Of a DNA stretch of 64,000 nucleotides, positions 1-64,000 are shown piece by piece. The DNA lies in contig NZ_CP123872.1 in the NCBI RefSeq assembly GCF_031598375.1, forward strand, positions 372,001 through 436,000, written 5' to 3'. The notes below the pieces were generated by a model that ran no database searches, was not told the origin of the DNA, and saw only the letters and a program-made list of their open reading frames with translations. Position numbers and translations under genes: made by a program. The stretch is from Temperatibacter marinus. GTDB taxonomy: Bacteria; Pseudomonadota; Alphaproteobacteria; Sphingomonadales; Kordiimonadaceae. Positions within the stretch are counted from its first letter, which is position 1. Every line of letters starts with the position of its first letter.

Positions 1-426
1 TTGCCTGAAATGATCAAAGAGAGTCACAAAACGTTACTGCGTATTCTTCATTATCCACCGATGACCGGAGATGAAGAACCTGGAGCGATCCGAGCTGCTG
101 CCCATGGTGACATTAATTTACTCACCGTTCTTCCTGCCGCAAACGAACCTGGTCTACAGGTACAACGTAAGGATGGGAGTTGGATGGATGCACCCAGTGA
201 TTTTGGCCTAATCATTGTGAACATAGGGGATATGCTTCAAGAAGCTTCTCAGGGCTATTATCCCTCAACAATTCACAGAGTAATAAACCCCTCAGGCAAA
301 GCCAGTGATAAGTCTCGAATTTCACTCCCTCTGTTCTTGCATCCTCGACCAGATGTGGTCCTCTCGGAACGTCACACTGCTGATACTTACTTAGAAGAAC
401 GATTAAGAGAATTAGGTGTAAAATAA
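1..426 (+). CDS. 2OG-Fe(II) oxygenase, isopenicillin N synthase-like (5' part outside window)
   Basis: The C-terminal 141 residues carry the double-stranded beta-helix signature of the isopenicillin N synthase/2-oxoglutarate-Fe(II) oxygenase family: an HxD iron-binding pair (H35, D37), a distal iron-binding His (H92 in STIHRV) and the RxS motif that binds the 2OG carboxylate (R106, S108). Full-length members have about 300-350 residues, so roughly the N-terminal half lies upstream of the window; the TTG at base 1 is not credited as a start. The substrate cannot be told from this part. The gene ends at a hairpin it shares with the convergent flavin oxidoreductase. Confidence 0.85.
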   Translation: MPEMIKESHKTLLRILHYPPMTGDEEPGAIRAAAHGDINLLTVLPAANEPGLQVQRKDGSWMDAPSDFGLIIVNIGDMLQEASQGYYPSTIHRVINPSGKASDKSRISLPLFLHPRPDVVLSERHTADTYLEERLRELGVK

Positions 427-453
427 AAAAAGGAGGCCCATACCTCCTTTTTC
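425..453. terminator. Bidirectional intrinsic terminator
   Basis: GGAGG (432-436) pairs with CCTCC (443-447), extended by an A-tract on the left and a T-tract on the right. It lies between two convergent genes and can serve both strands. Confidence 0.8.
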
Positions 454-471
454 TTAACTATCTTAGCATCC

Positions 472-1575
472 CTAGACAAGCTGGGTTAACATTTCCCGAT
501 CAAAGGTCTTGAGATCCTCTTCGAGGCCATCTCGAACCATATTTGCCCATTCAGGATTTGCAATAAGGGCTCTTCCAACAGCGACCAAATCAAATTCTGT
601 ATTATCCATTCGTTGAACAAGAGTGGAAATATCCTGTGGAGGTGCGGATCCATCCGCCTTCGGGTTGAAGGCTGTCAAAAAGTCACTATCAAGACCAACG
701 CTGCCGACTGTTATTGTCGGAATTCCTGTCAACTTTTGCGTCCAGCCGGCCAAGTTTAAATCGCTCCCTTCAAATTCAGGCTCCCAGAAACGGCGTGTAG
801 AGGCATGGAAGATATCCACACCTGCATCGACAAGCGGTTCCAAGAATTGCGCTAATTCTTCTGGGTTTTTTGCTAGCTTTGCATCATAACTATGTTGCTT
901 CCACTGAGAAAAACGGAAAATAATAGGAAATTCTGGACCGCATTTCTCTCGAATTCCTTTTATAATTTCGACTGCGAAACGACTTCTATTTTCCATAGAT
1001 CCGCCCCATTCATCTGTGCGAATATTGAGCTCTTCGCTAAAGAACTGATCTACTAAATACCCATGAGCACCGTGAATTTCAACGCCGTCAAAGCCTAAGG
1101 TCTTTGCCTGTATACCGCCTTCAACAAATGCGTCGATACACTCTTGAATATCTTCAACTGACATTTCATGACATCTTTTCTTTCCAGGAGCGACAAGTCC
1201 TGAGGGGCCATATCCTGGCACTTCAGGATCGGGTTCACTACCAACCTTACGGATTGCGCCTACATGCCAAAGTTGAGGGGCAATTTTACCGCCTTCCGCA
1301 TGAACGGCCTCGACAACTTTTTTCCAGCCTGCCAATGCTTCTTTTCCATAAAAGAATGGAACATTTGGATACCCGCTTGCAGCAGGATGCCCAACGCAGG
1401 TACCTTCCGTGATAATCAGACCAACACCACCTGCCGCACGCTTGCGGTAATATTCTACATTAAGATCATTAGGCACATTTCCTGGTGAATAACTACGTGT
1501 CATCGGTGCCATTACTATGCGGTTGGCAAGCGTAAGCGTGCCCAGATCAAATGGGGTGAATAGGCTGTTTGTCAT
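472..1575 (-). CDS. Alkene reductase, Old Yellow Enzyme family (FMN)
   Basis: A 367-residue NADH:flavin oxidoreductase of the Old Yellow Enzyme family, a cytoplasmic FMN enzyme that reduces activated C=C bonds of enones and sometimes nitro-esters. Visible signatures are APMTRS near residue 23, QLWHVG near 103, the substrate-anion-binding and proton-donor stretch HGAHGYLVDQFF near 172, and VAVGRALIANPEW near the C-terminus. Length fits the NemA/XenA-like group. The start is ATG at 1575, preceded by GGAGG; an upstream in-frame TTG at 1587 contains that Shine-Dalgarno and is unlikely. It stands 73 nt downstream of pyrC on the same strand; the physiological substrate is unknown. Confidence 0.92.
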   Translation of the reverse strand: MTNSLFTPFDLGTLTLANRIVMAPMTRSYSPGNVPNDLNVEYYRKRAAGGVGLIITEGTCVGHPAASGYPNVPFFYGKEALAGWKKVVEAVHAEGGKIAPQLWHVGAIRKVGSEPDPEVPGYGPSGLVAPGKKRCHEMSVEDIQECIDAFVEGGIQAKTLGFDGVEIHGAHGYLVDQFFSEELNIRTDEWGGSMENRSRFAVEIIKGIREKCGPEFPIIFRFSQWKQHSYDAKLAKNPEELAQFLEPLVDAGVDIFHASTRRFWEPEFEGSDLNLAGWTQKLTGIPTITVGSVGLDSDFLTAFNPKADGSAPPQDISTLVQRMDNTEFDLVAVGRALIANPEWANMVRDGLEEDLKTFDREMLTQLV

Positions 1576-1648
1576 ATATCCCTCCAAGACAAGTTGAAGT
1601 CACTATATGGGCGCTAAAATAGAATCTTCAACAGGCAATGATAATTTA

Positions 1649-2749
1649 TTACACAATCGACCAGGTCATTGGTGTGTCCATACCCAAAGGCAGGGGAATG
1701 ATTGTCTCTCCTGCCATCGCTAAAGGCTTTATATTTTCTGCAGTTTTTTCGATGGTAAACGTGCCTTGAGCTTTAGGAAGGTCGTAATAAGTCTGACCAA
1801 TCTCGCAAAGGAATTTTCTAAAAACTTCCTGCCCCTGAGCTATGCTAAGGTCCACACCGGCCATTTCAAAAGCTTGCGCATACAACTGCGGCGCAATGCC
1901 CCCTGTATAACACCCAGCAGCACAGCCACACGGAGTTACTTTTTTAACATGAGGGGCGCTATCAGTGCCGGCGAAAAATTTCGTATTCTCCGGATCAGTT
2001 ACAGCCTGTCGTAGAGCAAGACGGTCTTCATCAAACTTAAGCAATGGCAAGCAGTACAGATGATATTTTAATCCCTGCAAGAGAGTTCCGATGGTATACA
2101 TGAGGTGCTGCGGAGTTACTGTAGCCTTCACATGCTCAGGAGCACTTTTGACGAAATCAACCGCGACTTTCGTGGTCAAATGTTCTGCAACAACACGAAG
2201 TTTAGGAAACCTTCTTATCAGGAGCGGCATCTTATTCGCATAAAAAAGTTCCTCAGCATTTTCACCGCGATCAAAATATTTTTCTGCAGATAGCCCGTGC
2301 TCTTCTCCATGAATACAGAGAGTAACACCACTTTCCTCCATCGCGGCAAAGACGCCATTCTCCATAAACATATCAAAAGGCGCACCAAAATCAGCACCTG
2401 TTGTTCCGTGAGGCGGGTAATATTTACAGGCTTTGAGAACACCCTTCTTTGCCCCTGCTGTGATCATCTCAGGTTTTATATCTCGCGTTATATAAAGGGG
2501 AACAATAACTTCCTGGAAAACACCACCAGAAGCAGTCATAATTTCTTGTCGATAGGCTTCTACACTCTTGTAATCTTTGACGTCATCTTTTTCAAAAACC
2601 TTGCCTACAGGGGGTTTTGTGTTTGGCATGGCAAGAGCCCCAATACAGCCCATTTTCACATGGTCTGCAACTGTTGCTCTCACAGTCTCATCTTGGCGAA
2701 AATGTGTGTGAAGATCATACCAATGGGGCAATGTAATTTGAAGTGTCAT
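1649..2749 (-). CDS. pyrC: Dihydroorotase, class II (PyrC)
   Basis: Catalyses the reversible cyclisation of N-carbamoyl-aspartate to dihydroorotate in pyrimidine synthesis. The 366 residues show the metallo-dependent amidohydrolase layout: HxH at 14-16 (DLHTHFRQ), a probable carboxylated Lys at about 109 (CKYYPPHG), metal His in CIHGEEHG and AEHLTT, and the metal/catalytic Asp in FAGTDSAPH. It is the PyrC type of E. coli rather than the longer PyrX/class I type, and about 18 residues longer than the E. coli enzyme. It is not next to other pyr genes here. A terminator of the preceding gene lies just upstream, so it probably has its own promoter. Confidence 0.95.
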   Translation of the reverse strand: MTLQITLPHWYDLHTHFRQDETVRATVADHVKMGCIGALAMPNTKPPVGKVFEKDDVKDYKSVEAYRQEIMTASGGVFQEVIVPLYITRDIKPEMITAGAKKGVLKACKYYPPHGTTGADFGAPFDMFMENGVFAAMEESGVTLCIHGEEHGLSAEKYFDRGENAEELFYANKMPLLIRRFPKLRVVAEHLTTKVAVDFVKSAPEHVKATVTPQHLMYTIGTLLQGLKYHLYCLPLLKFDEDRLALRQAVTDPENTKFFAGTDSAPHVKKVTPCGCAAGCYTGGIAPQLYAQAFEMAGVDLSIAQGQEVFRKFLCEIGQTYYDLPKAQGTFTIEKTAENIKPLAMAGETIIPLPLGMDTPMTWSIV

Positions 2750-2766
2750 AGGTTTACCTATTCATT

Positions 2767-2802
2767 AAAAGGGCTACACAGGATCTCTGTATAGCCTTTT
2801 TC
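2767..2802 (-). terminator. Intrinsic terminator
   Basis: An imperfect 12-14 bp stem (GGCTATACA pairing with TGTGTAGCC on the minus strand) is followed by a T-tract. It lies downstream of the secreted unknown protein gene and upstream of pyrC. Confidence 0.7.
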
Positions 2803-2856
2803 TATAAAATGTCTAGTCACTCACAGCGAGGGGGGAGACAGTATAAATAAGCCCAA

Positions 2857-3573
2857 TTATTTTGATATGGCTTTCAATGTATAATTATACGGCAAATAAA
2901 GCGTCAGCATATCTAGACCACGGCGTTTCCACTTTAGGGCATTTGAAAGGCCGTGCACACTGAGCTCGTAGTGCTCTGAAAATTGACGGGCTGTCTCACT
3001 TGTATGAGCTGCGATTTTTCCAATAAGTTCCATCCGGTATCGCTCTGGATTTATAACCGTTAAGCTGATGCGATCTTGTTCAACGATGTCACTACGCCCA
3101 ACGCCTCTCGCCGCTCGAATAAAGTCTTTCATGCTTTGAGCTAAAGCATTCGCGCTCACACTTCCTGCTAAAGGTGCTTTGACCAATAGTCTCACCTGAG
3201 ACATATCATCTTTGTTGGGCACAGGAAGAAGATCCAACTTAAAATTTTCTGTAGTGAGTGGCTGGAAGATTCGTTCCCCAGTCCCTAACGAAAAATGATC
3301 ACTCTTTTGAGCACGCTCCATCATATGTTCTATGGTGCTATAGATTTCATCTTCGCGTCTTTCCTTTTGTCGTGAATCGTTAATTATCGTCACCCCTAAC
3401 ACCATAAAATCTGCGCGTTTTTGTAGGTTGATAGCGGGTATATAAACATGCCGCCGCGATGAAAGTTTAGTACTCCCCTCAACCATAGCATCGCTAATGA
3501 TGGTTTCTTCAGCAGCCGTTAGAGTTGGTGAAATAAGAGACAAACCCAGCAAGAGAGATAAAAATACTTTCAT
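2857..3573 (-). CDS. Secreted protein of unknown function, possibly SIMPL-like
   Basis: 238 residues from ATG 3573, with a clear signal peptide (MKVFLSLLLGLSLISP, likely cut after TLTAAEE), so it should be periplasmic or surface-exposed. A TTG in frame at 3597 is a poorer start because the GGAAAGG Shine-Dalgarno lies between the two. The mature part alternates beta-like segments with charged helices (about 60-80 and 160-190), loosely like the SIMPL/DUF541 layout, but I cannot name the family from motifs. It stands alone, between the terminators of ychF and its own. Confidence 0.65.
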   Translation of the reverse strand: MKVFLSLLLGLSLISPTLTAAEETIISDAMVEGSTKLSSRRHVYIPAINLQKRADFMVLGVTIINDSRQKERREDEIYSTIEHMMERAQKSDHFSLGTGERIFQPLTTENFKLDLLPVPNKDDMSQVRLLVKAPLAGSVSANALAQSMKDFIRAARGVGRSDIVEQDRISLTVINPERYRMELIGKIAAHTSETARQFSEHYELSVHGLSNALKWKRRGLDMLTLYLPYNYTLKAISK

Positions 3574-3675
3574 GAGACAAACCTTTCCGTCTTTCAACTG
3601 ACCCCCCTACATAAGGCTGCACAAATGTGGTGGAGATAAGGTTTAAATGTGATGAAGCATGTCAAAAATAAGGAT

Positions 3676-3702
3676 AAAAAAAAGCCTGCACAAGGCAGGC
3701 CC
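3676..3702 (-). terminator. Intrinsic terminator of the rplY-pth-ychF operon
   Basis: GCCTGC and GCAGGC form a short GC stem followed on the minus strand by a long T-tract. It lies 23 nt after the ychF stop codon. Confidence 0.8.
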
Positions 3703-3724
3703 ATTTCACCAAATCGTCAGAAGA

Positions 3725-4825
3725 CTAGACGTTGAACTTAAAGAGAAGAACGTCTCCATCTAATACGACATATTCTTTACCTTCGTCCCGTTGCTTCCCA
3801 GCATCCTTAGCGCCTTGTTCACCGCCAAGAGAAACATAATCCTCATAGGCGATGGTGGTTGCTCGAATGAATCCCCGCTCAAAGTCTGTATGAATAACTC
3901 CAGCGGCCCCAGGCGCTTTGGTCCCCTTTGCAATAGTCCAAGCTCGTGTTTCTTTCGGTCCACATGTGAAATATGTGATCAGCTCTAAAAGATCATACCC
4001 TGCCCGGATCACACGGGCGAGGCCTGTTTGACCGAGACCAAGAGTCTCAAGGAATTCAGTCTTATCCCCCTCTTCATCAAGCTGTGCAATTTCTTCTTCA
4101 ACAGCTGCAGAGATCACAACACACCCTGCGCCTTGTTCAGCCGCCATGGCTTCAACTTGTGCAGAATATTCATTTCCTTCAGCCGCGCTATCTTCGTCCA
4201 CATTACAAACATAAAGTATTTTCTTGCCGGTCAAAAGTTGCAGCATTTCAAATGTTTTTTCTTCCTCTTCGGTACGGTCCACTAAACGTGCAGCTTTCCC
4301 TTCTTTGAGAACCTCAATACACCGCTCAATCATATCCATGGAGGCTTTTGCCTCCTTATCACCGCCGCGTACTTTACGCGATAAACCATGAATTCTGCCT
4401 TCAAGACTATCAAGGTCAGCCAACATTAATTCAGTTTCAATGGTGTCTGCATCCTCAACAGGATTGACGCGTCCGTCGACGTGAGTAATATCATCATCCT
4501 CGAAGCAGCGCAGGACATGAATAATGGCATCAACTTCACGGATATTCGCAAGAAACTGATTGCCTAGACCTTCGCCTTTTGACGCACCGCGCACAAGGCC
4601 TGCAATGTCTACAAATGAAAGTTGAGTCGGAATAATCTCTTTAGAACCTGCGAGTTTAGCTAATTCGTAAATACGCTCATCAGGTACTGGGACTTGGCCT
4701 ACATTGGGTTCAATCGTACAGAAAGGATAATTGGCCGCTGCAGCTGACGCTGTATTGGTCAATGCATTAAACAAGGTTGATTTCCCTACATTCGGCAGTC
4801 CAACAATACCACATTTAAAACCCAT
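3725..4825 (-). CDS. ychF: Redox-regulated ribosome-binding ATPase YchF (OLA1 family)
   Basis: A 366-residue Obg-family P-loop protein that binds ATP rather than GTP, because NxxE replaces the G4 NKxD motif, and associates with ribosomes. The P-loop GLPNVGKST (8-16), the switch/G3 segment FVDIAGLVRGASKGEGLGNQFL, and the C-terminal TGS domain ending in a hydrophobic VLLFKF strand are all visible. Length is typical. It is the last gene of a pth-linked operon (17 nt from pth), the usual arrangement in proteobacteria. Confidence 0.97.
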   Translation of the reverse strand: MGFKCGIVGLPNVGKSTLFNALTNTASAAAANYPFCTIEPNVGQVPVPDERIYELAKLAGSKEIIPTQLSFVDIAGLVRGASKGEGLGNQFLANIREVDAIIHVLRCFEDDDITHVDGRVNPVEDADTIETELMLADLDSLEGRIHGLSRKVRGGDKEAKASMDMIERCIEVLKEGKAARLVDRTEEEEKTFEMLQLLTGKKILYVCNVDEDSAAEGNEYSAQVEAMAAEQGAGCVVISAAVEEEIAQLDEEGDKTEFLETLGLGQTGLARVIRAGYDLLELITYFTCGPKETRAWTIAKGTKAPGAAGVIHTDFERGFIRATTIAYEDYVSLGGEQGAKDAGKQRDEGKEYVVLDGDVLLFKFNV

Positions 4826-4842
4826 GATCAGGTCCTTTCACT

Positions 4843-5550
4843 TTAATCTTTTTTCAGTGCTTTCAGAGCGGCCGCCATGGGACCCTCTGCGCTTAACTTT
4901 TTATCTCGTTCTCGTAACCCCGATAGTTTTTGTGCCTGCGAGGCTTTCATCTTCTCTGGATCCGGTTTTGAATTTTTTCTGGGCGGGTTAAGTTTCATGG
5001 CTAAATCGCTTAAAAATTTAGCATCATCTCCCATACATAATGGTGCTATACCATCAGCAATCGCATCATTCAATCGTTCAACTGTGCTCAGTTGCTCACT
5101 GTTAAAATCACCAAGCACATGGCTATGGACTTTAGCTTTTGATCCTGGATGGTCAATGCCCATGCGAACCCTCTTAAAGTCAGCGCCTATATGATTAATC
5201 AAAGACCGTATGCCGTTATGCCCTGCATGACCGCCACCAACTTTTACTTTTACTTTTGCAAACGAAAGATCAAGTTCATCATAAAAAACGACAACGTCTG
5301 CGGAAGTCAGCTTATAGAACCGCATGGCTTCCCCTACAGCGCGACCGCTTTCATTCATATATGTTTGAGGCTTGATTATCAGTACTTTATCGCCCCCGAG
5401 CCGGCCTTCATGAAGTATGGACTGGAACTTTTTCTGTGCCTCAGAAAAGTTATGGCGGCGGACAATCGCGTCCACCGCCATAAAACCTATATTATGTCGG
5501 TTCCTTTCATATTTGCTGCCTGGATTACCAAGACCTACGATCAACAGCAT
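4843..5550 (-). CDS. pth: Peptidyl-tRNA hydrolase
   Basis: Recycles peptidyl-tRNA dropped from ribosomes by hydrolysing the ester bond. Family residues are visible: GLGNPG with the binding Asn, the catalytic His in RHNIGF, the Asp in FYDELDL, and GGHAGHNG. ATG 5550 is chosen because GGAAAGG lies just upstream; the in-frame TTG at 5568 would swallow that site. From this start it has 235 residues, about 45 more than E. coli Pth, the excess being a Lys/Pro-rich C-terminal tail (NPPRKNSKPDPEK onward), a common alphaproteobacterial extension. It lies between rplY and ychF. Confidence 0.95.
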   Translation of the reverse strand: MLLIVGLGNPGSKYERNRHNIGFMAVDAIVRRHNFSEAQKKFQSILHEGRLGGDKVLIIKPQTYMNESGRAVGEAMRFYKLTSADVVVFYDELDLSFAKVKVKVGGGHAGHNGIRSLINHIGADFKRVRMGIDHPGSKAKVHSHVLGDFNSEQLSTVERLNDAIADGIAPLCMGDDAKFLSDLAMKLNPPRKNSKPDPEKMKASQAQKLSGLRERDKKLSAEGPMAAALKALKKD

Positions 5551-5586
5551 GAAAAGACCCTTTCCCAAGTGGTGGGAACAGCGATA

Positions 5587-6237
5587 TTACTCTTCGCCGC
5601 CTTCAGCTGCAGCATCGTCTGCGCCACCTTCTTCACCCTCTTCAGAAGATCCTTCAGAAGATTTAAGGCTAGACGGAGCTGTAATAGCTGCAATAACAAA
5701 GTCACGATCTGTAATTGTCGGTGTCACGCCCTTAGGAAGCTTAACATCAGAAATTTTAACAGAGCCACCAAGTTCAATACCTGCAAGTGAAACAACAATC
5801 GCTTCTGGGATTGCGTCAACTGGAACGTTCAATTCGATGTCGTGACGGTTCACTGTTACAGTACCACCTTGTTTCACGCCTGGAGCATCTTCATCATCAG
5901 TGATTTGAACTGGAACGTTCATCACAACTGTAGAGCCCTCAGCAAGACGCAAGAAATCAATATGCATCGGCATATCAGTTACTGGGTGCAATTGAAGGTC
6001 GCGAGGAAGAACTGTAGCTGACACTTTACCATCTGTTTCGATCTGGTATGTGTGAGACATGAAACCACCACGGTTCAAAAGACGCACGACTTCATTGATT
6101 TTGATTTGGATTGAACGGGGTTCACGGTTATCACCGTAAATTACTGCTGGTACCATACCAGCACGACGTGCTGCACGTGAGGCTCCCTTACCTACACGGT
6201 CACGATTCTCGGCTTGAATTTTTAATACTTTAGCCAT
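5587..6237 (-). CDS. rplY: 50S ribosomal protein bL25, long CTC form
   Basis: Binds 5S rRNA in the large subunit. The 216 residues comprise an N-terminal L25 domain (RVGKGASRAARRAGMVPAVIYG and following), the CTC/TL5-type C-terminal beta domain from about residue 95, and an acidic Ser/Glu/Gly/Ala-rich tail. RBS AGGAG is near the ATG. First gene of rplY-pth-ychF. The prs gene often found beside rplY is absent here; a structured leader lies upstream instead. Confidence 0.96.
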   Translation of the reverse strand: MAKVLKIQAENRDRVGKGASRAARRAGMVPAVIYGDNREPRSIQIKINEVVRLLNRGGFMSHTYQIETDGKVSATVLPRDLQLHPVTDMPMHIDFLRLAEGSTVVMNVPVQITDDEDAPGVKQGGTVTVNRHDIELNVPVDAIPEAIVVSLAGIELGGSVKISDVKLPKGVTPTITDRDFVIAAITAPSSLKSSEGSSEEGEEGGADDAAAEGGEE

Positions 6238-6335
6238 GAGAATTCTCCTAATTCTATAAGGCTAGCAGAGCACTATTGCCATGCCAGACCAGCGGTTCCT
6301 CCAAGGATGTAACAACTGGATTTGTCGCTTTACGA

Positions 6336-6363
6336 GCGAATGGCGCGGTTTAACGCGATTCGC
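6336..6363 (-). other. Stable hairpin in the rplY upstream leader
   Basis: GCGAAT (6336-6341) pairs with ATTCGC (6358-6363), with further GCG/CGC pairing inside. It sits about 100 nt upstream of the rplY start within the 258 nt non-coding stretch 6238-6495. It may be part of the 5' UTR; control by bL25 itself is only a guess. I see nothing else in that stretch except the ydcH terminator. Confidence 0.35.
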
Positions 6364-6439
6364 AGCAGAATTCAAGGGCTATTTACACTCTTCAGGCCAA
6401 AAGGCGTCATTCTCTTGGCTATCGACCATAAATTGATAA

Positions 6440-6472
6440 AAAAAGAGGCGAACCTCATGGTTCCCCTCTTTA
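6440..6472 (-). terminator. Intrinsic terminator of the small YdcH-family gene
   Basis: AAAGAGG and GAACC on one side pair with GGTTC and CCTCTTT on the other, with a T-tract after the stem on the minus strand. It lies 24 nt after the stop codon at 6496. Confidence 0.8.
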
Positions 6473-6495
6473 CTATGACCAGAAATAGAGTTTCT

Positions 6496-6663
6496 TTAAT
6501 GACTTTTGAAACTTCGTATTTCCTCTTTAATCCTCAGTTTTTCGCGCTTGAGCTCCATAAGTCGCATCGTATCTGGTACCGGGCGGTGTTGCTCAGCTGT
6601 AATATTTCTTTCAATTTCAGAGTGCTTGGTATTCAGATTTTCCACATGCGATTCAACGTTCAT
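6496..6663 (-). CDS. YdcH/DUF465 family small protein
   Basis: A 55-residue protein read directly from the minus strand, starting MNVESHVENL and ending EEIRSFKSH. It has the YdcH (DUF465) plan: an N-terminal helix with E/H-rich spacing, a loop around HRPVPD, and a second helix with the LKREKLRIKEEI signature (LKKxKLxLKDEI in the family). AAGGAGA lies 8 nt before the ATG and an intrinsic terminator follows. The family is a short helical hairpin of unknown function. A second member is encoded 730 nt away at 7397. Confidence 0.82.
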   Translation of the reverse strand: MNVESHVENLNTKHSEIERNITAEQHRPVPDTMRLMELKREKLRIKEEIRSFKSH

Positions 6664-6838
6664 TTCACATTCTCCTTCATTTTTGAAATATTACCAAAGA
6701 TAAGTCTGACACTTTTGTAATAGTCTTGTCACATTAAAAATATAAAATTCAAAAAAATGTGTCAAAATCAAAGAGATATTCCTCCCCTCTTTCGGCCTGA
6801 AAACCAAGAAAGTATAGATTTCCATAAGAGACTCGGGA

Positions 6839-7309
6839 TTATCTGTCCCAGATTTCTGAAGCCAATTCCACTGCCGTAGAGGCAGGAGCCAAAATAGAGA
6901 GATAAGCTAGATAGTCAGACAATTGTTCAACGAAAGTGAATTTATCAGCACGGCCTTTTTCAAAAAGTGCAATGCGACAATAGTCGTCTTGAGCAAATTT
7001 TTCAGCGGCAAGTTCCAATTCTTTTGCTTGATTATACAGAGACGTCTCTGCAAATCCTTTTCGTGCTTGTCGCAAAGGCCTAAGGCGAGAACGCTGATGA
7101 GCACTTGAGCATTCATATAAAGCATCACAGTTATCTATAATTAATCCTTGCTGTGCTGCATACAGAAAGAGCAGAACCAGATTGCAATCCACCCGGTACA
7201 ACTCTTGAGCGGCGATCAAAGCATTCGCCAATTCTTCCCGCTGCCACTTGGCATTAGAAAATGACCAAAACTCGTCTTTATTGAGTGTCATCTGTTCTTT
7301 TGTTGGCAT
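6839..7309 (-). CDS. TIGR02444/DUF2390 family protein
   Basis: 156 residues from ATG 7309 (GAGGG Shine-Dalgarno 9 nt upstream; ATG 7330 and 7315 are possible but lack well-spaced sites). It matches TIGR02444: an FWSFSNAKW start, then a helix with QELYRVDCNLVLLFLYAAQQG, RLRPLRQARKGF, and KELELAAEKFAQ. Members are small helical proteins of unknown function found in proteobacteria. It is divergent from one YdcH-family gene (7397) and downstream-adjacent to another (6496). Confidence 0.75.
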   Translation of the reverse strand: MPTKEQMTLNKDEFWSFSNAKWQREELANALIAAQELYRVDCNLVLLFLYAAQQGLIIDNCDALYECSSAHQRSRLRPLRQARKGFAETSLYNQAKELELAAEKFAQDDYCRIALFEKGRADKFTFVEQLSDYLAYLSILAPASTAVELASEIWDR

Positions 7310-7396
7310 TTTCATCAGCCCTCTATTCATCAATCAAACATGATGGTATAATAGATTAATAGCAATCTCAAATGCGGAAATGGTACAGGGGAAAAT

Positions 7397-7597
7397 ATGG
7401 ACCAGGAGGATCTTCGTCATAAACTACTTTCGTTAGTAGAAGAACACCATGATTTACATACAGCCATTGAAGCCTTTTCAGAGGACGCCAATGGATTTGA
7501 CCAGCTTAAAATTCAAAGACTAAAAAAAAGAAAGCTTGGCTTAAAAGATCAAATTTCACGTCTCAAAGCCATGATGGTGCCTGACATAATTGCTTAA
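7397..7597 (+). CDS. YdcH/DUF465 family small protein
   Basis: 66 residues with the family signature: LLSLVEEHHDLHTAIEAF helix, then LKIQRLKKRKLGLKDQISRLKAMM. The start has the good purine-rich site CAGGGGAAAAT upstream. It is divergent from the TIGR02444 gene with about 87 nt between starts. Function of the family is unknown. It is a closer match to the family consensus than the paralogue at 6496. Confidence 0.85.
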   Translation: MDQEDLRHKLLSLVEEHHDLHTAIEAFSEDANGFDQLKIQRLKKRKLGLKDQISRLKAMMVPDIIA

Positions 7598-7609
7598 CTG
7601 TCAGCCAAA

Positions 7610-8368
7610 TTACCGAACGTTGCCTTCACCCTTCATTGACCGCTTGTTATGATACATGCGCTCATCCGCCTTGGCGAGGGCCTCAACTGGATTATCGTCC
7701 CCATTGAATGTATAATGGCCATGAGCAAGGTTGAGATGAACACCCTTTCCTTCAAGAACCTCAAAAGGTGTCTCATGAATAGCTTTTGCGAGATATTCTG
7801 CTTTTTCAGCTCCCCGCACATCATCTGCCTGAGCCAGAAGAACACCAAATTCATCGCCACCAATCCGTGCAACCACATCGGTGCCACGTATGTTAGCCAA
7901 AAGAAGCTGAGAGACATGTTGTAAAGCTCGGTCTCCAGCTTCGTGGCCGAATTCATCATTAATAACTTTCATGTCATTCAAATCAAAAAAGACCAATGTT
8001 GAAGGCGTGCCGTATCTTTCTGCAAAAGAGATCATCCTATTGAGTTCACGAACAAAAGCGCGACGATTGAGCACGGGTAAAAGTGCATCATTATCAGCGA
8101 CTTCCTCAAGCTCTTTCATTTTTTTACGGGTTTGCTTCAGTTCTTGACGAAGCTTCTCAACCTCTTCCATTAACGCCATAAAGGCTGCTTGTACACGAGG
8201 TGTCATTTCTTCCGCTGGAATGGCATCAATATTAACAACATCGTTAACGCCGGTTGATCCTGGAATTGTGGCCCGACCAACGCTGTCCGCATTTTTGACA
8301 GATCCGGTCTTTTTAACTGCACGCGATGATGCAGAACGAATCATTCCCGGTGAATTTGTTATTTTCAT
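7610..8368 (-). CDS. Diguanylate cyclase (GGDEF domain)
   Basis: Predicted to make cyclic di-GMP from two GTP. Of 252 residues, about 55-92 form a coiled coil (VQAAFMALMEEVEKLRQELKQTRKKMKELEEV), followed by the GGDEF domain: FFDLNDMKVINDEFGHEAGD (metal and GTP base contacts), an RxxD inhibitory site (RGTD, 161-164) and intact GGDEF (170-174). No membrane or sensor domain is visible; residues 1-50 look disordered and positively charged. It is therefore a soluble, product-inhibited cyclase, possibly dimerised through the coiled coil. Signal input unknown. Confidence 0.9.
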   Translation of the reverse strand: MKITNSPGMIRSASSRAVKKTGSVKNADSVGRATIPGSTGVNDVVNIDAIPAEEMTPRVQAAFMALMEEVEKLRQELKQTRKKMKELEEVADNDALLPVLNRRAFVRELNRMISFAERYGTPSTLVFFDLNDMKVINDEFGHEAGDRALQHVSQLLLANIRGTDVVARIGGDEFGVLLAQADDVRGAEKAEYLAKAIHETPFEVLEGKGVHLNLAHGHYTFNGDDNPVEALAKADERMYHNKRSMKGEGNVR

Positions 8369-8580
8369 AGCTTACTAAACCCTGACCCCATGTGTCTGTT
8401 CATAACAAGGGTAAAAACTCTCGCTCTTCATTGTTATACCGTATAAAAATGACTTTGTGAATCCCCAATAACCACGAAATCATTAATACTATAACCCACT
8501 TTCAAGAAATAGTTACAACACATTCTAGTTACTAACTTGTTAATGAGCCCAATAACTTATTAATCTTATGAAAGCTTTTA

Positions 8581-8610
8581 TTGCATTTTGCGTATGAAAC
8601 CATATATAAT
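8581..8610 (+). promoter_or_regulatory. Sigma-70-type promoter of purEK
   Basis: TTGCAT (8581-8586), an 18-bp spacer, and a perfect TATAAT (8605-8610). Transcription would begin near 8617, about 73 nt before the purE start and only a few bases before a terminator hairpin. Confidence 0.55.
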
Positions 8611-8621
8611 GATCCCTATCT

Positions 8622-8671
8622 GCTGGTAAGCGTGTTGGAACTCTCCCACTCTACCAGCTTTTTATTTTTTG
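8622..8671 (+). terminator. Terminator hairpin in the purE leader (possible attenuator)
   Basis: GCTGGTA (8622-8628) pairs with TACCAGC (8652-8658); inner GTG/CAC and GGA/TCC pairs extend the stem. A TTTTTATTTTTT tract follows, with the purE Shine-Dalgarno just after it. No plus-strand gene lies upstream that it could end, apart from the distant gene at 7397. Confidence 0.65.
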
Positions 8672-8689
8672 AGAACAAGGGATGATGCA

Positions 8690-9178
8690 ATGAGTAATGC
8701 ACCTGTTGTTGGAATTATTATGGGCAGTCAATCTGACTGGCCAACCATGAAATTGGCCGCTGATGTTTTAGACGATCTTGGGGTCCCCTATGAAGCCAAG
8801 ATTGTTTCTGCTCACCGCACACCTGATCGACTTTATGACTATGCAACTTCTGCAAAAGAGCGCGGTTTAAATGTCATTATTGCAGGGGCTGGCGGTGCTG
8901 CTCATCTACCTGGCATGGCCGCAGCCATGACACCATTACCTGTCTTCGGCGTTCCTATTAAGTCTCGCGCCCTCAGTGGCAAGGACAGCCTCCTCTCTAT
9001 AGTGCAAATGCCTGGAGGTATCCCTGTCGGAACACTTGCCATCGGCGATGCAGGCGCAAAGAACGCAGGCATCCTTGCTGCTTCTGTTATTGCATTGCAT
9101 GACAACCTTGTGGCTGACAAATTAGATCACTTCCGCGCTGCTCAAACAGCTAGTATTGCAGAAGATCCCGTTGATTAA
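8690..9178 (+). CDS. purE: N5-carboxyaminoimidazole ribonucleotide mutase (PurE, class I)
   Basis: Converts N5-CAIR to CAIR in purine synthesis, acting on the product of PurK encoded next door. 162 residues with the class I signature [13 protein letters not shown] near residue 7, SAHRTPDR (catalytic His) near 45, and the [11 protein letters not shown] loop near 70. ATG 8690 is chosen for the AAGGGA site upstream; the in-frame reading could extend to 8669 but lacks a site. purK follows after 23 nt. Confidence 0.97.
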
Positions 9179-9201
9179 TCCTATCAAATGAGGTGAAGGT
9201 T

Positions 9202-10269
9202 ATGATAGCCCCCGGAAAGACGATTGGTATATTAGGCGGAGGCCAGCTTGGTAGAATGCTTGCTATGGCAGCCGCACGGTTGGGCTATAAATCCCATATA
9301 TATTGCCCTGAAGAAAACAGTCCCGCCTTTCATGTATCTGCGGACTATACGGTGGCAGCTTACGAAGATGAAGACGCCTTAAAGGCTTTTGCCAAATCCG
9401 TTGATGTTGTGACCTATGAGTTTGAAAATGTCCCCGCAGAAACAGCTCGCATTGTATCCAACCATGCCCCCCTCGCCCCTGGATCTCTTGCCTTAAAAGT
9501 TGCTCAAGATAGACTTGTTGAAAAAGACTTCCTCAATGAAAGCGGCGTGAAGACAGCACCTTATAAATCCTTTGACACAAAAGAAGAGCTTGAAACCGCT
9601 CTCGCAACCATCGGCAGACCTGCTGTGGCCAAGACAAGACGTTTCGGATACGATGGCAAAGGCCAACATGTGGTCAAATCAAAAGCTGATTTAGACGACG
9701 CCTATGAAGCTATGAACGGCCAACCGGCAATCCTTGAAGGCTTCATCAAATTTGACCGTGAAATCTCAGTGATTGTTGCCCGATTAGAGAGTGGCGATGT
9801 GGCTGCCTTTCCTGTCAGCGAGAATGTCCATACACATCACATCCTAGACGAAACTCAAGTACCTGCTGCAATCAAAGAAATCGTCGAGGCCAAAGCAAAA
9901 GTGATGGCAACGCGTATTGCTAATGCATTAGAATATGTAGGGGTACTTACTGTTGAGATGTTTGTAACTGATGAAACCGGAGATATAATCGTGAATGAGA
10001 TTGCGCCCCGTGTTCACAACAGTGGACACTGGACAATTGAAGGTGCAACCACAAGTCAATTTGAACAGCATATTCGTGCCATCTGCAGCTTACCCCTTGG
10101 GCCTGAGCATGCGGTGGGTAAAATTCGCATGAAAAACTTGCTTGGTGAAGATATTTTAGACGCAGAAAAATATTTATCTGACCCAACGGCCTATTTTCAT
10201 CACTACGGAAAGAAAGAGCCTCGAGCAGGTCGCAAAATGGGTCATGTGACCTTTGTAGAAAAAGAATAA
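9202..10269 (+). CDS. purK: N5-carboxyaminoimidazole ribonucleotide synthase (PurK)
   Basis: ATP-grasp enzyme that carboxylates AIR with bicarbonate to N5-CAIR. Visible: N-terminal GILGGGQLGRMLA, the ATP-grasp lid and base-binding region (AKTRRFGYDGKGQ, ILEGFIKFDREISVI), and the metal-binding NEIAPRVHNSGHWTIEG. 355 residues from ATG 9202, which has GAGGTGAAGG upstream; an in-frame GTG at 9193 overlaps that site. Second gene of purEK; a terminator follows. Confidence 0.97.
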   Translation: MIAPGKTIGILGGGQLGRMLAMAAARLGYKSHIYCPEENSPAFHVSADYTVAAYEDEDALKAFAKSVDVVTYEFENVPAETARIVSNHAPLAPGSLALKVAQDRLVEKDFLNESGVKTAPYKSFDTKEELETALATIGRPAVAKTRRFGYDGKGQHVVKSKADLDDAYEAMNGQPAILEGFIKFDREISVIVARLESGDVAAFPVSENVHTHHILDETQVPAAIKEIVEAKAKVMATRIANALEYVGVLTVEMFVTDETGDIIVNEIAPRVHNSGHWTIEGATTSQFEQHIRAICSLPLGPEHAVGKIRMKNLLGEDILDAEKYLSDPTAYFHHYGKKEPRAGRKMGHVTFVEKE

Positions 10270-10271
10270 TC

Positions 10272-10299
10272 AGAAAAAGCCCTCTTGAGGGCTTTTTTT
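10272..10299. terminator. Bidirectional intrinsic terminator
   Basis: AAAAAGCCCTC and GAGGGCTTTTTTT form a stem with a 2-4 nt loop and T-tracts on both strands, between the convergent purK and the deformylase homologue; it reaches the stop codon of the latter. Confidence 0.85.
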
Positions 10300-10849
10300 A
10301 ATGCTGGACCGAGCAGCCTGGTCCACAATTTGAAGAGTGGACATGCTTATTGTCCTCAGCTTTTTTGTACTTTTCCATCTTCTTCATCAACCGATCCCGT
10401 TTCATCTTTGATAGATAATCTAGATAAATTTTGCCATCAAGATAATCGATTTCATGCTGGATAACTTGAGCAAACCATCCTGCAGCCTGCAGGGTTTGTT
10501 CATGCCCAGTTTCATCAAGATAGGTTACTGAAATTTCTAGGGGACGTGTGACTTCAGCAGAAATACCCGGAAAGCAAAGGCTGGCTTCCTCATTAGATTG
10601 CATCTCTTCTGAGTGCCATGTTATGACCGGATTTATCATGGTAACTTTTGGATGATCGCCATCTTGTAAATCAACAATAACAATTCGCTCTAATAGACCT
10701 ACCATATTAGCCCCTAGACCAATCCCACGGGCCGCATATAAAAGATCATACATTTGGCGAATGATACCCCGAAGCTCATCAGTAACATGCGTCACTTTTT
10801 TAGCCGTTTTCCTTAAGATCGGATCAGGGGCTATACGGAGAGAAATCAT
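10298..10849 (-). CDS. Peptide deformylase homologue with degenerate active site
   Basis: 183 residues aligning end to end with peptide deformylase (MISLRIAPDPILRKTAKKV; MINPVI; IQHEIDYLDGKIYLDYLS). All three catalytic motifs are altered: GxGLAAxQ reads GIGLGANM (42-49, Gln lost), EGCLS reads EASLC (88-92, metal Cys replaced by Ser), and HExDH reads HEIDY (132-136, second metal His replaced by Tyr). H132 and E133 remain. Normal metal binding and deformylation are therefore unlikely. A Cys/His tail (CGPGCSVQH) closes the protein. It begins 1 nt after the hisN stop, so it is probably co-transcribed with hisN. Degenerate Def paralogues are known in alphaproteobacteria; their role is unclear. Confidence 0.85.
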   Translation of the reverse strand: MISLRIAPDPILRKTAKKVTHVTDELRGIIRQMYDLLYAARGIGLGANMVGLLERIVIVDLQDGDHPKVTMINPVITWHSEEMQSNEEASLCFPGISAEVTRPLEISVTYLDETGHEQTLQAAGWFAQVIQHEIDYLDGKIYLDYLSKMKRDRLMKKMEKYKKAEDNKHVHSSNCGPGCSVQH

Positions 10850-10850
10850 G

Positions 10851-11654
10851 TCAGTACCCTTTCGTTAGGGTGAGCAATTCAGTCTTCAAGGCAGGGTCTC
10901 CATATGCAAGTAAACGTCCATTTTCTTGCTCAGAATTGCAGTTTTCTCCCGCTTCAGACCCTGACCAATTCGTGGCTACACCCCCTGCGCCTCTGATGAC
11001 AGGGATAAGGGCAGCCATATCATAGATCTGCAAGCCTGTTTCCATCACCACATCAATATGCCCAGCGGACAAAATCGCGTAAGCATAGCAGTCAAGACCA
11101 TAGCGAGTCAGTTGAGTTTTCTCTTGAAGAGACTCCCATAATTCTCGCTCAGAACCTACAAATAATTCTGGTGCAGTGGTTGAAATGGTCGCGTGAGACA
11201 AGTTGGAGCATTTTCTTGTTGTGATCGGAACCCCATTTAATGTTGATCCTAAAGAAGATCCTACAAAACGTTCTTTAATATAAGGTTGATCAATGACCCC
11301 TAAGATAGGAACACCTTTATAAGACAGGGCAATCAATGTACCCCAAGTGGGTAGGCCTGAGATAAAAGCCCGCGTGCCATCAATGGGGTCCAATGTCCAA
11401 ACCAAATCAGCTTGATCATTTTTACGGCCAAATTCTTCACCAATAATGCCGTGATGAGGCAGGTCTGAATCTAGAATAGCGCGAATCGCTTTTTCAGCAC
11501 CCTTATCGCCTTCGGTGACAGGGTCGAAGCCTTGATCTAGCTTGTTCGTCACATCTCCAGACTGCCGGAAATAGGTTAAAGTCACTTTTGCAGCTGCATC
11601 CGCCAAGCGATTGGCAACAGCTGTCATTTCTCGAAGGAAATCGTCCGTGATCAT
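10851..11654 (-). CDS. hisN: Inositol-monophosphatase family phosphatase, probable histidinol-phosphatase
   Basis: Mg-dependent phosphatase of the IMPase fold: VTEGDKGAEKAIR (about 53), GEEFG (about 76), WTLDPIDGTRAFISGLPTWG (about 88) and the C-terminal YDMAALIPVIRGAGG. The ISGLPTWGTLIAL stretch favours the HisN histidinol-phosphatase subgroup over SuhB or CysQ. ATG 11654 has AAAAGGG upstream; a TTG at 11684 is less likely. 267 residues, typical. Ends 1 nt before the deformylase homologue. Confidence 0.85.
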   Translation of the reverse strand: MITDDFLREMTAVANRLADAAAKVTLTYFRQSGDVTNKLDQGFDPVTEGDKGAEKAIRAILDSDLPHHGIIGEEFGRKNDQADLVWTLDPIDGTRAFISGLPTWGTLIALSYKGVPILGVIDQPYIKERFVGSSLGSTLNGVPITTRKCSNLSHATISTTAPELFVGSERELWESLQEKTQLTRYGLDCYAYAILSAGHIDVVMETGLQIYDMAALIPVIRGAGGVATNWSGSEAGENCNSEQENGRLLAYGDPALKTELLTLTKGY

Positions 11655-11756
11655 GAAAAACCCTTTTCTAAAAATATTTTTCAAAGAGATACTTGCTTAT
11701 TGTTCAACTTTCCACCATTTTCCAACTCTTATTAGAAGAAAATCAAGAGTAGCAGT

Positions 11757-12878
11757 GTGAAGACAGACTTTTTAATCATTGGCGGCGGCATAGCAGGGGC
11801 GTCCATTGGCTATCATTTAGCTGAGACTCATTCGGTTATAATTCTCGAGATGGAAGATCAGCCAGGATATCACACCACAGGAAGAAGCGCTGCCTTTTAT
11901 GCTGAAAGTTATGGGGGCCCTTCTATCCGCCCACTCACTTCAGCTTCAAAAGATTTTTTTAAATCACCCCCAAAGGACTTTTCAACTCGCCCCTTCATTG
12001 CCCCACGCGGCGCCCTGCACCTTTTCAAAGCAGAAGAGCGAGACCGAGCAGAAAAGGAGGCATTTCACGCGCAACAGCTTAATATACCCTTAAAGGTCGT
12101 CTCAAAAGAGACAGCTCAGAAAATGCATCCCCTTTTGAAGAATGCTACTTTCGATGGGGCGCTCTATGATAAAGACTGCGGCGATTTAGATGTGGCTGGC
12201 CTACATCAAGCTTATTTGCGTGGTCTTTCACAACGCGGTGGCAAAGTGATGACGCAGTGCGAACTTTTACATGCTGTGCGTGAAGACAAGGTTTGGGCAG
12301 CAGAAACCTCAATAGAGGCCATAAAAGCGGGGGTGATTGTCAATGCAGCTGGGGCTTGGGCGGACGTGATCGCAGAAAGATGTGGACTTTCACCGCTACA
12401 AATGGCCCCAAAACGAAGAACCGTCATCACTGCGAGTGTCCAAACAAGCGAGCATGAAGACTCGGCCCCTCTGGCGCTTGCGTTCAATGAAACTCTCTAT
12501 TTCAAACCTGAAAGCGGAAAATATATCCTATCGCCTGAGGATGAAACACTATCAGATCCTTGTGATGCACAACCTGATCTTGAAGATATTGCCTTGGCAA
12601 TCTACCGTTTTGAAGAGCTGACAGTACACAAGTTAGATCGACCCAATCATACCTGGGCTGGACTTAGAACATTTGCGCCTGATTGTGCCCCTGTCATAGG
12701 ATATGATGAAACACAATCAGGCTTTTTCTGGAATGTCGGCCAAGGTGGATACGGCATTCAAACTTGTCCTGCTTGGTCAACAATCGCGGCTTCTATCGCG
12801 AAAGGCCAAGATATTCCAGAGAGCTTTAAAAACTTTGGATGTCGTGTAGATGACTATACGCCCGCGCGTCTGAGATAA
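11757..12878 (+). CDS. FAD-dependent amine/D-amino-acid oxidoreductase (DAO family)
   Basis: 373 residues with the DAO fold: dinucleotide-binding IIGGGIAGASIGYHLAE at the N-terminus, GYHTTGRSAAFYAESYG (FAD/substrate region), VNAAGAWAD near 200 and the C-terminal GFFWNVGQGGYGIQTCPAWS. It resembles the D-arginine dehydrogenase-like group, which feeds electrons from D-amino acids to the respiratory chain, but the substrate cannot be assigned. GTG start with only a weak AAGAG site. It diverges from hisN (102 nt) and its stop abuts that of the convergent Pmp3-like gene with no spacer. Confidence 0.85.
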   Translation: MKTDFLIIGGGIAGASIGYHLAETHSVIILEMEDQPGYHTTGRSAAFYAESYGGPSIRPLTSASKDFFKSPPKDFSTRPFIAPRGALHLFKAEERDRAEKEAFHAQQLNIPLKVVSKETAQKMHPLLKNATFDGALYDKDCGDLDVAGLHQAYLRGLSQRGGKVMTQCELLHAVREDKVWAAETSIEAIKAGVIVNAAGAWADVIAERCGLSPLQMAPKRRTVITASVQTSEHEDSAPLALAFNETLYFKPESGKYILSPEDETLSDPCDAQPDLEDIALAIYRFEELTVHKLDRPNHTWAGLRTFAPDCAPVIGYDETQSGFFWNVGQGGYGIQTCPAWSTIAASIAKGQDIPESFKNFGCRVDDYTPARLR

Positions 12879-13088
12879 TTAGTATCTGTACCGATCACTG
12901 CGGCTGTAGTGTAGGTCCCGAGCCAACTCTTCATTCCGATATTGAGATAAAGAATAGACAGCCCAAATTGCCGCGATTGGCCAGCCGATGATCGTGAGCC
13001 ACAAGATGGCACACATCAACCCTTGAAAGGGTCTATTGATGGTAAAAAATACCAAAGGGGGAAATATTAATGCAATTAGTAAACGCAT
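12879..13088 (-). CDS. YqaE/Pmp3-family small membrane protein
   Basis: 69 residues from ATG 13088 (GGAGG 7 nt upstream; the in-frame reading to 13133 is unlikely). Two transmembrane helices with the Pmp3/UPF0057 pattern: LIALIFPPLVFF, then GLMCAILWLTIIGWPIAAIWAVYSL, and a basic Arg/Tyr tail. Family members are membrane peptides linked to salt or membrane-potential stress in yeast and plants. The tail (NEELARDLHYSRSDRYRY) is longer than usual. Confidence 0.8.
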   Translation of the reverse strand: MRLLIALIFPPLVFFTINRPFQGLMCAILWLTIIGWPIAAIWAVYSLSQYRNEELARDLHYSRSDRYRY

Positions 13089-13293
13089 GGCGCGCCTCCG
13101 TTCGTTCCTCTGTGTCTGTCGTAAACGGTTCATAACCGTCTCATTTTATAGGTTCTTCTGACCTTTATAAATTTTATATGGGTATCTGAGAGGCATAATT
13201 CAAGGACATACCCCGTAATCGTTTAAAATATGTGTCTTCTCAAAATAACTTATGGTAGTTTTTGAAGAATTTAAGATAAGGCAAAGGCAATCT

Positions 13294-14043
13294 ATGTTTC
13301 AGGTACTTTCAAAATTCATGATTTTGATAACACTATTCTTGATGAGTGCGTCCCCTCTAAGGGCGGATGACCAAGAAAGCCCTCTTTTCTATATTCGTCT
13401 CGCCTCAACTGTCGCCTATATAAATTATCATCAAGACACAATCGAAGAATACCTAAGGGCACATAATGTAAAGTTTGAAACGAAAAACTACAAAAGTTTT
13501 CGCCGACTATTTCAAGACTTTGGCATCCTACGCAGCAGGACCTCTATCAAAGCTTGCTCTTCAATAATTCATGATATTAATTTACCAAAAAAGATGAATA
13601 AAATCATTGACCTGCAAACAATGCCTGTTTCTATTTTCCGAAATAAGACTTTACCTAAGGAAGTGCCCATAACAGCTTATAATACACATGTTGCTTTTGG
13701 GTATACGGCCTATAGTCATGCAAAAGACAAGAAAATCCCTCTAGTCGAACTCAGTTCCTCTGAGCAAATTATCAATCTTGTCATAACCAGAGATATCTAT
13801 CAGCTTGCCATGGGAAAAGCTCTCTTTAGACAGATTCAAAATCAAACGGATAAAAAATCCCCAATTCATAATTTGATCCACCATAGTGATATCGGAAATA
13901 TCAATTTCGCTTTTATCTGCAACGACAATGTATCCCAAAAAACACTTTCATCTCTCAAAAATGTCTTATCAACACAGCAGGCTCAAGCTTATATTGCCGA
14001 TCGAATAGTTGTATTAAAACGAATGGAACAGGCTGAAGAGTAA
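13294..14043 (+). CDS. Periplasmic protein, possibly solute-binding-like
   Basis: 249 residues from ATG 13294 with a signal peptide (FMILITLFLMSASPLRA). An earlier in-frame start at 13252 is possible. The mature protein has the size and alternating alpha/beta look of an SBP_bac_3-like substrate-binding domain (LVELSSSEQIINLVITRDIYQLAMGKALF; NFAFICNDN; SLKNVLSTQQAQAYIADRI near the end), but motifs are weak and there is no transporter beside it. The codon use is more AT-rich than the neighbours. Function unassigned. Confidence 0.6.
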   Translation: MFQVLSKFMILITLFLMSASPLRADDQESPLFYIRLASTVAYINYHQDTIEEYLRAHNVKFETKNYKSFRRLFQDFGILRSRTSIKACSSIIHDINLPKKMNKIIDLQTMPVSIFRNKTLPKEVPITAYNTHVAFGYTAYSHAKDKKIPLVELSSSEQIINLVITRDIYQLAMGKALFRQIQNQTDKKSPIHNLIHHSDIGNINFAFICNDNVSQKTLSSLKNVLSTQQAQAYIADRIVVLKRMEQAEE

Positions 14044-14117
14044 GCTTTGTCTTATAGAGATATATTCCTATTGCATCCGCTGTTGCTTTGATTAATCTGG
14101 ACTTCAGGGAGATCTGC

Positions 14118-15767
14118 ATGACAAAAGCATTCTACAAATCAGATGTATGTATTATTGGGGGCGGCCTTGCTGGAATTGTTTCGGCCCTTGAAATTCTTGA
14201 CGCCAAACCACATCAGAATGTCATCATATTCGATCAAGACGCAGAAAACCGTTTTGGCGGCCTCGCACTTTGGGCATTTGGAGGGATGGCTTTAGTGGAT
14301 ACTCCAGCCCAAGCCCGTCTGAAAATTGATGATAGTATCGAACGCGCAAAAAAAGATTGGTATAGTTTTGCTGATTTTGAAGCCACTGATCACTGGCCTC
14401 GCGCATGGGCTGATTATTATATTGAAAATTCCAATGAAAAAGTATTTCACTGGCTCAAGGAACGCGGCATCGGGTTTTTACCGGCAGTTCAATGGGTTGA
14501 GCGGGGTTTACATGACAGAGGAAATAGCGTCGCGCGGTATCATGTACTCTGGGGGACCAGTCAGTTTATGACCAAAACTCTCATACTGAGGTTAAAACCA
14601 TACATAGATACTGGCCGCCTTTCCCTCTTTCACCGTCATAAGGTCGAGGGCTTCACCACGCAAAATGGTAAGATTACGGGGTGCCATGGTGGAGACCTTG
14701 CTTCAAATAAAGAATTTGAATGCGATGCTGGCGCAACAATCGTAGCAACGGGAGGGATTGGCGGAAATATCGATCAGGTTCGACGACACTGGCCCCCAGA
14801 GTGGACAGAGAAAGGGTCCCCTGCCCCGGACGTAATTTTAAATGGATGCCATCCATTCGGCGACGGCCATTTACATGATCAGACGGCTTCTCTTGGAGGG
14901 CGGGTGACCCATCTAGATAAAATGTGGAATTATGCAGCAGGTATCCCTCATCCGCAGGCCGACTTTGAAGGTCATGGCCTCTCGCTTATTCCAACGCGCA
15001 CCAGCATGTGGTGCAATCATGAAGGCAAACGGATCAACGCAGGATCAATGGACCCTTCTAAGCCACCTTTAATTACTGGCTTTGACACCAATTACCTTTG
15101 TCAGCAAGTCGCCGCTCAAGAAAAACCATGGACATGGCATATTATGAATTGGGACATAGCGCGTAAGGAACTGGCAATATCAGGTGCAGAGCATAATCCC
15201 TATATTCGGGATAAAAAATTCATTACTTTTGTCTATTCAATGCTGACAGCAAGACCATGGCTTATCAAGCGCATGGCAAAAGAGAGTGATCATGTAATCA
15301 CAGCGATGACTTTAGAGGAGCTCGTTCAAAAAATGAATGCGCTCACAGACCAACCTCATATTGAAGTCGAAACGCTGAAAGCAGAACTTGATCAATATGA
15401 TGCCCTTCTCTCTAAAGCGCCTGGAGAAATTGAAGATCCCCAGATCCGCCTTATCAAAACCCTCAGAGAATGGTCTGGTGACAAACTGCGAACAAGCAAT
15501 TTCAAAACGATACAATCATCACAATCGCTGCCTTATGTCGCAATCAAGACTTATCTGATTGCCCGCAAAACTCTGGGAGGAATCCAAACAAATCTAAAAG
15601 GGCAAGTGCTTGATTCAGCGGGCAAGCCAATGGAAGGCCTCTATGCTGTAGGGGAAGCTGCCGGCTTTGGAGGCGGCGGGGCGTCCGGAAAACGTTCTTT
15701 AGAAGGTACTTTCCTCCCTGGATGTATCTTGACTGGCCAGTCGGCTGCACGGGCTCTTTATACCTAG
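14118..15767 (+). CDS. FAD-binding dehydrogenase, KsdD/fumarate-reductase-like
   Basis: 549 residues from ATG 14118 (AGGGAGA upstream). N-terminal FAD motif CIIGGGLAGIVSALE, then NRFGGLALWAFGGMALVDTPAQARLKIDDS, ATGGIGGN in the middle, and the C-terminal GLYAVGEAAGFGGGGASGKRSLEGTFLPGC. This is the family often annotated as putative FAD-binding dehydrogenase (PRK12834-like), related to 3-ketosteroid 1-dehydrogenase and the fumarate reductase flavoprotein; substrates are unknown. No steroid or phthalate genes are nearby. A bidirectional terminator follows. Confidence 0.88.
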   Translation: MTKAFYKSDVCIIGGGLAGIVSALEILDAKPHQNVIIFDQDAENRFGGLALWAFGGMALVDTPAQARLKIDDSIERAKKDWYSFADFEATDHWPRAWADYYIENSNEKVFHWLKERGIGFLPAVQWVERGLHDRGNSVARYHVLWGTSQFMTKTLILRLKPYIDTGRLSLFHRHKVEGFTTQNGKITGCHGGDLASNKEFECDAGATIVATGGIGGNIDQVRRHWPPEWTEKGSPAPDVILNGCHPFGDGHLHDQTASLGGRVTHLDKMWNYAAGIPHPQADFEGHGLSLIPTRTSMWCNHEGKRINAGSMDPSKPPLITGFDTNYLCQQVAAQEKPWTWHIMNWDIARKELAISGAEHNPYIRDKKFITFVYSMLTARPWLIKRMAKESDHVITAMTLEELVQKMNALTDQPHIEVETLKAELDQYDALLSKAPGEIEDPQIRLIKTLREWSGDKLRTSNFKTIQSSQSLPYVAIKTYLIARKTLGGIQTNLKGQVLDSAGKPMEGLYAVGEAAGFGGGGASGKRSLEGTFLPGCILTGQSAARALYT

Positions 15768-15778
15768 GCGAGAAAATA

Positions 15779-15806
15779 AAAAAAGCCAGCATTTAGCTGG
15801 CTTTTT
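15779..15806. terminator. Bidirectional intrinsic terminator
   Basis: AAAAGCCAGC and GCTGGCTTTTT form a 9-10 bp stem with loop ATTTA, between the flavoprotein and the convergent amidohydrolase. Confidence 0.85.
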
Positions 15807-15825
15807 CTTGGGCTGAGAAACAGCA

Positions 15826-17106
15826 TTACTTTTTATAAATTTTGCCTGTCTTCATCACAAAATCTACATCCATCAATTCTTTAATATCATTGAGAGGACT
15901 GCCATCTGTTGCAATAATATCCGCTTGCTTACCTACTTCAATGGTCCCTAAGCTTTTTGACATGCTTATCAAATCCGCTGCATTAATTGTTGCAGTGACT
16001 AAAATGTCCATCGGAGTCATTCCCGCCTCATTCATCAAGACTGCTTCGTAAGCATTCGTACCATGTGCAGAGACGCCGCTATCTGTCCCATAAGCAACTT
16101 TAACCCCTGCTTTATAAGCTTTCGCAAAATTGCCCTTCATGTCAGTGCCCACGCGAATGGCTTTTGCTTTAATAGCAGGTGACATGAAATTCGATTTCTC
16201 GGCCATATTTTTCACCGTGTCTCCGGCAATAAGTGTCGGCACAAGATAAGCGCCGGTTTTCTTAAACCATTTGTATGCCTCTGGTCCAGCATAAGTCCCA
16301 TGCTCTATGGAATGAACACCCGCCTTCAAAGCCGCGACGATACCGTCTTCCTGGTGGGCATGTGATGCAACTTTTCGGCCCATTCGTTTCGCAGCCAGAA
16401 CTACTTCATCCAGCTCGTCCATTTCCATTTGTTGCCCAGTACCTGTGGCACGGTCTGTCAAAACTCCGCCCGTGGATGTAATTTTTACAAGATCTGCACC
16501 ATATTTAATGGCATGCCGTGTTGCCCGACGGCAATCATAAGGCCCGTCGCAGATACGTTTTGTCGTCAGCATGTCCATCAATTCATGCTTGACGCCGCTC
16601 ACATCGGCATGGCCCCCTGTAATCCCAACACCGCCAGCTGCGATGATGCGCGGACCGTCAACCCATCCATAATTTATTGCATCGCGCAGAGCGTACATAT
16701 GCTGAGGGTTATTGCCAACATCTCTCACCGTGGTGAAACCCGCCATTAATGTTTTCATGCCATGGTGGATTGATTTCATGCTGGATAACTCGTCGGACAT
16801 TTTCAAGGCTTCACTATCATTCTTTGGACCTAGTTCACCCTGCAAATGCACGTGCATATCCATCAACCCTGGCATTACAAAACTATCTTTTAAATCAATG
16901 ATTTTAGCACCGTCCTCTGTATGATAGCCTGCCTTGACCGCACTAATTTTTCCGTCCTTTATGACGACAGACTGTTTTTCAAGAGCTGGCTTACCAGGCA
17001 CTGCTAATAATTTTCCTGCATGAATGATTTTCGTCTCTGCCAAAGCCGTCATTGATACGCTTGCAGAAAGCGCCGCAATGGCTGCTATTTTAAATAATGA
17101 TCTCAT
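15826..17106 (-). CDS. Secreted metal-dependent amidohydrolase (Xaa-Pro/imidazolonepropionase-like)
   Basis: 426 residues with signal peptide (FKIAAIAALSASVSMTALA). Amidohydrolase-superfamily metal site: HxH in MDMHVHLQ, Lys in GADLVKITSTGG (probably carboxylated), His in ASHAHQEDG and SIEHGTY, Asp in AYGTDSGVSAHG. The group includes periplasmic Xaa-Pro dipeptidases such as Sgx9260 and Cc2672-like enzymes, so cleavage of dipeptides with C-terminal Pro is plausible but unproven. The promoter and leader must overlap the 3' half of the ArfA-like frame just upstream. Confidence 0.88.
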   Translation of the reverse strand: MRSLFKIAAIAALSASVSMTALAETKIIHAGKLLAVPGKPALEKQSVVIKDGKISAVKAGYHTEDGAKIIDLKDSFVMPGLMDMHVHLQGELGPKNDSEALKMSDELSSMKSIHHGMKTLMAGFTTVRDVGNNPQHMYALRDAINYGWVDGPRIIAAGGVGITGGHADVSGVKHELMDMLTTKRICDGPYDCRRATRHAIKYGADLVKITSTGGVLTDRATGTGQQMEMDELDEVVLAAKRMGRKVASHAHQEDGIVAALKAGVHSIEHGTYAGPEAYKWFKKTGAYLVPTLIAGDTVKNMAEKSNFMSPAIKAKAIRVGTDMKGNFAKAYKAGVKVAYGTDSGVSAHGTNAYEAVLMNEAGMTPMDILVTATINAADLISMSKSLGTIEVGKQADIIATDGSPLNDIKELMDVDFVMKTGKIYKK

Positions 17107-17118
17107 GTCTTTTCTCCC

Positions 17119-17391
17119 TCAAGTTGCACTTAGTTTGACTGAGGTAAGTGTACGGGTCAAGAAATAGATAGTTTGACCGTTCTTAAAAAGGCTCTTAGTT
17201 GAAAATTTTTCGCGAGCGCACAAAAAATAAGACGCCAAAAGCTTCTTATGCTTTTGACGTCTCTTGTATGGGGCGCCCTTGCCTTTTTTTGAGGGAAGAA
17301 TTCGAGCTCTGTTCTGTTTTTCTTCCAGAGCTTTAGCAGCTAAATTCCTGATTTTGATCTCAGGAGCACTGCCTTTAATTTTTGCAGTCAT
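17119..17391 (-). CDS. arfA: ArfA-like alternative ribosome-rescue factor with internal terminator
   Basis: The open frame has 90 codons with a strong AAGGAG site 8 nt before the ATG. Residues 34-50 (SKKGKGAPYKRRQKHKK) match the basic KKGKGxYxRK core of ArfA, the factor that rescues ribosomes stalled on non-stop mRNA by recruiting RF2. Residues 13-30 would be the preceding helical segment. An intrinsic terminator lies inside the frame, its T-tract falling on codons 55-57, so the mRNA should end without a stop codon and the product be about 55 residues. This is the hallmark of ArfA genes, which are repressed by tmRNA tagging. The remaining 33 codons then overlap the leader of the next gene. 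No family search was possible; a basic unrelated peptide is the alternative. Confidence 0.72.
   Translation of the reverse strand: MTAKIKGSAPEIKIRNLAAKALEEKQNRARILPSKKGKGAPYKRRQKHKKLLASYFLCAREKFSTKSLFKNGQTIYFLTRTLTSVKLSAT
17222..17262 (-). terminator. Intrinsic terminator inside the ArfA-like reading frame
   Basis: Minus strand: AGACGTCAAAAGC, loop ATAAGAA, then GCTTTTGGCGTCT (12 pairs, one mismatch) followed directly by TATTTTTT. It lies over codons 44-57 of the 90-codon frame, not after its stop codon. Confidence 0.85.
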
Positions 17392-17443
17392 TTTCTCATC
17401 TCCTTTTGAGGAGCAGAGCTATACCAGATTAAGATGCAAAACG

Positions 17444-17465
17444 ATAGCCTCAGATTAAAGGCTAT
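17444..17465 (-). terminator. Possible weak terminator after the halogenase-like gene
   Basis: ATAGCCT and AGGCTAT (7 bp) overlap the stop codon of the halogenase-like gene and are followed on the minus strand by CGTTTTG. The T-tract is short. Confidence 0.35.
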
Positions 17466-18948
17466 TTAAGAATTGCTTATGGGTTGGTAATTGTTGTGCT
17501 GCCCGTTCCATAATTACATTGAGGTTTTGTAGATATTCAGCACTTTCTTCCACAGTGACTTGGTCTGCAATCGGATTGTGATAGTTAGGTATAATGCCCT
17601 GACCTACCATCACTTGAAGCCAGCCTTCACCCGTGAATAATTCATTATCTTCTCTGTAGACAAAACCGTTATGCTTAAAACTCTCAATGCGCTGCTGTAG
17701 GGAGTGTGGCACGTCCATCGTTCTTACATAGTTCCAAAACTCGCTATCGTCTCGCTCAGTCACATGATAATGAAGGATAATAAAATCTCGAATTCTTTCA
17801 TATTCGAAATCCATTCGATTATTATAGTCTCTCGCATTGAGACTGCAATCTTGCGACGAGGGGAAATGCATCACTAAATTTGTAATCCCCATTTGGACCA
17901 AATGAATACTGGTACTTTCTAAAGGTTCAATAAACCCACTGGCTAAACCAATAGATATGACATTTTTATCCCAAATTTTTGACCGCTTACCGGCCGTAAA
18001 TTTAAGCTGCATTGGATCCTTGAGTGCTTCACCTTCAAGATTGTTCATTAAAATTTCTGCCGCTGTCTCATCCGTCATGAAAGCACTGGCATAAACATGA
18101 CCATTGCCTGTGCGATGCTGCAAAGGGATGCGCCACTGCCACCCGGCGCTATGAGCAATAGACTGCGTATAAGGCCTATAAGGCGAATTATCGTTACTAC
18201 ACGGAACTGCATAAGCCCGATCACATGGCAGCCATTTCGACCAATCTTCATACCCAGAATTGAGTGCCCCATTAATCAACAGCGCTCGAAACCCTGAGCA
18301 ATCAATAAAAAGATCAGCCTCAATTTTCGTCCCATTTTCAAGCTCTACACTTGTCACACAGCCAGATTCGCTATCTTGATGGACGGCGACAATTTTACCT
18401 TCTGTGCGAACAACTCCCTTATCCTCAGAATAGTGACGTAGGAATTTTGCATACAATCCAGCATCAAAATGAAAAGCCCATGAGAGCCCATCCAAAGGTG
18501 TATTCTTGATTTTGGTTACAGGAGCAAATTTATTGGCTTGAGCCGCAATGTTATTAAACGAATAGGACGACAAATCTTTAGCTTTGCCCTCTTTCAGGCA
18601 TTTTTGCCAATAAACATGAAAGGGGGTAATCCCAATTTTGCGCCCCACATAACCAAACCCATGAAGATAACTATCCCCTTTTTGTCCCCAGTTCTGGAAT
18701 TCAATTGCGAGCTTAATACTGCCTTTTGTTGCCTTTAAAAAGTCCATCTCATCAATGCCAAGATACCCATTAAAGGATCGAATTGGAGGGATTGTCGCTT
18801 CACCAACCCCGACAGTGGAAATCGCATCGGATTCGATCAATTCAATCTCCATCGTTTTCTCAAAAGATTTAGCGAGCATTGCTGCTGACATCCATCCAGA
18901 TGTACCGCCCCCGACAACAACAATTTTTTTAATTGGCTTAGCCTTCAT
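17455..18948 (-). CDS. Flavin-dependent tryptophan halogenase family protein
   Basis: 497 residues of the PrnA/RebH fold: FAD motif VVVGGGTSGWMSA (11-23), the catalytic lysine at exactly residue 79 (GSIKLAIEFQNWG) as in PrnA, and the WxWxIP motif (GWQWRIPL, about 272) that blocks monooxygenase chemistry. GVGEATIPP (47-55) is also typical. It sits directly after a TonB receptor and near a glucokinase, LacI regulator and sugar transporter. In Caulobacter and sphingomonads many such proteins live in glycan-uptake loci rather than antibiotic clusters, so tryptophan may not be the substrate. FADH2 would have to come from an unlinked flavin reductase. Confidence 0.92.
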   Translation of the reverse strand: MKAKPIKKIVVVGGGTSGWMSAAMLAKSFEKTMEIELIESDAISTVGVGEATIPPIRSFNGYLGIDEMDFLKATKGSIKLAIEFQNWGQKGDSYLHGFGYVGRKIGITPFHVYWQKCLKEGKAKDLSSYSFNNIAAQANKFAPVTKIKNTPLDGLSWAFHFDAGLYAKFLRHYSEDKGVVRTEGKIVAVHQDSESGCVTSVELENGTKIEADLFIDCSGFRALLINGALNSGYEDWSKWLPCDRAYAVPCSNDNSPYRPYTQSIAHSAGWQWRIPLQHRTGNGHVYASAFMTDETAAEILMNNLEGEALKDPMQLKFTAGKRSKIWDKNVISIGLASGFIEPLESTSIHLVQMGITNLVMHFPSSQDCSLNARDYNNRMDFEYERIRDFIILHYHVTERDDSEFWNYVRTMDVPHSLQQRIESFKHNGFVYREDNELFTGEGWLQVMVGQGIIPNYHNPIADQVTVEESAEYLQNLNVIMERAAQQLPTHKQFLNSL

Positions 18949-18982
18949 GATTCCTCATCCCTCACTCTCATCATCCCTCAAA

Positions 18983-19013
18983 GAAAAACCCTGCCAGCAC
19001 TATACTGACAGGG
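18983..19013 (-). terminator. Intrinsic terminator after the TonB receptor
   Basis: CCCTGTCAG and CTGGCAGGG (one mismatch) with a 7-nt loop, then TTTTTCTTT on the minus strand. It lies between the receptor and the halogenase-like gene, so the latter is expressed by read-through or its own promoter. Confidence 0.75.
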
Positions 19014-19046
19014 ACTTGATTATAGCAAGATGTAACCATCTCATGA

Positions 19047-21794
19047 TTACATTTTATAGGTAAAACCTAACATGAAGTTACGACCATATGTGTGGAAGTT
19101 CTTCGGTAGATTATCGTTACCATTAATGATCTGCTTGAATGGCTCGTTGGTTAGGTTAGATCCCTGAAGATAAAGGGTTACGCCTTCAAAACCTTGAGTA
19201 GACAAGTCATAGGAAACCTGCGCATCAACGATCATTTCTCCAACAGCCTCTATCTCTTCACGGCTCAGGCCAATTGCAAAAGCCTCTGCAAGGAAACTCG
19301 AACGATAGCGAGCACTCAGGCGCGCTGAGAAACCTGTGTCATTCTCATAATAAACAGTGCCGTTCACAACTTTTTCAGACAAGCCCGGCAAACGTGTTTC
19401 AACAGAATCAGGTGTTTCCTTCACATTTGATTTGGTCAGAGAAGCACTGCCTATGAAACCAAAGTCTTTCAGGTTTTCACTAAAGGTAGAGAATGGCAAT
19501 GACAGAGAGGCCTCAAGACCATAAATCTTACCGCTTCCCCCATTTTCAGGCTGAGAGATCAACCCAAGATTAGTCCACGGGGCACCATCAAGTGTTGTAT
19601 CGATTTGATCTAGGAAGGGACTGAAGTCATACTCAGTACTTTGATTATAGTGAAAGTTATCTAGCTTTTTATAGAAACCGGCCAAGGCAACATAACCACC
19701 TTCATCAAAGTAATGCTCATAGCCAAGGTCGAACTGCCAGCTCATCCATGGACGAAGATATGGGTTACCCCCACCGCCGCTCCAAGGAGAATTTCTAAGA
19801 TCACCCGTATTATTATCAGCGTTACCACCAAAATAGTTAATACTGCGTGTCGCATTCATCTGATCCATGCGAGCACGAGCCATTACTCGTGCCACACCAA
19901 GGCGCACTTTTCCTGCTTCACTCACTTCAAAAGACAAGTTCATGCTTGGAAGAACTTTCCAGTATTTATCGCCTTCTGTGATTAAATTTGGACCTGTTGG
20001 CTCAACTTGAGTACCTGTAGAAGATTGATCTGTATGAACAACATGTAACCCAACATTACCAGTCACAGGCGTATCGCCTAAAGTGGCATCAACATTTGCC
20101 ATCACATAAGCATTGAACACTTTTTCATTCACAGACCAATCGTTGGTCAATGCGTTAATTTCATTCTCAGGAGAGAAGAAGTAAACACCACTGTCTACCA
20201 ACGCACGTGCATCATAGCTAAAGCTATCCCCTAAACCCATGAAGCCTAGAGATGTTGGTTCTAAAAGATACTCTGAAGGCACAGAAACGACATTTGGATA
20301 ATCATTCAATGTAAGGAAAAAGCCATCACGTGTGTGCTCTTTGCTGCGATCACTGTAGCGAATTCCATATTCAATAGAATTAATCGGACCATCAAGCTGT
20401 TGAACTGCTGCCAATTTAATCGCAGCCATATCATCTTTCGATGTTTCCTGGTTTCTGAAGCCATCTTGACTATCACACTGCCAGCCTAGTGCCTCTGTAC
20501 AAAGAGGACCACCCCAACCAAGATTATCACCTAGACCCCATACATTAGGATCTGCAAAATCAAGGTTAGAAGAGAATACTGCACCATTTTCGCCAGTCAT
20601 GGCATATCCAACGTCACTGCCAGGTCCAGACTGACCTCGGCCATTTGAAGCATAAGTCTCATAAGCGGCGAAATTCCGTTTTGCCTCAGAATAACTCACA
20701 TCTAATTCGAAACTCAAATCATCGGATGCATCATATTCGACGTTAAAGCCTGCAGCGAACGTTTCAACTTTACGATCAGAAAAGTCATTACGGGCCATTG
20801 TATGCAGGCCTTGCATGATGCCTTCAGTCACAACACCGTCTTCTACTGAAATAATGTCGATGCTATCTTTTGTATAGCCAGCAATTTCTTGACCACGAAG
20901 TGTTTGCTCGTCGTCAAACTTTGAGTACATCACGTCTAAGCGGAACCGCACATCGTCTGTGGCTTTAACTTCTACAACACCCAGAAGTCCATCACGGGTA
21001 AGTTCGTTAGACTTTACATAAGGCTTGGCACCATCAAGGAACAATCCAGAATCACCATCGGCATCTGTTTGCTCTGAATATCCCCAGTAGTGAATATATT
21101 GTTCTTGAATAGGCTGAACCATGCGTGAATAGCCAAGAGCATATCCGACTGTTCCGTCTTCATTCTGACCAATATAAGCGATATTGCCTCTATACCCTTT
21201 GCTTGACGTCCCAGAATTTAAGGCGCCTTTATCACTCAGTTCACCGCGAAGACCCACGACAAATTGTGGCTCATCATAAGCCAGTGGACGAACAGTCTGC
21301 ATATCGACTGTACCGCCAATAGCCTGAGATGTCAGGGTAGCATCAGGTGTTTTATAAACAGTCGCGCCAGTTATCAATTCAGAAGGGAATTGATCATACT
21401 CAACACCACGGTTATTATCCGAAGACACAAGCTCACGTCCATTCAACGTTGTTGTTGTAAAGTCTGGAGCAAGGCCGCGAATAGAAATTTTATTGGCACG
21501 TCCATCAAAACGCTGAGCCGCCAGACCAGGCAACCGAGCAAGAGATTCACCGATAGACGCATCTGGCAATTTACCAATATCTTCTGCTGAAATAGCTTCG
21601 ACAATTGAGGAGCTATTTCTTTTCTTCGCTACAGAATTGCGAATAGACGCCCGAATACCTGTAACTGTAATTTCTTCTAGATTTTCTTCATCTGTATCCT
21701 GCGCCACAGTCGTCGCAGGTGATACAAGAAGTGCGAGTGTTGTTGCAGCACTTGTCAACAATCTTGCACGATACCGATTCAATTCAAGATCCAT
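19047..21794 (-). CDS. TonB-dependent receptor, Caulobacter/Xanthomonas type (TIGR01782-like)
   Basis: Outer-membrane receptor of 915 residues: signal peptide ending near VAQDTDEEN, a TonB box (EEITVTG, about 40-46), plug domain (SAEDIGKLPDASIGESLARLPGLA; IRGLAPDFTTTTLNGRE; GGTVDMQTVRPL), then a 22-strand-type barrel ending NFMLGFTYKM with a C-terminal hydrophobic residue. The type is used for oligosaccharide import. AAGGGAGGG lies before the ATG. With the sugar transporter, glucokinase and LacI regulator next door, the ligand is probably a glucose-containing saccharide. Confidence 0.95.
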   Translation of the reverse strand: MDLELNRYRARLLTSAATTLALLVSPATTVAQDTDEENLEEITVTGIRASIRNSVAKKRNSSSIVEAISAEDIGKLPDASIGESLARLPGLAAQRFDGRANKISIRGLAPDFTTTTLNGRELVSSDNNRGVEYDQFPSELITGATVYKTPDATLTSQAIGGTVDMQTVRPLAYDEPQFVVGLRGELSDKGALNSGTSSKGYRGNIAYIGQNEDGTVGYALGYSRMVQPIQEQYIHYWGYSEQTDADGDSGLFLDGAKPYVKSNELTRDGLLGVVEVKATDDVRFRLDVMYSKFDDEQTLRGQEIAGYTKDSIDIISVEDGVVTEGIMQGLHTMARNDFSDRKVETFAAGFNVEYDASDDLSFELDVSYSEAKRNFAAYETYASNGRGQSGPGSDVGYAMTGENGAVFSSNLDFADPNVWGLGDNLGWGGPLCTEALGWQCDSQDGFRNQETSKDDMAAIKLAAVQQLDGPINSIEYGIRYSDRSKEHTRDGFFLTLNDYPNVVSVPSEYLLEPTSLGFMGLGDSFSYDARALVDSGVYFFSPENEINALTNDWSVNEKVFNAYVMANVDATLGDTPVTGNVGLHVVHTDQSSTGTQVEPTGPNLITEGDKYWKVLPSMNLSFEVSEAGKVRLGVARVMARARMDQMNATRSINYFGGNADNNTGDLRNSPWSGGGGNPYLRPWMSWQFDLGYEHYFDEGGYVALAGFYKKLDNFHYNQSTEYDFSPFLDQIDTTLDGAPWTNLGLISQPENGGSGKIYGLEASLSLPFSTFSENLKDFGFIGSASLTKSNVKETPDSVETRLPGLSEKVVNGTVYYENDTGFSARLSARYRSSFLAEAFAIGLSREEIEAVGEMIVDAQVSYDLSTQGFEGVTLYLQGSNLTNEPFKQIINGNDNLPKNFHTYGRNFMLGFTYKM

Positions 21795-21822
21795 TTGGTT
21801 TCCCTCCCTTATGGATTATGAT

Positions 21823-21850
21823 AAAAACAAAGGGAGAAAGCCCTTTTTTC
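21823..21850 (-). terminator. Terminator-like hairpin in the TonB receptor leader
   Basis: AAAGGG and CCCTTT (6 bp, 6-nt loop) followed on the minus strand by GTTTTT, placed about 15 nt before the receptor Shine-Dalgarno. It could attenuate the receptor mRNA, but the stem is short. Confidence 0.35.
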
Positions 21851-22068
21851 AATCAAAAAGGCACCCTCCCACTCTTAACGCTCTTCGAATATTGCAATTT
21901 TATGTAAACTTGTCAAATACATCTTACAATATCACCGTAGAACTGTCACATATAAGTCACAATAAATTAGTCATAAATGTTGATATACAGGGCTTTGTTG
22001 AATAAATTCTATGCAAGGAAATCGCGTACCTAGCCCGAACATTCTTTGAAATTATTTATGCAAATGTT

Positions 22069-22080
22069 TGCAAATTTGCA
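22069..22080. promoter_or_regulatory. Candidate operator upstream of the TonB receptor
   Basis: Perfect 12-bp palindrome TGCAAATTTGCA, preceded at 10-bp spacing by another TGCAAAT. It differs from the TGACAGC operators elsewhere in the locus. The regulator is unknown and chance in AT-rich DNA is possible. Confidence 0.3.
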
Positions 22081-22151
22081 TTTTATGGAATATTTAACAT
22101 CAAATTAGCGAATCAAAAGTGGTCGAACAATGGGTCAAAATAAACCCCGCC

Positions 22152-22180
22152 ACAAAAAAAGCCGGGCAGAGGCCCAGCTT
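22152..22180 (-). terminator. Intrinsic terminator of glk
   Basis: AAGCTGGGC and GCCCGGCTT (one mismatch, loop CTCT) followed by TTTTTTT on the minus strand, 27 nt after the stop codon. Confidence 0.85.
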
Positions 22181-22206
22181 GATGAAATCCAAAAAGAGAA
22201 AATGTG

Positions 22207-23166
22207 TTATGCGACGGCCGCCCCGATCAAGGCTGCATTTGGGGAAACAATTAAATTTACAGGCACATCCTCCAGATATCCTCGCATAGGTCCCTTTGAG
22301 ACAAACCGGCTGGCCAAGTCACTCTTATCTAATAAAGCGACAATCTTTGGCAAAATACCACCCCCAAAAAACACACCGCCCCGCCCGCCATGGGCAAGCA
22401 CCATATCCCCAGCGATACTTCCTAAAATTGAGAGAAAGACCTGAACCGCCCTTTGACAAGAAGGCTCCGAACCATCGATAGCTGCCGCACTAATTTCTGC
22501 AGGGCGTAATTCAGCATTGCCGCTACCGGCATAATCAACAAGAAAGCGATGAATACGCTGAAGCCCCGCACCACTCATTAACGTTTCTACAGAGACATGC
22601 TCGTCTTCTCTGCGTAAATATTGGCAAAGGTCCTCTTCCAACTTCGTCACAGGAGCATATGAAACATGCCCTCCTTCAGTAGAAATAACGTGGAACTTTC
22701 CATCTACCTTCAATAGCTGCGCTACTCCAAAGCCTGTCCCTGGACCCATGACGCTGATGGGCGCCCCTTCAACAGGTGTCCCGCCTTTTATAGACATGGT
22801 GTGAGGCTCTGTTAGGTAACCGGCTGCGTAGGCCAATGCACCAAAGTCATTCAAAAAACCCATCTCCGACAAAGAGAGAGTTGATTTGATTTGAGAGGCA
22901 TCCTCATGCCAATCCAGATTTGTTAGATGCCCCGTTTGGCCGCAAGTTGGTCCTGCAATCGCGATTTTTGCTGACAAGCCTTTTGGCAAACCTGCCTCTT
23001 CGATGAAAGCCCCAATCATTGGCGACAGCCCCGCAAAGTCAGCACTAAGATACGTATGCATCTCACCGATAACAGGCATGGGCGAACCCTGATTAAAAGT
23101 TGCCAAAGCCAAGCGACCATTGGTGCCGCCGATATCCCCTACGATTACTGATTTTTGACTAGTCAC
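22207..23166 (-). CDS. glk: Glucokinase (Glk, bacterial type)
   Basis: Phosphorylates glucose to glucose-6-phosphate with ATP. 319 residues: phosphate-1 motif VGDIGGTNGRLAL near the N-terminus, FLNDFGALAYA (catalytic Asp) about 104, GPGTGFGVAQL about 138, and STEGGHVSYAP (substrate-binding Glu/His) about 160. It is the E. coli Glk type rather than ROK. GTG start at 23166 with AAAGG upstream. Its promoter carries a perfect palindromic operator shared with the divergent lacI-type gene, so it should be induced by the transported sugar. Confidence 0.93.
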   Translation of the reverse strand: MTSQKSVIVGDIGGTNGRLALATFNQGSPMPVIGEMHTYLSADFAGLSPMIGAFIEEAGLPKGLSAKIAIAGPTCGQTGHLTNLDWHEDASQIKSTLSLSEMGFLNDFGALAYAAGYLTEPHTMSIKGGTPVEGAPISVMGPGTGFGVAQLLKVDGKFHVISTEGGHVSYAPVTKLEEDLCQYLRREDEHVSVETLMSGAGLQRIHRFLVDYAGSGNAELRPAEISAAAIDGSEPSCQRAVQVFLSILGSIAGDMVLAHGGRGGVFFGGGILPKIVALLDKSDLASRFVSKGPMRGYLEDVPVNLIVSPNAALIGAAVA

Positions 23167-23274
23167 GGTTAAAGCCTTTAAATTCGCGCGTAAACTCTTT
23201 AACTTTGATTGACTGATTCAGGGGCCAATCTAGAAGTCTGCACTATATTTAACACAGAAGTGCCCTTCTTCTAT

Positions 23275-23302
23275 ATATAATTGACAGCGCTGTCAATTAT
23301 AT
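23275..23302. promoter_or_regulatory. LacI-family operator between glk and its regulator
   Basis: A perfect 28-bp palindrome centred on TTGACAGC/GCTGTCAA (23281-23296), with a central CpG-containing GCGC as in LacI-family operators. It overlaps a TTGACA -35 element for glk. The same 14-bp core recurs at 26224 before the MFS transporter gene. Confidence 0.75.
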
Positions 23303-23394
23303 TGACGACCGCCCCTCTTATCCTCTAAAGTGGTCCATAAGAATGAGGCAAGCTTCGCCGAAAAAACAAAATAAGATCAAAGGCCCATGTTTAT

Positions 23395-24408
23395 ATGACA
23401 AAAGCTATCATTGATGATGTTGCTAACTTAGCTGGGGTTTCCATCAAAACAGTCTCACGGGTGATGAATAAAGAACCGAACGTGCGCGCAACAACACGCG
23501 AGAAAGTCCTTAAGGCTGCTGATGAATTAAACTACAAGCCAAACCAATCCGCAAGAGGCTTGGCCGGCAACAAAACCTATCTTATTGCGTTGCTGTATGA
23601 CAACCCTGGCCCAAGCTATATGGCAAACATCCAAACTGGTATTCTAGAAACTTGTGAAGCACAGGGTTATGGCATGGTTTTAAAACCTGTCACATGTGAA
23701 GGGGAAGTGCCTTTGCTTGAACAAGTCTTAGACTTTATGGCTCACTCGCGAGTAGATGGTCTCATCTTAACTCCTCCGGTCTGTGATGATGTTATTTTCA
23801 AAAGCCTCCTTACAGAGAAAAACATTCCTTATGTTTCTGTGGCACCGCCAGATCGCGGTGACAAATTAGCTGTCCTTATTGATGATCGCCGTGCTGCAGC
23901 TGAAATGACTGATCACCTCATCGATCTTGGCCATAAGAAAATTGCCTTCATCAAAGGTGACCCTGCTCATGGCGCTGGCAAACTAAGATATAATGGTTTT
24001 GTCGATGCAATGAAAAAATCGAACCTTCCCATAGAGTCAGATCTTATTGAAGAAGGCATGTTCACCTTTGACTCTGGGATCAGAGCAGCCGAGAATTATC
24101 TAAACTTAGATCCAATGCCAACCGCTATTTTCTCTGCCAATGACGAGATGGCTTCAGGCGTCATGCAAAAATTATCAGAAAAAGGCTATCACATCCCCAA
24201 AGACATCTCAGTGGTTGGATTTGATGACACACCAATATCGCGGCAAATCTGGCCCCCGATGACCACTGTTCATCAACCCGTCCGCTCCATGGGGCGCCTA
24301 GCCTGCGAAATCCTTCTTCATGCTGTCAATAACCGTGAAGGGGAACGAACACTAGAAATCCCATTCAATATGGAATTTAGAAAAAGCAGTGGCACTTTGC
24401 CCGCGTAA
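23395..24408 (+). CDS. LacI-family transcriptional regulator
   Basis: 337 residues. N-terminal helix-turn-helix TKAIIDDVANLAGVSIKTVSRVMN with the hinge helix LNYKPNQSARGLAG (about 48-61), then a periplasmic-binding-like sugar domain (PDRGDKLAVLIDDRRAAAEMTDHLIDLGHKKIAFI; FSANDEMASGVM; VVGFDDTPISRQIWPPMTTVHQP). It resembles the SalR/CelR-type regulators of Caulobacter sugar loci. It diverges from glk across the palindromic operator and most likely represses glk, the MFS gene and itself until the sugar binds. Confidence 0.93.
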   Translation: MTKAIIDDVANLAGVSIKTVSRVMNKEPNVRATTREKVLKAADELNYKPNQSARGLAGNKTYLIALLYDNPGPSYMANIQTGILETCEAQGYGMVLKPVTCEGEVPLLEQVLDFMAHSRVDGLILTPPVCDDVIFKSLLTEKNIPYVSVAPPDRGDKLAVLIDDRRAAAEMTDHLIDLGHKKIAFIKGDPAHGAGKLRYNGFVDAMKKSNLPIESDLIEEGMFTFDSGIRAAENYLNLDPMPTAIFSANDEMASGVMQKLSEKGYHIPKDISVVGFDDTPISRQIWPPMTTVHQPVRSMGRLACEILLHAVNNREGERTLEIPFNMEFRKSSGTLPA

Positions 24409-24444
24409 GCCACCAACTCTTTTCTCATCAAGTAACGGGGCTCT

Positions 24445-25911
24445 TTACTGGGTTTTGCCTGAAGGGGCCGTCGACGAACCAAGAGGCTTTACCTGCGTCC
24501 ACGCGATGGTAGACAAACCTAGCGAAAGTGTTGCGATGGCAAAAATAATGTTTTTATCAGCAACACTAGAGATCAACACACCGATTGCTAAAGAAGATAG
24601 CAACTGCGGCAAGACTACTGCAAGGTTAAATAATCCCATAAAGGTACCCATTAAAGTTCCGTCAACACGCTGAGACATAATAGCGAAAGGCAAACTAATA
24701 ATTGCTGCCCAACCAACCCCACAGATGGCCATAAAGAAGTAAATGGCATAGACAGAATCTGCCAAACCCCATATGCCAGCATATCCAAGTGTCATGACAA
24801 AGAGACAAGCTGTATGTACACGTACGCGGCCAAATTTCTGAGAAAGAGGCTCAAGCAGAATGGCCGGTAATAAAGCAGAGACTGCACTTAGGACCAAAAA
24901 GGCAATATCAATCACCTGCCCGACACTGTCATCAGAAAGCGTTGGAAATTTAAAATCTAAATAGGCAAACATATAAACAAACATGGTTTGCACGCCAATC
25001 CAACTAAAGGAATGTGCTGCAAGAACCTTCTTAAAACCTAAAAGAGATGGTTTATCAACTTGGTCTACAGGCTCTTTTTTAAGCAATGTATCTGCCATTA
25101 AATAGACTGTTGCCAGACCAAAGATTATTTCCGGCCAATAGTGATTTGGCGCCTCAGATACATGAATGCCATTGATCAATTTATCACCAAGTATATAGAC
25201 ATTATATGCAAGCAAGGACCACAGCGGTCTAATGGCAAGCATAATCTGCGTAACAGAGAAGGTCTGTTTCAGATTGTTTTCTTCCTCCTCAAGACTAATC
25301 ACCTCAGGTTCTTGGATAAAGAAAGGCGGAAGGAGAGAACAGACGAGAACAAGAACAACTCCAAAATAAATGAGAAACTCTTTCCCGAAATAAGCCCCTA
25401 TTGCATAGGCCATCACCCCAAAGGTGCCCGAGACAGTCTGCATCCAAGTATATCCTCGCGTTCGCTCTGGCCCGTCTGGAGTCACATCTGCAATAATCGA
25501 CCGAGTGGGATTGAAACTAACATTAATCGATAAATCCAAAAATAATGTAGTCACGATGGCAACCCCCAAGATACCTTCGATACCTAATTTATCAGTGATG
25601 ACATCGAGATTAGGCAGAGCGAAAAGCATTAATGTTGCTAGAACGCCGCCGATGAGCATGAAGGGTCTACGACGACCACCCCAAAACCAGACTTTATCAC
25701 TAATAACGCCGATAATAACCTGCCCTAAGATACCCGCAATAGGCCCTCCAGCCCATACGAGGCCGACTTCATGCACCTCAAGGCCATATTTAGCACTCAT
25801 AATCCAGCTCAATGCTGCTATCTGAACAGACAAGGCAAAACCCATTGCTGTCGCAGGCAAACTCAGCAGCATATAGAATGGTGTCTTAAGGTTTTTTTGA
25901 ATTTTCAGCAT
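24445..25911 (-). CDS. MFS sugar transporter (GPH/SLC45-like, maltose/sucrose type)
   Basis: 488 residues from ATG 25911 with about 12 transmembrane helices. The first loop carries WAGGPIAGILGQVIIGVISDKVWFWGGRRRPFMLIGG, typical of glycoside:cation symporters of the sucrose/maltose kind, with the DKxxxxGRRRP inner-membrane motif, and FNPTRSIIADVTPDGPERTRGYTWMQ. The likely job is inner-membrane import of the disaccharide delivered by the TonB receptor. No glucosidase gene is in the window, so hydrolysis must be encoded elsewhere. A 290-nt structured leader and a LacI operator precede it. An upstream in-frame start (25944) lacks a good site. Confidence 0.9.
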   Translation of the reverse strand: MLKIQKNLKTPFYMLLSLPATAMGFALSVQIAALSWIMSAKYGLEVHEVGLVWAGGPIAGILGQVIIGVISDKVWFWGGRRRPFMLIGGVLATLMLFALPNLDVITDKLGIEGILGVAIVTTLFLDLSINVSFNPTRSIIADVTPDGPERTRGYTWMQTVSGTFGVMAYAIGAYFGKEFLIYFGVVLVLVCSLLPPFFIQEPEVISLEEEENNLKQTFSVTQIMLAIRPLWSLLAYNVYILGDKLINGIHVSEAPNHYWPEIIFGLATVYLMADTLLKKEPVDQVDKPSLLGFKKVLAAHSFSWIGVQTMFVYMFAYLDFKFPTLSDDSVGQVIDIAFLVLSAVSALLPAILLEPLSQKFGRVRVHTACLFVMTLGYAGIWGLADSVYAIYFFMAICGVGWAAIISLPFAIMSQRVDGTLMGTFMGLFNLAVVLPQLLSSLAIGVLISSVADKNIIFAIATLSLGLSTIAWTQVKPLGSSTAPSGKTQ

Positions 25912-26068
25912 TTTTCCTACACTCCCATACAGATGAACAAGCATCCTCTTCTCTTACCACAAGTCATAGCAGAGAAAATTAAACCGTCAACATTTGCTCA
26001 GAACAGGTAAGCAATGCAGCGATTAGGGAAAAAAGGGGAAATGAAATATAATTTCAATTTCCTTATGT

Positions 26069-26167
26069 GTTCGGTATTAAAGCTGTCTTAAAAACGGGGG
26101 TCCCATCCCATTAATAAGAATCTGGCAGGAGGTATATGCGCCAGCATGATACAGCTCAATACCGAAC
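26069..26167 (-). ncRNA. Structured leader element of the MFS transporter mRNA (novel candidate)
   Basis: Long-range inverted repeat: 26069-26086 (TTCGGTATT..AGCTGT) pairs with 26150-26167 (ACAGCT.AATACCGAA), about 15 base pairs closing a 63-nt interior that itself has a CTGGC/GCCAG hairpin (26122-26144) and a G/C-rich GGGATGGGACCCCC stretch followed by TTTTT on the minus strand. It starts about 37 nt after the predicted transcription start. It matches no riboswitch class I know. Confidence 0.45.
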
Positions 26168-26210
26168 CAAAGGAAGAGAGAACAGAAATAACCCTGTTCA
26201 TCTAAGGATA

Positions 26211-26238
26211 AAGATACCACAAATGACAGCGCTGTCAA
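26211..26238 (-). promoter_or_regulatory. Promoter of the MFS transporter gene
   Basis: On the minus strand TTGACA (26233-26238), a 16-bp spacer and TATCTT (26211-26216). The -35 box is embedded in the LacI operator, so repressor binding would block polymerase. Confidence 0.6.
26224..26237. promoter_or_regulatory. LacI-family operator before the MFS transporter
   Basis: Perfect palindrome TGACAGCGCTGTCA, identical to the core of the site between glk and the LacI-type gene. Confidence 0.75.
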
Positions 26239-26434
26239 TAATTAAATTCATAATTTTATTTGTATTTTTTTGCACTCCTTTTTACCCGAAGAATTCTTAC
26301 CTCTTCTGAGCCACCGAACTGAACCGCAGAGAGCGCTATACTAACTTTATGAGAAAAGCTCTTTTATTCTGCCGTAAAATAAGTACATTGAGCCCAAGGG
26401 TGAGTTTCAGGCAGATGCCTTACGGGAGAGAGAA

Positions 26435-27613
26435 ATGACTTCAGATACGGGTTTCCATTGGGATGATCCTTTCTTATTACATGAGCAATTAACTGAAGAA
26501 GAACGATTAATTGCCAAAAGTGCCGCTGATTATTCACAAGATAAATTAATGCCCCGCATTCTCATGGCGAATCGTCATGAAGAATTCGATAAGTCCGTTA
26601 TGACAGAGATGGGTGCACAAGGGTTCCTTGGATGCACTATTCCAGAAGAATATGGCTGTGCCGGCGTCAATCATGTTGCTTATGGCCTTATCGCCCGCGA
26701 AGTAGAAAGAGTGGACAGTGGGTATCGCTCCATGATGAGTGTTCAGAGCTCTCTTGTGATGCATCCAATTTTTGCCTTTGGTAGCGAAGAACAACGGCAA
26801 AAATATTTGCCTAAACTTGCAACAGCTGAGCTGATTGGATGTTTTGGATTAACTGAGCCTGATTATGGTTCAGATCCTGGATCAATGATTACGCGGGCCG
26901 AAAAAGTTGAGGGCGGATACCGCGTTACAGGAGCAAAGATGTGGATCACTAATTCTCCTGTGGCAGATATCGCAGTGGTCTGGGCTAAGCTGGACGATGT
27001 GATCCGAGGGTTCATTCTTGAACGCGGTATGGAAGGGTTTTCTACTCCCAAAATTGAAGGTAAAATGTCGCTTCGTGCCTCTATTACTGGAGAATTGGTC
27101 ATGGATAATGTTTTTGTACCAGAGGAAAATATGCTCCCAAATGCACGAGGCTTATCTGGACCCTTTGGGTGCCTCAATAAAGCGCGCTATGGCATCGCAT
27201 GGGGCGCCATGGGTGCAGCAGAATTTTGCTGGCATGCAGGCCGAAGTTATACACTCGAGCGGAAACAGTTTGGCCGCCCATTAGCACAAACTCAACTGGT
27301 GCAAAAAAAACTAGCCGATATGCAGACTGAAATCGCCTTAGGCCTACAAGGGGCACTTAGGGCCGGGAGAATGATGGATGACGGAAAGTGTGAACCTCCT
27401 ATCATTTCGCTTATGAAACGAAATAATTGTGGCAAGGCCTTGGATATAGCAAGAGTAAGTAGAGACATGCACGGTGGAAATGGCATAGCTGATGAATTTC
27501 ATGTGATCCGCCATCTCATGAACTTAGAAACTGTCAACACCTATGAGGGCACACATGACATTCATGCGCTCATCTTGGGACGCGCTCAAACTGGCCTTCA
27601 GGCCTTTTTCTAG
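26435..27613 (+). CDS. gcdH: Glutaryl-CoA dehydrogenase
   Basis: Oxidatively decarboxylates glutaryl-CoA to crotonyl-CoA in lysine/tryptophan breakdown, passing electrons to ETF. 392 residues of the acyl-CoA dehydrogenase fold. The segment [22 protein letters not shown] near 91 is specific for GCDH, including the substrate-carboxylate Arg; [23 protein letters not shown] and the catalytic Glu in [20 protein letters not shown] are present. GGGAGAGAG precedes the ATG. It is alone, and a strong terminator follows. Confidence 0.95.
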
Positions 27614-27636
27614 TCGCTAAACATAAAGTGAACCAG

Positions 27637-27670
27637 GCAGGATTAGATCTCTAATCCTGCTTTTTCTTTT
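27637..27670 (+). terminator. Intrinsic terminator of gcdH
   Basis: GCAGGATTAG and CTAATCCTGC, perfect 10 bp with loop ATCT, then TTTTTCTTTTTC. Its right part lies inside the 3' end of the convergent gene. Confidence 0.9.
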
Positions 27671-28145
27671 TCTGATACTCAAGCACCCATTGATCTACTT
27701 TGGCTTGAGGTAGGAGATTTGCGCGCTCCATTGAAAAAGAGCGAGAGGGCTGAGCTTTCAAAAGAAGAATACTAGAATGATCATCGACTTGATCTACCAG
27801 AAGATATCCCGTCATTCCACCTGCTATGCCGCCAATGACAGCTCCCTTAACGTCATCTCCGTCACCTGCGACAATCATACCTGCAGCTGCACCTAATAAT
27901 GTTCCCCAAACCTTTCCTTTATGTTTTCCATAAAGACGGCTTCGCTCAGCCTGCATATGCTGCAGCTTTTCTAAATCACCATAATAATAACTTTTCCCAA
28001 AGTGGGGATAGTGATCAAATCCAGGGCCTAAAGTGGGATGGTAGGCACGATCTTGTGCTGAAGCGACTGCTGAAAAAATGCTCAGCAAAAGGGCTGAAAA
28101 AGCAGTCACAATAATAAGTTTATGATGTTTTGGGTTCTTATCCAT
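27651..28145 (-). CDS. Secreted glycine-zipper protein of unknown function
   Basis: 164 residues with a signal peptide (KLIIVTAFSALLLSIFSAVASAQ), a His/Tyr-rich stretch (GPGFDHYPHFGKSYYYGDLEKL), a glycine-zipper membrane-active segment about 80-115 (GTLLGAAAGMIVAG..GAVIGGIAGGMTGYLLV) and a Lys-rich tail. Glycine-zipper proteins of this size are usually periplasmic or outer-membrane associated. The start codon and Shine-Dalgarno are enclosed in a hairpin. It lies downstream of the zinc-type TonB receptor on the same strand, 46 nt away. Confidence 0.7.
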   Translation of the reverse strand: MDKNPKHHKLIIVTAFSALLLSIFSAVASAQDRAYHPTLGPGFDHYPHFGKSYYYGDLEKLQHMQAERSRLYGKHKGKVWGTLLGAAAGMIVAGDGDDVKGAVIGGIAGGMTGYLLVDQVDDHSSILLLKAQPSRSFSMERANLLPQAKVDQWVLEYQKKKKQD

Positions 28146-28172
28146 AGTCCTACCTTTATGATAGGACTATGG
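28142..28172 (-). promoter_or_regulatory. Hairpin enclosing the start codon of the glycine-zipper gene
   Basis: An 11-bp perfect inverted repeat, CCATAGTCCTA / TAGGACTATGG. On the minus strand the right arm holds the ATG (GGACTATGG) and the 9-nt loop holds the AAAGG Shine-Dalgarno. There is no T-tract, so it is not an ordinary terminator. Confidence 0.6.
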
Positions 28173-28191
28173 CGACTTTATGGTCAGCCTT

Positions 28192-30423
28192 CTAAAATGC
28201 TACTGACAGGCTGAGGCGAATGTCACGGCCAGGCTGAGGTAAGACATCTTTAAGAACGCTTGTATGCTGTCTCGCCTCTTCATCAAATAGGTTCATCGCT
28301 TTTAGATTAAGCGAAATATCCCTATCCTCAAATGGACGGTAGCTCACGAAAGCATTCACTAGTGTATAGCCTTCAGTGCGTAATTCATCTTCAGCCACTT
28401 TATTTTGGTCGCCAGCCATATCTGCTTCAACTCGGAATGACCAAACATCGGACTTGGCTTCCAATCCAATAGACCCAGAGAGCGGCGGAATTTTAGGCAA
28501 ATTCTTATTGTCTACTGATGCTTCACGTTTGAATCGCACATAATCGACTTGACCATGAAGGTGAATATCAAAGCCGTTGATTTCGCCAAGATCGTATCCG
28601 ACCTCCCATTCCATGCCTTTCATTGTTACATCACGTTGGAAATAGGCAAACAATGGAAGTTCATCAACTTCGCGGTCTAGAGGGTTTTCATAGATGAACC
28701 CATCATAATATGTATAAAAAGCATTAAACTGGGTGTAGACAGCTTCATCATCAAAACGAAGCGTAAATTCACCGCCTGTTGCTTGCTCTTTATCAAAGTT
28801 TGGATTGCCAAGCTCAAAACTATTCGTTGCAAGGTGAGGACCATTTGAAAAGAGCTCTTCTAAAGACGGGGCACGCTCAGTACGGTGGAGAGTAAGCCCA
28901 GTGAAAAGTCCTTCAGTAACATCATAGCCTGCTGTTGCCGAGATCGAAAAAGCATCGAAGGAAAGGTCATTGTTTGCAAAGGCTGCAAAGCGTGTATCCG
29001 TCACAGAATTAGAGATATTATATGTTGAATGCTCATACCGCGCACCGATGTCAAAGCGCCAATCACCCCTAGAGTATTCCTTTACGGTAAACAAACCGAG
29101 CTGATTTGCTTCAACAGCTGGAATAAAGGCTTCTGCGCCAATAGCTTCGAAATCTCTGGTTCTATAGCTGAGACCTGAAGACCCAGTGATTGTGTCACTA
29201 AATTTTTCGGTTGTTGAGAGGCGGAACTTCATTGCTTCATTAGTGAAGACAGTCCCAATTTCATCGCCTTCAAGTTCAATATGCTCGTAGTCAGCGTAGG
29301 CAAAGCGGAAATCTAAAGCGGTAAGCCAAGAGGAGTCTAGACTTAGAGAGCCCATCATATCAAAACGAATTTGATCAAGGTCGATCCTGATGTCTTCTTC
29401 ACCGTGCTCGTCGTGGTCATCCACGTGATCATCATCGTGATCATCCCCGTGATCATCCCCGTGATCATCGCCGTGATCCTCTTCGTGATGTTCGTGGCCA
29501 ATTGGCAAGCCGTAATTCGTATTCAGAAGCTTAACATTGAACCCAATAAATCCTTTATACGTCACATAGGAAAGGCCAAAAGAGCCTGCTTTTTTAGTGA
29601 GAGAAGAATTATCAACCTTACCAAACATCTCTTCGCCGCGATCTTCATCATGGTCATCATCGTGATCATCGTCGTGATCATCGTCGTGGTCATCGTCGTG
29701 GTCATCATGGCCTTCTGCGTCATGTAGAATTTCAGATTCGGCATATCCAGGAATTCTGAAATTCCCTAAATCACTTGCACTGGCGTCTACGTAAAAAACA
29801 AGAGCCTCATCACCTGATTCCCATAAATTACCAGTCAGGCGCGCGGACCCTTCAACACCCCGTGAATTTGATCGATATCCAAGTGTCGCTGAGCCGCTTA
29901 GGCCTTCAGCAGCACGCATTGGAATACGGCCATCAAAAACATTCACAAGGCCTCCCGCCGCAGAACTTCCATAAGCAAGGATTGAAGTGCCGCGGATTAT
30001 TTCAATTCGCTCAGCTGTCGCTGGATCAATCGCTACACCGTGATCTGGGCTTGTCGACGATGCATCCATTGCGCCCATACCACTATCAAGCATCATCACC
30101 CGATTACCACCAAGTCCGCGAATAATCGGCCGAGAAGATCCCGGACCATAGAATGTTGAGGTCACGCCAGGAAGGTGTCTCAGTGTTTCGCCCAGTGACG
30201 AATCAATCGATCGTGTGAGTTCGTCCCGTGATAAAATCGTTATATTGCCTACAGTTTCACCGATTTTTCGATTCTTATAGACACTAGAAACAACGATTTC
30301 TTCAAGGTCCTTGCCGTCAAAGTCTAAGAGTTCACTTTCAGATGCTTGCGCAACATTCCCCGCTAAAAGGAATCCCGCTGTCGATCCTAAAAGTATGTTT
30401 TTATTGTATTTTTTGCTATTCAT
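28192..30423 (-). CDS. TonB-dependent receptor with His/Asp-rich loops, probable zinc (ZnuD-like) receptor
   Basis: 743 residues: signal peptide ending near AQASES, TonB-box-like EEIVVSS (about 40), plug (RDELTRSIDSSLGETLRHLPGV; RPIIRGLGGNRVMML; IRGTSILAYGSSAAGGLVNV) and beta-barrel ending DIRLSLSVAF. Two very metal-binding extracellular-loop-like stretches occur at about 235-262 and 310-345, made of tandem DDDH/GDDH units. This is the pattern of ZnuD-type zinc receptors. A Zur-like box lies just upstream, which supports zinc. It is monocistronic or followed by the glycine-zipper gene. Confidence 0.9.
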   Translation of the reverse strand: MNSKKYNKNILLGSTAGFLLAGNVAQASESELLDFDGKDLEEIVVSSVYKNRKIGETVGNITILSRDELTRSIDSSLGETLRHLPGVTSTFYGPGSSRPIIRGLGGNRVMMLDSGMGAMDASSTSPDHGVAIDPATAERIEIIRGTSILAYGSSAAGGLVNVFDGRIPMRAAEGLSGSATLGYRSNSRGVEGSARLTGNLWESGDEALVFYVDASASDLGNFRIPGYAESEILHDAEGHDDHDDDHDDDHDDDHDDDHDEDRGEEMFGKVDNSSLTKKAGSFGLSYVTYKGFIGFNVKLLNTNYGLPIGHEHHEEDHGDDHGDDHGDDHDDDHVDDHDEHGEEDIRIDLDQIRFDMMGSLSLDSSWLTALDFRFAYADYEHIELEGDEIGTVFTNEAMKFRLSTTEKFSDTITGSSGLSYRTRDFEAIGAEAFIPAVEANQLGLFTVKEYSRGDWRFDIGARYEHSTYNISNSVTDTRFAAFANNDLSFDAFSISATAGYDVTEGLFTGLTLHRTERAPSLEELFSNGPHLATNSFELGNPNFDKEQATGGEFTLRFDDEAVYTQFNAFYTYYDGFIYENPLDREVDELPLFAYFQRDVTMKGMEWEVGYDLGEINGFDIHLHGQVDYVRFKREASVDNKNLPKIPPLSGSIGLEAKSDVWSFRVEADMAGDQNKVAEDELRTEGYTLVNAFVSYRPFEDRDISLNLKAMNLFDEEARQHTSVLKDVLPQPGRDIRLSLSVAF
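29399..29507 (-). repeat. Tandem 12-bp repeats coding (G/D)DDH, block 2
   Basis: Repeated units of the kind GATCATCCCCGT on the plus strand, read as HGDD/HDDD on the minus strand, within the receptor gene. Units differ by one or two bases, and all keep the frame. Confidence 0.8.
29640..29715 (-). repeat. Tandem 12-bp repeats coding DDDH, block 1
   Basis: About five near-identical units of GATCATCGTCGT type on the plus strand, read as HDDD on the minus strand. The multiple of three means copy-number change would lengthen or shorten the metal-binding loop without a frameshift. Confidence 0.8.
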
Positions 30424-30468
30424 TTCACTGAGTCCTGCATGTTAATATGCTACCATTAAGCTAATAAT

Positions 30469-30487
30469 GATATGATATAACATATTC
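30469..30487. promoter_or_regulatory. Zur-like operator before the His-rich TonB receptor
   Basis: GATATGATATAACATATTC has ATATG/CATAT arms spaced by ATATAA, close to the AT-rich dyad bound by alphaproteobacterial Zur. It sits 46 nt upstream of the receptor start. The assignment is by resemblance. Confidence 0.45.
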
Positions 30488-30497
30488 ATTCAAGGAT

Positions 30498-31151
30498 TCA
30501 AGCGGCAATCGGCTTTAAGGGTACAAAATTCACTCGACATAGATCACGCGTAACGATCGTGCCGTCATTTAATTTATGAATGAGAGTAAGAAGCTGTGAA
30601 GAGGATGTGTCACCGATTGGGATCACCATTCGGCCGCCAGGTTTTAGAAATTGTAATAGGTGATTTGGCAGCTGAGGACAGGAAGCGGTAACACTGATAG
30701 CATCAAACAAACCGAGGCTTGTCATAGACAGAGCATTCCCCGTTATGACCTCTATAGACTGAGATGGGAAATTAGCTTCAAGGGTCTCACGGGACAGATC
30801 AGCCAGTGTCGTCTCAAGCTCTATGGAAAGAACATCATGACAGAGATAGGATAAGACAGTAGCAGCATAGCCACTCCCACATCCAATTTCCAACACACGA
30901 TCTAATGGCGATAAGGATAAAACATCAGCCATTAAGGCAACAATATAGGGCCGTGAAAGAGTTTGGTCACACCCAATAGGGATGGCAACATCAGAATAGG
31001 CTTCAGAGGCATCTTCTGGAGGGACAAATAAATGCCGCTGTACTTTCCCCATCACATCAAGAATTTCCAGGCGACTAATTCCGCGTTCCCGCAGCTGCTT
31101 TTCAACCATCAACTGGCGCATACTTTTATATGGGTCAAACCCCTCAATCAT
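30498..31151 (-). CDS. pcm: Protein-L-isoaspartate O-methyltransferase family protein
   Basis: 217 residues of the PCMT fold, which methylates isoaspartyl residues using SAM for protein repair. Visible: RHLFVPPEDASEAYSDVAIPIG, QTLSRPYIVALM (QTISQPY in the family), SAM motif VLEIGCGSGYAATVLS (about 85), and LKPGGRMVIPIG (about 173). In alphaproteobacteria many such proteins are annotated pcm without proof of repair activity. GAGGATGAG precedes the ATG. It lies upstream of the zinc-type receptor on the same strand, with the Zur-like site between. Confidence 0.88.
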   Translation of the reverse strand: MIEGFDPYKSMRQLMVEKQLRERGISRLEILDVMGKVQRHLFVPPEDASEAYSDVAIPIGCDQTLSRPYIVALMADVLSLSPLDRVLEIGCGSGYAATVLSYLCHDVLSIELETTLADLSRETLEANFPSQSIEVITGNALSMTSLGLFDAISVTASCPQLPNHLLQFLKPGGRMVIPIGDTSSSQLLTLIHKLNDGTIVTRDLCRVNFVPLKPIAA

Positions 31152-31285
31152 AAAGTCTCATCCTCTTTTTATAAGCCCATCATGAAGGAAACAGCTTAAT
31201 TCCAAGACGGAAAAATTAAATATACCTCACGAAGTCAGCGATTTTTATCTATTTTGCTAAAATGAGTAAGGCCTAAAGAGAATTT

Positions 31286-31981
31286 TCAAAAAAGACTGCC
31301 TTGCATTTCTTCTTCTGGTGGATCAATACAACTTGAATCGTCAAAGCGCGCAGAATTGACCCGACTACTGACGGGCCGCATGTCAAAGTCCGTTTCCGGC
31401 AAGAATGTAAGAGAGTCCCAAAAATTTCTCGGCAGCGGGTCCTCTGGCTTAAGCCAACGCTGATAACTCTCAGGCGAAACAACAAGAGGTTTACGATGGT
31501 GGACTGCTTTGAGAGGGCCTTGGGCTTCTGCCGTAATAAAGGCTGTTGTTTCTAGCCAGTGCTCACCCTCTTGACCATGCCATACTGCCCAAAGCCCCGC
31601 AAAGGCATGAACAGCACCGTTTCGCGGTGTTATATAATAGGGTTGTTTGCGCCCCTTAACAGTTTTCCATTCATACCACCCATTAAATGGCACAAGACAG
31701 CGTGTTCGACGTAAGGGACTTTTAAAGGAGGCTTTTTCTTCTACGGTCTCGACCCTTGCATTAATCAGTGGCCGGTCTTTGCGGCCCTCCTTAGACCATT
31801 CAGGCACAAGCCCCCATTCAAGAGCTGCTAATTCTCTCTTGCCTCTAGGCGTACTACGTACAGACAAAATTGGCTGGGTCGGGGCGACATTATAGCGCTC
31901 AGGAATTGCAGAATGTGCGTATACGCCAAAAGCTTCAGCGATTTCTTCTTCCGTCGCCGTTAAGCTAAATCGACCACACAT
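31286..31981 (-). CDS. SRAP-domain protein (YedK/HMCES family)
   Basis: 231 residues from ATG 31981 (GAGGAAG upstream), so that the catalytic Cys is residue 2 (MCGRFSL) after Met removal; the in-frame extension to 32002 would bury it. Other SRAP residues: NAR at 75-77 (INARVET), Glu104 in GWYEWK, and His in VHHRKPLVVSP. The family crosslinks covalently through Cys2 to abasic sites in single-stranded DNA and shields them. It is divergent from a Nudix hydrolase. Confidence 0.95.
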   Translation of the reverse strand: MCGRFSLTATEEEIAEAFGVYAHSAIPERYNVAPTQPILSVRSTPRGKRELAALEWGLVPEWSKEGRKDRPLINARVETVEEKASFKSPLRRTRCLVPFNGWYEWKTVKGRKQPYYITPRNGAVHAFAGLWAVWHGQEGEHWLETTAFITAEAQGPLKAVHHRKPLVVSPESYQRWLKPEDPLPRNFWDSLTFLPETDFDMRPVSSRVNSARFDDSSCIDPPEEEMQGSLF

Positions 31982-32041
31982 ATTCTTTCTTCCTCTTTTC
32001 AAGATATACTCTATGTATAAGAGCTAAGGAGCACAATTGGA

Positions 32042-32476
32042 ATGACTAATTCAACTGAACGTAGACCAACAGCTGCAGTGGGTGTTGTGGTCTTTCGAGA
32101 TAAGGATGTCCTTTTAATTCAACGGGGAAAAGAACCGAACAAAGGGTCTTGGTCTATCCCTGGCGGGCGCCAAGAATGGGGGGAGACAGTTCAAGACAGC
32201 GCGAGGCGTGAAATCAAGGAAGAAACTAATATCTCACTAAAAGACCTGACACTTTTGGATGCTCTCGACCTCATCGAACGAGATATAAATCATCAGGTGA
32301 CACGTCATTACACCTTGATAGATTTTTATGCCTTTGCTGAAGATGATAGCCGGCCCATACCAGGGGATGACGCTGTCAATGCAGAATTTGTTCCATTGCC
32401 TGAGGCACTAGAGCGTGTTAAGTGGGAAGAAACAAAACGTATCATATCACTCGCTGCGGAAAAAGTCGGATTATGA
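32042..32476 (+). CDS. Nudix hydrolase
   Basis: 144 residues with a complete Nudix box at 41-64 (GGRQEWGETVQDSARREIKEETNI), preceded by KGSWSIPGG. It should hydrolyse a nucleoside-diphosphate-linked substrate with Mg. The look is that of ADP-ribose or GDP-mannose-type and broad-specificity members, but the substrate cannot be fixed. AAGGAG precedes the ATG. It heads a run of three plus-strand genes ending at 32870. Confidence 0.92.
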   Translation: MTNSTERRPTAAVGVVVFRDKDVLLIQRGKEPNKGSWSIPGGRQEWGETVQDSARREIKEETNISLKDLTLLDALDLIERDINHQVTRHYTLIDFYAFAEDDSRPIPGDDAVNAEFVPLPEALERVKWEETKRIISLAAEKVGL

Positions 32477-32477
32477 A

Positions 32478-32615
32478 ATGACAGAAGTGCCTCAAAAAAT
32501 GACTGTGAAGGGCCACTTAAAAGTGATTGGCATTGCCGTACTTTTTTCGACAATTGTTTATTCTGCAGTGAAAATCATCTATCAGATCGCTGAGCACTTC
32601 GGTCTAAACGGTTAG
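32478..32615 (+). CDS. Single-pass small membrane protein
   Basis: 45 residues starting 1 nt after the Nudix stop codon (MTEVPQKMTVKGHLKVIG...), with one transmembrane helix (VIGIAVLFSTIVYSAVKIIY) and a short tail HFGLNG. The tight spacing to the Nudix gene suggests translational coupling. I do not recognise the family. A longer frame from 32415 overlaps the Nudix gene and is not credited. Confidence 0.55.
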   Translation: MTEVPQKMTVKGHLKVIGIAVLFSTIVYSAVKIIYQIAEHFGLNG

Positions 32616-32630
32616 AAAAGAGTAGCCCTT

Positions 32631-32870
32631 ATGGAAGATCCATACCAAACAGATGCACGGCCTAGTTTCCGAAATTTGATCGGGGTCTTCATTCTTATTT
32701 TTGGTCTAATGCTCTATGCTTTCGGCGCGGCAGCTATTGGTGACTGGCTTGAAGAAAGGAAGGTCTGGCTATGGGTGCAAATGGCCTATTATCTCTTTGC
32801 AGGCATTCTATGGCTCTTCCCTGCACGTTACCTGTTTAAATGGCTTGGAAAAGGCAGGACGCCCAACTAG
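32631..32870 (+). CDS. DUF2842 family membrane protein
   Basis: 79 residues with two transmembrane helices (LIGVFILIFGLMLYAFGAAAI and WVQMAYYLFAGILWLFPARYLF), fitting DUF2842, an alphaproteobacterial family of unknown function with the conserved YYxxxGxxWxxP core. It is 15 nt downstream of the single-pass protein and ends at a terminator. Confidence 0.75.
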   Translation: MEDPYQTDARPSFRNLIGVFILIFGLMLYAFGAAAIGDWLEERKVWLWVQMAYYLFAGILWLFPARYLFKWLGKGRTPN

Positions 32871-32893
32871 AAAAGCCCGCATAAGCGGGCTTT
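32871..32893. terminator. Bidirectional intrinsic terminator
   Basis: AAAGCCCGC and GCGGGCTTT, perfect 9 bp, loop ATAA. It separates the DUF2842 gene from the convergent acyl-CoA synthetase. Confidence 0.8.
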
Positions 32894-32919
32894 CATGATC
32901 TTGCTAACTTAATCCCTTA

Positions 32920-34545
32920 TCACTCTGGGAAAGTGTAATCTTTAAAGGTTTCCCTTAAATCTTTCTTGCTAATTTTACCTGTGGCCGTATGTGGCAAATC
33001 ATCGACGATCTCCAAGCCATTAGGCAACCACCATTTAGCGACTTTATCAGCCAAATAATCGTTTAATTCCTCAAGGGTAATACCAGCGCCTTCATTTAGC
33101 ACAACGATCATCAGAGGCCTTTCTTCCCATTTAGGATGATAGCGTCCAATGACCCCAGCCTCTAGAATTGCAGGATGTCCAATGGCTTCATTTTCAAGGT
33201 CAATGGAACTGATCCATTCACCTCCCGATTTAATAACATCTTTAGAACGATCTGTAATTTGCATGAAACCATATTTATCGATATTCGCCATATCGCCTGT
33301 ATCAAACCATTCATCCTTCTCTGTGGCATCATCTGACTCGCTCTTATAATAAGACTTCACAACCCATGGCCCACGTACCATCAGGCGGCCAGCACTTTCG
33401 CCGTCTCTTGGCAACTCATTACCATCATCGTCCATAATCGTCATTTCAATGCCAATAACACCGCGGCCTTGCTTACATTGGAGATCAATAAGGTCTTCAC
33501 CTTCCAACTCCATCGTGGCTGCATTCGGAGTTCCTAAAGTTCCAAGAGGACTCAGCTCAGTCATTCCCCAAGCATGAGCAACCCAAATGCCGTATTTCTC
33601 TTTAAACGTCTTTATCATCGAGCGTGGACAAGCTGATCCACCAATAACAACACTTTCTAGTTTTCCGAAATCTAGTCCATTGCTCTCTACATGAGATAGC
33701 ATGGGGGTCCACACCGAGGGGACAGCAGCCGTATGTGTGACTTCTTCGTCAATCATCAATTTATGGAGTGTCTGAGGGTCATGATGCGGGCCATTAAAGA
33801 CAATCTTTGCGCCCCCAGCCGCCGCAGCATATGGTATTCCCCAACTGTTGGCGTGGAACATGGGGACAACCGGAAGAATGGTATCCCGTGAGCCCATGTC
33901 AAAACAATCTTTCGATAGAGTCGCCATCGTATGTAGATAATTAGATCTATGCGAATATAATACCCCTTTTGGGTTGCCTGTCGTCCCTGATGTATAGCAA
34001 AGACCACAGGCGGTTTTTTCATCAAACTCAGGCCAGATGTAATCACCGTCTTCCTCGGCTAACAAATCTTCGTAACAAACAACATTCTCAAGGGATGTTT
34101 CTGGCATATGCTTACGGCCAACCATAACCACAAATTTTTCTACGGTTTTTAAGTGATCTTTTACCGCCTCAATTAGCGGAATGAACTGAATGTCAAGAAA
34201 GAGAACCTTATCTTCGGCATGGTTCATAATATAGATAAGTTGCTCAGGGAAAAGGCGCGGATTGATAGTGTGAGCGACAGCTCCCATTCCTGAAATTCCA
34301 TACCAACATTCCATATGACGATGAGAGTTCCAGGCTAGGGTCCCGATACAGTCTCCTAGTGAAACGCCCATTTTTTCTAAGGCTTGAGCTAATTTTTTTG
34401 CACGGAAATTCACCTCAGAATAATTTGTTCTGATCTGACCACCTTCAGGCAGCATCCCGACAATCTCACGTTGACCGTGATTGATATCCGCGAACTGAAT
34501 AAATTTAGAAACTAAAAGCTCTGACTGCTGCATTAACCCATGCAT
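32920..34545 (-). CDS. Acyl-CoA synthetase (AMP-forming, FadD-like)
   Basis: 541 residues of the ANL superfamily, activating a fatty acid to acyl-CoA through an acyl-AMP. P-loop-like [17 protein letters not shown] (about 183), [10 protein letters not shown] (about 332), [32 protein letters not shown] (about 420) and the catalytic Lys in [13 protein letters not shown] near the C-terminus. It closely resembles the PRK06018-type acyl-CoA synthetases common in alphaproteobacteria; the chain length is unknown. AGGAGG precedes the ATG. Confidence 0.93.
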
Positions 34546-34651
34546 AACTACCTCCTGACAATATTAAATTCTCCACTCCTAGTTAACTATAAGCGGAGTT
34601 GAAACTATTTCAATAATGTTAAAAGGAAAATTATTATTTCTCTGAATGTCG

Positions 34652-35077
34652 CTACTTAATATGAACAGACGACAAGAGGCGCCCCGTTTCAAGATCAATC
34701 ACTTGGATCAATGTCTCATTGCCTTTTTTATAAGACACTGTCATTCGCATACCCGACACATCTGCCTGATGAAAAGACATCCCTTCTGGCTTTGAAATTT
34801 CAATGAAAGATTGATATGAAGTAGGAAGCGATTTTTCACTAGTCCCTATAACTGACGAAGAAACGGACCCTTTTTCCTCACTCATGATTGGTTTATCTTG
34901 GTCAGATCCCGATAGAACTTCCATAGATTTCATGGCAATGAGGACAATCATTCCTAAAATTGCGATCCCCATGAAAAGGACCAAAAGCTTTAATCCCACA
35001 TGGCCTTTGGTCATTTCTTGAACATCCAGCTCTTCTTGATCTGGATTTTTAGTGACATTCTCTTCATTCATCGTCAT
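34652..35077 (-). CDS. Single-pass membrane protein of unknown function
   Basis: 141 residues from ATG 35077 (GGAG 6 nt upstream; ATG 35089 and 35071 are alternatives). A short acidic cytoplasmic N-terminus, one transmembrane helix (GLKLLVLFMGIAILGMIVLIAM, about 28-50) and a periplasmic domain with beta strands (MRMTVSYKKGNETLIQVIDLETGRLLSSVHI). The small single-helix protein divergent to rluD is a recurrent alphaproteobacterial arrangement (compare DUF6476), which I infer from context. Its start lies only about 10 nt from that of rluD. Confidence 0.65.
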   Translation of the reverse strand: MTMNEENVTKNPDQEELDVQEMTKGHVGLKLLVLFMGIAILGMIVLIAMKSMEVLSGSDQDKPIMSEEKGSVSSSVIGTSEKSLPTSYQSFIEISKPEGMSFHQADVSGMRMTVSYKKGNETLIQVIDLETGRLLSSVHIK

Positions 35078-35087
35078 AACAGTCTCC

Positions 35088-36110
35088 ATGACTGATCAAA
35101 TTACAATACTCATCCCCAGTGACCTTAAAGGCCAGCGCTTGGACAAAGTGATTTCTGATCTTGTTCCAGACATTTCACGCTCTCGGCTTAAAAGTTTAAT
35201 CAAGGATGGTCAAGTTGCTTTTTCAAATGGCCGCCGAGTAAAAAGTCCCTCTCAGAAGGTTCATGATGGGGACAAATATATCCTCTCGGTGCCAGAGGCG
35301 GAAGATCCCTTGCCCCTGGCGGAAGATATTCCCTTGGATATAGTCTATGAGGATGCTGATCTCATTGTCGTGAATAAACCCGCTGGCATGGTTGTTCATC
35401 CTGCTCCGGGTAGCCCTAAGTCAACATTGGTTAATGCCTTACTACACCACTGTGCCGGCAGTCTATCCGGCATTGGCGGTGTTAAACGGCCTGGCATCGT
35501 GCATCGTATCGATAAAGAAACTTCAGGCTTGCTTGTCATGGCCAAACACGACAAGGCTCATAATGGCCTTGCAAAACAATTTGCCGATCATTCCATCGAT
35601 CGGCTATATTCTGCTTTTTGCCGCGGAGAGCCAAAAGAGCTCAATGCCCGTATAGAAGGTAACATCGGTCGCCATCCTGGCGATAGAAAGAAGATGGCTG
35701 TTGTCTCTGAGCTTGACGGGAGATGGGCAGCAACACATTTCAGAGCACTGGACTATTATATGAGCGGCAACAAAACAGTCGCAACTCACATAGAATGTAA
35801 ACTTGAGACGGGCCGCACCCACCAAGTTCGTGTTCATATGAATAATATTGGACACCCTCTTATTGGAGACCCTGTTTATGGCAATCTGGGCAAATTCCCT
35901 TCAACGACAGGTCAAATGGTGCGCAGTGCTTTAATGGGGTTTAAACGACAGGCTTTGCATGCGCGTAGTCTCGGATTCATCCATCCAATTTCTGGCGCCC
36001 CCTTGAAATTTGAAACTGAACTCCCATCTGATATGAAAGACTTGATCGATGCCCTTTCAAGCCATGGAAAAGTATTTCCTGCTGACAGTAAGCCCTTTGA
36101 TCAATCTTAA
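35088..36110 (+). CDS. rluD: 23S rRNA pseudouridine synthase, RluA family (probably RluD)
   Basis: 340 residues from ATG 35088: N-terminal S4 RNA-binding domain (GQRLDKVISDLVPDISRSRLKSLIKDGQV), then the catalytic domain with VVNKPAGMVVHPAPG, the catalytic-Asp motif GIVHRIDKETSGLLVMAK, and TGRTHQVRVHMNNIGHPLIGDPVYG. RluD makes pseudouridines 1911/1915/1917 in helix 69. A GTG at 35052 is in frame, but ATG 35088 fits the S4 start better; neither has a Shine-Dalgarno, so translation may be leaderless. rpoH follows after 60 nt. Confidence 0.92.
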   Translation: MTDQITILIPSDLKGQRLDKVISDLVPDISRSRLKSLIKDGQVAFSNGRRVKSPSQKVHDGDKYILSVPEAEDPLPLAEDIPLDIVYEDADLIVVNKPAGMVVHPAPGSPKSTLVNALLHHCAGSLSGIGGVKRPGIVHRIDKETSGLLVMAKHDKAHNGLAKQFADHSIDRLYSAFCRGEPKELNARIEGNIGRHPGDRKKMAVVSELDGRWAATHFRALDYYMSGNKTVATHIECKLETGRTHQVRVHMNNIGHPLIGDPVYGNLGKFPSTTGQMVRSALMGFKRQALHARSLGFIHPISGAPLKFETELPSDMKDLIDALSSHGKVFPADSKPFDQS

Positions 36111-36170
36111 TAATTTAATAAAACTTCGATAATTATAAGAATAGATCAATCTAAGACAGTCAGGGACATC

Positions 36171-37040
36171 ATGAGTACGACACCATCAAATTTACCCACC
36201 CTTTCGCCCGAAGGCAGCTTGAATCAGTATTTACAAGAAATTCGTAAATTCCCTATGCTAGAAGCAGATCAGGAATATATGCTAGCAAAAAGCTGGGTTG
36301 ATCACGGAGACAGAGAAAGTGCACACAAGCTTGTGACCAGTCACCTAAGGCTTGTGGCAAAACTTGCCATGGGTTATCGGGGATATGGCTTAAACGTCTC
36401 AGATTTGATTGCTGAAGGCAACGTTGGCATGATGCAAGCTGTAAAAAAGTTTGATCCTGAAAAAGGCTTTCGACTTTCGACCTATGCCATGTGGTGGATT
36501 AAAGCGGCCATTCAGGAATATATCCTGCGTAGTTGGTCTCTTGTGAAAATAGGAACAACTGCTGCTCAGAAGAAATTATTCTTCAATCTACGACGCCTTA
36601 AGGGGAAAATTAAAGCCCTTGATAGCGGCGACATGCAGCCAGATCACGTCTCAAAAATTGCCACAGAACTTAATGTATCTGAAGATGAAGTTGTGGATAT
36701 GAATCGCCGTATGTCTACCGGTGACCAATCCCTGAACGCCCCTATGCGAGTTGACGGAGAAGGGGAATGGCTTGACTGGTTGGTAGATGATAATCCAACC
36801 CAGGAAACTGTTTATGCTGAAGAAGAAGAGCTAGACTCACGGCGTAAAATGTTACTAGAAGCTATGGGGGACCTTAATGACCGCGAAAAACATATTCTGA
36901 CAGAAAGACGCTTATCTGAGGACCCGAGCACCTTAGAACAATTGTCACAGGAATATGGCATCAGCCGAGAACGCGTTCGTCAGATTGAGGTGAGAGCCTT
37001 TGAAAAGGTTCAAAAATCTATCCATGCGATGGCATCTTAA
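36171..37040 (+). CDS. rpoH: RNA polymerase heat-shock sigma factor RpoH (sigma-32)
   Basis: 289 residues. Region 1.2/2 starts LNQYLQEIRKFPMLEADQEYMLAKSWVDHGD, region 2.4 YAMWWIKAAIQEYILRSWSLVKIGTTAAQKKLFFNLRRLK includes the RpoH box (QKKLFFNLR) that marks sigma-32, and region 4 ends with GISRERVRQIEVRAFEKVQ. Start has AGGGA upstream. The rluD-rpoH order is usual in alphaproteobacteria. Confidence 0.97.
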   Translation: MSTTPSNLPTLSPEGSLNQYLQEIRKFPMLEADQEYMLAKSWVDHGDRESAHKLVTSHLRLVAKLAMGYRGYGLNVSDLIAEGNVGMMQAVKKFDPEKGFRLSTYAMWWIKAAIQEYILRSWSLVKIGTTAAQKKLFFNLRRLKGKIKALDSGDMQPDHVSKIATELNVSEDEVVDMNRRMSTGDQSLNAPMRVDGEGEWLDWLVDDNPTQETVYAEEEELDSRRKMLLEAMGDLNDREKHILTERRLSEDPSTLEQLSQEYGISRERVRQIEVRAFEKVQKSIHAMAS

Positions 37041-37055
37041 TTTCAATCAACGATT

Positions 37056-37083
37056 TAGGTGGGCAAGAAAGTTTTCCCACCTA
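37056..37083. repeat. Inverted repeat between convergent rpoH and membrane gene
   Basis: TAGGTGGG and CCCACCTA (8 bp, 12-nt loop). There is no good T-tract on either strand, so it may be a weak or Rho-assisted end of transcription for either gene. Confidence 0.45.
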
Positions 37084-37088
37084 TTAGG

Positions 37089-37586
37089 CTACCGACTTCT
37101 CTTCGGCGTAATAAACTGAGGCTTTTCCTCAACCTGCTTTTCAACTAACACTTCGTTGCCCCACTCTTCAGCGAGCGACTGCCGTTGTTTCACAAGAGAA
37201 GAGACTTTTCTATTGTTGTTCGATTGAATAATATAGGTAGCCACATGGGGCGCTACGTATAGCAGCATATAGCCAAAGCCAGCGAGACCCCATATAATGA
37301 GAAAGGTTACTGGCTGCCAGGCCACTGATTCAAAAGTATAAATATCAGTAAAAGCCATTTTTATATACGGAATGATCCCTGTAAAATTCAAAAGAGCGAC
37401 TGTCAATGTCCTGTGCATCTTCCACACGTCAGACCCATTAAAAAGGGCAGTAACAGTAGGAAGAATACTGAGGAAAACAAAAATCCCAAGATCATTATTA
37501 TAAAGCATTAACCCACCGATCATTAACCCCATTATGATCAAGAGAGCGACAGTACCTTCATTATTTTTTCTTTTCTTCGCTGCCAT
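37089..37586 (-). CDS. Multi-pass membrane protein, partner of the pseudokinase gene
   Basis: 165 residues with about four hydrophobic helices (12-30, 33-50, 60-82, 90-118), a basic N-terminus (MAAKKRKNN) and a charged cytoplasmic tail (VEKQVEEKPQFITPKRSR). It starts 12 nt after the pseudokinase stop, so the two form an operon. No family recognised. It could anchor or transport something for the pseudokinase, but that is inference from position only. Confidence 0.65.
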   Translation of the reverse strand: MAAKKRKNNEGTVALLIIMGLMIGGLMLYNNDLGIFVFLSILPTVTALFNGSDVWKMHRTLTVALLNFTGIIPYIKMAFTDIYTFESVAWQPVTFLIIWGLAGFGYMLLYVAPHVATYIIQSNNNRKVSSLVKQRQSLAEEWGNEVLVEKQVEEKPQFITPKRSR

Positions 37587-37598
37587 TTTCTGTCTCTT

Positions 37599-39611
37599 TT
37601 AAATATAGGTTAATACCATTGTCAGCACTAAACATACAAAAGCAAAATTTCTGCTCGCACCATACCCCATTTGCTTCGCGCTCATATCTGCGGGGGTGAC
37701 TTTCACTGAAAGCTTACTTTTTTCTCGCTCCAGGCGTGCAGCTGCATTCTTCGCCGCTAAAAACTTCCGGTTATCTTCTGTCGTGATTTTATTAATATCC
37801 ACAGTCTTGACGATTTTATCTAAATCTCCTGTCGCTTTCAATTTCTCAAGGATATTAGAAACACCTTCACGGGCTTTTTTATTCTTTAAGCCCTTCACTG
37901 CAGTAATCATACTATCTACAAGCTTATTCGACAGGCCAACCATCGATGCTACATTATATTTCTTTTGAAGATAGGAGAAGATTTCAGCTGTATAGCCATT
38001 AAAGCGCGTTGTATCGTTTTTTGACGACAGCAGTTTATTATAGTCTCGTTCAATTCCCTCAACGTGACGTAAAATAAATGCCGCAATATGACGGTCTAGC
38101 AGGATATTTTTGATTGACCCCACTTCCGCTAATCTATTGATGGATTCCACAAGCTGCTTTCCAGAAACAACCCAGTTCTTATCCATTTTGGGGCTCATAC
38201 ACGGTGCTGCAGGATTCAGCTCATATAAGACACGCTCCACTCCTTTACCTACATCTGGGGATCGTGCATATCCATCATAGCCCGAATATTGATTTAAGAG
38301 TTTCGCACCATTTGGGTTTTGCTCATTGCTCAGAGAGGCTAGGGCAGTCATCAGCTTTTTATTCATAATCTCTAATAAGAAGCGAATTTTTTCCCTCTCA
38401 TCTCGCTGCACCAATGTCTGCATCAAAGCTGGAACGGCATCGGGATAGAATGAAAGCCCCTTATATCGAATAGGGCCATCAGGATGTAAAAAGACCGTAA
38501 ACCTTGTAATAAGAGCATGTGCCTCTTCATGCCCCATGCCACTCCCAGACGAAATCGCCAATAGAGACTGAAGGCTATCTGAATATATTTCTTCTCTTAA
38601 GCACATGCTCATCCATTGCTCAAACTCCAGCCCTCGAATAAGGACAGCTGCAGACTTTGGATCGTGGGCAAAGGCTGATGCGAGAAGGCGACGGTCCACA
38701 TAAGATGTGCCCTTGAAATTGGTGGGGCGATTCATTGTCCAGTTGCGCATGCCTGATCGTTTGATCGGCGCACTGCCTTCGTACCAATTTAATACATCCT
38801 CAAACCCCCAGCGGTCTTCATCATCATCGAGCATAACACCTTTCAGAAGTTGGCCAACAGCACCTGGAACATCTTGTCCCCCAGCCAGCGCCCAAAAAGA
38901 AGACTGATTAACACGCGCCATTAACATGGCTTCTTGGGCGCGCGCTCCGTCTAGTGATTTACCAAAATAGAGCGTCATGATGCTTGCCCCAAGTTGGAAA
39001 AAGTCCCGAGAGGGTGTCCCTTCGCCGCGTCCTTCAGCGTCTGCAAAAGCAACACTTAAAGGCTCATACTCAGGGGGCTGGTCAAACCCACAGGGCGTTG
39101 TGATACACTCCCCTAAATATACATCATCACTTTCCTGCGAAACAAAGAACATTCGCGAAGGATGCAAAGACCCATGAATAATTTTCTTTTTATGAAGACC
39201 CGCTATCGCTTTGATAATCGAGAGGGCAACATTTGTTCTCAATTTTGAAGTATCAAGCTTTGGATGTGCTCCCTCTACAGAGAAGAGAGGATCCCCTGTC
39301 GGGCGTTCAAAAATCGTTACCAAACTCTGGCGATTTTCTCCTGCTTGAATATTCATTAATCCATGATCTACTGGACAGACGACATTCGGACTTGATCGCT
39401 TAGAGAGCAGCTTATAGACGTTGCTTCTGACATATGCCCCGTGATAGTGAACAAAGGCATAAAGCGGCGCGTCTGGCTTTTTACTGTCCACAACCTTATA
39501 GGCCTTACCGCCACTTGTATCAAATTGCGGTAGAGGGACTGAAAAATTAACCGAATATCTCTCTCCAAAGGCACTTTGCGACTTAGGTAGAGGTGCACTT
39601 TCGCCTGCCAC
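37599..39611 (-). CDS. Tail-anchored pseudokinase-like protein
   Basis: 670 residues starting at GTG 39611 (GGGAG 7 nt upstream). Residues about 30-285 have the order of a protein-kinase domain: a helix ending LHKKKIIHG, a catalytic-loop equivalent HGSLHPSRMF (146-155) lacking the HRD Asp and Asn, a DFG equivalent reading GEC (167-169), and SRDFFQLGASIMTLYFG, like the structural subdomain IX Asp (D203). The lobe should thus be catalytically dead. About 290-640 is helical and unassigned. The very C-terminus (NFAFVCLVLTMVLTYI) is a single membrane anchor, so the bulk faces the cytoplasm. In an operon with a membrane protein. Confidence 0.75.
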   Translation of the reverse strand: MAGESAPLPKSQSAFGERYSVNFSVPLPQFDTSGGKAYKVVDSKKPDAPLYAFVHYHGAYVRSNVYKLLSKRSSPNVVCPVDHGLMNIQAGENRQSLVTIFERPTGDPLFSVEGAHPKLDTSKLRTNVALSIIKAIAGLHKKKIIHGSLHPSRMFFVSQESDDVYLGECITTPCGFDQPPEYEPLSVAFADAEGRGEGTPSRDFFQLGASIMTLYFGKSLDGARAQEAMLMARVNQSSFWALAGGQDVPGAVGQLLKGVMLDDDEDRWGFEDVLNWYEGSAPIKRSGMRNWTMNRPTNFKGTSYVDRRLLASAFAHDPKSAAVLIRGLEFEQWMSMCLREEIYSDSLQSLLAISSGSGMGHEEAHALITRFTVFLHPDGPIRYKGLSFYPDAVPALMQTLVQRDEREKIRFLLEIMNKKLMTALASLSNEQNPNGAKLLNQYSGYDGYARSPDVGKGVERVLYELNPAAPCMSPKMDKNWVVSGKQLVESINRLAEVGSIKNILLDRHIAAFILRHVEGIERDYNKLLSSKNDTTRFNGYTAEIFSYLQKKYNVASMVGLSNKLVDSMITAVKGLKNKKAREGVSNILEKLKATGDLDKIVKTVDINKITTEDNRKFLAAKNAAARLEREKSKLSVKVTPADMSAKQMGYGASRNFAFVCLVLTMVLTYI

Positions 39612-39740
39612 AAATATCTCCCTGATATATTTAGATATAATTTACAACTTAACGGCGTTAAAATTAAATCTAGGACAGTTATTTACCCTATTCTAGCAAA
39701 TATTAGTCAGCATTAAAGAATCTGTAAATAATTTCTTTAA

Positions 39741-39780
39741 CAAATAAGGCTCTGGTCTGAATTTAATTCAGGCCAGAGCC
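39741..39780 (-). terminator. Intrinsic terminator of the serC-serA-hisZ-purA operon
   Basis: GGCTCTGG and CCAGAGCC flank inner CTGAAT/ATTCAG pairing, making about a 14-bp stem with one mismatch, followed on the minus strand by TTATTTGTT. It lies 53 nt after the purA stop. Confidence 0.75.
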
Positions 39781-39832
39781 AGTTATGAGTCATTAATATC
39801 ACAGTTTGGTCTGCGATCCATTATGAGGTGGC

Positions 39833-41125
39833 TTAATCTTGAAAAGGATCCCTGACCAAGATTGTATCTTCACGTTCAGGGCTGGTAGAAAGCATTGCCA
39901 CAGGAGCCCCAATCAATTCCTCAATTCGGCGGACATATTTAACTGCCGCCGCTGGTAGATCTTTCCAGCTTCTGGCACCGTATGTTGTCTCAGACCACCC
40001 GTCCATGGTTTCATAGACAGCCTCAACATCTGCCTGATCTTCCATCCCATAGGGCAGATGATCCAACATCTCACCATTGAGCTTATAGCCAACACAAATT
40101 TTAATTTCTTTCATCCCATCAAGCACATCAAGCTTTGTTAACGCGATGCCTGTGATGCCGCCAATAGTAACACTTTGGCGAACAAGGACAGCATCAAACC
40201 AACCACAGCGACGTTTACGCCCTGTCACTACACCAAATTCATGGCCTTTTGTGCCTAAGAATTCCCCAATTTCATTTTCCTGTTCTGTTGGAAAAGGCCC
40301 TTCACCGACGCGGGTGGTATAGGCTTTCGTAATCCCCAAAACATAATTCAAACTGTTTGGACCCATTCCAGAACCGGATGCGGCCTGACCGCCTATGGTG
40401 TTAGAACTGGTCACGAAGGGATAGGTGCCGTGATCAATATCAAGAAGCGTGCCCTGTGCCCCTTCAAAGAGGATGCGCTTGCCAGCTTTTTGAGCATCGT
40501 CAAGAGACTTCCATGCGTTCTTAACAAACGGGGTGATTTTCGGAGCAATTTCCATAACCTGATCAACAAGATCTGTAAGATTAATTTCATCAACACCTAA
40601 ACCACGACGCACTGCATTATGATGTTCTAGCGCAACAGTAAGGCGCGCTTTGACTGTCTCACGTGAGAAAAGATCACAGGCACGGATCGCACGACGCCCA
40701 ACCTTATCCTCATAAGCGGGCCCAATACCTCTACGGGTTGTGCCAATTTTCACCCCTTCAGAAGCATCCTCACGGAGACCATCGAGTTCACCGTGATATG
40801 GCATAATCAAAGTCGCGTTGGCTGCAACTTGAAGAGTGTCGTGGCTAACTTCAACACCTTGACCTTGCAGTGTGTCGATCTCTTTTAGCAAAGCCCATGG
40901 ATCCACTACAACACCGTTCCCGATAACCGAAAGCTTACCCCCGCGCACGATACCAGAAGGCAGCAGAGACAATTTATAAACATTGCCATCAATAACCAAT
41001 GTGTGACCTGCGTTATGTCCCCCTTGGAATCGCGCAACAACATCAGCGCGCTCAGAGAGCCAATCTACGATTTTACCTTTACCCTCGTCACCCCACTGTG
41101 AACCAACAACAACTACGTTACCCAT
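39833..41125 (-). CDS. purA: Adenylosuccinate synthetase
   Basis: GTP-dependent conversion of IMP and aspartate to adenylosuccinate, first step to AMP. 430 residues from ATG 41125 (AAAAGGA upstream; TTG 41131 is unlikely). Signature [19 protein letters not shown] at the N-terminus, [49 protein letters not shown], and [15 protein letters not shown]. Last gene of the operon, 55 nt after hisZ, a usual alphaproteobacterial order. Confidence 0.98.
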
Positions 41126-41180
41126 GGTCAATCCTTTTCACGGAAATCATTTAAAACCAATTAGAATCAAATCGCGCCCC

Positions 41181-42365
41181 TTATAGCGCAACACACTCGC
41201 CATTGCTATGGATATGTGAACATCCCAGACTGGCAGCTATTTCTTGCGCTCTAATGAGAGAATTGTCTTCATCTGTCAAGCCCTGAATGACACACCAGCC
41301 TTCTAGACGGTAGTTCTTTGCAACATCCTGACTGACTGAGTGGGGGACATAAACTTTCCTTTTCGCTTCCGGCACTGGGATCGCATTCATCACCCTGTCA
41401 AGATACATCGAAAATCCTATAGCAGATTCGTGGCTTCCGTCAGCAAAACTGGTCTGATAGCGACCGCCACGACCTAATTCCCCGTGAACAGACTTTGAAA
41501 AGAGCGCAAATCCAACGCCAATCTTATAATCAAAGCCATGACTTTCCCCAGGATCGACGGTTAGGGCCACAGAGGGAAACTCAAGGGCGAGTGCTTCAAC
41601 AAGCCGTGCTAATTCAATGACATACATCACAGATTCGCCCTCAAAGGCGAGTGCTTTTAAAGTATGAACAGCTTCCTGAGCATCCCCTGCTGACTGTAAT
41701 ATAGCCTCAAAAACCTTGCGCTCTCTGGTCGGCAATTCTTGAAGGGCGCCGACATCTCTTGCGTCCAAGGCAGCTCTGACATAGGCCGTTTTTACTTGAT
41801 CTAGTCCCAGATCAGCACAGACTGCCGGCACAAAAGGAGCGATGGTTAAATCCACTGATAAATCTTTAAGGCCCACTTGCGTCAGACCTTCTATGGCAAC
41901 GCGGATCACCTCAATCTGTGCTTGAATACCACTATCCCCGATCAGTTCAAATCCGGCTTGGCAGAATTGGCGTGTGGGTCGAATCTGGCTCCCCTTCACG
42001 CGGAGGACATTACCCGAATAAGCCAAGCGTAGGGGGCGGGGGTGCTCCTTAAGTCTTGTGCTTGCAATCCGTGCAATTTGGGTCGTCATGTCAGATCGAA
42101 GCGCCATGACTTTCCGGCTCTCAGGGTCCATAAGCCGGAACATATTATCAGAGTTCTTTGCTGCTGGGCCTATTAATAGACTGTCCTCAAACTCGACCAG
42201 AGGCGGGCTAACCCGCTCGTACCCATAAGACTGAAACACACCCATGACAGAATGAACTGTCTCTGCTTCAAGTTCCGCATAGGGCGGCAAATGATCACGA
42301 AGCCCCTCAGGTAAGAGAGCTTGCTTGGCATAGTGCGGGTCTGTATAAGCGTCTTTTTGTGTCAT
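41181..42365 (-). CDS. hisZ: ATP phosphoribosyltransferase regulatory subunit (HisZ)
   Basis: 394 residues of the class II tRNA-synthetase-like HisZ family, which lacks aminoacylation activity and activates the short HisG for the first step of histidine synthesis. Motif 2 region reads MALRSDMTTQIARIA, then PLRLAYSGNVLR and RQFCQAGFELIG; motif 3-like GRGGRYQTSF occurs near 290. A short-form hisG is expected elsewhere in the genome. Weak Shine-Dalgarno; 58 nt downstream of serA. Confidence 0.93.
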   Translation of the reverse strand: MTQKDAYTDPHYAKQALLPEGLRDHLPPYAELEAETVHSVMGVFQSYGYERVSPPLVEFEDSLLIGPAAKNSDNMFRLMDPESRKVMALRSDMTTQIARIASTRLKEHPRPLRLAYSGNVLRVKGSQIRPTRQFCQAGFELIGDSGIQAQIEVIRVAIEGLTQVGLKDLSVDLTIAPFVPAVCADLGLDQVKTAYVRAALDARDVGALQELPTRERKVFEAILQSAGDAQEAVHTLKALAFEGESVMYVIELARLVEALALEFPSVALTVDPGESHGFDYKIGVGFALFSKSVHGELGRGGRYQTSFADGSHESAIGFSMYLDRVMNAIPVPEAKRKVYVPHSVSQDVAKNYRLEGWCVIQGLTDEDNSLIRAQEIAASLGCSHIHSNGECVAL

Positions 42366-42423
42366 AGGTCGGGTCCATTGATAATAACAGACCCGACATA
42401 CGCATTTATGCCAGGTCTGGCAA

Positions 42424-44001
42424 TTAAAAGCTCAAACTTTTTGCTGTAAGAACATGAGGTAAAGCCGTCAGTTGGTCAATGACAATATCAGAAATTTCCG
42501 TATCCACGCCGACAACTGCTACAGCTTCACCGCCCTCAGGATGACGCCCAAGAGAAAAGTTCGCAATGTTAATGCCGTTATGGCCAAGAATTGTTCCTAG
42601 GGCACCGATAAATCCAGGTTTATCTTCATTCACTGCATAGATCATAAAGTCATCCACTTCACATTCAATATTTACACCGTTGACTTCCACAATCCGTGGA
42701 GCACCATTTGCAAATAAAGTGCCTGATACTGATCGCGTTCTCTTTTCAGTTTCCACTGTGACTTTGATAAGCGTATGATAATCCCCTTCACGTTCATGCA
42801 CCGTCTCAGTCACATCAATATTACGTTCTTTTGCAACAACAGGGGCATTGACCATATTGACGCTTTGCAAGAGAGGCGAAAGCAATCCCTGCAAAACAAC
42901 AGCCGTTAAGGGTTTCACATTAAGGCCAGCAACATGTCCTTCATATTCAACAGTGATAGACTTGAGGCTACTGCCTGTGATCTGACCTGCAAATCCGCCA
43001 ATATCACCAGCAAGTTCCATATACGGCTTCAATTTCGGCGCCTCCTCAGAAGAAAGGCTTGGCATATTTAACGCGTTTGTGACACCCCCAGAGAGAAGAT
43101 AATCCGAAAGCTGTTCTGCGACCTGCACTGCCACATTCACCTGCGCTTCAGTTGTAGAAGCCCCGAGATGCGGCGTACAGATCACTTTTTCATGACCAAA
43201 TAGAATATTATCTTTTGCAGGCTCAACTTCAAACACATCGAGAGCAGCACCTGCAACCTTGCCACTGTCTAGGGCTTCTTTTAGCGCTGCTTCATCGATC
43301 AATCCACCTCGCGCGCAATTCACAATCCGAACACCGTCTTTCATTTTCTTAAAAGCTTCAGTACCAATAATGCCGCGTGTTTGATCTGTTAGCGGTGTAT
43401 GGAGGCTGATAAAATCTACCTCTGCAAACAATTCATCTAATTCTACTTTTTTCACGCCTAATTCTACAGCCCGTTCAGGTGATAGATAGGGGTCAAAAGC
43501 TAATACTTTCATCTTGAGGCCAATCGCTCGCTCTGCAGCAAGTGCCCCAATATTTCCACACCCAATAATACCAAGCTTCTTATTTGTAACTTCTACGCCC
43601 ATAAAGCGAGATTTTTCCCACTTACCTTTATGCGTACTTTCACTGGCTTGAGGAATTTGTCGTGCAAGAGCCAGCGTCATAGAGATGGCATGCTCAGCTG
43701 TGGTCGTACTATTTCCGAATGGCGTGTTCATAACGACTGTGCCGTTAGCTGTGGCAGACGGAATATCTACATTATCCACACCAATACCGGCCCGGCCAAT
43801 GACTTTCAAATTCTTTGCCGCTGCCAAAACATCAGCATCAACTTTTGTAGCTGAGCGGATCGCAAGGCCGTCATACTCCCCTATGACGGCAATCAATTCT
43901 TCTTTATTCATACCCGGCTTAAAATCTACGTCAACACCGCGGTCTTTAAATGTTTGTTCAGCCAACGGGCTCATTTTATCACTGATTAGAACTTTAACCA
44001 T
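42424..44001 (-). CDS. serA: D-3-phosphoglycerate dehydrogenase, long form with ASB and ACT domains
   Basis: First enzyme of serine synthesis. 525 residues: substrate/NAD domain with LGIIGCGNIGALAAERA (about 148), catalytic Arg in NCARGGLIDEAAL, the Glu region, and His in CTPHLGASTTEAQ; then the allosteric-substrate-binding domain (about 320-450) and the C-terminal ACT domain (FMIYAVNEDKPGFIGALGTILG onward) that usually senses serine. AAGGAG precedes the ATG. Between serC and hisZ. Confidence 0.97.
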   Translation of the reverse strand: MVKVLISDKMSPLAEQTFKDRGVDVDFKPGMNKEELIAVIGEYDGLAIRSATKVDADVLAAAKNLKVIGRAGIGVDNVDIPSATANGTVVMNTPFGNSTTTAEHAISMTLALARQIPQASESTHKGKWEKSRFMGVEVTNKKLGIIGCGNIGALAAERAIGLKMKVLAFDPYLSPERAVELGVKKVELDELFAEVDFISLHTPLTDQTRGIIGTEAFKKMKDGVRIVNCARGGLIDEAALKEALDSGKVAGAALDVFEVEPAKDNILFGHEKVICTPHLGASTTEAQVNVAVQVAEQLSDYLLSGGVTNALNMPSLSSEEAPKLKPYMELAGDIGGFAGQITGSSLKSITVEYEGHVAGLNVKPLTAVVLQGLLSPLLQSVNMVNAPVVAKERNIDVTETVHEREGDYHTLIKVTVETEKRTRSVSGTLFANGAPRIVEVNGVNIECEVDDFMIYAVNEDKPGFIGALGTILGHNGINIANFSLGRHPEGGEAVAVVGVDTEISDIVIDQLTALPHVLTAKSLSF

Positions 44002-44090
44002 TGTTCATCTCCTTGCCTCTTCAGAGGTCTTTTCTGTATCTATAAGGGGGAGGCAGCACCGCGTGCTGCCAAAATATATATGCTAAAAAG

Positions 44091-45272
44091 CTATGAGGAT
44101 AACTCAGCTTTTACTGTGGTATAGGCCCAATCTAGCCAAGGAAGAAGAGCTTCAACATCAGCACTGTCCACCGTAGAACCACACCAAATTCTCAGACCTG
44201 CCGGGGCATCACGGTATCCATTGATATCGTAAGCCACATCTTCGGCATCAAGCAAGGCAGAGAGCTTTTTAGGCACAGAAGCTGCAACATCAGCGTCAAG
44301 GGTGCTGATCCATGCGTCTTTGATTTTCAAGCAGACTGAGGTATGAGAACGAAGGGCTTTATCGGCCACGAGGAAAGCAGCCCAATCACTGTCTTCTATC
44401 CAATCCTCAATCACAGCAAGGCTATCTTGAGAGCGTTCTATTAAAAATTGTAGCCCCCCATTTGCCTCTGCCCATTCAAGAGCGTCAATATAATCCTCAA
44501 GAGCCAGCATAGAAGGAGTGTTGATGGTCGCTCCTTTAAAAATGCCACTGATCAACTTCCCTGCTTTTGTTAAGCGGAAAATTTTTGGCAAAGCGCGCCC
44601 AGCATCGAAATTCTCAAGACGCTTCACCGCACGTGGGCTGAGGATGATCATCCCGTGGGCCCCTTCAGAGCCTAAAACTTTTTGCCAGCTGTAGGTGACG
44701 ACATCTAACTTATCCCATGGTAAGTCCATAGCAAAAGCAGCAGATGTGGCATCGCAAATAGTCAACCCTTTACGATTCTCGCAAATCCAGTCTGCATTTG
44801 GCACCATGGCGCCAGAGGTCGTTCCGTTCCATGTAAAGACCACATCACGGTCCGTATTCACCTTTGAAAGGTCAGGAATTTCACCGTACTCAGCCTCATA
44901 AATATTCACATCATCCAGCTTGAGTTGTTTCACAACATCTGTGACCCAACCACTGCCAAAGCTTTCCCAAGCCAGCATATCAACGCCGCGCTCACCCAGC
45001 ATCGACCAAAGCGCCATCTCTACAGCACCTGTATCAGATCCAGGGACCAGTCCGATCACATAATCTTCTGGCAAACCAAGCAATTCATGAGATTTCGTCA
45101 AAGCATATTGCAAACGCTCTTTACCCACGCTAGAGCGATGAGAACGGCCAAGAGTTGCAGTTGAGAAATTTGTAAGGTCCCATCCTGGGCGTTTCGCGCA
45201 GGGCCCAGAAGAGAATTCTGGTCTTAGGGGTTTAACAACAGGCTTTGTTGCCTGAAGAGTAGAATCAGTCAT
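44091..45272 (-). CDS. serC: Phosphoserine aminotransferase (alphaproteobacterial type)
   Basis: PLP enzyme that transaminates 3-phosphohydroxypyruvate to phosphoserine. 393 residues from ATG 45272, chosen because GGAAGG lies 8 nt upstream and homologues begin near [20 protein letters not shown]; the frame is open to 45404 but overlaps the leader structure. [33 protein letters not shown] contains the PLP Lys (WQKVLG). First gene of the serC-serA-hisZ-purA operon. Confidence 0.95.
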
Positions 45273-45276
45273 TACA

Positions 45277-45313
45277 CTATCCTTCCAGATAGGTCGCACC
45301 TCGTTGGGGAGGT
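45277..45313 (-). ncRNA. serC-type leader: two tandem hairpins before serC
   Basis: On the minus strand ACCTC/GAGGT (hairpin 1, loop CCCAAC) is followed after a few bases by CTATC/GATAG (hairpin 2), the latter enclosing the GGAAGG Shine-Dalgarno right before the serC ATG. This is the layout I recall for the alphaproteobacterial serC motif in Rfam, thought to control translation. The match is from memory of the architecture, not an alignment. Confidence 0.5.
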
Positions 45314-45536
45314 ATGGCCCAAAGTATATATGCTCTGTCGTTGACCTTTTTCGCGCAGACAGACCACGGTGAAACTGGATATTGGATTTTGGCCGCACCA
45401 GCATTACCCCTGTTTGGTTTTTTGACCTCGGTCGGGAATACCTGCCCTTAAAATACGGATTCGAAGGAAGATGTCAAATACTCATCCTGAAAATCTTCAG
45501 CTTGCTCTTGACTATTTTTTCTGCCACTAGTTTTCT

Positions 45537-46127
45537 ATGGCCCCTATCAAGAGTTTACATAAGAATGAGTCTGCCCTTATCGGCTCAATTATCGGTGAAA
45601 GTTTTACCGGAGACCCCGTCAATAGTTGGATATTCGGAGACGAGACTGACACACTGCAAGCCTTCTATGCCCTCCTCGCGAAAAAATTATACTTACGCAA
45701 AGGATTCGGCCATATCACCCAATGCCACTCAGCAGGCACGCTCTGGCTCTCGCCTCATGTTCGCAAGCACATTCCTATCTACCGCTCATTGGATATTGCT
45801 TGGCTCATGGCAACAAGAAGCGGCATAACCAGTCTTCAGCGCGGGATGTCAATCGATCACACTCTTGATTTAAAACGCCCTTTAGTGCCCCACTATTATT
45901 TATTCGCTATCGGCACTCTCCCAAATAGTCAAGGCAAAGGCTTGGGCGGCATGCTTATGGAAGCCGGACTTGAGCGCGCTGACAGAGAAAGAATGCCCGC
46001 CTATCTTGAGAGCAGCAAGGAAAGTAACATTCCCTTTTATAGGCATTTTGGCTTTGAGATAGTTGAAGAAGTAAAGGCAACCCCGGAAGCGCCTTCGCTT
46101 TGGCTAATGTGGCGGGAAGCTTCTTAG
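45537..46127 (+). CDS. GNAT-family N-acetyltransferase
   Basis: 196 residues. The acetyl-CoA motif A reads LFAIGTLPNSQGKGLGGMLMEAGL (about 122-146), and motif B YLESSKESNIPFYRHFGFEIVEEV. This resembles the group of GNATs with an N-terminal extension found near many metabolic genes; the substrate is unknown. No Shine-Dalgarno is evident before ATG 45537. A terminator follows 30 nt after the stop. Confidence 0.85.
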   Translation: MAPIKSLHKNESALIGSIIGESFTGDPVNSWIFGDETDTLQAFYALLAKKLYLRKGFGHITQCHSAGTLWLSPHVRKHIPIYRSLDIAWLMATRSGITSLQRGMSIDHTLDLKRPLVPHYYLFAIGTLPNSQGKGLGGMLMEAGLERADRERMPAYLESSKESNIPFYRHFGFEIVEEVKATPEAPSLWLMWREAS

Positions 46128-46157
46128 TTTACCCTTGAACCTGAATGGTCAAAAGAA

Positions 46158-46191
46158 AACCCGACTCAAACGAGCCGGGCCAATTTTTTTT
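46158..46191 (+). terminator. Intrinsic terminator of the GNAT gene
   Basis: CCCGACTC and GAGCCGGG (one mismatch, loop AAAC) followed by CCAATTTTTTTT. Confidence 0.8.
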
Positions 46192-46206
46192 GAATACCAG
46201 AAGCCC

Positions 46207-46731
46207 CTACTGGTAGGCGGCAACGCCTTCCATAATGAGGTCAGCCGCTTTTTGCTTGCCTTCCCAGCCTACAACTTTAACCCACTTTCCTTTTTCAAGG
46301 TCTTTATAGTGCTCAAAGAAGTGCTGAATCCGGCCTAGAAACACCTCTGGCAGTTCATTATAATCTTGTACAGATGTATACCAAGGATTCAGCTTATCCA
46401 CAGGAACCATAAGGATTTTCTCATCCATGCCTGCTTCATCTTCCATAATGAGTACACCAATTGGACGACAACGGACAACGGCTCCAGGCATGATCGGGGT
46501 TTGATTGGCAATCAAAACATCAACTGGATCACCGTCATCTGCAAGAGTATGAGGGATGAAACCGTAGTTGCAGGGATAACGCATTGATGTATGCATGATA
46601 CGATCAACATACAGAGCGCCAGACTCTTTATCCAACTCATATTTAACAGGTTCTGTACCGACAGGGACTTCAACGATGACGTTCACGTCCCACGGTGCGT
46701 CTTCACCCACTGGAATTTTATCGATATTCAT
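46207..46731 (-). CDS. ppa: Inorganic pyrophosphatase, family I
   Basis: Hydrolyses pyrophosphate, driving biosynthetic reactions. 174 residues, with the family signature [10 protein letters not shown] (metal-binding Asp triad, about 66-75), the upstream [31 protein letters not shown], and the C-terminal [17 protein letters not shown] precedes the ATG, 15 nt after the ubiA stop, so it is probably co-transcribed with ubiA. Confidence 0.97.
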
Positions 46732-46746
46732 AGTGTATTCCTTACT

Positions 46747-47682
46747 TTATACTGTAAACTGTCCAGCAATGATGCTGATAAAGACAATCCATCCAAATCC
46801 GATATTCGTGCGAAAGACACGCAGACAGCTCTCTCCGTTGTGGATATCCACTGAGCGACACTGCCACCCTAGGTGCACCGCAGCAATTACTAGGCCGATG
46901 TAATAGAAATAACTGACATTTGCAAGCATTCCTGCAGATATTAATAGAATTAGAAAGGCAATATAGAAAAAACTTACAAAATAGACGGTTTTTTCGCCTA
47001 GAGCCAAGGCCGAAGACTTCACGCCAATCAAAGCATCATCCTCGGTGTCTTGGTGAGCATATAGGGTATCGTAGCCAAGAGTCCAAAAAAATCCACCACA
47101 GTATAACGCAATGGCTGCAGTGCCTACATCATTCGTCAAAGCAGCCCATCCCATTAAAGCACCCCAGTTAAATGTTAGCCCTAGCCACGCTTGGGGCCAG
47201 TATGTGATCCGCTTCATGAAGGGATAAATCGCCACGAGAAAGAGGGACGCAAACCCAAGCAATTGAGCAGTCGGTGACAACAGCAGCAAAACTCCAAAGC
47301 CTACAAGACACTGACAGACAAGAAAAGCCCAAGCTCGCTTTACAGTGACTTCTCCTGCTGGAATTGGTCGTGATTTGGTTCGCTCGACCTTTGCGTCAAA
47401 ATCTCTGTCTACAATATCATTATAGGTACAGCCGGCTCCGCGCATCACGATAGCCCCCAATCCAAAAAGAAACCCAACGACAATTGATGCCCAAAAATCA
47501 AAATAATACCACTGAGCTTTTGACGACAGGGCAATAGACCACAGAGCTGGCCATAGAAGCAACCACGTCCCCACAGGACGATCCATCCTTGCCAACTTCA
47601 AATATGGCCGCCAAGAAGACGGTGCTGCGCGGTAAACCCAACTGCCTGAGATGGCATCTTTTGTTTCAATTACATTTGTCAT
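46747..47682 (-). CDS. ubiA: 4-hydroxybenzoate polyprenyltransferase
   Basis: Integral membrane enzyme of ubiquinone synthesis that prenylates 4-hydroxybenzoate. 311 residues with about nine helices, the Asp-rich motif GCTYNDIVDRDFDAKVERTKSRPI (about 84-107) that binds the prenyl diphosphate, and the second YDTLYAHQDTEDDALIGVKSSAL motif (about 205). No Shine-Dalgarno is seen, so the message may be leaderless. Divergent from rsmE. Confidence 0.96.
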   Translation of the reverse strand: MTNVIETKDAISGSWVYRAAPSSWRPYLKLARMDRPVGTWLLLWPALWSIALSSKAQWYYFDFWASIVVGFLFGLGAIVMRGAGCTYNDIVDRDFDAKVERTKSRPIPAGEVTVKRAWAFLVCQCLVGFGVLLLLSPTAQLLGFASLFLVAIYPFMKRITYWPQAWLGLTFNWGALMGWAALTNDVGTAAIALYCGGFFWTLGYDTLYAHQDTEDDALIGVKSSALALGEKTVYFVSFFYIAFLILLISAGMLANVSYFYYIGLVIAAVHLGWQCRSVDIHNGESCLRVFRTNIGFGWIVFISIIAGQFTV

Positions 47683-47756
47683 GTTTGTTGTTTGGGATTT
47701 TTAGGGTATGAAGTCAATAACCATTCTCTTCAAAGCCAGAGAAATAGGAATTAGCC

Positions 47757-48491
47757 ATGGCGTATACAGCAAAGACAAGACTTTTCATAGAGGACTCCCT
47801 CCCTGGATCAGGCCTAATAGATTTAGATAAAGGCCAAACCCATTATTTGGCGAATGTGATGCGAGTCACTGAAGGAACAAGAATAAACCTCTTTAATGGC
47901 AGAGACGGCGAATGGCAGTGTCTGGTCACCCATGCTTCTCGCAAATCTGTCAGTTTATTAGTTGAAGAAAAAGTAAGAGATCAGAAAACTGAACCCGATG
48001 TTTGGCTTGTCTTTGCCCCCATCAAAAAAGCACGGATTGATTTCATGGCACAAAAAGCAACAGAGTTAGGTGCCAGTAAGCTTATTCCTTTACTGACTGC
48101 ACGGACAAACACAGACCGAGTTAAGGTCGACAGGTTGGCGTTAAATGCCATCGAAGCCGCTGAGCAATGTGAACGCCTTAACGTCCCTGAAGTTACGGAG
48201 CCTATAAAATTCAAAACTCTCATGGAAGAATGGCCTTCTGAAAGGCGCATCATGTTCTGTGATGAAATGCGCAACGCCGAAAGCGCGATTCATGCTTTAC
48301 CAAAGGGGTCACCGCCACCTCCCTGGGCCATCTTTATTGGACCAGAAGGTGGTTTTGATGATCGTGAGCGCGAAACCTTAGCGGCTCAAGAAGGCTGTGT
48401 TTCTGTCTCTCTGGGCCCCCGGATTTTGAGAGCTGATACTGCAGCCATGGCCGCACTCTCTTTGTGGCAAGCCACACTTGGAGACTGGTAA
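47757..48491 (+). CDS. rsmE: 16S rRNA m3U1498 methyltransferase
   Basis: SPOUT-family SAM methyltransferase, 244 residues. PUA-like N-terminus (HYLANVMRVTEGTRINLFNGRDGEW), then the knotted catalytic domain with KATELGASKLIPLLTART, FIGPEGGFDDRERE and VSLGPRILRADTAAMAALSLWQ. AGGAATTAGCC precedes the ATG. The ubiA/rsmE/gshA neighbourhood is conserved in alphaproteobacteria. Confidence 0.96.
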   Translation: MAYTAKTRLFIEDSLPGSGLIDLDKGQTHYLANVMRVTEGTRINLFNGRDGEWQCLVTHASRKSVSLLVEEKVRDQKTEPDVWLVFAPIKKARIDFMAQKATELGASKLIPLLTARTNTDRVKVDRLALNAIEAAEQCERLNVPEVTEPIKFKTLMEEWPSERRIMFCDEMRNAESAIHALPKGSPPPPWAIFIGPEGGFDDRERETLAAQEGCVSVSLGPRILRADTAAMAALSLWQATLGDW

Positions 48492-48654
48492 CACCATAGC
48501 ATGCATTGCCATTACAGATTAACTATATAGAATATATATTCAATTAATACAGAATTAATAGAATATTTATACTAATTAATTACATTAATGCGCAAAATTC
48601 AAAAAGACTTTTCATCTTATATTTACTATACTTGTCACAGGTATAAAGAGAGAG

Positions 48655-49230
48655 ATGAAGATGTACGTCGACAATCATGCAAATGAAGCAAATATTTTCA
48701 AAAGCCAGTCCCAATCCAGGCTTAAAGATTTAGGGCAACTTATATCTAGTGAAATGGATCACGCATCATCTACTTGCAACCCTAGACAGCTGGCAGAAGC
48801 TGCTCTGCGTTCCTTCCTCCCTCTTTTATCAGATCATGATCTTCCCTCATTTTCTGTCGAACAAGCAGCCTATGCACGACGTTTAGTCTATACAGACCCC
48901 CGCGGGCGCTTCTCTATTCTTGTCCTTCGTTGGACTCAAGGGGCTAAAACTCCAATCCACGGTCACAATGCGTGGGGCAGCGTCGGGGTATACAGTGGCA
49001 ACATGGGCTGCCAGTGCTTTGATCGCATTGCCGATGGGGAGAATATCGAATCGCTAAAGATGACATTAGATATTAAAATTGGCCGTGGTGACATCACCAG
49101 TGTTAATCCCGATCCAGAAGGCATTCACAGTCTTTATGTTGAAGAAAATAATACCGCAGCCACCATCCATATTTATGGCATGGATCTTCGCGATGATCCA
49201 CAGTGCATCAATGTAATGTACGAGGATTAA
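48655..49230 (+). CDS. Cysteine-dioxygenase-like cupin
   Basis: 191 residues with the thiol dioxygenase cupin layout: HxH at 102/104 (TPIHGHNAWGSVGVYSG), third metal His about 158 (GIHSLYV), and IHIYGMDL near the C-terminus. Such enzymes oxidise cysteine or 3-mercaptopropionate to the sulfinate with Fe and O2; the substrate-Arg position cannot be settled by eye. AT-rich 163-nt upstream region without visible operator. It stands between rsmE and gshA, which links it to thiol metabolism. Confidence 0.75.
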   Translation: MKMYVDNHANEANIFKSQSQSRLKDLGQLISSEMDHASSTCNPRQLAEAALRSFLPLLSDHDLPSFSVEQAAYARRLVYTDPRGRFSILVLRWTQGAKTPIHGHNAWGSVGVYSGNMGCQCFDRIADGENIESLKMTLDIKIGRGDITSVNPDPEGIHSLYVEENNTAATIHIYGMDLRDDPQCINVMYED

Positions 49231-49406
49231 TTCCAATCTTCGGGCAATTTCAAGTGCTCTCGTTCTGCAAACATCTCACTCATTAGTATAACTAATTCGT
49301 TATTTTACATTAACTCTCTTGCACGTTACGAAAACTGCTCTTATGTACGAAGGGTACAGACGAGGGTTTTGGCACTCATTTTAGGTGTTTCCGGAGGTAG
49401 TTTTTT

Positions 49407-50768
49407 ATGGCTGATACAACAATAATCGACAGCAAAGACGTTATGATGGCCTATCTAGAGTCAGGTTCGAAGCCTGATCGTGATAGCTGGAGAATTGGTG
49501 CTGAGCATGAAAAATTCGTCTTTCACAGAAGTGATAATCGCCCTCTTTCCTATGCAGGTGAGAATGGCCGTCCCGGCATAAGAGACGTCTTAAAAGCCTT
49601 CGAAGATTTTGGCTGGAAGCCTGTGAGCGAAAGCGGAAATGTTATTGCTGAAATCTCTGGCGGCGCCTCTATAACCCTTGAACCCGGAGGTCAATTTGAA
49701 CTTTCCGGTGCACCGTTAGAACACATGCATGACATCTGCACGGAAACCTCCCGCCATCTTCAGCATGCTAAAGAAATCGGCGAAAAGTTAGACGTTGGCT
49801 TTCTTGGCCTTGGCTTCCACCCCACATCAAGTCGTGAGTGCATCCCAGTGATGCCCAAAGCCCGCTATGGAATCATGCGCAATTACATGCCAAAAGTTGG
49901 ATCACTTGGCCTTGATATGATGATGCGCACATGCACTGTACAGGTAAATTTAGATTTTGAGAGCGAAGCGGATATGATTGAAAAATTCCGTATCGGCTTG
50001 GCTTTACAACCAATCGCTACCGCGTTATTTGCCAACTCCCCTTTCCTGGATGGCCGGAACGTGGGCTATCAAAGTTATCGAAGCCATATCTGGACTGACA
50101 CTGATTCTGACCGTTGCGGTCTGTTGCCTTTCGTTTTTGAAGACGGCATGTCGTTTGAACGCTATCTAGATCACGTGCTGGATGTGCCCATGTATTTTGT
50201 TCGTCGCGGCGGGGATTACATTGATGCGGCTGGCCAGAGTTTTCGCGACTTTATGGACGGCAAACTTCCTGCGTTACCTGGCGAATTACCTACTATGGAA
50301 GATTTCCAAGATCATATGACAACGCTTTTTCCTGAAGTCCGCCTCAAAACATTCCTTGAAATGCGTGGTGCCGACGGAGGCCCTTGGAATAGATTATGTG
50401 CACTCCCAGCTTTTTGGGTGGGGCTACTTTACAGCAAAGACAGTCAACAAGCTTGCCTTGACCTTATTAAACCCTGGACTTTTGAAGAACTTGAAACCAT
50501 GCGTCACAGCGCTCCTAAACTCGGCTTAAAAACTGCCCATAAAGGCCGTCTCCTCAGAGATGTTGCCAAGGAAGTTCTTGATATAGCAGATGCAGGACTA
50601 AAGGAACGGGCTAAACTTTCCACCAGCGGTGAAAATGAGAGCGGCTTTATCTCTAGCCTTTATGAAACGGTTGAAACAGGGAAAACACCTGCTGACAAAA
50701 TGATCGATGCAATGGAAGACCATTGGGATGGGGATGTGAGCCACGTCTTTAAAGAGTTTAGCTACTAA
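49407..50768 (+). CDS. gshA: Glutamate-cysteine ligase, plant/alphaproteobacterial type
   Basis: Makes gamma-glutamylcysteine, the first step of glutathione synthesis. 453 residues: WRIGAEHEKFVF near 28, SGGASITLEPGGQFELSGAPLEHMHD about 92, LGLDMMMRTCTVQVNLDFESEADM about 172, and the C-terminal FLEMRGADGGPWNRLCALPAFWVGLLY. This is the GshA class shared by alphaproteobacteria and plants. GGAGG precedes the ATG. Confidence 0.96.
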   Translation: MADTTIIDSKDVMMAYLESGSKPDRDSWRIGAEHEKFVFHRSDNRPLSYAGENGRPGIRDVLKAFEDFGWKPVSESGNVIAEISGGASITLEPGGQFELSGAPLEHMHDICTETSRHLQHAKEIGEKLDVGFLGLGFHPTSSRECIPVMPKARYGIMRNYMPKVGSLGLDMMMRTCTVQVNLDFESEADMIEKFRIGLALQPIATALFANSPFLDGRNVGYQSYRSHIWTDTDSDRCGLLPFVFEDGMSFERYLDHVLDVPMYFVRRGGDYIDAAGQSFRDFMDGKLPALPGELPTMEDFQDHMTTLFPEVRLKTFLEMRGADGGPWNRLCALPAFWVGLLYSKDSQQACLDLIKPWTFEELETMRHSAPKLGLKTAHKGRLLRDVAKEVLDIADAGLKERAKLSTSGENESGFISSLYETVETGKTPADKMIDAMEDHWDGDVSHVFKEFSY

Positions 50769-50864
50769 TCGTTTTCTGACTTTTAATTTTCATTATTCCT
50801 GAGTAAACTTTGCAGATGAACTGTCTCTTCAGTTCATCATCACGCTTGTTTAAAAGGATTTAAT

Positions 50865-51593
50865 ATGTCTAATAATCACGTAGCACTTGTCACTGGGGGC
50901 ACTCGCGGTATCGGGGCCGCTATTTGTAAACACCTTAAATCAGCGGGCAACCAAGTCATCGCCAATTATGTGGGAAATGACCAGCGGGCTGCTGCATTCA
51001 GTGAAGAAAATGACATCCCTGTCATGAAATTTGACGTGGCCAATTTCGAGGCATGCCAAAAAGCTATTGCCCATACAATTAACACCTATGGTCCAATTTC
51101 TATTCTTGTAAATAATGCAGGCATCACACGGGATGGTACTCTCTTAAAGATGAGTGCAGAGAATTGGCAAGATGTTATCGATACCAATCTAGGCTCTTGT
51201 TTTAATATGTGTAAGGCCATTTTCCCCAGCATGAAGGAAGCTGGGTTTGGCCGGATCGTCAATGTGGGTTCCATTAATGGTCAAGCCGGTCAATATGGGC
51301 AAGTAAATTATGCCGCTGCCAAGTCAGGCATTCACGGTTTTACAAAAGCCTTAGCCCAAGAAGGCGCGCGCTTCGGCGTTAATGTGAATGCGATCGCGCC
51401 AGGCTATGTGGATACAGATATGGTTGCCGCGGTGCCGGATGAAGTCTTAAAAAAGATTATTGCTAAGATCCCAGTGGGCCGGCTGGGTATAGCGGATGAC
51501 ATCGCTCGCGGTGTTGCTTTTCTAACTGCGGATGAGGCTAGCTTTATCACAGGCTCCACACTTTCCATCAACGGCGGGCAGCATATGTATTAG
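50865..51593 (+). CDS. phaB: Acetoacetyl-CoA reductase (PhaB type)
   Basis: NADPH-dependent short-chain dehydrogenase, 242 residues: TGGTRGIGAAI (9-19), NNAGITRDGTLLKM, catalytic Ser in NVGSINGQAGQYGQ and YxxxK in NYAAAKSGIHGF, GYVDTDMVAAVPDEVL. The GQAGQYGQVNYAAAKSG and TRDGTLLKM stretches favour PhaB over FabG. It would supply 3-hydroxybutyryl-CoA for polyhydroxybutyrate; phaA and phaC are not in the window. AAAAGGA precedes the ATG. Confidence 0.9.
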   Translation: MSNNHVALVTGGTRGIGAAICKHLKSAGNQVIANYVGNDQRAAAFSEENDIPVMKFDVANFEACQKAIAHTINTYGPISILVNNAGITRDGTLLKMSAENWQDVIDTNLGSCFNMCKAIFPSMKEAGFGRIVNVGSINGQAGQYGQVNYAAAKSGIHGFTKALAQEGARFGVNVNAIAPGYVDTDMVAAVPDEVLKKIIAKIPVGRLGIADDIARGVAFLTADEASFITGSTLSINGGQHMY

Positions 51594-51603
51594 AGATAAC
51601 TCT

Positions 51604-52125
51604 CTATAACATGATCCTGAGCCAAGTGATGGCATAGTTTAAGCCATAAACAGCGCAGCCTAAAATACCTCCCCATAGCAACGCTGTGGGTGCATTCCCT
51701 AAATACCGGCGATTGTCTACACGAAAGAATTTACGACATTCTAAGCAGCGACGCCAAGGGCTGCCCGGAAAAGCGCGCGACTTCAAAATACCGCCCATAA
51801 TTGGCACAGTGCCAACAAAATTAAAGACATCAGTAGAGCCACAATAATGACATTCCTGTAGGTCCCCTAACTCTATTTTTGGGGCATCCGCTGGAAATGT
51901 AGAAACATCTTGCATCACTTGATCTGCCCGCCATTTATCCCCTTCTCTGATCAACAAATCCGCAGTCACCGCATAATTCATACTGGCCATATGCTCGTTT
52001 GATAACCATACAGAAATGCCCGCGCCTTCAAGTACACTGCGCAGGATAAGAGCTTCGCTCGCGTCTAGCCCCTTTTTAAAGATCATAAATTTTTCTGGAG
52101 CTTTAGGACCGCAGCACTGACTCAT
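51604..52125 (-). CDS. DUF2007-like protein with zinc ribbon and C-terminal membrane helix
   Basis: 173 residues. The N-terminus has CC (SQCCGPKAPEK) and a DUF2007-type alpha/beta segment (ASEALILRSVLEGAGISVWLSNE...ADLLIREGDKWRADQV); then a four-Cys ribbon CxxC (ECHYCGSTDV about 93) with CLECRKFF (about 128); then one membrane helix at the C-terminus (ALLWGGILGCAVYGLNYAITWL). A later start at MIFKKGLD is possible. Follows the FMN-binding protein by 9 nt, so likely an operon. Function unknown. Confidence 0.65.
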   Translation of the reverse strand: MSQCCGPKAPEKFMIFKKGLDASEALILRSVLEGAGISVWLSNEHMASMNYAVTADLLIREGDKWRADQVMQDVSTFPADAPKIELGDLQECHYCGSTDVFNFVGTVPIMGGILKSRAFPGSPWRRCLECRKFFRVDNRRYLGNAPTALLWGGILGCAVYGLNYAITWLRIML

Positions 52126-52134
52126 TCTTTACTC

Positions 52135-52680
52135 TCACTCATCATTCAAGCCCGTATCGAACCCATCAATAGACTGGCTATTTTTGATTTTTTTATATTC
52201 TTTTAGACCGTCTTTGCCTTTAGTAGTCGCCCATTTTTCAAGCGTATCTCGCTCACCAGATATCTCCATAAGAGGCACTGCATAGCCACAGCTTGTCTGG
52301 ACACTCTCTACGTCTACACTTATAAATTGGCGAGTCCCGCTTCTCTCTATAAAATTAGAACTAAGCTCGTCAAATTCAAGGTGCCCAGGGCGAATAACAT
52401 GCCCCTGACCATATAGTCTTAGAATGAGGGGGTTGCGTGTGTAGCTATTAAACATCACCGTCACCCGCCCATCTTTTTTAATATGAGCTGCCGTCTCATT
52501 ACCACTGCCCGTCAGGTCCAGATAAACGAAACGATTGGGACTGAGCACTTTGAAAGTATCCATCCCTTTCGGGGATAAATTCACACGCCCGTCAGCACAG
52601 GCTGTCGCAATAAAAAACATCGGTTGTTCTTCTATAAACCGTTGATGCTTATCTTCTATCTTATCAAAAAACTCAGCCAC
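52135..52680 (-). CDS. Pyridoxamine 5'-phosphate oxidase-like FMN-binding protein
   Basis: 181 residues of the PNPOx-like split barrel: FFIATACADGRVNLSPKGMDTFKVLSPNRFVYLDLTGSGNETAAHI, then GRVTVMFNSYTRNPLILRLYGQGHVI. The SPKG and GSGNET motifs mark the group of flavin- or F420-binding oxidoreductases of unknown substrate. GTG start with AGGAGGGAAGG upstream. Between a MAPEG gene and the DUF2007-like gene, all same strand. Confidence 0.82.
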   Translation of the reverse strand: MAEFFDKIEDKHQRFIEEQPMFFIATACADGRVNLSPKGMDTFKVLSPNRFVYLDLTGSGNETAAHIKKDGRVTVMFNSYTRNPLILRLYGQGHVIRPGHLEFDELSSNFIERSGTRQFISVDVESVQTSCGYAVPLMEISGERDTLEKWATTKGKDGLKEYKKIKNSQSIDGFDTGLNDE

Positions 52681-52692
52681 CTGCCTTCCCTC

Positions 52693-53142
52693 CTAAAGTA
52701 ATAATGCCCAAGCTTTATAGACCAGCAACATCATCACAATTGAACTGACAAGGAAAACCATAAATCGATGCATTATTTTATTGTAGGTACAATGAATGAT
52801 ACTATGAAGAACGCGCGTTGCCACAAAGGCCCAGGCAAGATTCAACGCTTCCATATCTCCCTTACCTGTCGCAACGAACAGAAGGCAGACCACATAGAAA
52901 AGAATCGGCATTTCAAAGAGATGATTGTAATTTTCCGCCGGATAATTTTGCGGGCCATCCATTTGCATCTTGCCTTTGGCCGTCTTCAAACTTTCGGGAT
53001 CGATTTTATTTGATCGCATAAAACCGAGGCGAACAATATAAAGCCAAAACCAAACAAGAACGGTTAATAAAACGAGTGCGATAATAGGTCCTATGAAAGC
53101 GGACCCTGTAGCGAGCGAAACTGTTTCTTTAAGTTGATCCAT
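52693..53142 (-). CDS. MAPEG-family membrane protein
   Basis: 149 residues with four transmembrane helices. The conserved EMPILFYVVCLL segment follows NYNHLFE, and RVLHSIIHCTYNKIMHRF carries the family Arg/His positions. MAPEG proteins include microsomal glutathione transferases, and glutathione use would fit gshA nearby, but bacterial members of this size are mostly uncharacterised. GAGGATTAG precedes the ATG. First gene of a three-gene run. Confidence 0.83.
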   Translation of the reverse strand: MDQLKETVSLATGSAFIGPIIALVLLTVLVWFWLYIVRLGFMRSNKIDPESLKTAKGKMQMDGPQNYPAENYNHLFEMPILFYVVCLLFVATGKGDMEALNLAWAFVATRVLHSIIHCTYNKIMHRFMVFLVSSIVMMLLVYKAWALLL

Positions 53143-53219
53143 TATGTCTAATCCTCTTATTTTTTCTTTCTTCCCAGATGGTAATCATGATAAGCCTTTA
53201 TAAGGAAAGGACAAGGCTT

Positions 53220-53708
53220 ATGTTGTCGATGAGACCCTATATTTCTTCTGATTGGCCGTGTGTAGAAAGGATCTACGCGTTGGGTATTGCCACTGGCATT
53301 GCCACATTCGAGACCGACGTAAAATCACAACACTCTTTTGAAAGAGATAGCCTAAAAGATATGACTTTTATCGCTTCAGTAGAAGGGACTGTTGTTGGGT
53401 GGGTCACCCTGTGGCCTGTGTCCGACCGATGCTGTTATCAAGGCGTAGCAGAAGTCAGCGTTTACATTGATCCAGACTATAGTGGGGCTGGTATAGGCAC
53501 TGCTTTACTAAATCACTTGGCATCTGCCTGCGAAAAAGCGGGCATTTGGACCATGCAAGCAGGAGTGTTTCGGGTCAACACAGCCTCAATCGCACTTCAC
53601 GAAAAATGTGGTTTCCGTCAAGTCGGAATTCGTGAAAAACTTGGCAAAAGAGACGGTGTTTGGCATGATGTTTCTTTTATGGAACGCCGCAGTAAGACTA
53701 TCATCTAA
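53220..53708 (+). CDS. GNAT acetyltransferase, phosphinothricin/MnaT-like
   Basis: 162 residues from ATG 53220 (AAGGACAAGG upstream); an in-frame start at 53178 is less likely. It follows the Pat/YncA pattern: MRPYISSDWPCVERIYALGIATGIATFET, VGWVTLWPVSDRCCYQGVAEVSVYIDPDYSGAGIGTALL (acetyl-CoA loop GAGIGT), and HEKCGFRQVGIREKLGKRDGVWHDVSFMER. Relatives acetylate small amino-acid analogues such as methionine sulfone/sulfoximine or phosphinothricin. Confidence 0.9.
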   Translation: MLSMRPYISSDWPCVERIYALGIATGIATFETDVKSQHSFERDSLKDMTFIASVEGTVVGWVTLWPVSDRCCYQGVAEVSVYIDPDYSGAGIGTALLNHLASACEKAGIWTMQAGVFRVNTASIALHEKCGFRQVGIREKLGKRDGVWHDVSFMERRSKTII

Positions 53709-53765
53709 GTCAATAATTTTAGATAATTGATTTGACTAGGAAGTCTTACAGAGACAGAAGGGCTG

Positions 53766-54026
53766 CTATTTAAGCATCTTGAAATCTAAACGCGCTGGCA
53801 TCTTCATTTTATTTTCCATCCGGATAACACCGCGCAAAGTTTCTAGTTGCTCTTTGGAGAGAGGAGAGCTAGCAAATTTAGCGATTTGATTGGCATTTTT
53901 AAGATTAAATCGGCCACAATCAGGACACTCAATTGCAATGCGGCCATCGTAATTTCTTTCAGCCCATGCATTTTTGAATTCAGTCTTTTTACCTTCTTGG
54001 CATAAAGGACAGTAAATCGCTTCCAT
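53766..54026 (-). CDS. Small double-CxxC protein (paralogue A)
   Basis: 86 residues with CPLC at 6-9 and CPDC at 34-37, likely a single zinc site, followed by a helical C-terminus (SKEQLETLRGVIRMENKMKMPARLDFKML). It is a clear paralogue of the protein at 56879: same Cys spacing (24 residues between the pairs), shared CPLCQ, YDG..IEC..CG.F and EN.M.M.ARL. Weak Shine-Dalgarno. Family and function not recognised; the shape fits a nucleic-acid or protein-binding adaptor. Confidence 0.7.
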   Translation of the reverse strand: MEAIYCPLCQEGKKTEFKNAWAERNYDGRIAIECPDCGRFNLKNANQIAKFASSPLSKEQLETLRGVIRMENKMKMPARLDFKMLK

Positions 54027-54186
54027 AACTTTTCTCGATACTCTAAATTAAAACCCCATTGATGAGATTTATATGGAAAAAATTCACAGTTGCAATGAGA
54101 AAATCACTTTACCCTCTACATCTTTCAATATGCATCCTTGCGACCCATAGGCGAGAATGAACCAGAGAGAATATTTGAATAGGAAC

Positions 54187-54531
54187 TTATATTTTCTTTA
54201 CGAACTGCGTCTTTAGGCCCATTGCCCCAATGCCAGGAATTTTACAGTCGATATCGTGGTCTCCCTCCACTAGGCGAATGCCTTTTACCTTGGTTCCGAC
54301 TTTCACAACAGAGGACGAGCCTTTAACTTTCAAATCTTTGATAACTGTCACGTCATCGCCGTCAATAAGGACATTACCGACGCTATCCTTCCAGACTTTA
54401 GTCCGGTTTTTGTCCTGGGATTCAAGGGCCTCAGGATTCCATTCATGTGCGCACTCAGGACAGAGTAACAAACTGCCATCTTCATAAGAATAGGGAGAGC
54501 TGCAATTAGGGCATGGGGGAAGTTCAGACAT
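54187..54531 (-). CDS. yjdM: YjdM/PhnA family zinc-ribbon protein
   Basis: 114 residues: zinc ribbon CPNC (7-10) and CPEC (24-27), followed by the compact PhnA domain ([68 protein letters not shown]). The former PhnA name comes from a phosphonate operon, but no phosphonate genes are nearby; the true role is unknown. AGAAGGAA precedes the ATG. Confidence 0.93.
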
Positions 54532-54747
54532 GTTATTTCCTTCTGAGAGTTGCGCCGTGTATAGCCCTCAGAGGGTCACTTGACAAGTTAAGCTTTTTTC
54601 TCTTAGGTAGCGAGAAGGGAATGCCCCTGCCGCTCGCGCAGTTATGCACGGTGAAGCCATCTTAGTAGCGAATATAACCCACTGTTTTGTCAGGCGACCA
54701 ATAGAAATGCGGGCTCATTATAGCTGCCCAGAAAACACGAGGGTAAC

Positions 54748-54810
54748 ATGATACACATTAAGAATTCTCTGATAGTTTTAGCTTCAAAGGCACTTTCTAA
54801 TGACCAATAA
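54748..54810 (+). CDS. Possible 20-codon leader frame overlapping the MATE gene start
   Basis: ATG at 54748 has GAGGG four to five bases upstream and opens a short frame (MIHIKNSLIVLASKALSNDQ) that ends 11 nt inside the MATE gene in another frame. The MATE start itself has only a distant AAAGG. It may couple translation. The remaining upstream 216 nt (54532-54747) hold nothing I recognise. Confidence 0.3.
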   Translation: MIHIKNSLIVLASKALSNDQ

Positions 54811-56176
54811 TCAAGCCCAGACTATTGCCTATGCGACGGACACCATTGGCAAATTATTCTTACAAACTGCCGTGCCTATAGTCATTATTATGATGGTAAA
54901 CGGACTGTATAATGTCGTAGACGCTTGGTTCCTTGGAATCTATGTCGGTGCTGAAGCCCTTGCAGCTGTCACACTCATGTTTCCTTTTCAAATGATCATC
55001 ATTGCCCTGTCTATGACCGTTTCAAGTGGTATGTCGAGTATTTTAGCCCGCGCTTTAGGAGCAAAGGATCGTCAGAAAGCAGAAGTAAGTTTCACACTCG
55101 CCCATCTCATTTCTACAATCATCTCAACCCTCACCATTTTATTATTCACTCTCTGGGGCGCTGATTTAGTAATATCGATGGCAAATGGAGATGCCTTAAT
55201 AGAAAATCAAAGCTATTCTTATATGAAAATATTAGTTTGGGCTTGTCCCCTGATGTTCTATTTAACCCTTCACAATGACGCCCTACGGGCTGAAGGTTAT
55301 GTGAAAATCATGACGCTGATTTCCCTCGCAGGAACTGCCTTAAACATCCTCTTTAATTACATTTTGATCGTTCAAATGGATCTGGGTGTAGAGGGCTCGG
55401 CTTATGGCACTGTAGGTGCACAAGCCCTGAGCTTCATCGTTCTCCTAATCTTTCGTCACCAACAAAAAAAATCCCTTGGTTTATGCAGCCTGACCCACAC
55501 AGAACTCTCTCCGATCATAAAATCAATCTTTGGCCTTGGGATCCCTTCTGGATTAAATTTTTTGGGTGTCGGATTAGTGACTATCATCGTCATCTATGCT
55601 CTTCAAATCTGGCCGCCTGCTGACTATTCAACCACAATTAGTGCCTATGGTATTTTAACACGTGTCACGACCTTTACATTTCTTCCATTAATGGGTTTTG
55701 CCATGGCAACTCAAACTCTTGTTGGGCATAATTTTGGAGCAGGGCATTATTCTCGATCTCGTGATATTCTTATGGCAGCCATTAAAATAGCTTTTATTTA
55801 CTGCGTAAGCATCGAAGCATTATTCTTTCTGTTCGCCGCGGATATTGGTCGCCTCTTTGTTGATGATCCTAAAGTGATCAATGATGTCACTCGCCTGATC
55901 CCTTATATGATCATCATGTTTTTCTCTTTTGGACCAATGATGATTATTGCCTATTATTTTCAAGCCATTGGAAGCATCGCGAAAGCCGCTATCTTGAATT
56001 TAGGAAGAACCTATCTCTTTGTTATTCCCCTGCTCTTTATATTGCCGATCTATTACGGGGAAACAGGAGTCTGGAGTGCACGCCCCGTTGCCGAAATTGG
56101 CATGTGGCTGTTAACTTTATGGGTTCTAAAGTCCGGAAAGCGCCATAAGTTGGTACAAGATGCAAGCGATGGATAA
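54800..56176 (+). CDS. MATE-family multidrug/cation efflux transporter
   Basis: 458 residues with 12 predicted helices. The N-terminal MATE pattern IGKLFLQTAVPIVIIMMVNGLYNVVDAWFLGIYVGAEALAAVTLMFPF is plain, and the second half repeats the fold (GIPSGLNFLGVG...; TLVGHNFGAGHYSRSRDILM). It exports cationic compounds in exchange for Na or H. Substrate not predictable. Not linked to a regulator. Confidence 0.92.
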   Translation: MTNNQAQTIAYATDTIGKLFLQTAVPIVIIMMVNGLYNVVDAWFLGIYVGAEALAAVTLMFPFQMIIIALSMTVSSGMSSILARALGAKDRQKAEVSFTLAHLISTIISTLTILLFTLWGADLVISMANGDALIENQSYSYMKILVWACPLMFYLTLHNDALRAEGYVKIMTLISLAGTALNILFNYILIVQMDLGVEGSAYGTVGAQALSFIVLLIFRHQQKKSLGLCSLTHTELSPIIKSIFGLGIPSGLNFLGVGLVTIIVIYALQIWPPADYSTTISAYGILTRVTTFTFLPLMGFAMATQTLVGHNFGAGHYSRSRDILMAAIKIAFIYCVSIEALFFLFAADIGRLFVDDPKVINDVTRLIPYMIIMFFSFGPMMIIAYYFQAIGSIAKAAILNLGRTYLFVIPLLFILPIYYGETGVWSARPVAEIGMWLLTLWVLKSGKRHKLVQDASDG

Positions 56177-56263
56177 GTGGTTCGGCCATAAAGACTCAAA
56201 TGGGAATTGATCCAGCATAATGGTCATGTATGATGTCTACTAAACAGTATCAGGAGAAAGACC

Positions 56264-56827
56264 ATGACTTCAAAGTCCCTTATTATTCTTAGTATTCTCG
56301 GCGTTTTCACAAACTTACCCGCTGCCAAGGCAGAAGAAAGCCATGCTATCTTCTTTAATCAGCTTAAGAAAATTTGCGGTCATTCTTATGAGGGCACTGT
56401 TGTCGCGTCCAATGAAAGCGATGAAAAGTGGCGACAGTCTAAACTAATCATCCACGCACCTGCATGTACTGCAGATATGACCAAACAAATCAGAATTCCA
56501 TTACACGTCGGAGAAGATAAATCCCGAACTTGGATCATCACAAAATCTGCAACTGGTTTAAGCTTGAAACATGATCACAGGCATAAGGATGGCACTCCAG
56601 ATGCGGTGAGCATGTACGGCGGACATACCACAACTAAAGGGTCGCCAACATCTCAAGATTTTCCAGTGGATGATTTTTCAAAGGCACTCTTTATCAAAGA
56701 AGGGTTGAAACAATCTACAACAAATGTTTGGACGCTAACCCTCAATTCCAAAGGGCGTTTATCGTATCGTCTCTCTCGACCTGGTCGAGAGTTTGAAGTA
56801 TCTTTTGACCTGAATAAACCACTCTAA
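56264..56827 (+). CDS. Conserved secreted protein of unknown function
   Basis: 187 residues with signal peptide (SLIILSILGVFTNLPAAKAEE). Mature part starts HAIFFNQLKKICGHSYEGTVV and contains the distinctive IPLHVGEDKSRTWIITKSATGLSLKHDHRHKDGTPDAVSMYGG and a two-Cys pair (C38, C68 region) that could form a disulfide. I recall near-identical signatures in uncharacterised secreted proteins of several phyla, with no known role. AGGAGAAAGACC precedes the ATG. Confidence 0.7.
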   Translation: MTSKSLIILSILGVFTNLPAAKAEESHAIFFNQLKKICGHSYEGTVVASNESDEKWRQSKLIIHAPACTADMTKQIRIPLHVGEDKSRTWIITKSATGLSLKHDHRHKDGTPDAVSMYGGHTTTKGSPTSQDFPVDDFSKALFIKEGLKQSTTNVWTLTLNSKGRLSYRLSRPGREFEVSFDLNKPL

Positions 56828-56878
56828 GGCATCGATGAAAATGGCAATTCTAGTCCTATAACAGCAATTATGTTAGGA

Positions 56879-57142
56879 TCAATGAAGGATTTGGTTATGC
56901 AAACGGGCTACCATGCCCATGCTATTTTCCGTCATAATTAAGCGTTTCAATAGGTGGCGATCATCCTGATCAAAGGTAGGGTCCTTCAAAGTCCCTACCA
57001 TTTTCATACTTGGTGTGCGGAAGTTCCCACAACTGCTACATTCTATAAGAACGCCGCCGTCGTAGGCAATTGTATATGTGGCTTTCATCTCACCTGAAAT
57101 AGCCTCAGGCTGACAGAGAGGGCAAAAAATATGGCTGCTCAT
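56879..57142 (-). CDS. Small double-CxxC protein (paralogue B)
   Basis: 87 residues from ATG 57142 (AAAGGGATGAG upstream; the frame is open to 57202). CPLC at 7-10 and CSSC at 35-38, then LLKRLIMTENSMGMVARLHNQIL. It is the paralogue of the protein at 53766, 3 kb away on the same strand. The central loops differ, the zinc-site frame and the C-terminal helix agree. Not recognised as a named family. Confidence 0.7.
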   Translation of the reverse strand: MSSHIFCPLCQPEAISGEMKATYTIAYDGGVLIECSSCGNFRTPSMKMVGTLKDPTFDQDDRHLLKRLIMTENSMGMVARLHNQILH

Positions 57143-57213
57143 CTCATCCCTTTCACTTAAAACTCTACACAGTTTCAACAGGATCCTCGAGACTTCGTTC
57201 ACGATCAGTATAA

Positions 57214-57239
57214 CATAAAAACCCTATTTAGCGAATAGG
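57214..57239 (-). terminator. Intrinsic terminator of uvrB
   Basis: CCTATT and AATAGG (6 bp, loop CGCTA) then GTTTTT on the minus strand, just after the uvrB stop. Confidence 0.65.
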
Positions 57240-57240
57240 C

Positions 57241-59385
57241 CTAGGACCACTTCTTCTGAGACTTAGATTTAACAGTCCTGGTTCCGCCCACACCTCCAGA
57301 AGATCGGCCCTTTGGTCGCACGGTCGGATCAGGGACGCCCAGTTCACCAGCTTCAAGAGATTTAACTTCGTCACGAAGGCGCGCTGCTTCCTCAAATTCA
57401 AGATTTTCAGCCGCTTCAATCATTTTCTTTTTCAAAGTATCAAGATGCTTTTTAAGATTACTACCCACAAGATGATCAGCATCCTCGCCAATATCAACAG
57501 TGACATAGTCTCCGCTTGATATATGTTCAATTATCTCCCCGATATTTTTCGCTACCGTCTTGGGTTCAATGCCGTGTTCTATATTATAGGCTTCTTGCTT
57601 TGATCGGCGGCGATTGGTTTCATCAATGGCCGTTTTCATACTGCCCGTAATTTTATCCGCATATAAAATAACCCGTCCGTCGACATTGCGTGCTGCGCGA
57701 CCAATCGTCTGAATAAGAGACCGTTCGCTTCTCAAGAAACCTTCTTTATCTGCATCGAGGATCGCGACAAGACCGCATTCAGGAATATCAAGCCCCTCCC
57801 GCAGCAAGTTAATACCCACCAAAACATCAAACACACCGAGTCGTAAATCACGAATAATTTCTATGCGCTCTAATGTATCAATGTCAGAGTGCATGTATCT
57901 GACTTTCACGCCGTTCTCGTGAAGATACTCGGTTAAATCCTCTGCCATTCTTTTCGTCAGAGTCGTCACCAAAACACGCATTCCTTTTTCCGCCATGCGG
58001 TGCGCTTCATGCATCAAATCATCAACCTGCATATCAACAGGTCTGATTTCAATATCTGGATCTGTTAAACCTGTTGGACGGATAACCTGTTCTGTAAAGA
58101 CACCTCCAGTTCGCTCTAGTTCCCAATCACCTGGCGTAGCAGACACATAGACTGATTGGGGACGCATTCCATCCCATTCTTCAAACTTCAACGGTCGATT
58201 GTCGATGGCAGAGGGCAGTCTAAATCCATGATCTGCAAGTGTGCCTTTTCTTTTGGCGTCGCCACGGCTCATCCCGCTAATTTGCGAAACAGAAACATGG
58301 CTTTCGTCCATGAAGAGTAATGCGTTTTCAGGTAGATATTCATACAAGGTTGGCGGAGGGTCGCCAGGCGCCCGACCAGTCAAGTACCGGCTGTAATTCT
58401 CAATTCCAGCACAGCTACCCATGGCCTCTAAACTTTCAATATCAAAGTTTGTTCGCTGTTCAATCCGTTGCATCTCAAGAAGGCGCTCTTGGGATTTATA
58501 ATAGTCAATTCGCTGCGCCAACTCATGCCGAATTCCTTTTACAGCCTGATCAAGCGTAGGGCGAGGCGTTACATAATGGCTGTTCGCATATATTTTCACC
58601 GCTTCCAATGAAGCTGTCTTATGGCCTGTCAGAGGATCAAATTCAAATATCTCTTCGATTTCATCTCCAAAGAGCATGATACGCCAAGCTCGATCTTCAT
58701 AGTGTGATGGAAAGATATCAATCACATCACCGCGCACTCTAAAAGTGCCGCGTTGGAAAGCTTGATCATTGCGGGTATATTGCTGGGCCACTAATTTTCG
58801 CGCTAACTGCTGCGGATCAATAGTCTGTCCAACTTTGATCATTTGACTCATTGCAGTATAAGTTTCCACCGACCCAATACCGTAGATACAAGAGACAGAG
58901 GCAACAATAATCACGTCATCCCGCTCAAGTATAGACTGCGTTGCAGAGTGGCGCATACGATCGATCTGCTCGTTAATGCTGGCTTCTTTTTCGACAAATG
59001 TGTCTGTGCGTGGTACATAAGCTTCTGGCTGATAATAATCATAATAAGAGACAAAATATTCGACGGCATTGTTGGGGAAAAACGCCTTAAATTCGCCGTA
59101 CAACTGAGCGGCTAATGTCTTGTTCGGAGCCATGATGAGAGCCGGTCGCTGCGTTTGTTCTATAATATTTGCAATAGTATATGTTTTCCCTGATCCCGTA
59201 ACACCGAGAAGGACCTGATCGCTCTCCCCTTGAGAGATCCCTTGGACAAGTTCCTTGATGGCCGCGGGCTGGTCACCAGACGGGGTAAAATCTGAAACCA
59301 ATTCAAATTTCTTACCGCCTTCTGTTTTTTCAGGGCGGTTGGCTTTGTTAGGAATAAAATTCGCTAAATGATGTTCACCTGGCAT
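57241..59385 (-). CDS. uvrB: Excinuclease ABC subunit B
   Basis: Damage-verifying helicase-like subunit of nucleotide excision repair. 714 residues: Walker [12 protein letters not shown] (about 60), beta-hairpin region [20 protein letters not shown], Walker B-like LLFMDESHV, helicase motif VI region [19 protein letters not shown], and a C-terminal UVR domain ([28 protein letters not shown]) for contact with UvrA/UvrC. Slight C-terminal basic tail. GGAAGACAG precedes the ATG. Confidence 0.98.
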
Positions 59386-59474
59386 GGCTGTCTTCCGAGT
59401 CTTATTTTTCTTGAAGGAGAGTTTAATGCGCCATAAGCTTCTTGCATAGTGTTAATTCACCAGGGAGGGAAACG

Positions 59475-59876
59475 ATGACATTAAGAAAAACACACTTTTG
59501 GGGCGGCCTGCTTGGCCTTATCCTCTTTGCCCTAAGTGGTCAATATATGGAAAGCGTCCCAACAAGATATTTAGATGATGGTCCGCGGATGATGTATCGC
59601 AGTATGCATATTTACTTTTTGTTCGCCTGCTTGATGAATATTATTCACGGCGCTCAGTCTTTCAAGGCCCTGGACATTCCTCTGGAGAGCGGCTTCGAAT
59701 ACTGCAAAAGCGGCCTTCTATTTCTGATCCCTTTCCTCTTTGGCTATAGCTTTTTTATCGAGTCTTCTTATGATAGCCTCATGCGCCCTTTAGGGAGTAT
59801 CGGAATCTATGCCTCACTGGCTGTGGCAGGCCTGTTTTTAATTGAACATATCTTGACTAAATTAAGAGGAAAATAG
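59475..59876 (+). CDS. Multi-pass membrane protein of unknown function
   Basis: 133 residues from ATG 59475 (GGAGGGAAACG upstream; a longer frame opens at 59442). Four hydrophobic helices (10-27, 45-65, 80-100, 108-128) with the loop MESVPTRYLDDGPRMMYRSMHIYFLF. No family recognised. It is divergent from uvrB and 87 nt upstream of the aminotransferase. Confidence 0.65.
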   Translation: MTLRKTHFWGGLLGLILFALSGQYMESVPTRYLDDGPRMMYRSMHIYFLFACLMNIIHGAQSFKALDIPLESGFEYCKSGLLFLIPFLFGYSFFIESSYDSLMRPLGSIGIYASLAVAGLFLIEHILTKLRGK

Positions 59877-59927
59877 CTAAAGATCATCCTTGCCTCGCCA
59901 TACAATCCTTCATAAAGTGACAGTTAA

Positions 59928-61166
<1,239 letters not shown>

Positions 61167-61200
61167 CTTGCGTAGCTCATAAATACCTAAGGAAAGTAAG

Positions 61201-61833
61201 ATGATTGATTTTTTAACGACAGCGAAAATGTTGACGATACTTCCTTTTGCTCTGTCAGCGATTTTAGTTGGCGCCATGGCTCTTCGGACAGTGCTGGTGA
61301 AGATCCGAACGGGTCAAAATCCAAACTATTTAAAAGCCAGTGATGATGTAATGGGGTTTTGCGCAAAAATGTACTCGGTTTCCTTCATTGTCATGGTCTT
61401 ATTTCTCATCGGTCGGTTGATTGATCCATCCCTAGATATCCTCGTTGGGCCAATCCTGCTACTCGCGAGTAAACCAATGATTGCCTTCTCAGGAATTATC
61501 CTGGGGCTCGTTGGTGTGATGCTTTGCCTTTGGGCCATGATTGTCATCAGCAAAAATTGGCGGATTGGCATTCCTGAATCCGCTGAAAATGATGATGAAA
61601 TTGCCCTGGTTACTTCAGGGCCTTTTTCAGTGAGTAGGAACCCTTTTTTCTTAGGCGTGCAACTGCTATTTCTTGGGATTTTCCTAATGGCGCCGAGTGC
61701 GATAACCCTTGCTGTCTCTCTGTTAATCTTCTGCACAGTGAATGTACAAGTCAGAGAGGAGGAAGCCTATTTGGTTAAAAAAATAGGCCCCGACTATGAG
61801 ACCTATTTTTCAAAAGTACGGCGTTGGATTTAG
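61201..61833 (+). CDS. Isoprenylcysteine carboxyl methyltransferase-like membrane protein
   Basis: 210 residues with five or six transmembrane helices and the ICMT/PEMT core at the C-terminus: LVTSGPFSVSRNPFFLGVQL (SAM-binding RxPxx), then VREEEAYLVKKIGPDYETYFSKVRRWI (EE and Y/F positions). It probably methylates a lipid-like or prenylated substrate using SAM. Bacterial members have no farnesyl-cysteine protein target, so the substrate is unknown. AGGAAAGTAAG precedes the ATG. Its stop is 1 nt from that of the convergent SDR gene. Confidence 0.85.
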   Translation: MIDFLTTAKMLTILPFALSAILVGAMALRTVLVKIRTGQNPNYLKASDDVMGFCAKMYSVSFIVMVLFLIGRLIDPSLDILVGPILLLASKPMIAFSGIILGLVGVMLCLWAMIVISKNWRIGIPESAENDDEIALVTSGPFSVSRNPFFLGVQLLFLGIFLMAPSAITLAVSLLIFCTVNVQVREEEAYLVKKIGPDYETYFSKVRRWI

Positions 61834-61834
61834 G

Positions 61835-62593
61835 TTATTTCGGCTGCATCCTGAGGGCGCCGTCTAAGCGAATGACTTCCCCATTTAAATATTGATTTTC
61901 TACAATATGTTCCGCAAGACGCGCGAACTCTTCTGGATCGCCCAATCGGCTAGGGTTTGGAACATTCGCCGCTAAGGCTTGACGGTATTCATCGGGGACG
62001 GCTGCAAGCATAGGGGTCATAAATATGCCCGGCGCAATGGTCATATTCCGAATTAAATCACGTGAAAGGTCGCGAGCAACAGGCAACGTCATGCCAATAA
62101 TGCCACCTTTTGAAGCTGCATAGGCCACTTGCCCAATTTGACCTTCATAACCTGCAATTGATGCTGTTGAGATGAGAATGCCACGCTCGCCGTCAATAGG
62201 ATCCGCTTTGCACAAGCGCTCTGCCACAAGACGAATACAGTTAAAGGAGCCTACAAGGTTCACATCAATAGCCGCTTTATACTTATCAAGCGGCATAGCA
62301 CCGTCTCGGCCCACTGTTTTTCCCGCACCAATAATACCTGCACAATTCATCAAGACACGCGTTATGCCGTGGGCAGTTTCAGCCAAATCTAAACCAGATC
62401 TAACACTCGCCTCATCTGCAACATTCACCTTAGCGAATTGGCCGCCAATTTTCTCTGCCTGTTTATGCCCAGCCTCTTCATTTAAGTCGAAAATTGTCAC
62501 TTTTGCCCCTTGGGCGGCAAAATATTCTGCTGTTGCGCCTCCAAGCCCCGAAGCGCCTCCTGTAACAACGACACCGATATCTGCTAATTTCAT
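61835..62593 (-). CDS. Short-chain dehydrogenase, 3-hydroxyacyl-CoA dehydrogenase type II-like
   Basis: 252 residues of the SDR fold: VVTGGASGLGGATAEYFAAQGAKVTIFDLNEEAG, MNCAGIIGAGKTVGRDGAMPLDKYKAAIDVNLVGSFN, catalytic Ser in ISTASIAGYEGQIGQ and YAASKGGIIGMTLPVARDL. The pattern is that of HSD17B10/type II 3-hydroxyacyl-CoA dehydrogenases, which act in branched-chain or fatty acyl-CoA breakdown. Substrate inferred from family only. AAAGGAAG precedes the ATG; 21 nt after the MTA/SAH-deaminase gene, so possibly co-transcribed. Confidence 0.88.
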   Translation of the reverse strand: MKLADIGVVVTGGASGLGGATAEYFAAQGAKVTIFDLNEEAGHKQAEKIGGQFAKVNVADEASVRSGLDLAETAHGITRVLMNCAGIIGAGKTVGRDGAMPLDKYKAAIDVNLVGSFNCIRLVAERLCKADPIDGERGILISTASIAGYEGQIGQVAYAASKGGIIGMTLPVARDLSRDLIRNMTIAPGIFMTPMLAAVPDEYRQALAANVPNPSRLGDPEEFARLAEHIVENQYLNGEVIRLDGALRMQPK

Positions 62594-62614
62594 ACTCTAC
62601 TTCCTTTATAGACG

Positions 62615-63976
62615 TTACTCTTCCTTAGTTTCTTTTAAAGCAGCTTTCATTTCATTCACTTTTTGAATGATTTTCTCTTTAAGCGGTTCTGCCTTAATGG
62701 TTTGAACTTCACGATCCTTCATTAATATTTGCCCATGCACAATCGTTGTGACGACATCAGACCCATTCACAGCATAGGCCAGATGCGACATAACATTATA
62801 GAGCGGCTGCATCTCGAGAGTTGAGACATCAAGCTGGATCATATCTGCCCATTTCCCAACCTCTAAGCTTCCGACTTCTTGTCCCTTACCAATGGCGCGC
62901 GCACCACTGTCTGTCGCCAATGATACAGCATCATAGGCTGGCATGGCTGTTGGGTCTCCGGTAGCTGTTTTGTGAATCAGAGCTGCGAGGTGTATTTCAC
63001 CCCACATATCAAGGTCATTATTCGAAGCCGCACCATCGGTCCCAAGGCCAACGTGCACACCGGCTTTCATCATTTCTGTCACGGGTGAAATGCCGGCGGC
63101 AAGTTTTAAATTAGATGTCGGGTTATGGATTGGACCGAACGGCTTACCGACCATTTCTTTAATTTCTTCTGCTGTCGGATAAACTACATGAGCCGCAATC
63201 ACTTGTTCTGGTACATCAAAATATCCCAAGTCTTTCACATGAGTCACAGGTGTTTTTCCGTATCTTTCCCCAATGGTTTTTGTCTCAGACGAATCTTCTG
63301 CCACATGGATAGAGATCGGAACTCCCAGTTCGCGTGCTGTCTCTGCAGCTTGTTTAAGGTGATTTGGAGCGACAGTATACGGGGCGTGAGGCGCTAGGGC
63401 TGGTGTTATGCGCTCATGTTTCCCTTTCCATCTTTTCACATAATCTACACCAGCTTGGTAGCTATCGTCCCACCCCTTAAAGCCCGGACTAGGAAAGTCT
63501 ATCATGGGAGCACTGATGATCGCTCTAAGGCCACATTCATCTACAACTTGAGCAATTGTGTCTGGATAAAAATACATATCCACAAATGTCGTGGTGCCCG
63601 ACTTGATCATCTCATAACAAGCGAGAGAAGAGCCAAGCCTGATAAATTCTGGATCTACATATTTGCCCTCCATCGGGAAAATATGCTGTGTAAGCCACTC
63701 CATGAGTTTCAAATCATCAGCAAGCCCGCGCATCAAAGTCATACTGGTATGGGTATGGCCATTGACGAGGCCTGGCATCAAAATTTTACCGTCACCTGAG
63801 AGTATCGTGTCTGCATGATAGTCACTGAGGATTTCTGCCGCTGTACCAATGGCAACGATCTTGGCGCCCTGAATAGCCACAGCGCCGTCCTCTATTAAAT
63901 TGCCCTTCTCCATTGTGACAACGTGATCCCCTTTAACAATGAGAGAAACTTGTATCTTATCCGCTGCATCAACCAT
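62615..63976 (-). CDS. Amidohydrolase of the MTA/SAH deaminase (MtaD/SsnA-like) family
   Basis: 453 residues from ATG 63976; an in-frame TTG at 63994 lies by the window edge and is less likely. It has the cytosine-deaminase-like metal site: HTHTSM near 75 (GLVNGHTHTSMTLMRG), His in SIHVAEDS (about 220), His near AAHVVYP and Asp in GLGTDGAASNNDLDMW (about 300). The family deaminates 5-methylthioadenosine, S-adenosylhomocysteine or related purines. The specific substrate is not shown. Upstream context is outside the window. Confidence 0.88.
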   Translation of the reverse strand: MVDAADKIQVSLIVKGDHVVTMEKGNLIEDGAVAIQGAKIVAIGTAAEILSDYHADTILSGDGKILMPGLVNGHTHTSMTLMRGLADDLKLMEWLTQHIFPMEGKYVDPEFIRLGSSLACYEMIKSGTTTFVDMYFYPDTIAQVVDECGLRAIISAPMIDFPSPGFKGWDDSYQAGVDYVKRWKGKHERITPALAPHAPYTVAPNHLKQAAETARELGVPISIHVAEDSSETKTIGERYGKTPVTHVKDLGYFDVPEQVIAAHVVYPTAEEIKEMVGKPFGPIHNPTSNLKLAAGISPVTEMMKAGVHVGLGTDGAASNNDLDMWGEIHLAALIHKTATGDPTAMPAYDAVSLATDSGARAIGKGQEVGSLEVGKWADMIQLDVSTLEMQPLYNVMSHLAYAVNGSDVVTTIVHGQILMKDREVQTIKAEPLKEKIIQKVNEMKAALKETKEE

Positions 63977-64000
63977 CGTCGCTAATCCTGTCAAACATAT

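Follow-up and report, generated by a model that had tools for sequence, protein, structure and literature searches.

A probable arfA ribosome-rescue gene with an in-frame transcription terminator in the alphaproteobacterium Temperatibacter marinus

Introduction

The available text of PMC8012679 places ArfA in only some beta- and gammaproteobacteria. It describes a stem-loop within the gene, which yields a non-stop arfA mRNA either by termination or through RNase III, and gives the loss in Escherichia coli ArfA as 17-18 of 72 residues. Two surveys, as far as their accessible portions state, leave the Alphaproteobacteria out of this distribution. PMC11633108 used a DNA profile, reports arfA in 0 of 2,376 alphaproteobacterial genomes, and confines ArfA to beta- and gammaproteobacteria plus 10 Bacillus species. 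PMC10070815 applied the Pfam model to proteomes, states that Alphaproteobacteria have no arfA, and infers that the gene arose after the proteobacterial classes split. ArfA is also mentioned, in the available parts of the respective papers, in a Citromicrobium phage (PMC8953757) and in a pelagiphage (PMC12753301). In the accessible portions of the literature on ArfA, no paper that we found describes an arfA with an in-frame terminator on an alphaproteobacterial chromosome.

We describe here a locus of Temperatibacter marinus that an earlier, sequence-only reading had interpreted as an ArfA-like gene built to make a non-stop mRNA. That reading took ArfA to be described chiefly in beta- and gammaproteobacteria, which agrees with the available text of PMC8012679, PMC10070815 and PMC11633108.

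Results

Organization of the locus

The window is the whole 64,000-nucleotide stretch of T. marinus DNA that was analysed (contig NZ_CP123872.1, positions 372,001 to 436,000), and all coordinates below refer to it. The candidate arfA frame lies on the minus strand at 17119..17391 and comprises 90 codons from an ATG start, with a good ribosome-binding site in the form of a Shine-Dalgarno sequence, AAGGAG (17400..17405, minus strand), seen by inspection 8 nt ahead of the ATG. Its upstream neighbour on the same strand is a tryptophan halogenase gene (PF04820), and a downstream amidohydrolase gene (PF01979; 15826..17106, minus strand) has its ATG at 17106, with twelve bases between this codon and the end of the frame. 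As the sequence-only reading proposed, the frame carries an ArfA-type basic core, SKKGKGAPYKRRQKHKK, at residues 34-50 (17242..17292, minus strand), which aligns with other alphaproteobacterial ArfA sequences.

An inverted repeat follows within the frame, extending from codon 43 to codon 55 (17229..17263, minus strand), the 5' arm of which overlaps the RRQKHKK codons. The internal terminator that had been claimed is thus present in the frame, although its stem has 14 pairs (2 of the 14 are G-U) and not the 12 first counted. The T-tract, ATTTTTTGTG (17219..17228, minus strand), coincides with codons 55-57, and a further 33 codons stay open beyond it, both as originally described. We would expect the mRNA 3' end at codons 55-57 and a natural product of about 55-57 residues; the phantom coding tail past the terminator (17119..17220, minus strand) is open and would be translated only rarely. 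Tails past the core differ among homologues.

The fold is strong. A 61-nt stretch containing the hairpin has a predicted free energy of -22.6 kcal/mol (z -4.9), with 0 of 200 shuffles as good, and at the core the best 45-nt window reaches z -8.3 or -7.4 with two random seeds; none of 251 other blocks taken from the arfA locus folds as well as this best core window. A terminator-like site alone is weak evidence, because 1801 bases hold four such sites where 1.4 are expected, and the fold is stronger evidence than the terminator-site match alone. The feature associated with non-stop arfA mRNA, an in-frame hairpin, is present in the window as read from the DNA alone. At the arfA locus no Rfam match attains the gathering score of its family. 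Elsewhere in the window a serC leader (RF00517) was matched at 45272-45324 on the minus strand, with 56.2 bits.

Relationship of the protein to ArfA

The best Pfam match of the window protein is ArfA (PF03889), at 16.6 bits and below the cut-off of 25.5. DUF7230 (PF23876) scores 14.6 bits against a cut-off of 27, and we rejected it as the family of this protein since the score lies under that cut-off. No ArfA match was returned by an NCBIfam scan, and the window protein by itself matched no PDB chain at E <= 10. We therefore built a leave-one-out profile from nine other alphaproteobacterial sequences, with the window protein excluded, and scored residues 1-57; residue shuffles served as the control because composition is a concern in so basic a protein. 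Residues 1-57 score 27.1 bits, and none of 5000 shuffles exceeds 10.2. When the row from G005 (genomes are labelled G and loci L, the window's genome being G000) was also removed, the score was 25.5 bits with shuffles reaching at most 14.4. The full frame ranks first among the 1445 frames of the window under the leave-one-out profile (25.4 bits, the runner-up having 5.0). The sequence-only reading had named a profile match to an unrelated family as an objection, and none was found: ArfA is the top Pfam match, albeit below cut-off, and a ten-row alphaproteobacterial profile with no gammaproteobacterial rows matches six distinct PDB sequences at E <= 1, all of them ArfA (best E 4.7e-11). The interpretation given by the sequence-only reading is supported.

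These comparisons bear on the possibility that the frame is spurious and encloses the terminator of the upstream halogenase only by chance. The frame is indeed short, and the halogenase gene itself ends with a weak terminator-like site (17465-17444), such that RNA data could mislead via either site. Such an accident is nonetheless hardly credible in view of the leave-one-out homology, the good Shine-Dalgarno sequence, and the syntenic G005 ArfA, which scores above the Pfam cut-off.

The KKGKG-Y-x-R basic core is present as KKGKGAPYKRRQKH, with one inserted residue: the window protein has an extra residue (APY) after KGKG. The FRQRV-type stretch ahead of the core is absent and the protein reads KQNRARI there, whereas FRQR is kept in rows such as G208, G375 and G252. 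We do not regard FRQRV as strictly defining, because the syntenic G005 protein, which has LFQQKKV, passes the Pfam cut-off. One could argue from the unconserved FRQRV stretch and the inserted residue that the product, a small and basic peptide of ArfA ancestry, still binds the ribosome but has lost the function of RF2-dependent rescue. We regard this as quite improbable, since the core, the length and the in-frame terminator have all been kept and the genome has no detectable ArfB.

Relatives in the family and class

Among 98 genomes searched, the window's own included, PF03889 is matched above its cut-off in one, G005 (31.6 bits), which belongs to the same family. The G005 arfA precedes the same amidohydrolase gene (76% identical; locus L002), and has its own in-frame hairpin in the same place, with z -2.4 over 131 nt and best windows of z -7.0 and -6.1. 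A third genome of the family, G009, encodes an ArfA-like protein that lacks KGKG and lies in a different neighbourhood, again with a strong hairpin in frame. For the window protein the 98 genomes yielded no close orthologue, the window's own genome being the only one matched. A further match, in G015, has an E-value of 0.0055.

Across 385 genomes of the class, eight pass the PF03889 cut-off and 27 match the alphaproteobacterial profile (A2) at E <= 0.001. Nine of the ten rows of A2 come from those 27 matches and a tenth match (G468) is nearly identical to one of the rows; ten of the 27 E-values are therefore in-sample and 17 are not. Homologues occur in several other alphaproteobacterial families. 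Several copies are in genomes assembled as one contig or on a contig exceeding 1 megabase (G000, G009, G194, G468 and G428), and this argues against contamination. In two single-contig genomes of 1.2 Mb, G194 and G468 (loci L053 and L054), the ArfA-like protein is short, with a normal stop right after the core and no strong hairpin.

Hairpins at homologous loci

We scored the best 45-nt window starting between -12 and +21 of the Y-x-R codons at 27 loci, these being the 27 class genomes minus G425 (its protein is the same as that of G250) and G174 and G380 (core incomplete), plus G005, G009 and G047. At the core, 12 of 27 loci reach z <= -3, compared with 64 of 1080 places drawn at random from the same loci, and 6 of 27 reach z <= -5, compared with 4 of 1080; related pairs among the 27 loci make binomial p values too small. 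The G250 hairpin ends past the stop codon, which leaves 11 loci where a hairpin at z <= -3 is in frame; these include two more genomes of the window's family. Homologues with a conserved internal hairpin, the lack of which the sequence-only reading had taken as an argument against itself, are thus found. G371 is borderline, with z -2.8 and -4.2 in two runs.

An in-frame hairpin is not universal, because 16 of the 27 loci have none at z <= -3; in most of these 16 a normal stop codon comes shortly after the core. The distance from core to stop is longer in loci with z <= -3 (rank test p 3e-4, with G250 included and related pairs kept). By eye, a T-tract follows the stem in G000, G219, G322, G428, G317 and G165, as well as at an in-frame terminator of G208 that lies farther down and outside the hairpin rule. 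Stems lacking a clear T-tract were seen in G005, G009, G434, G371, G448 and G130, as might be expected of RNase III sites.

An alternative explanation accepts the protein as ArfA and takes the hairpin to be an ordinary terminator or attenuator ahead of the amidohydrolase gene, the active product arising by read-through with no tmRNA loop. Terminators between genes are common, and the hairpin is 122 bases ahead of the amidohydrolase start. A close amidohydrolase gene lies within about 1.5 kb at only 2 of 18 loci searched (the window and G005), however, and 9 of the 16 loci without one still have an in-frame hairpin with z <= -3, which argues that the hairpin goes with arfA and not with the neighbour. 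Its position relative to the core is kept where neighbouring genes differ, and a stop codon ahead of the hairpin would suffice for plain insulation. We consider this explanation unlikely.

tmRNA, SmpB and ArfB

The alpha_tmRNA model was matched in 11 of 11 carriers tested and SmpB in 13 of 13, the window's genome included in both sets. The tmRNA tag of the window's genome is ANDNDVEFAVAA. ARAGORN read a tag at three of four tmRNA loci and missed that of G005, where the Rfam model matches at E 6.1e-69. ArfB was not found at E <= 1e-15 in G000, G005 or G009. It is present in 71 of the 98 genomes searched (69 over cut-off) and matched in 18 of 29 genomes of the window's family, with G013 and G028 of these below cut-off; given 18 of 29, the chance that all three arfA-bearing genomes lack ArfB is about 0.045, which is weak. 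Eight other genomes of the family have neither ArfA nor ArfB. Class-wide, ArfB occurs in 6 of 27 ArfA carriers and in 122 of 358 other genomes, so that strict replacement of ArfB by ArfA is unsupported and the exclusion link between the two over the class is weak.

Copies on phages and plasmids, and the origin of the gene

An annotated arfA is present on an Erythrobacter aureus plasmid, and a gene of an Ochrobactrum phage bears an ArfA note. The plasmid and alphaphage copies resemble the window gene in having a KGKG- or KGRG-type core. Hairpins were read in seven copies, from six of nine phage records and one of three plasmid records matched. An in-frame hairpin at the core is seen in Citromicrobium phage vB_CbaS-RXM (L205, z -3.2) and in Erythrobacter phage XM05 (L208, z -4.1), the latter differing from the window in that a stop follows directly after the hairpin; in the copies at L202, L203, L204, L206 and L207, no in-frame hairpin reaches z <= -3. 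As a set the phage hairpins are not significant, because 30 of 210 random places in the phage and plasmid loci reach z <= -3. PHROG 20887, a phage protein family with no assigned function, matches ArfA of G005 (E 0.00046) and of the Citromicrobium phage (E 0.0019), and from these similarities it may be a phage ArfA.

We also considered a phage or plasmid origin for the window copy and rejected it, the window protein having no tblastn match at E <= 1 in either collection. Horizontal arrival together with the amidohydrolase gene was rejected as well: the best 80 of 500 amidohydrolase loci, mostly from gammaproteobacteria, show no convincing ArfA in the available flanks (best E 0.37), some loci ending early at contig ends. 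Among these 80 loci, gammaproteobacterial amidohydrolases reach up to 75% identity, compared with 66% for Kordiimonas gwangyangensis, a pattern that hints at horizontal transfer of the amidohydrolase.

Homologues without KGKG and DUF7230

In a set of 13 alphaproteobacterial ArfA-like proteins (A3), six rows match DUF7230 and 10 match ArfA at E <= 0.1. The G317 protein (L111) passes the DUF7230 cut-off (28.5 bits, cut-off 27) and its gene has an in-frame terminator just past the core; the proteins of G390 (L108) and G047 (L032) also pass this cut-off and resemble alphaproteobacterial ArfA. Unlike the window protein, the DUF7230 members examined lack KGKG, and the genes of G047 and G390 end in normal stops, no hairpin being in frame. 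Profiles of the KGKG-bearing and of the KGKG-less alphaproteobacterial ArfA-like proteins align by hhalign with a probability of 97.7%, the profiles being short, and six KGKG-less proteins each score higher than 5000 of their own shuffles under the KGKG-type profile.

A Pfam scan of the six hairpin-bearing KGKG-less proteins (G434, G448, G317, G165, G009 and G130) gave matches below cut-off to both ArfA and DUF7230 for G434 and G448, and no Pfam match for G009 and G130. The G165 protein has a weak ArfA match and scores just above the cut-off for Rep3_C (PF21205; 21.2 bits, cut-off 21.1), and may be something other than ArfA. DUF7230 may be a relative of ArfA, to judge from these similarities; our literature search returned no paper on it.

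Discussion

We conclude that the window frame is very probably a true arfA, the product of which is made from a non-stop mRNA and controlled by tmRNA. In the mechanism that we propose, RNA polymerase would halt at the in-frame terminator, such that most of the mRNA ends at codons 55-57 and has no stop codon. A ribosome reaching this end would normally be cleared by tmRNA-SmpB, the peptide presumably being tagged for proteolysis, and little ArfA would accumulate. Away from the ribosome, most of ArfA would be expected to be unfolded. Should trans-translation fail or be overloaded, a peptide of 55-57 residues would be released, whose basic tail could bind the empty mRNA channel of stalled ribosomes; by recruiting RF2, ArfA would then bring about release of the nascent chain.

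The finding of homologues across several families of Alphaproteobacteria, built on the same logic of an in-frame hairpin, calls into question the dating of arfA to a time after the proteobacterial classes split. Earlier surveys may have missed these genes owing to their use of DNA profiles and to short genes left unannotated. An RF2-dependent back-up in alphaproteobacteria that lack ArfB becomes a testable proposition. A broader reading, which we offer tentatively and hold at a little short of an even chance, is that there is an overlooked, broad alphaproteobacterial ArfA superfamily including KGKG-less proteins and part of DUF7230, that many of its genes have a terminator or an RNase III-type hairpin in frame just past the core and are hence tmRNA-controlled, and that it stands in for ArfB in some lineages. 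If this superfamily exists, DUF7230, now of unknown function, would consist of ribosome-rescue factors; the present observations in any case give a lead on that family.

Among known systems, arfA of E. coli is one of the closest to the window gene. The KKGKG core is at residues 33-37 in E. coli ArfA and at 35-39 in the window protein, and in both genes a stem-loop lies where it gives, or here is expected to give, a non-stop mRNA, with a product of about 55 residues in E. coli (the stem-loop being described in the available text of PMC8012679) and of 55-57 expected here. The two differ in that the window protein is alphaproteobacterial, has an extra residue after KGKG and does not keep FRQRV, and in that the window hairpin has a clear T-tract. 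Bacillus subtilis BrfA is similar in design, with an in-frame intrinsic terminator, a non-stop mRNA and tmRNA control, as given in the accessible portion of PMC6881298. That source takes BrfA and ArfA as evolutionarily unrelated, whereas PMC11633108, in its available text, calls BrfA an ArfA homologue; the likeness of BrfA to the window gene that we draw is one of description and not of sequence.
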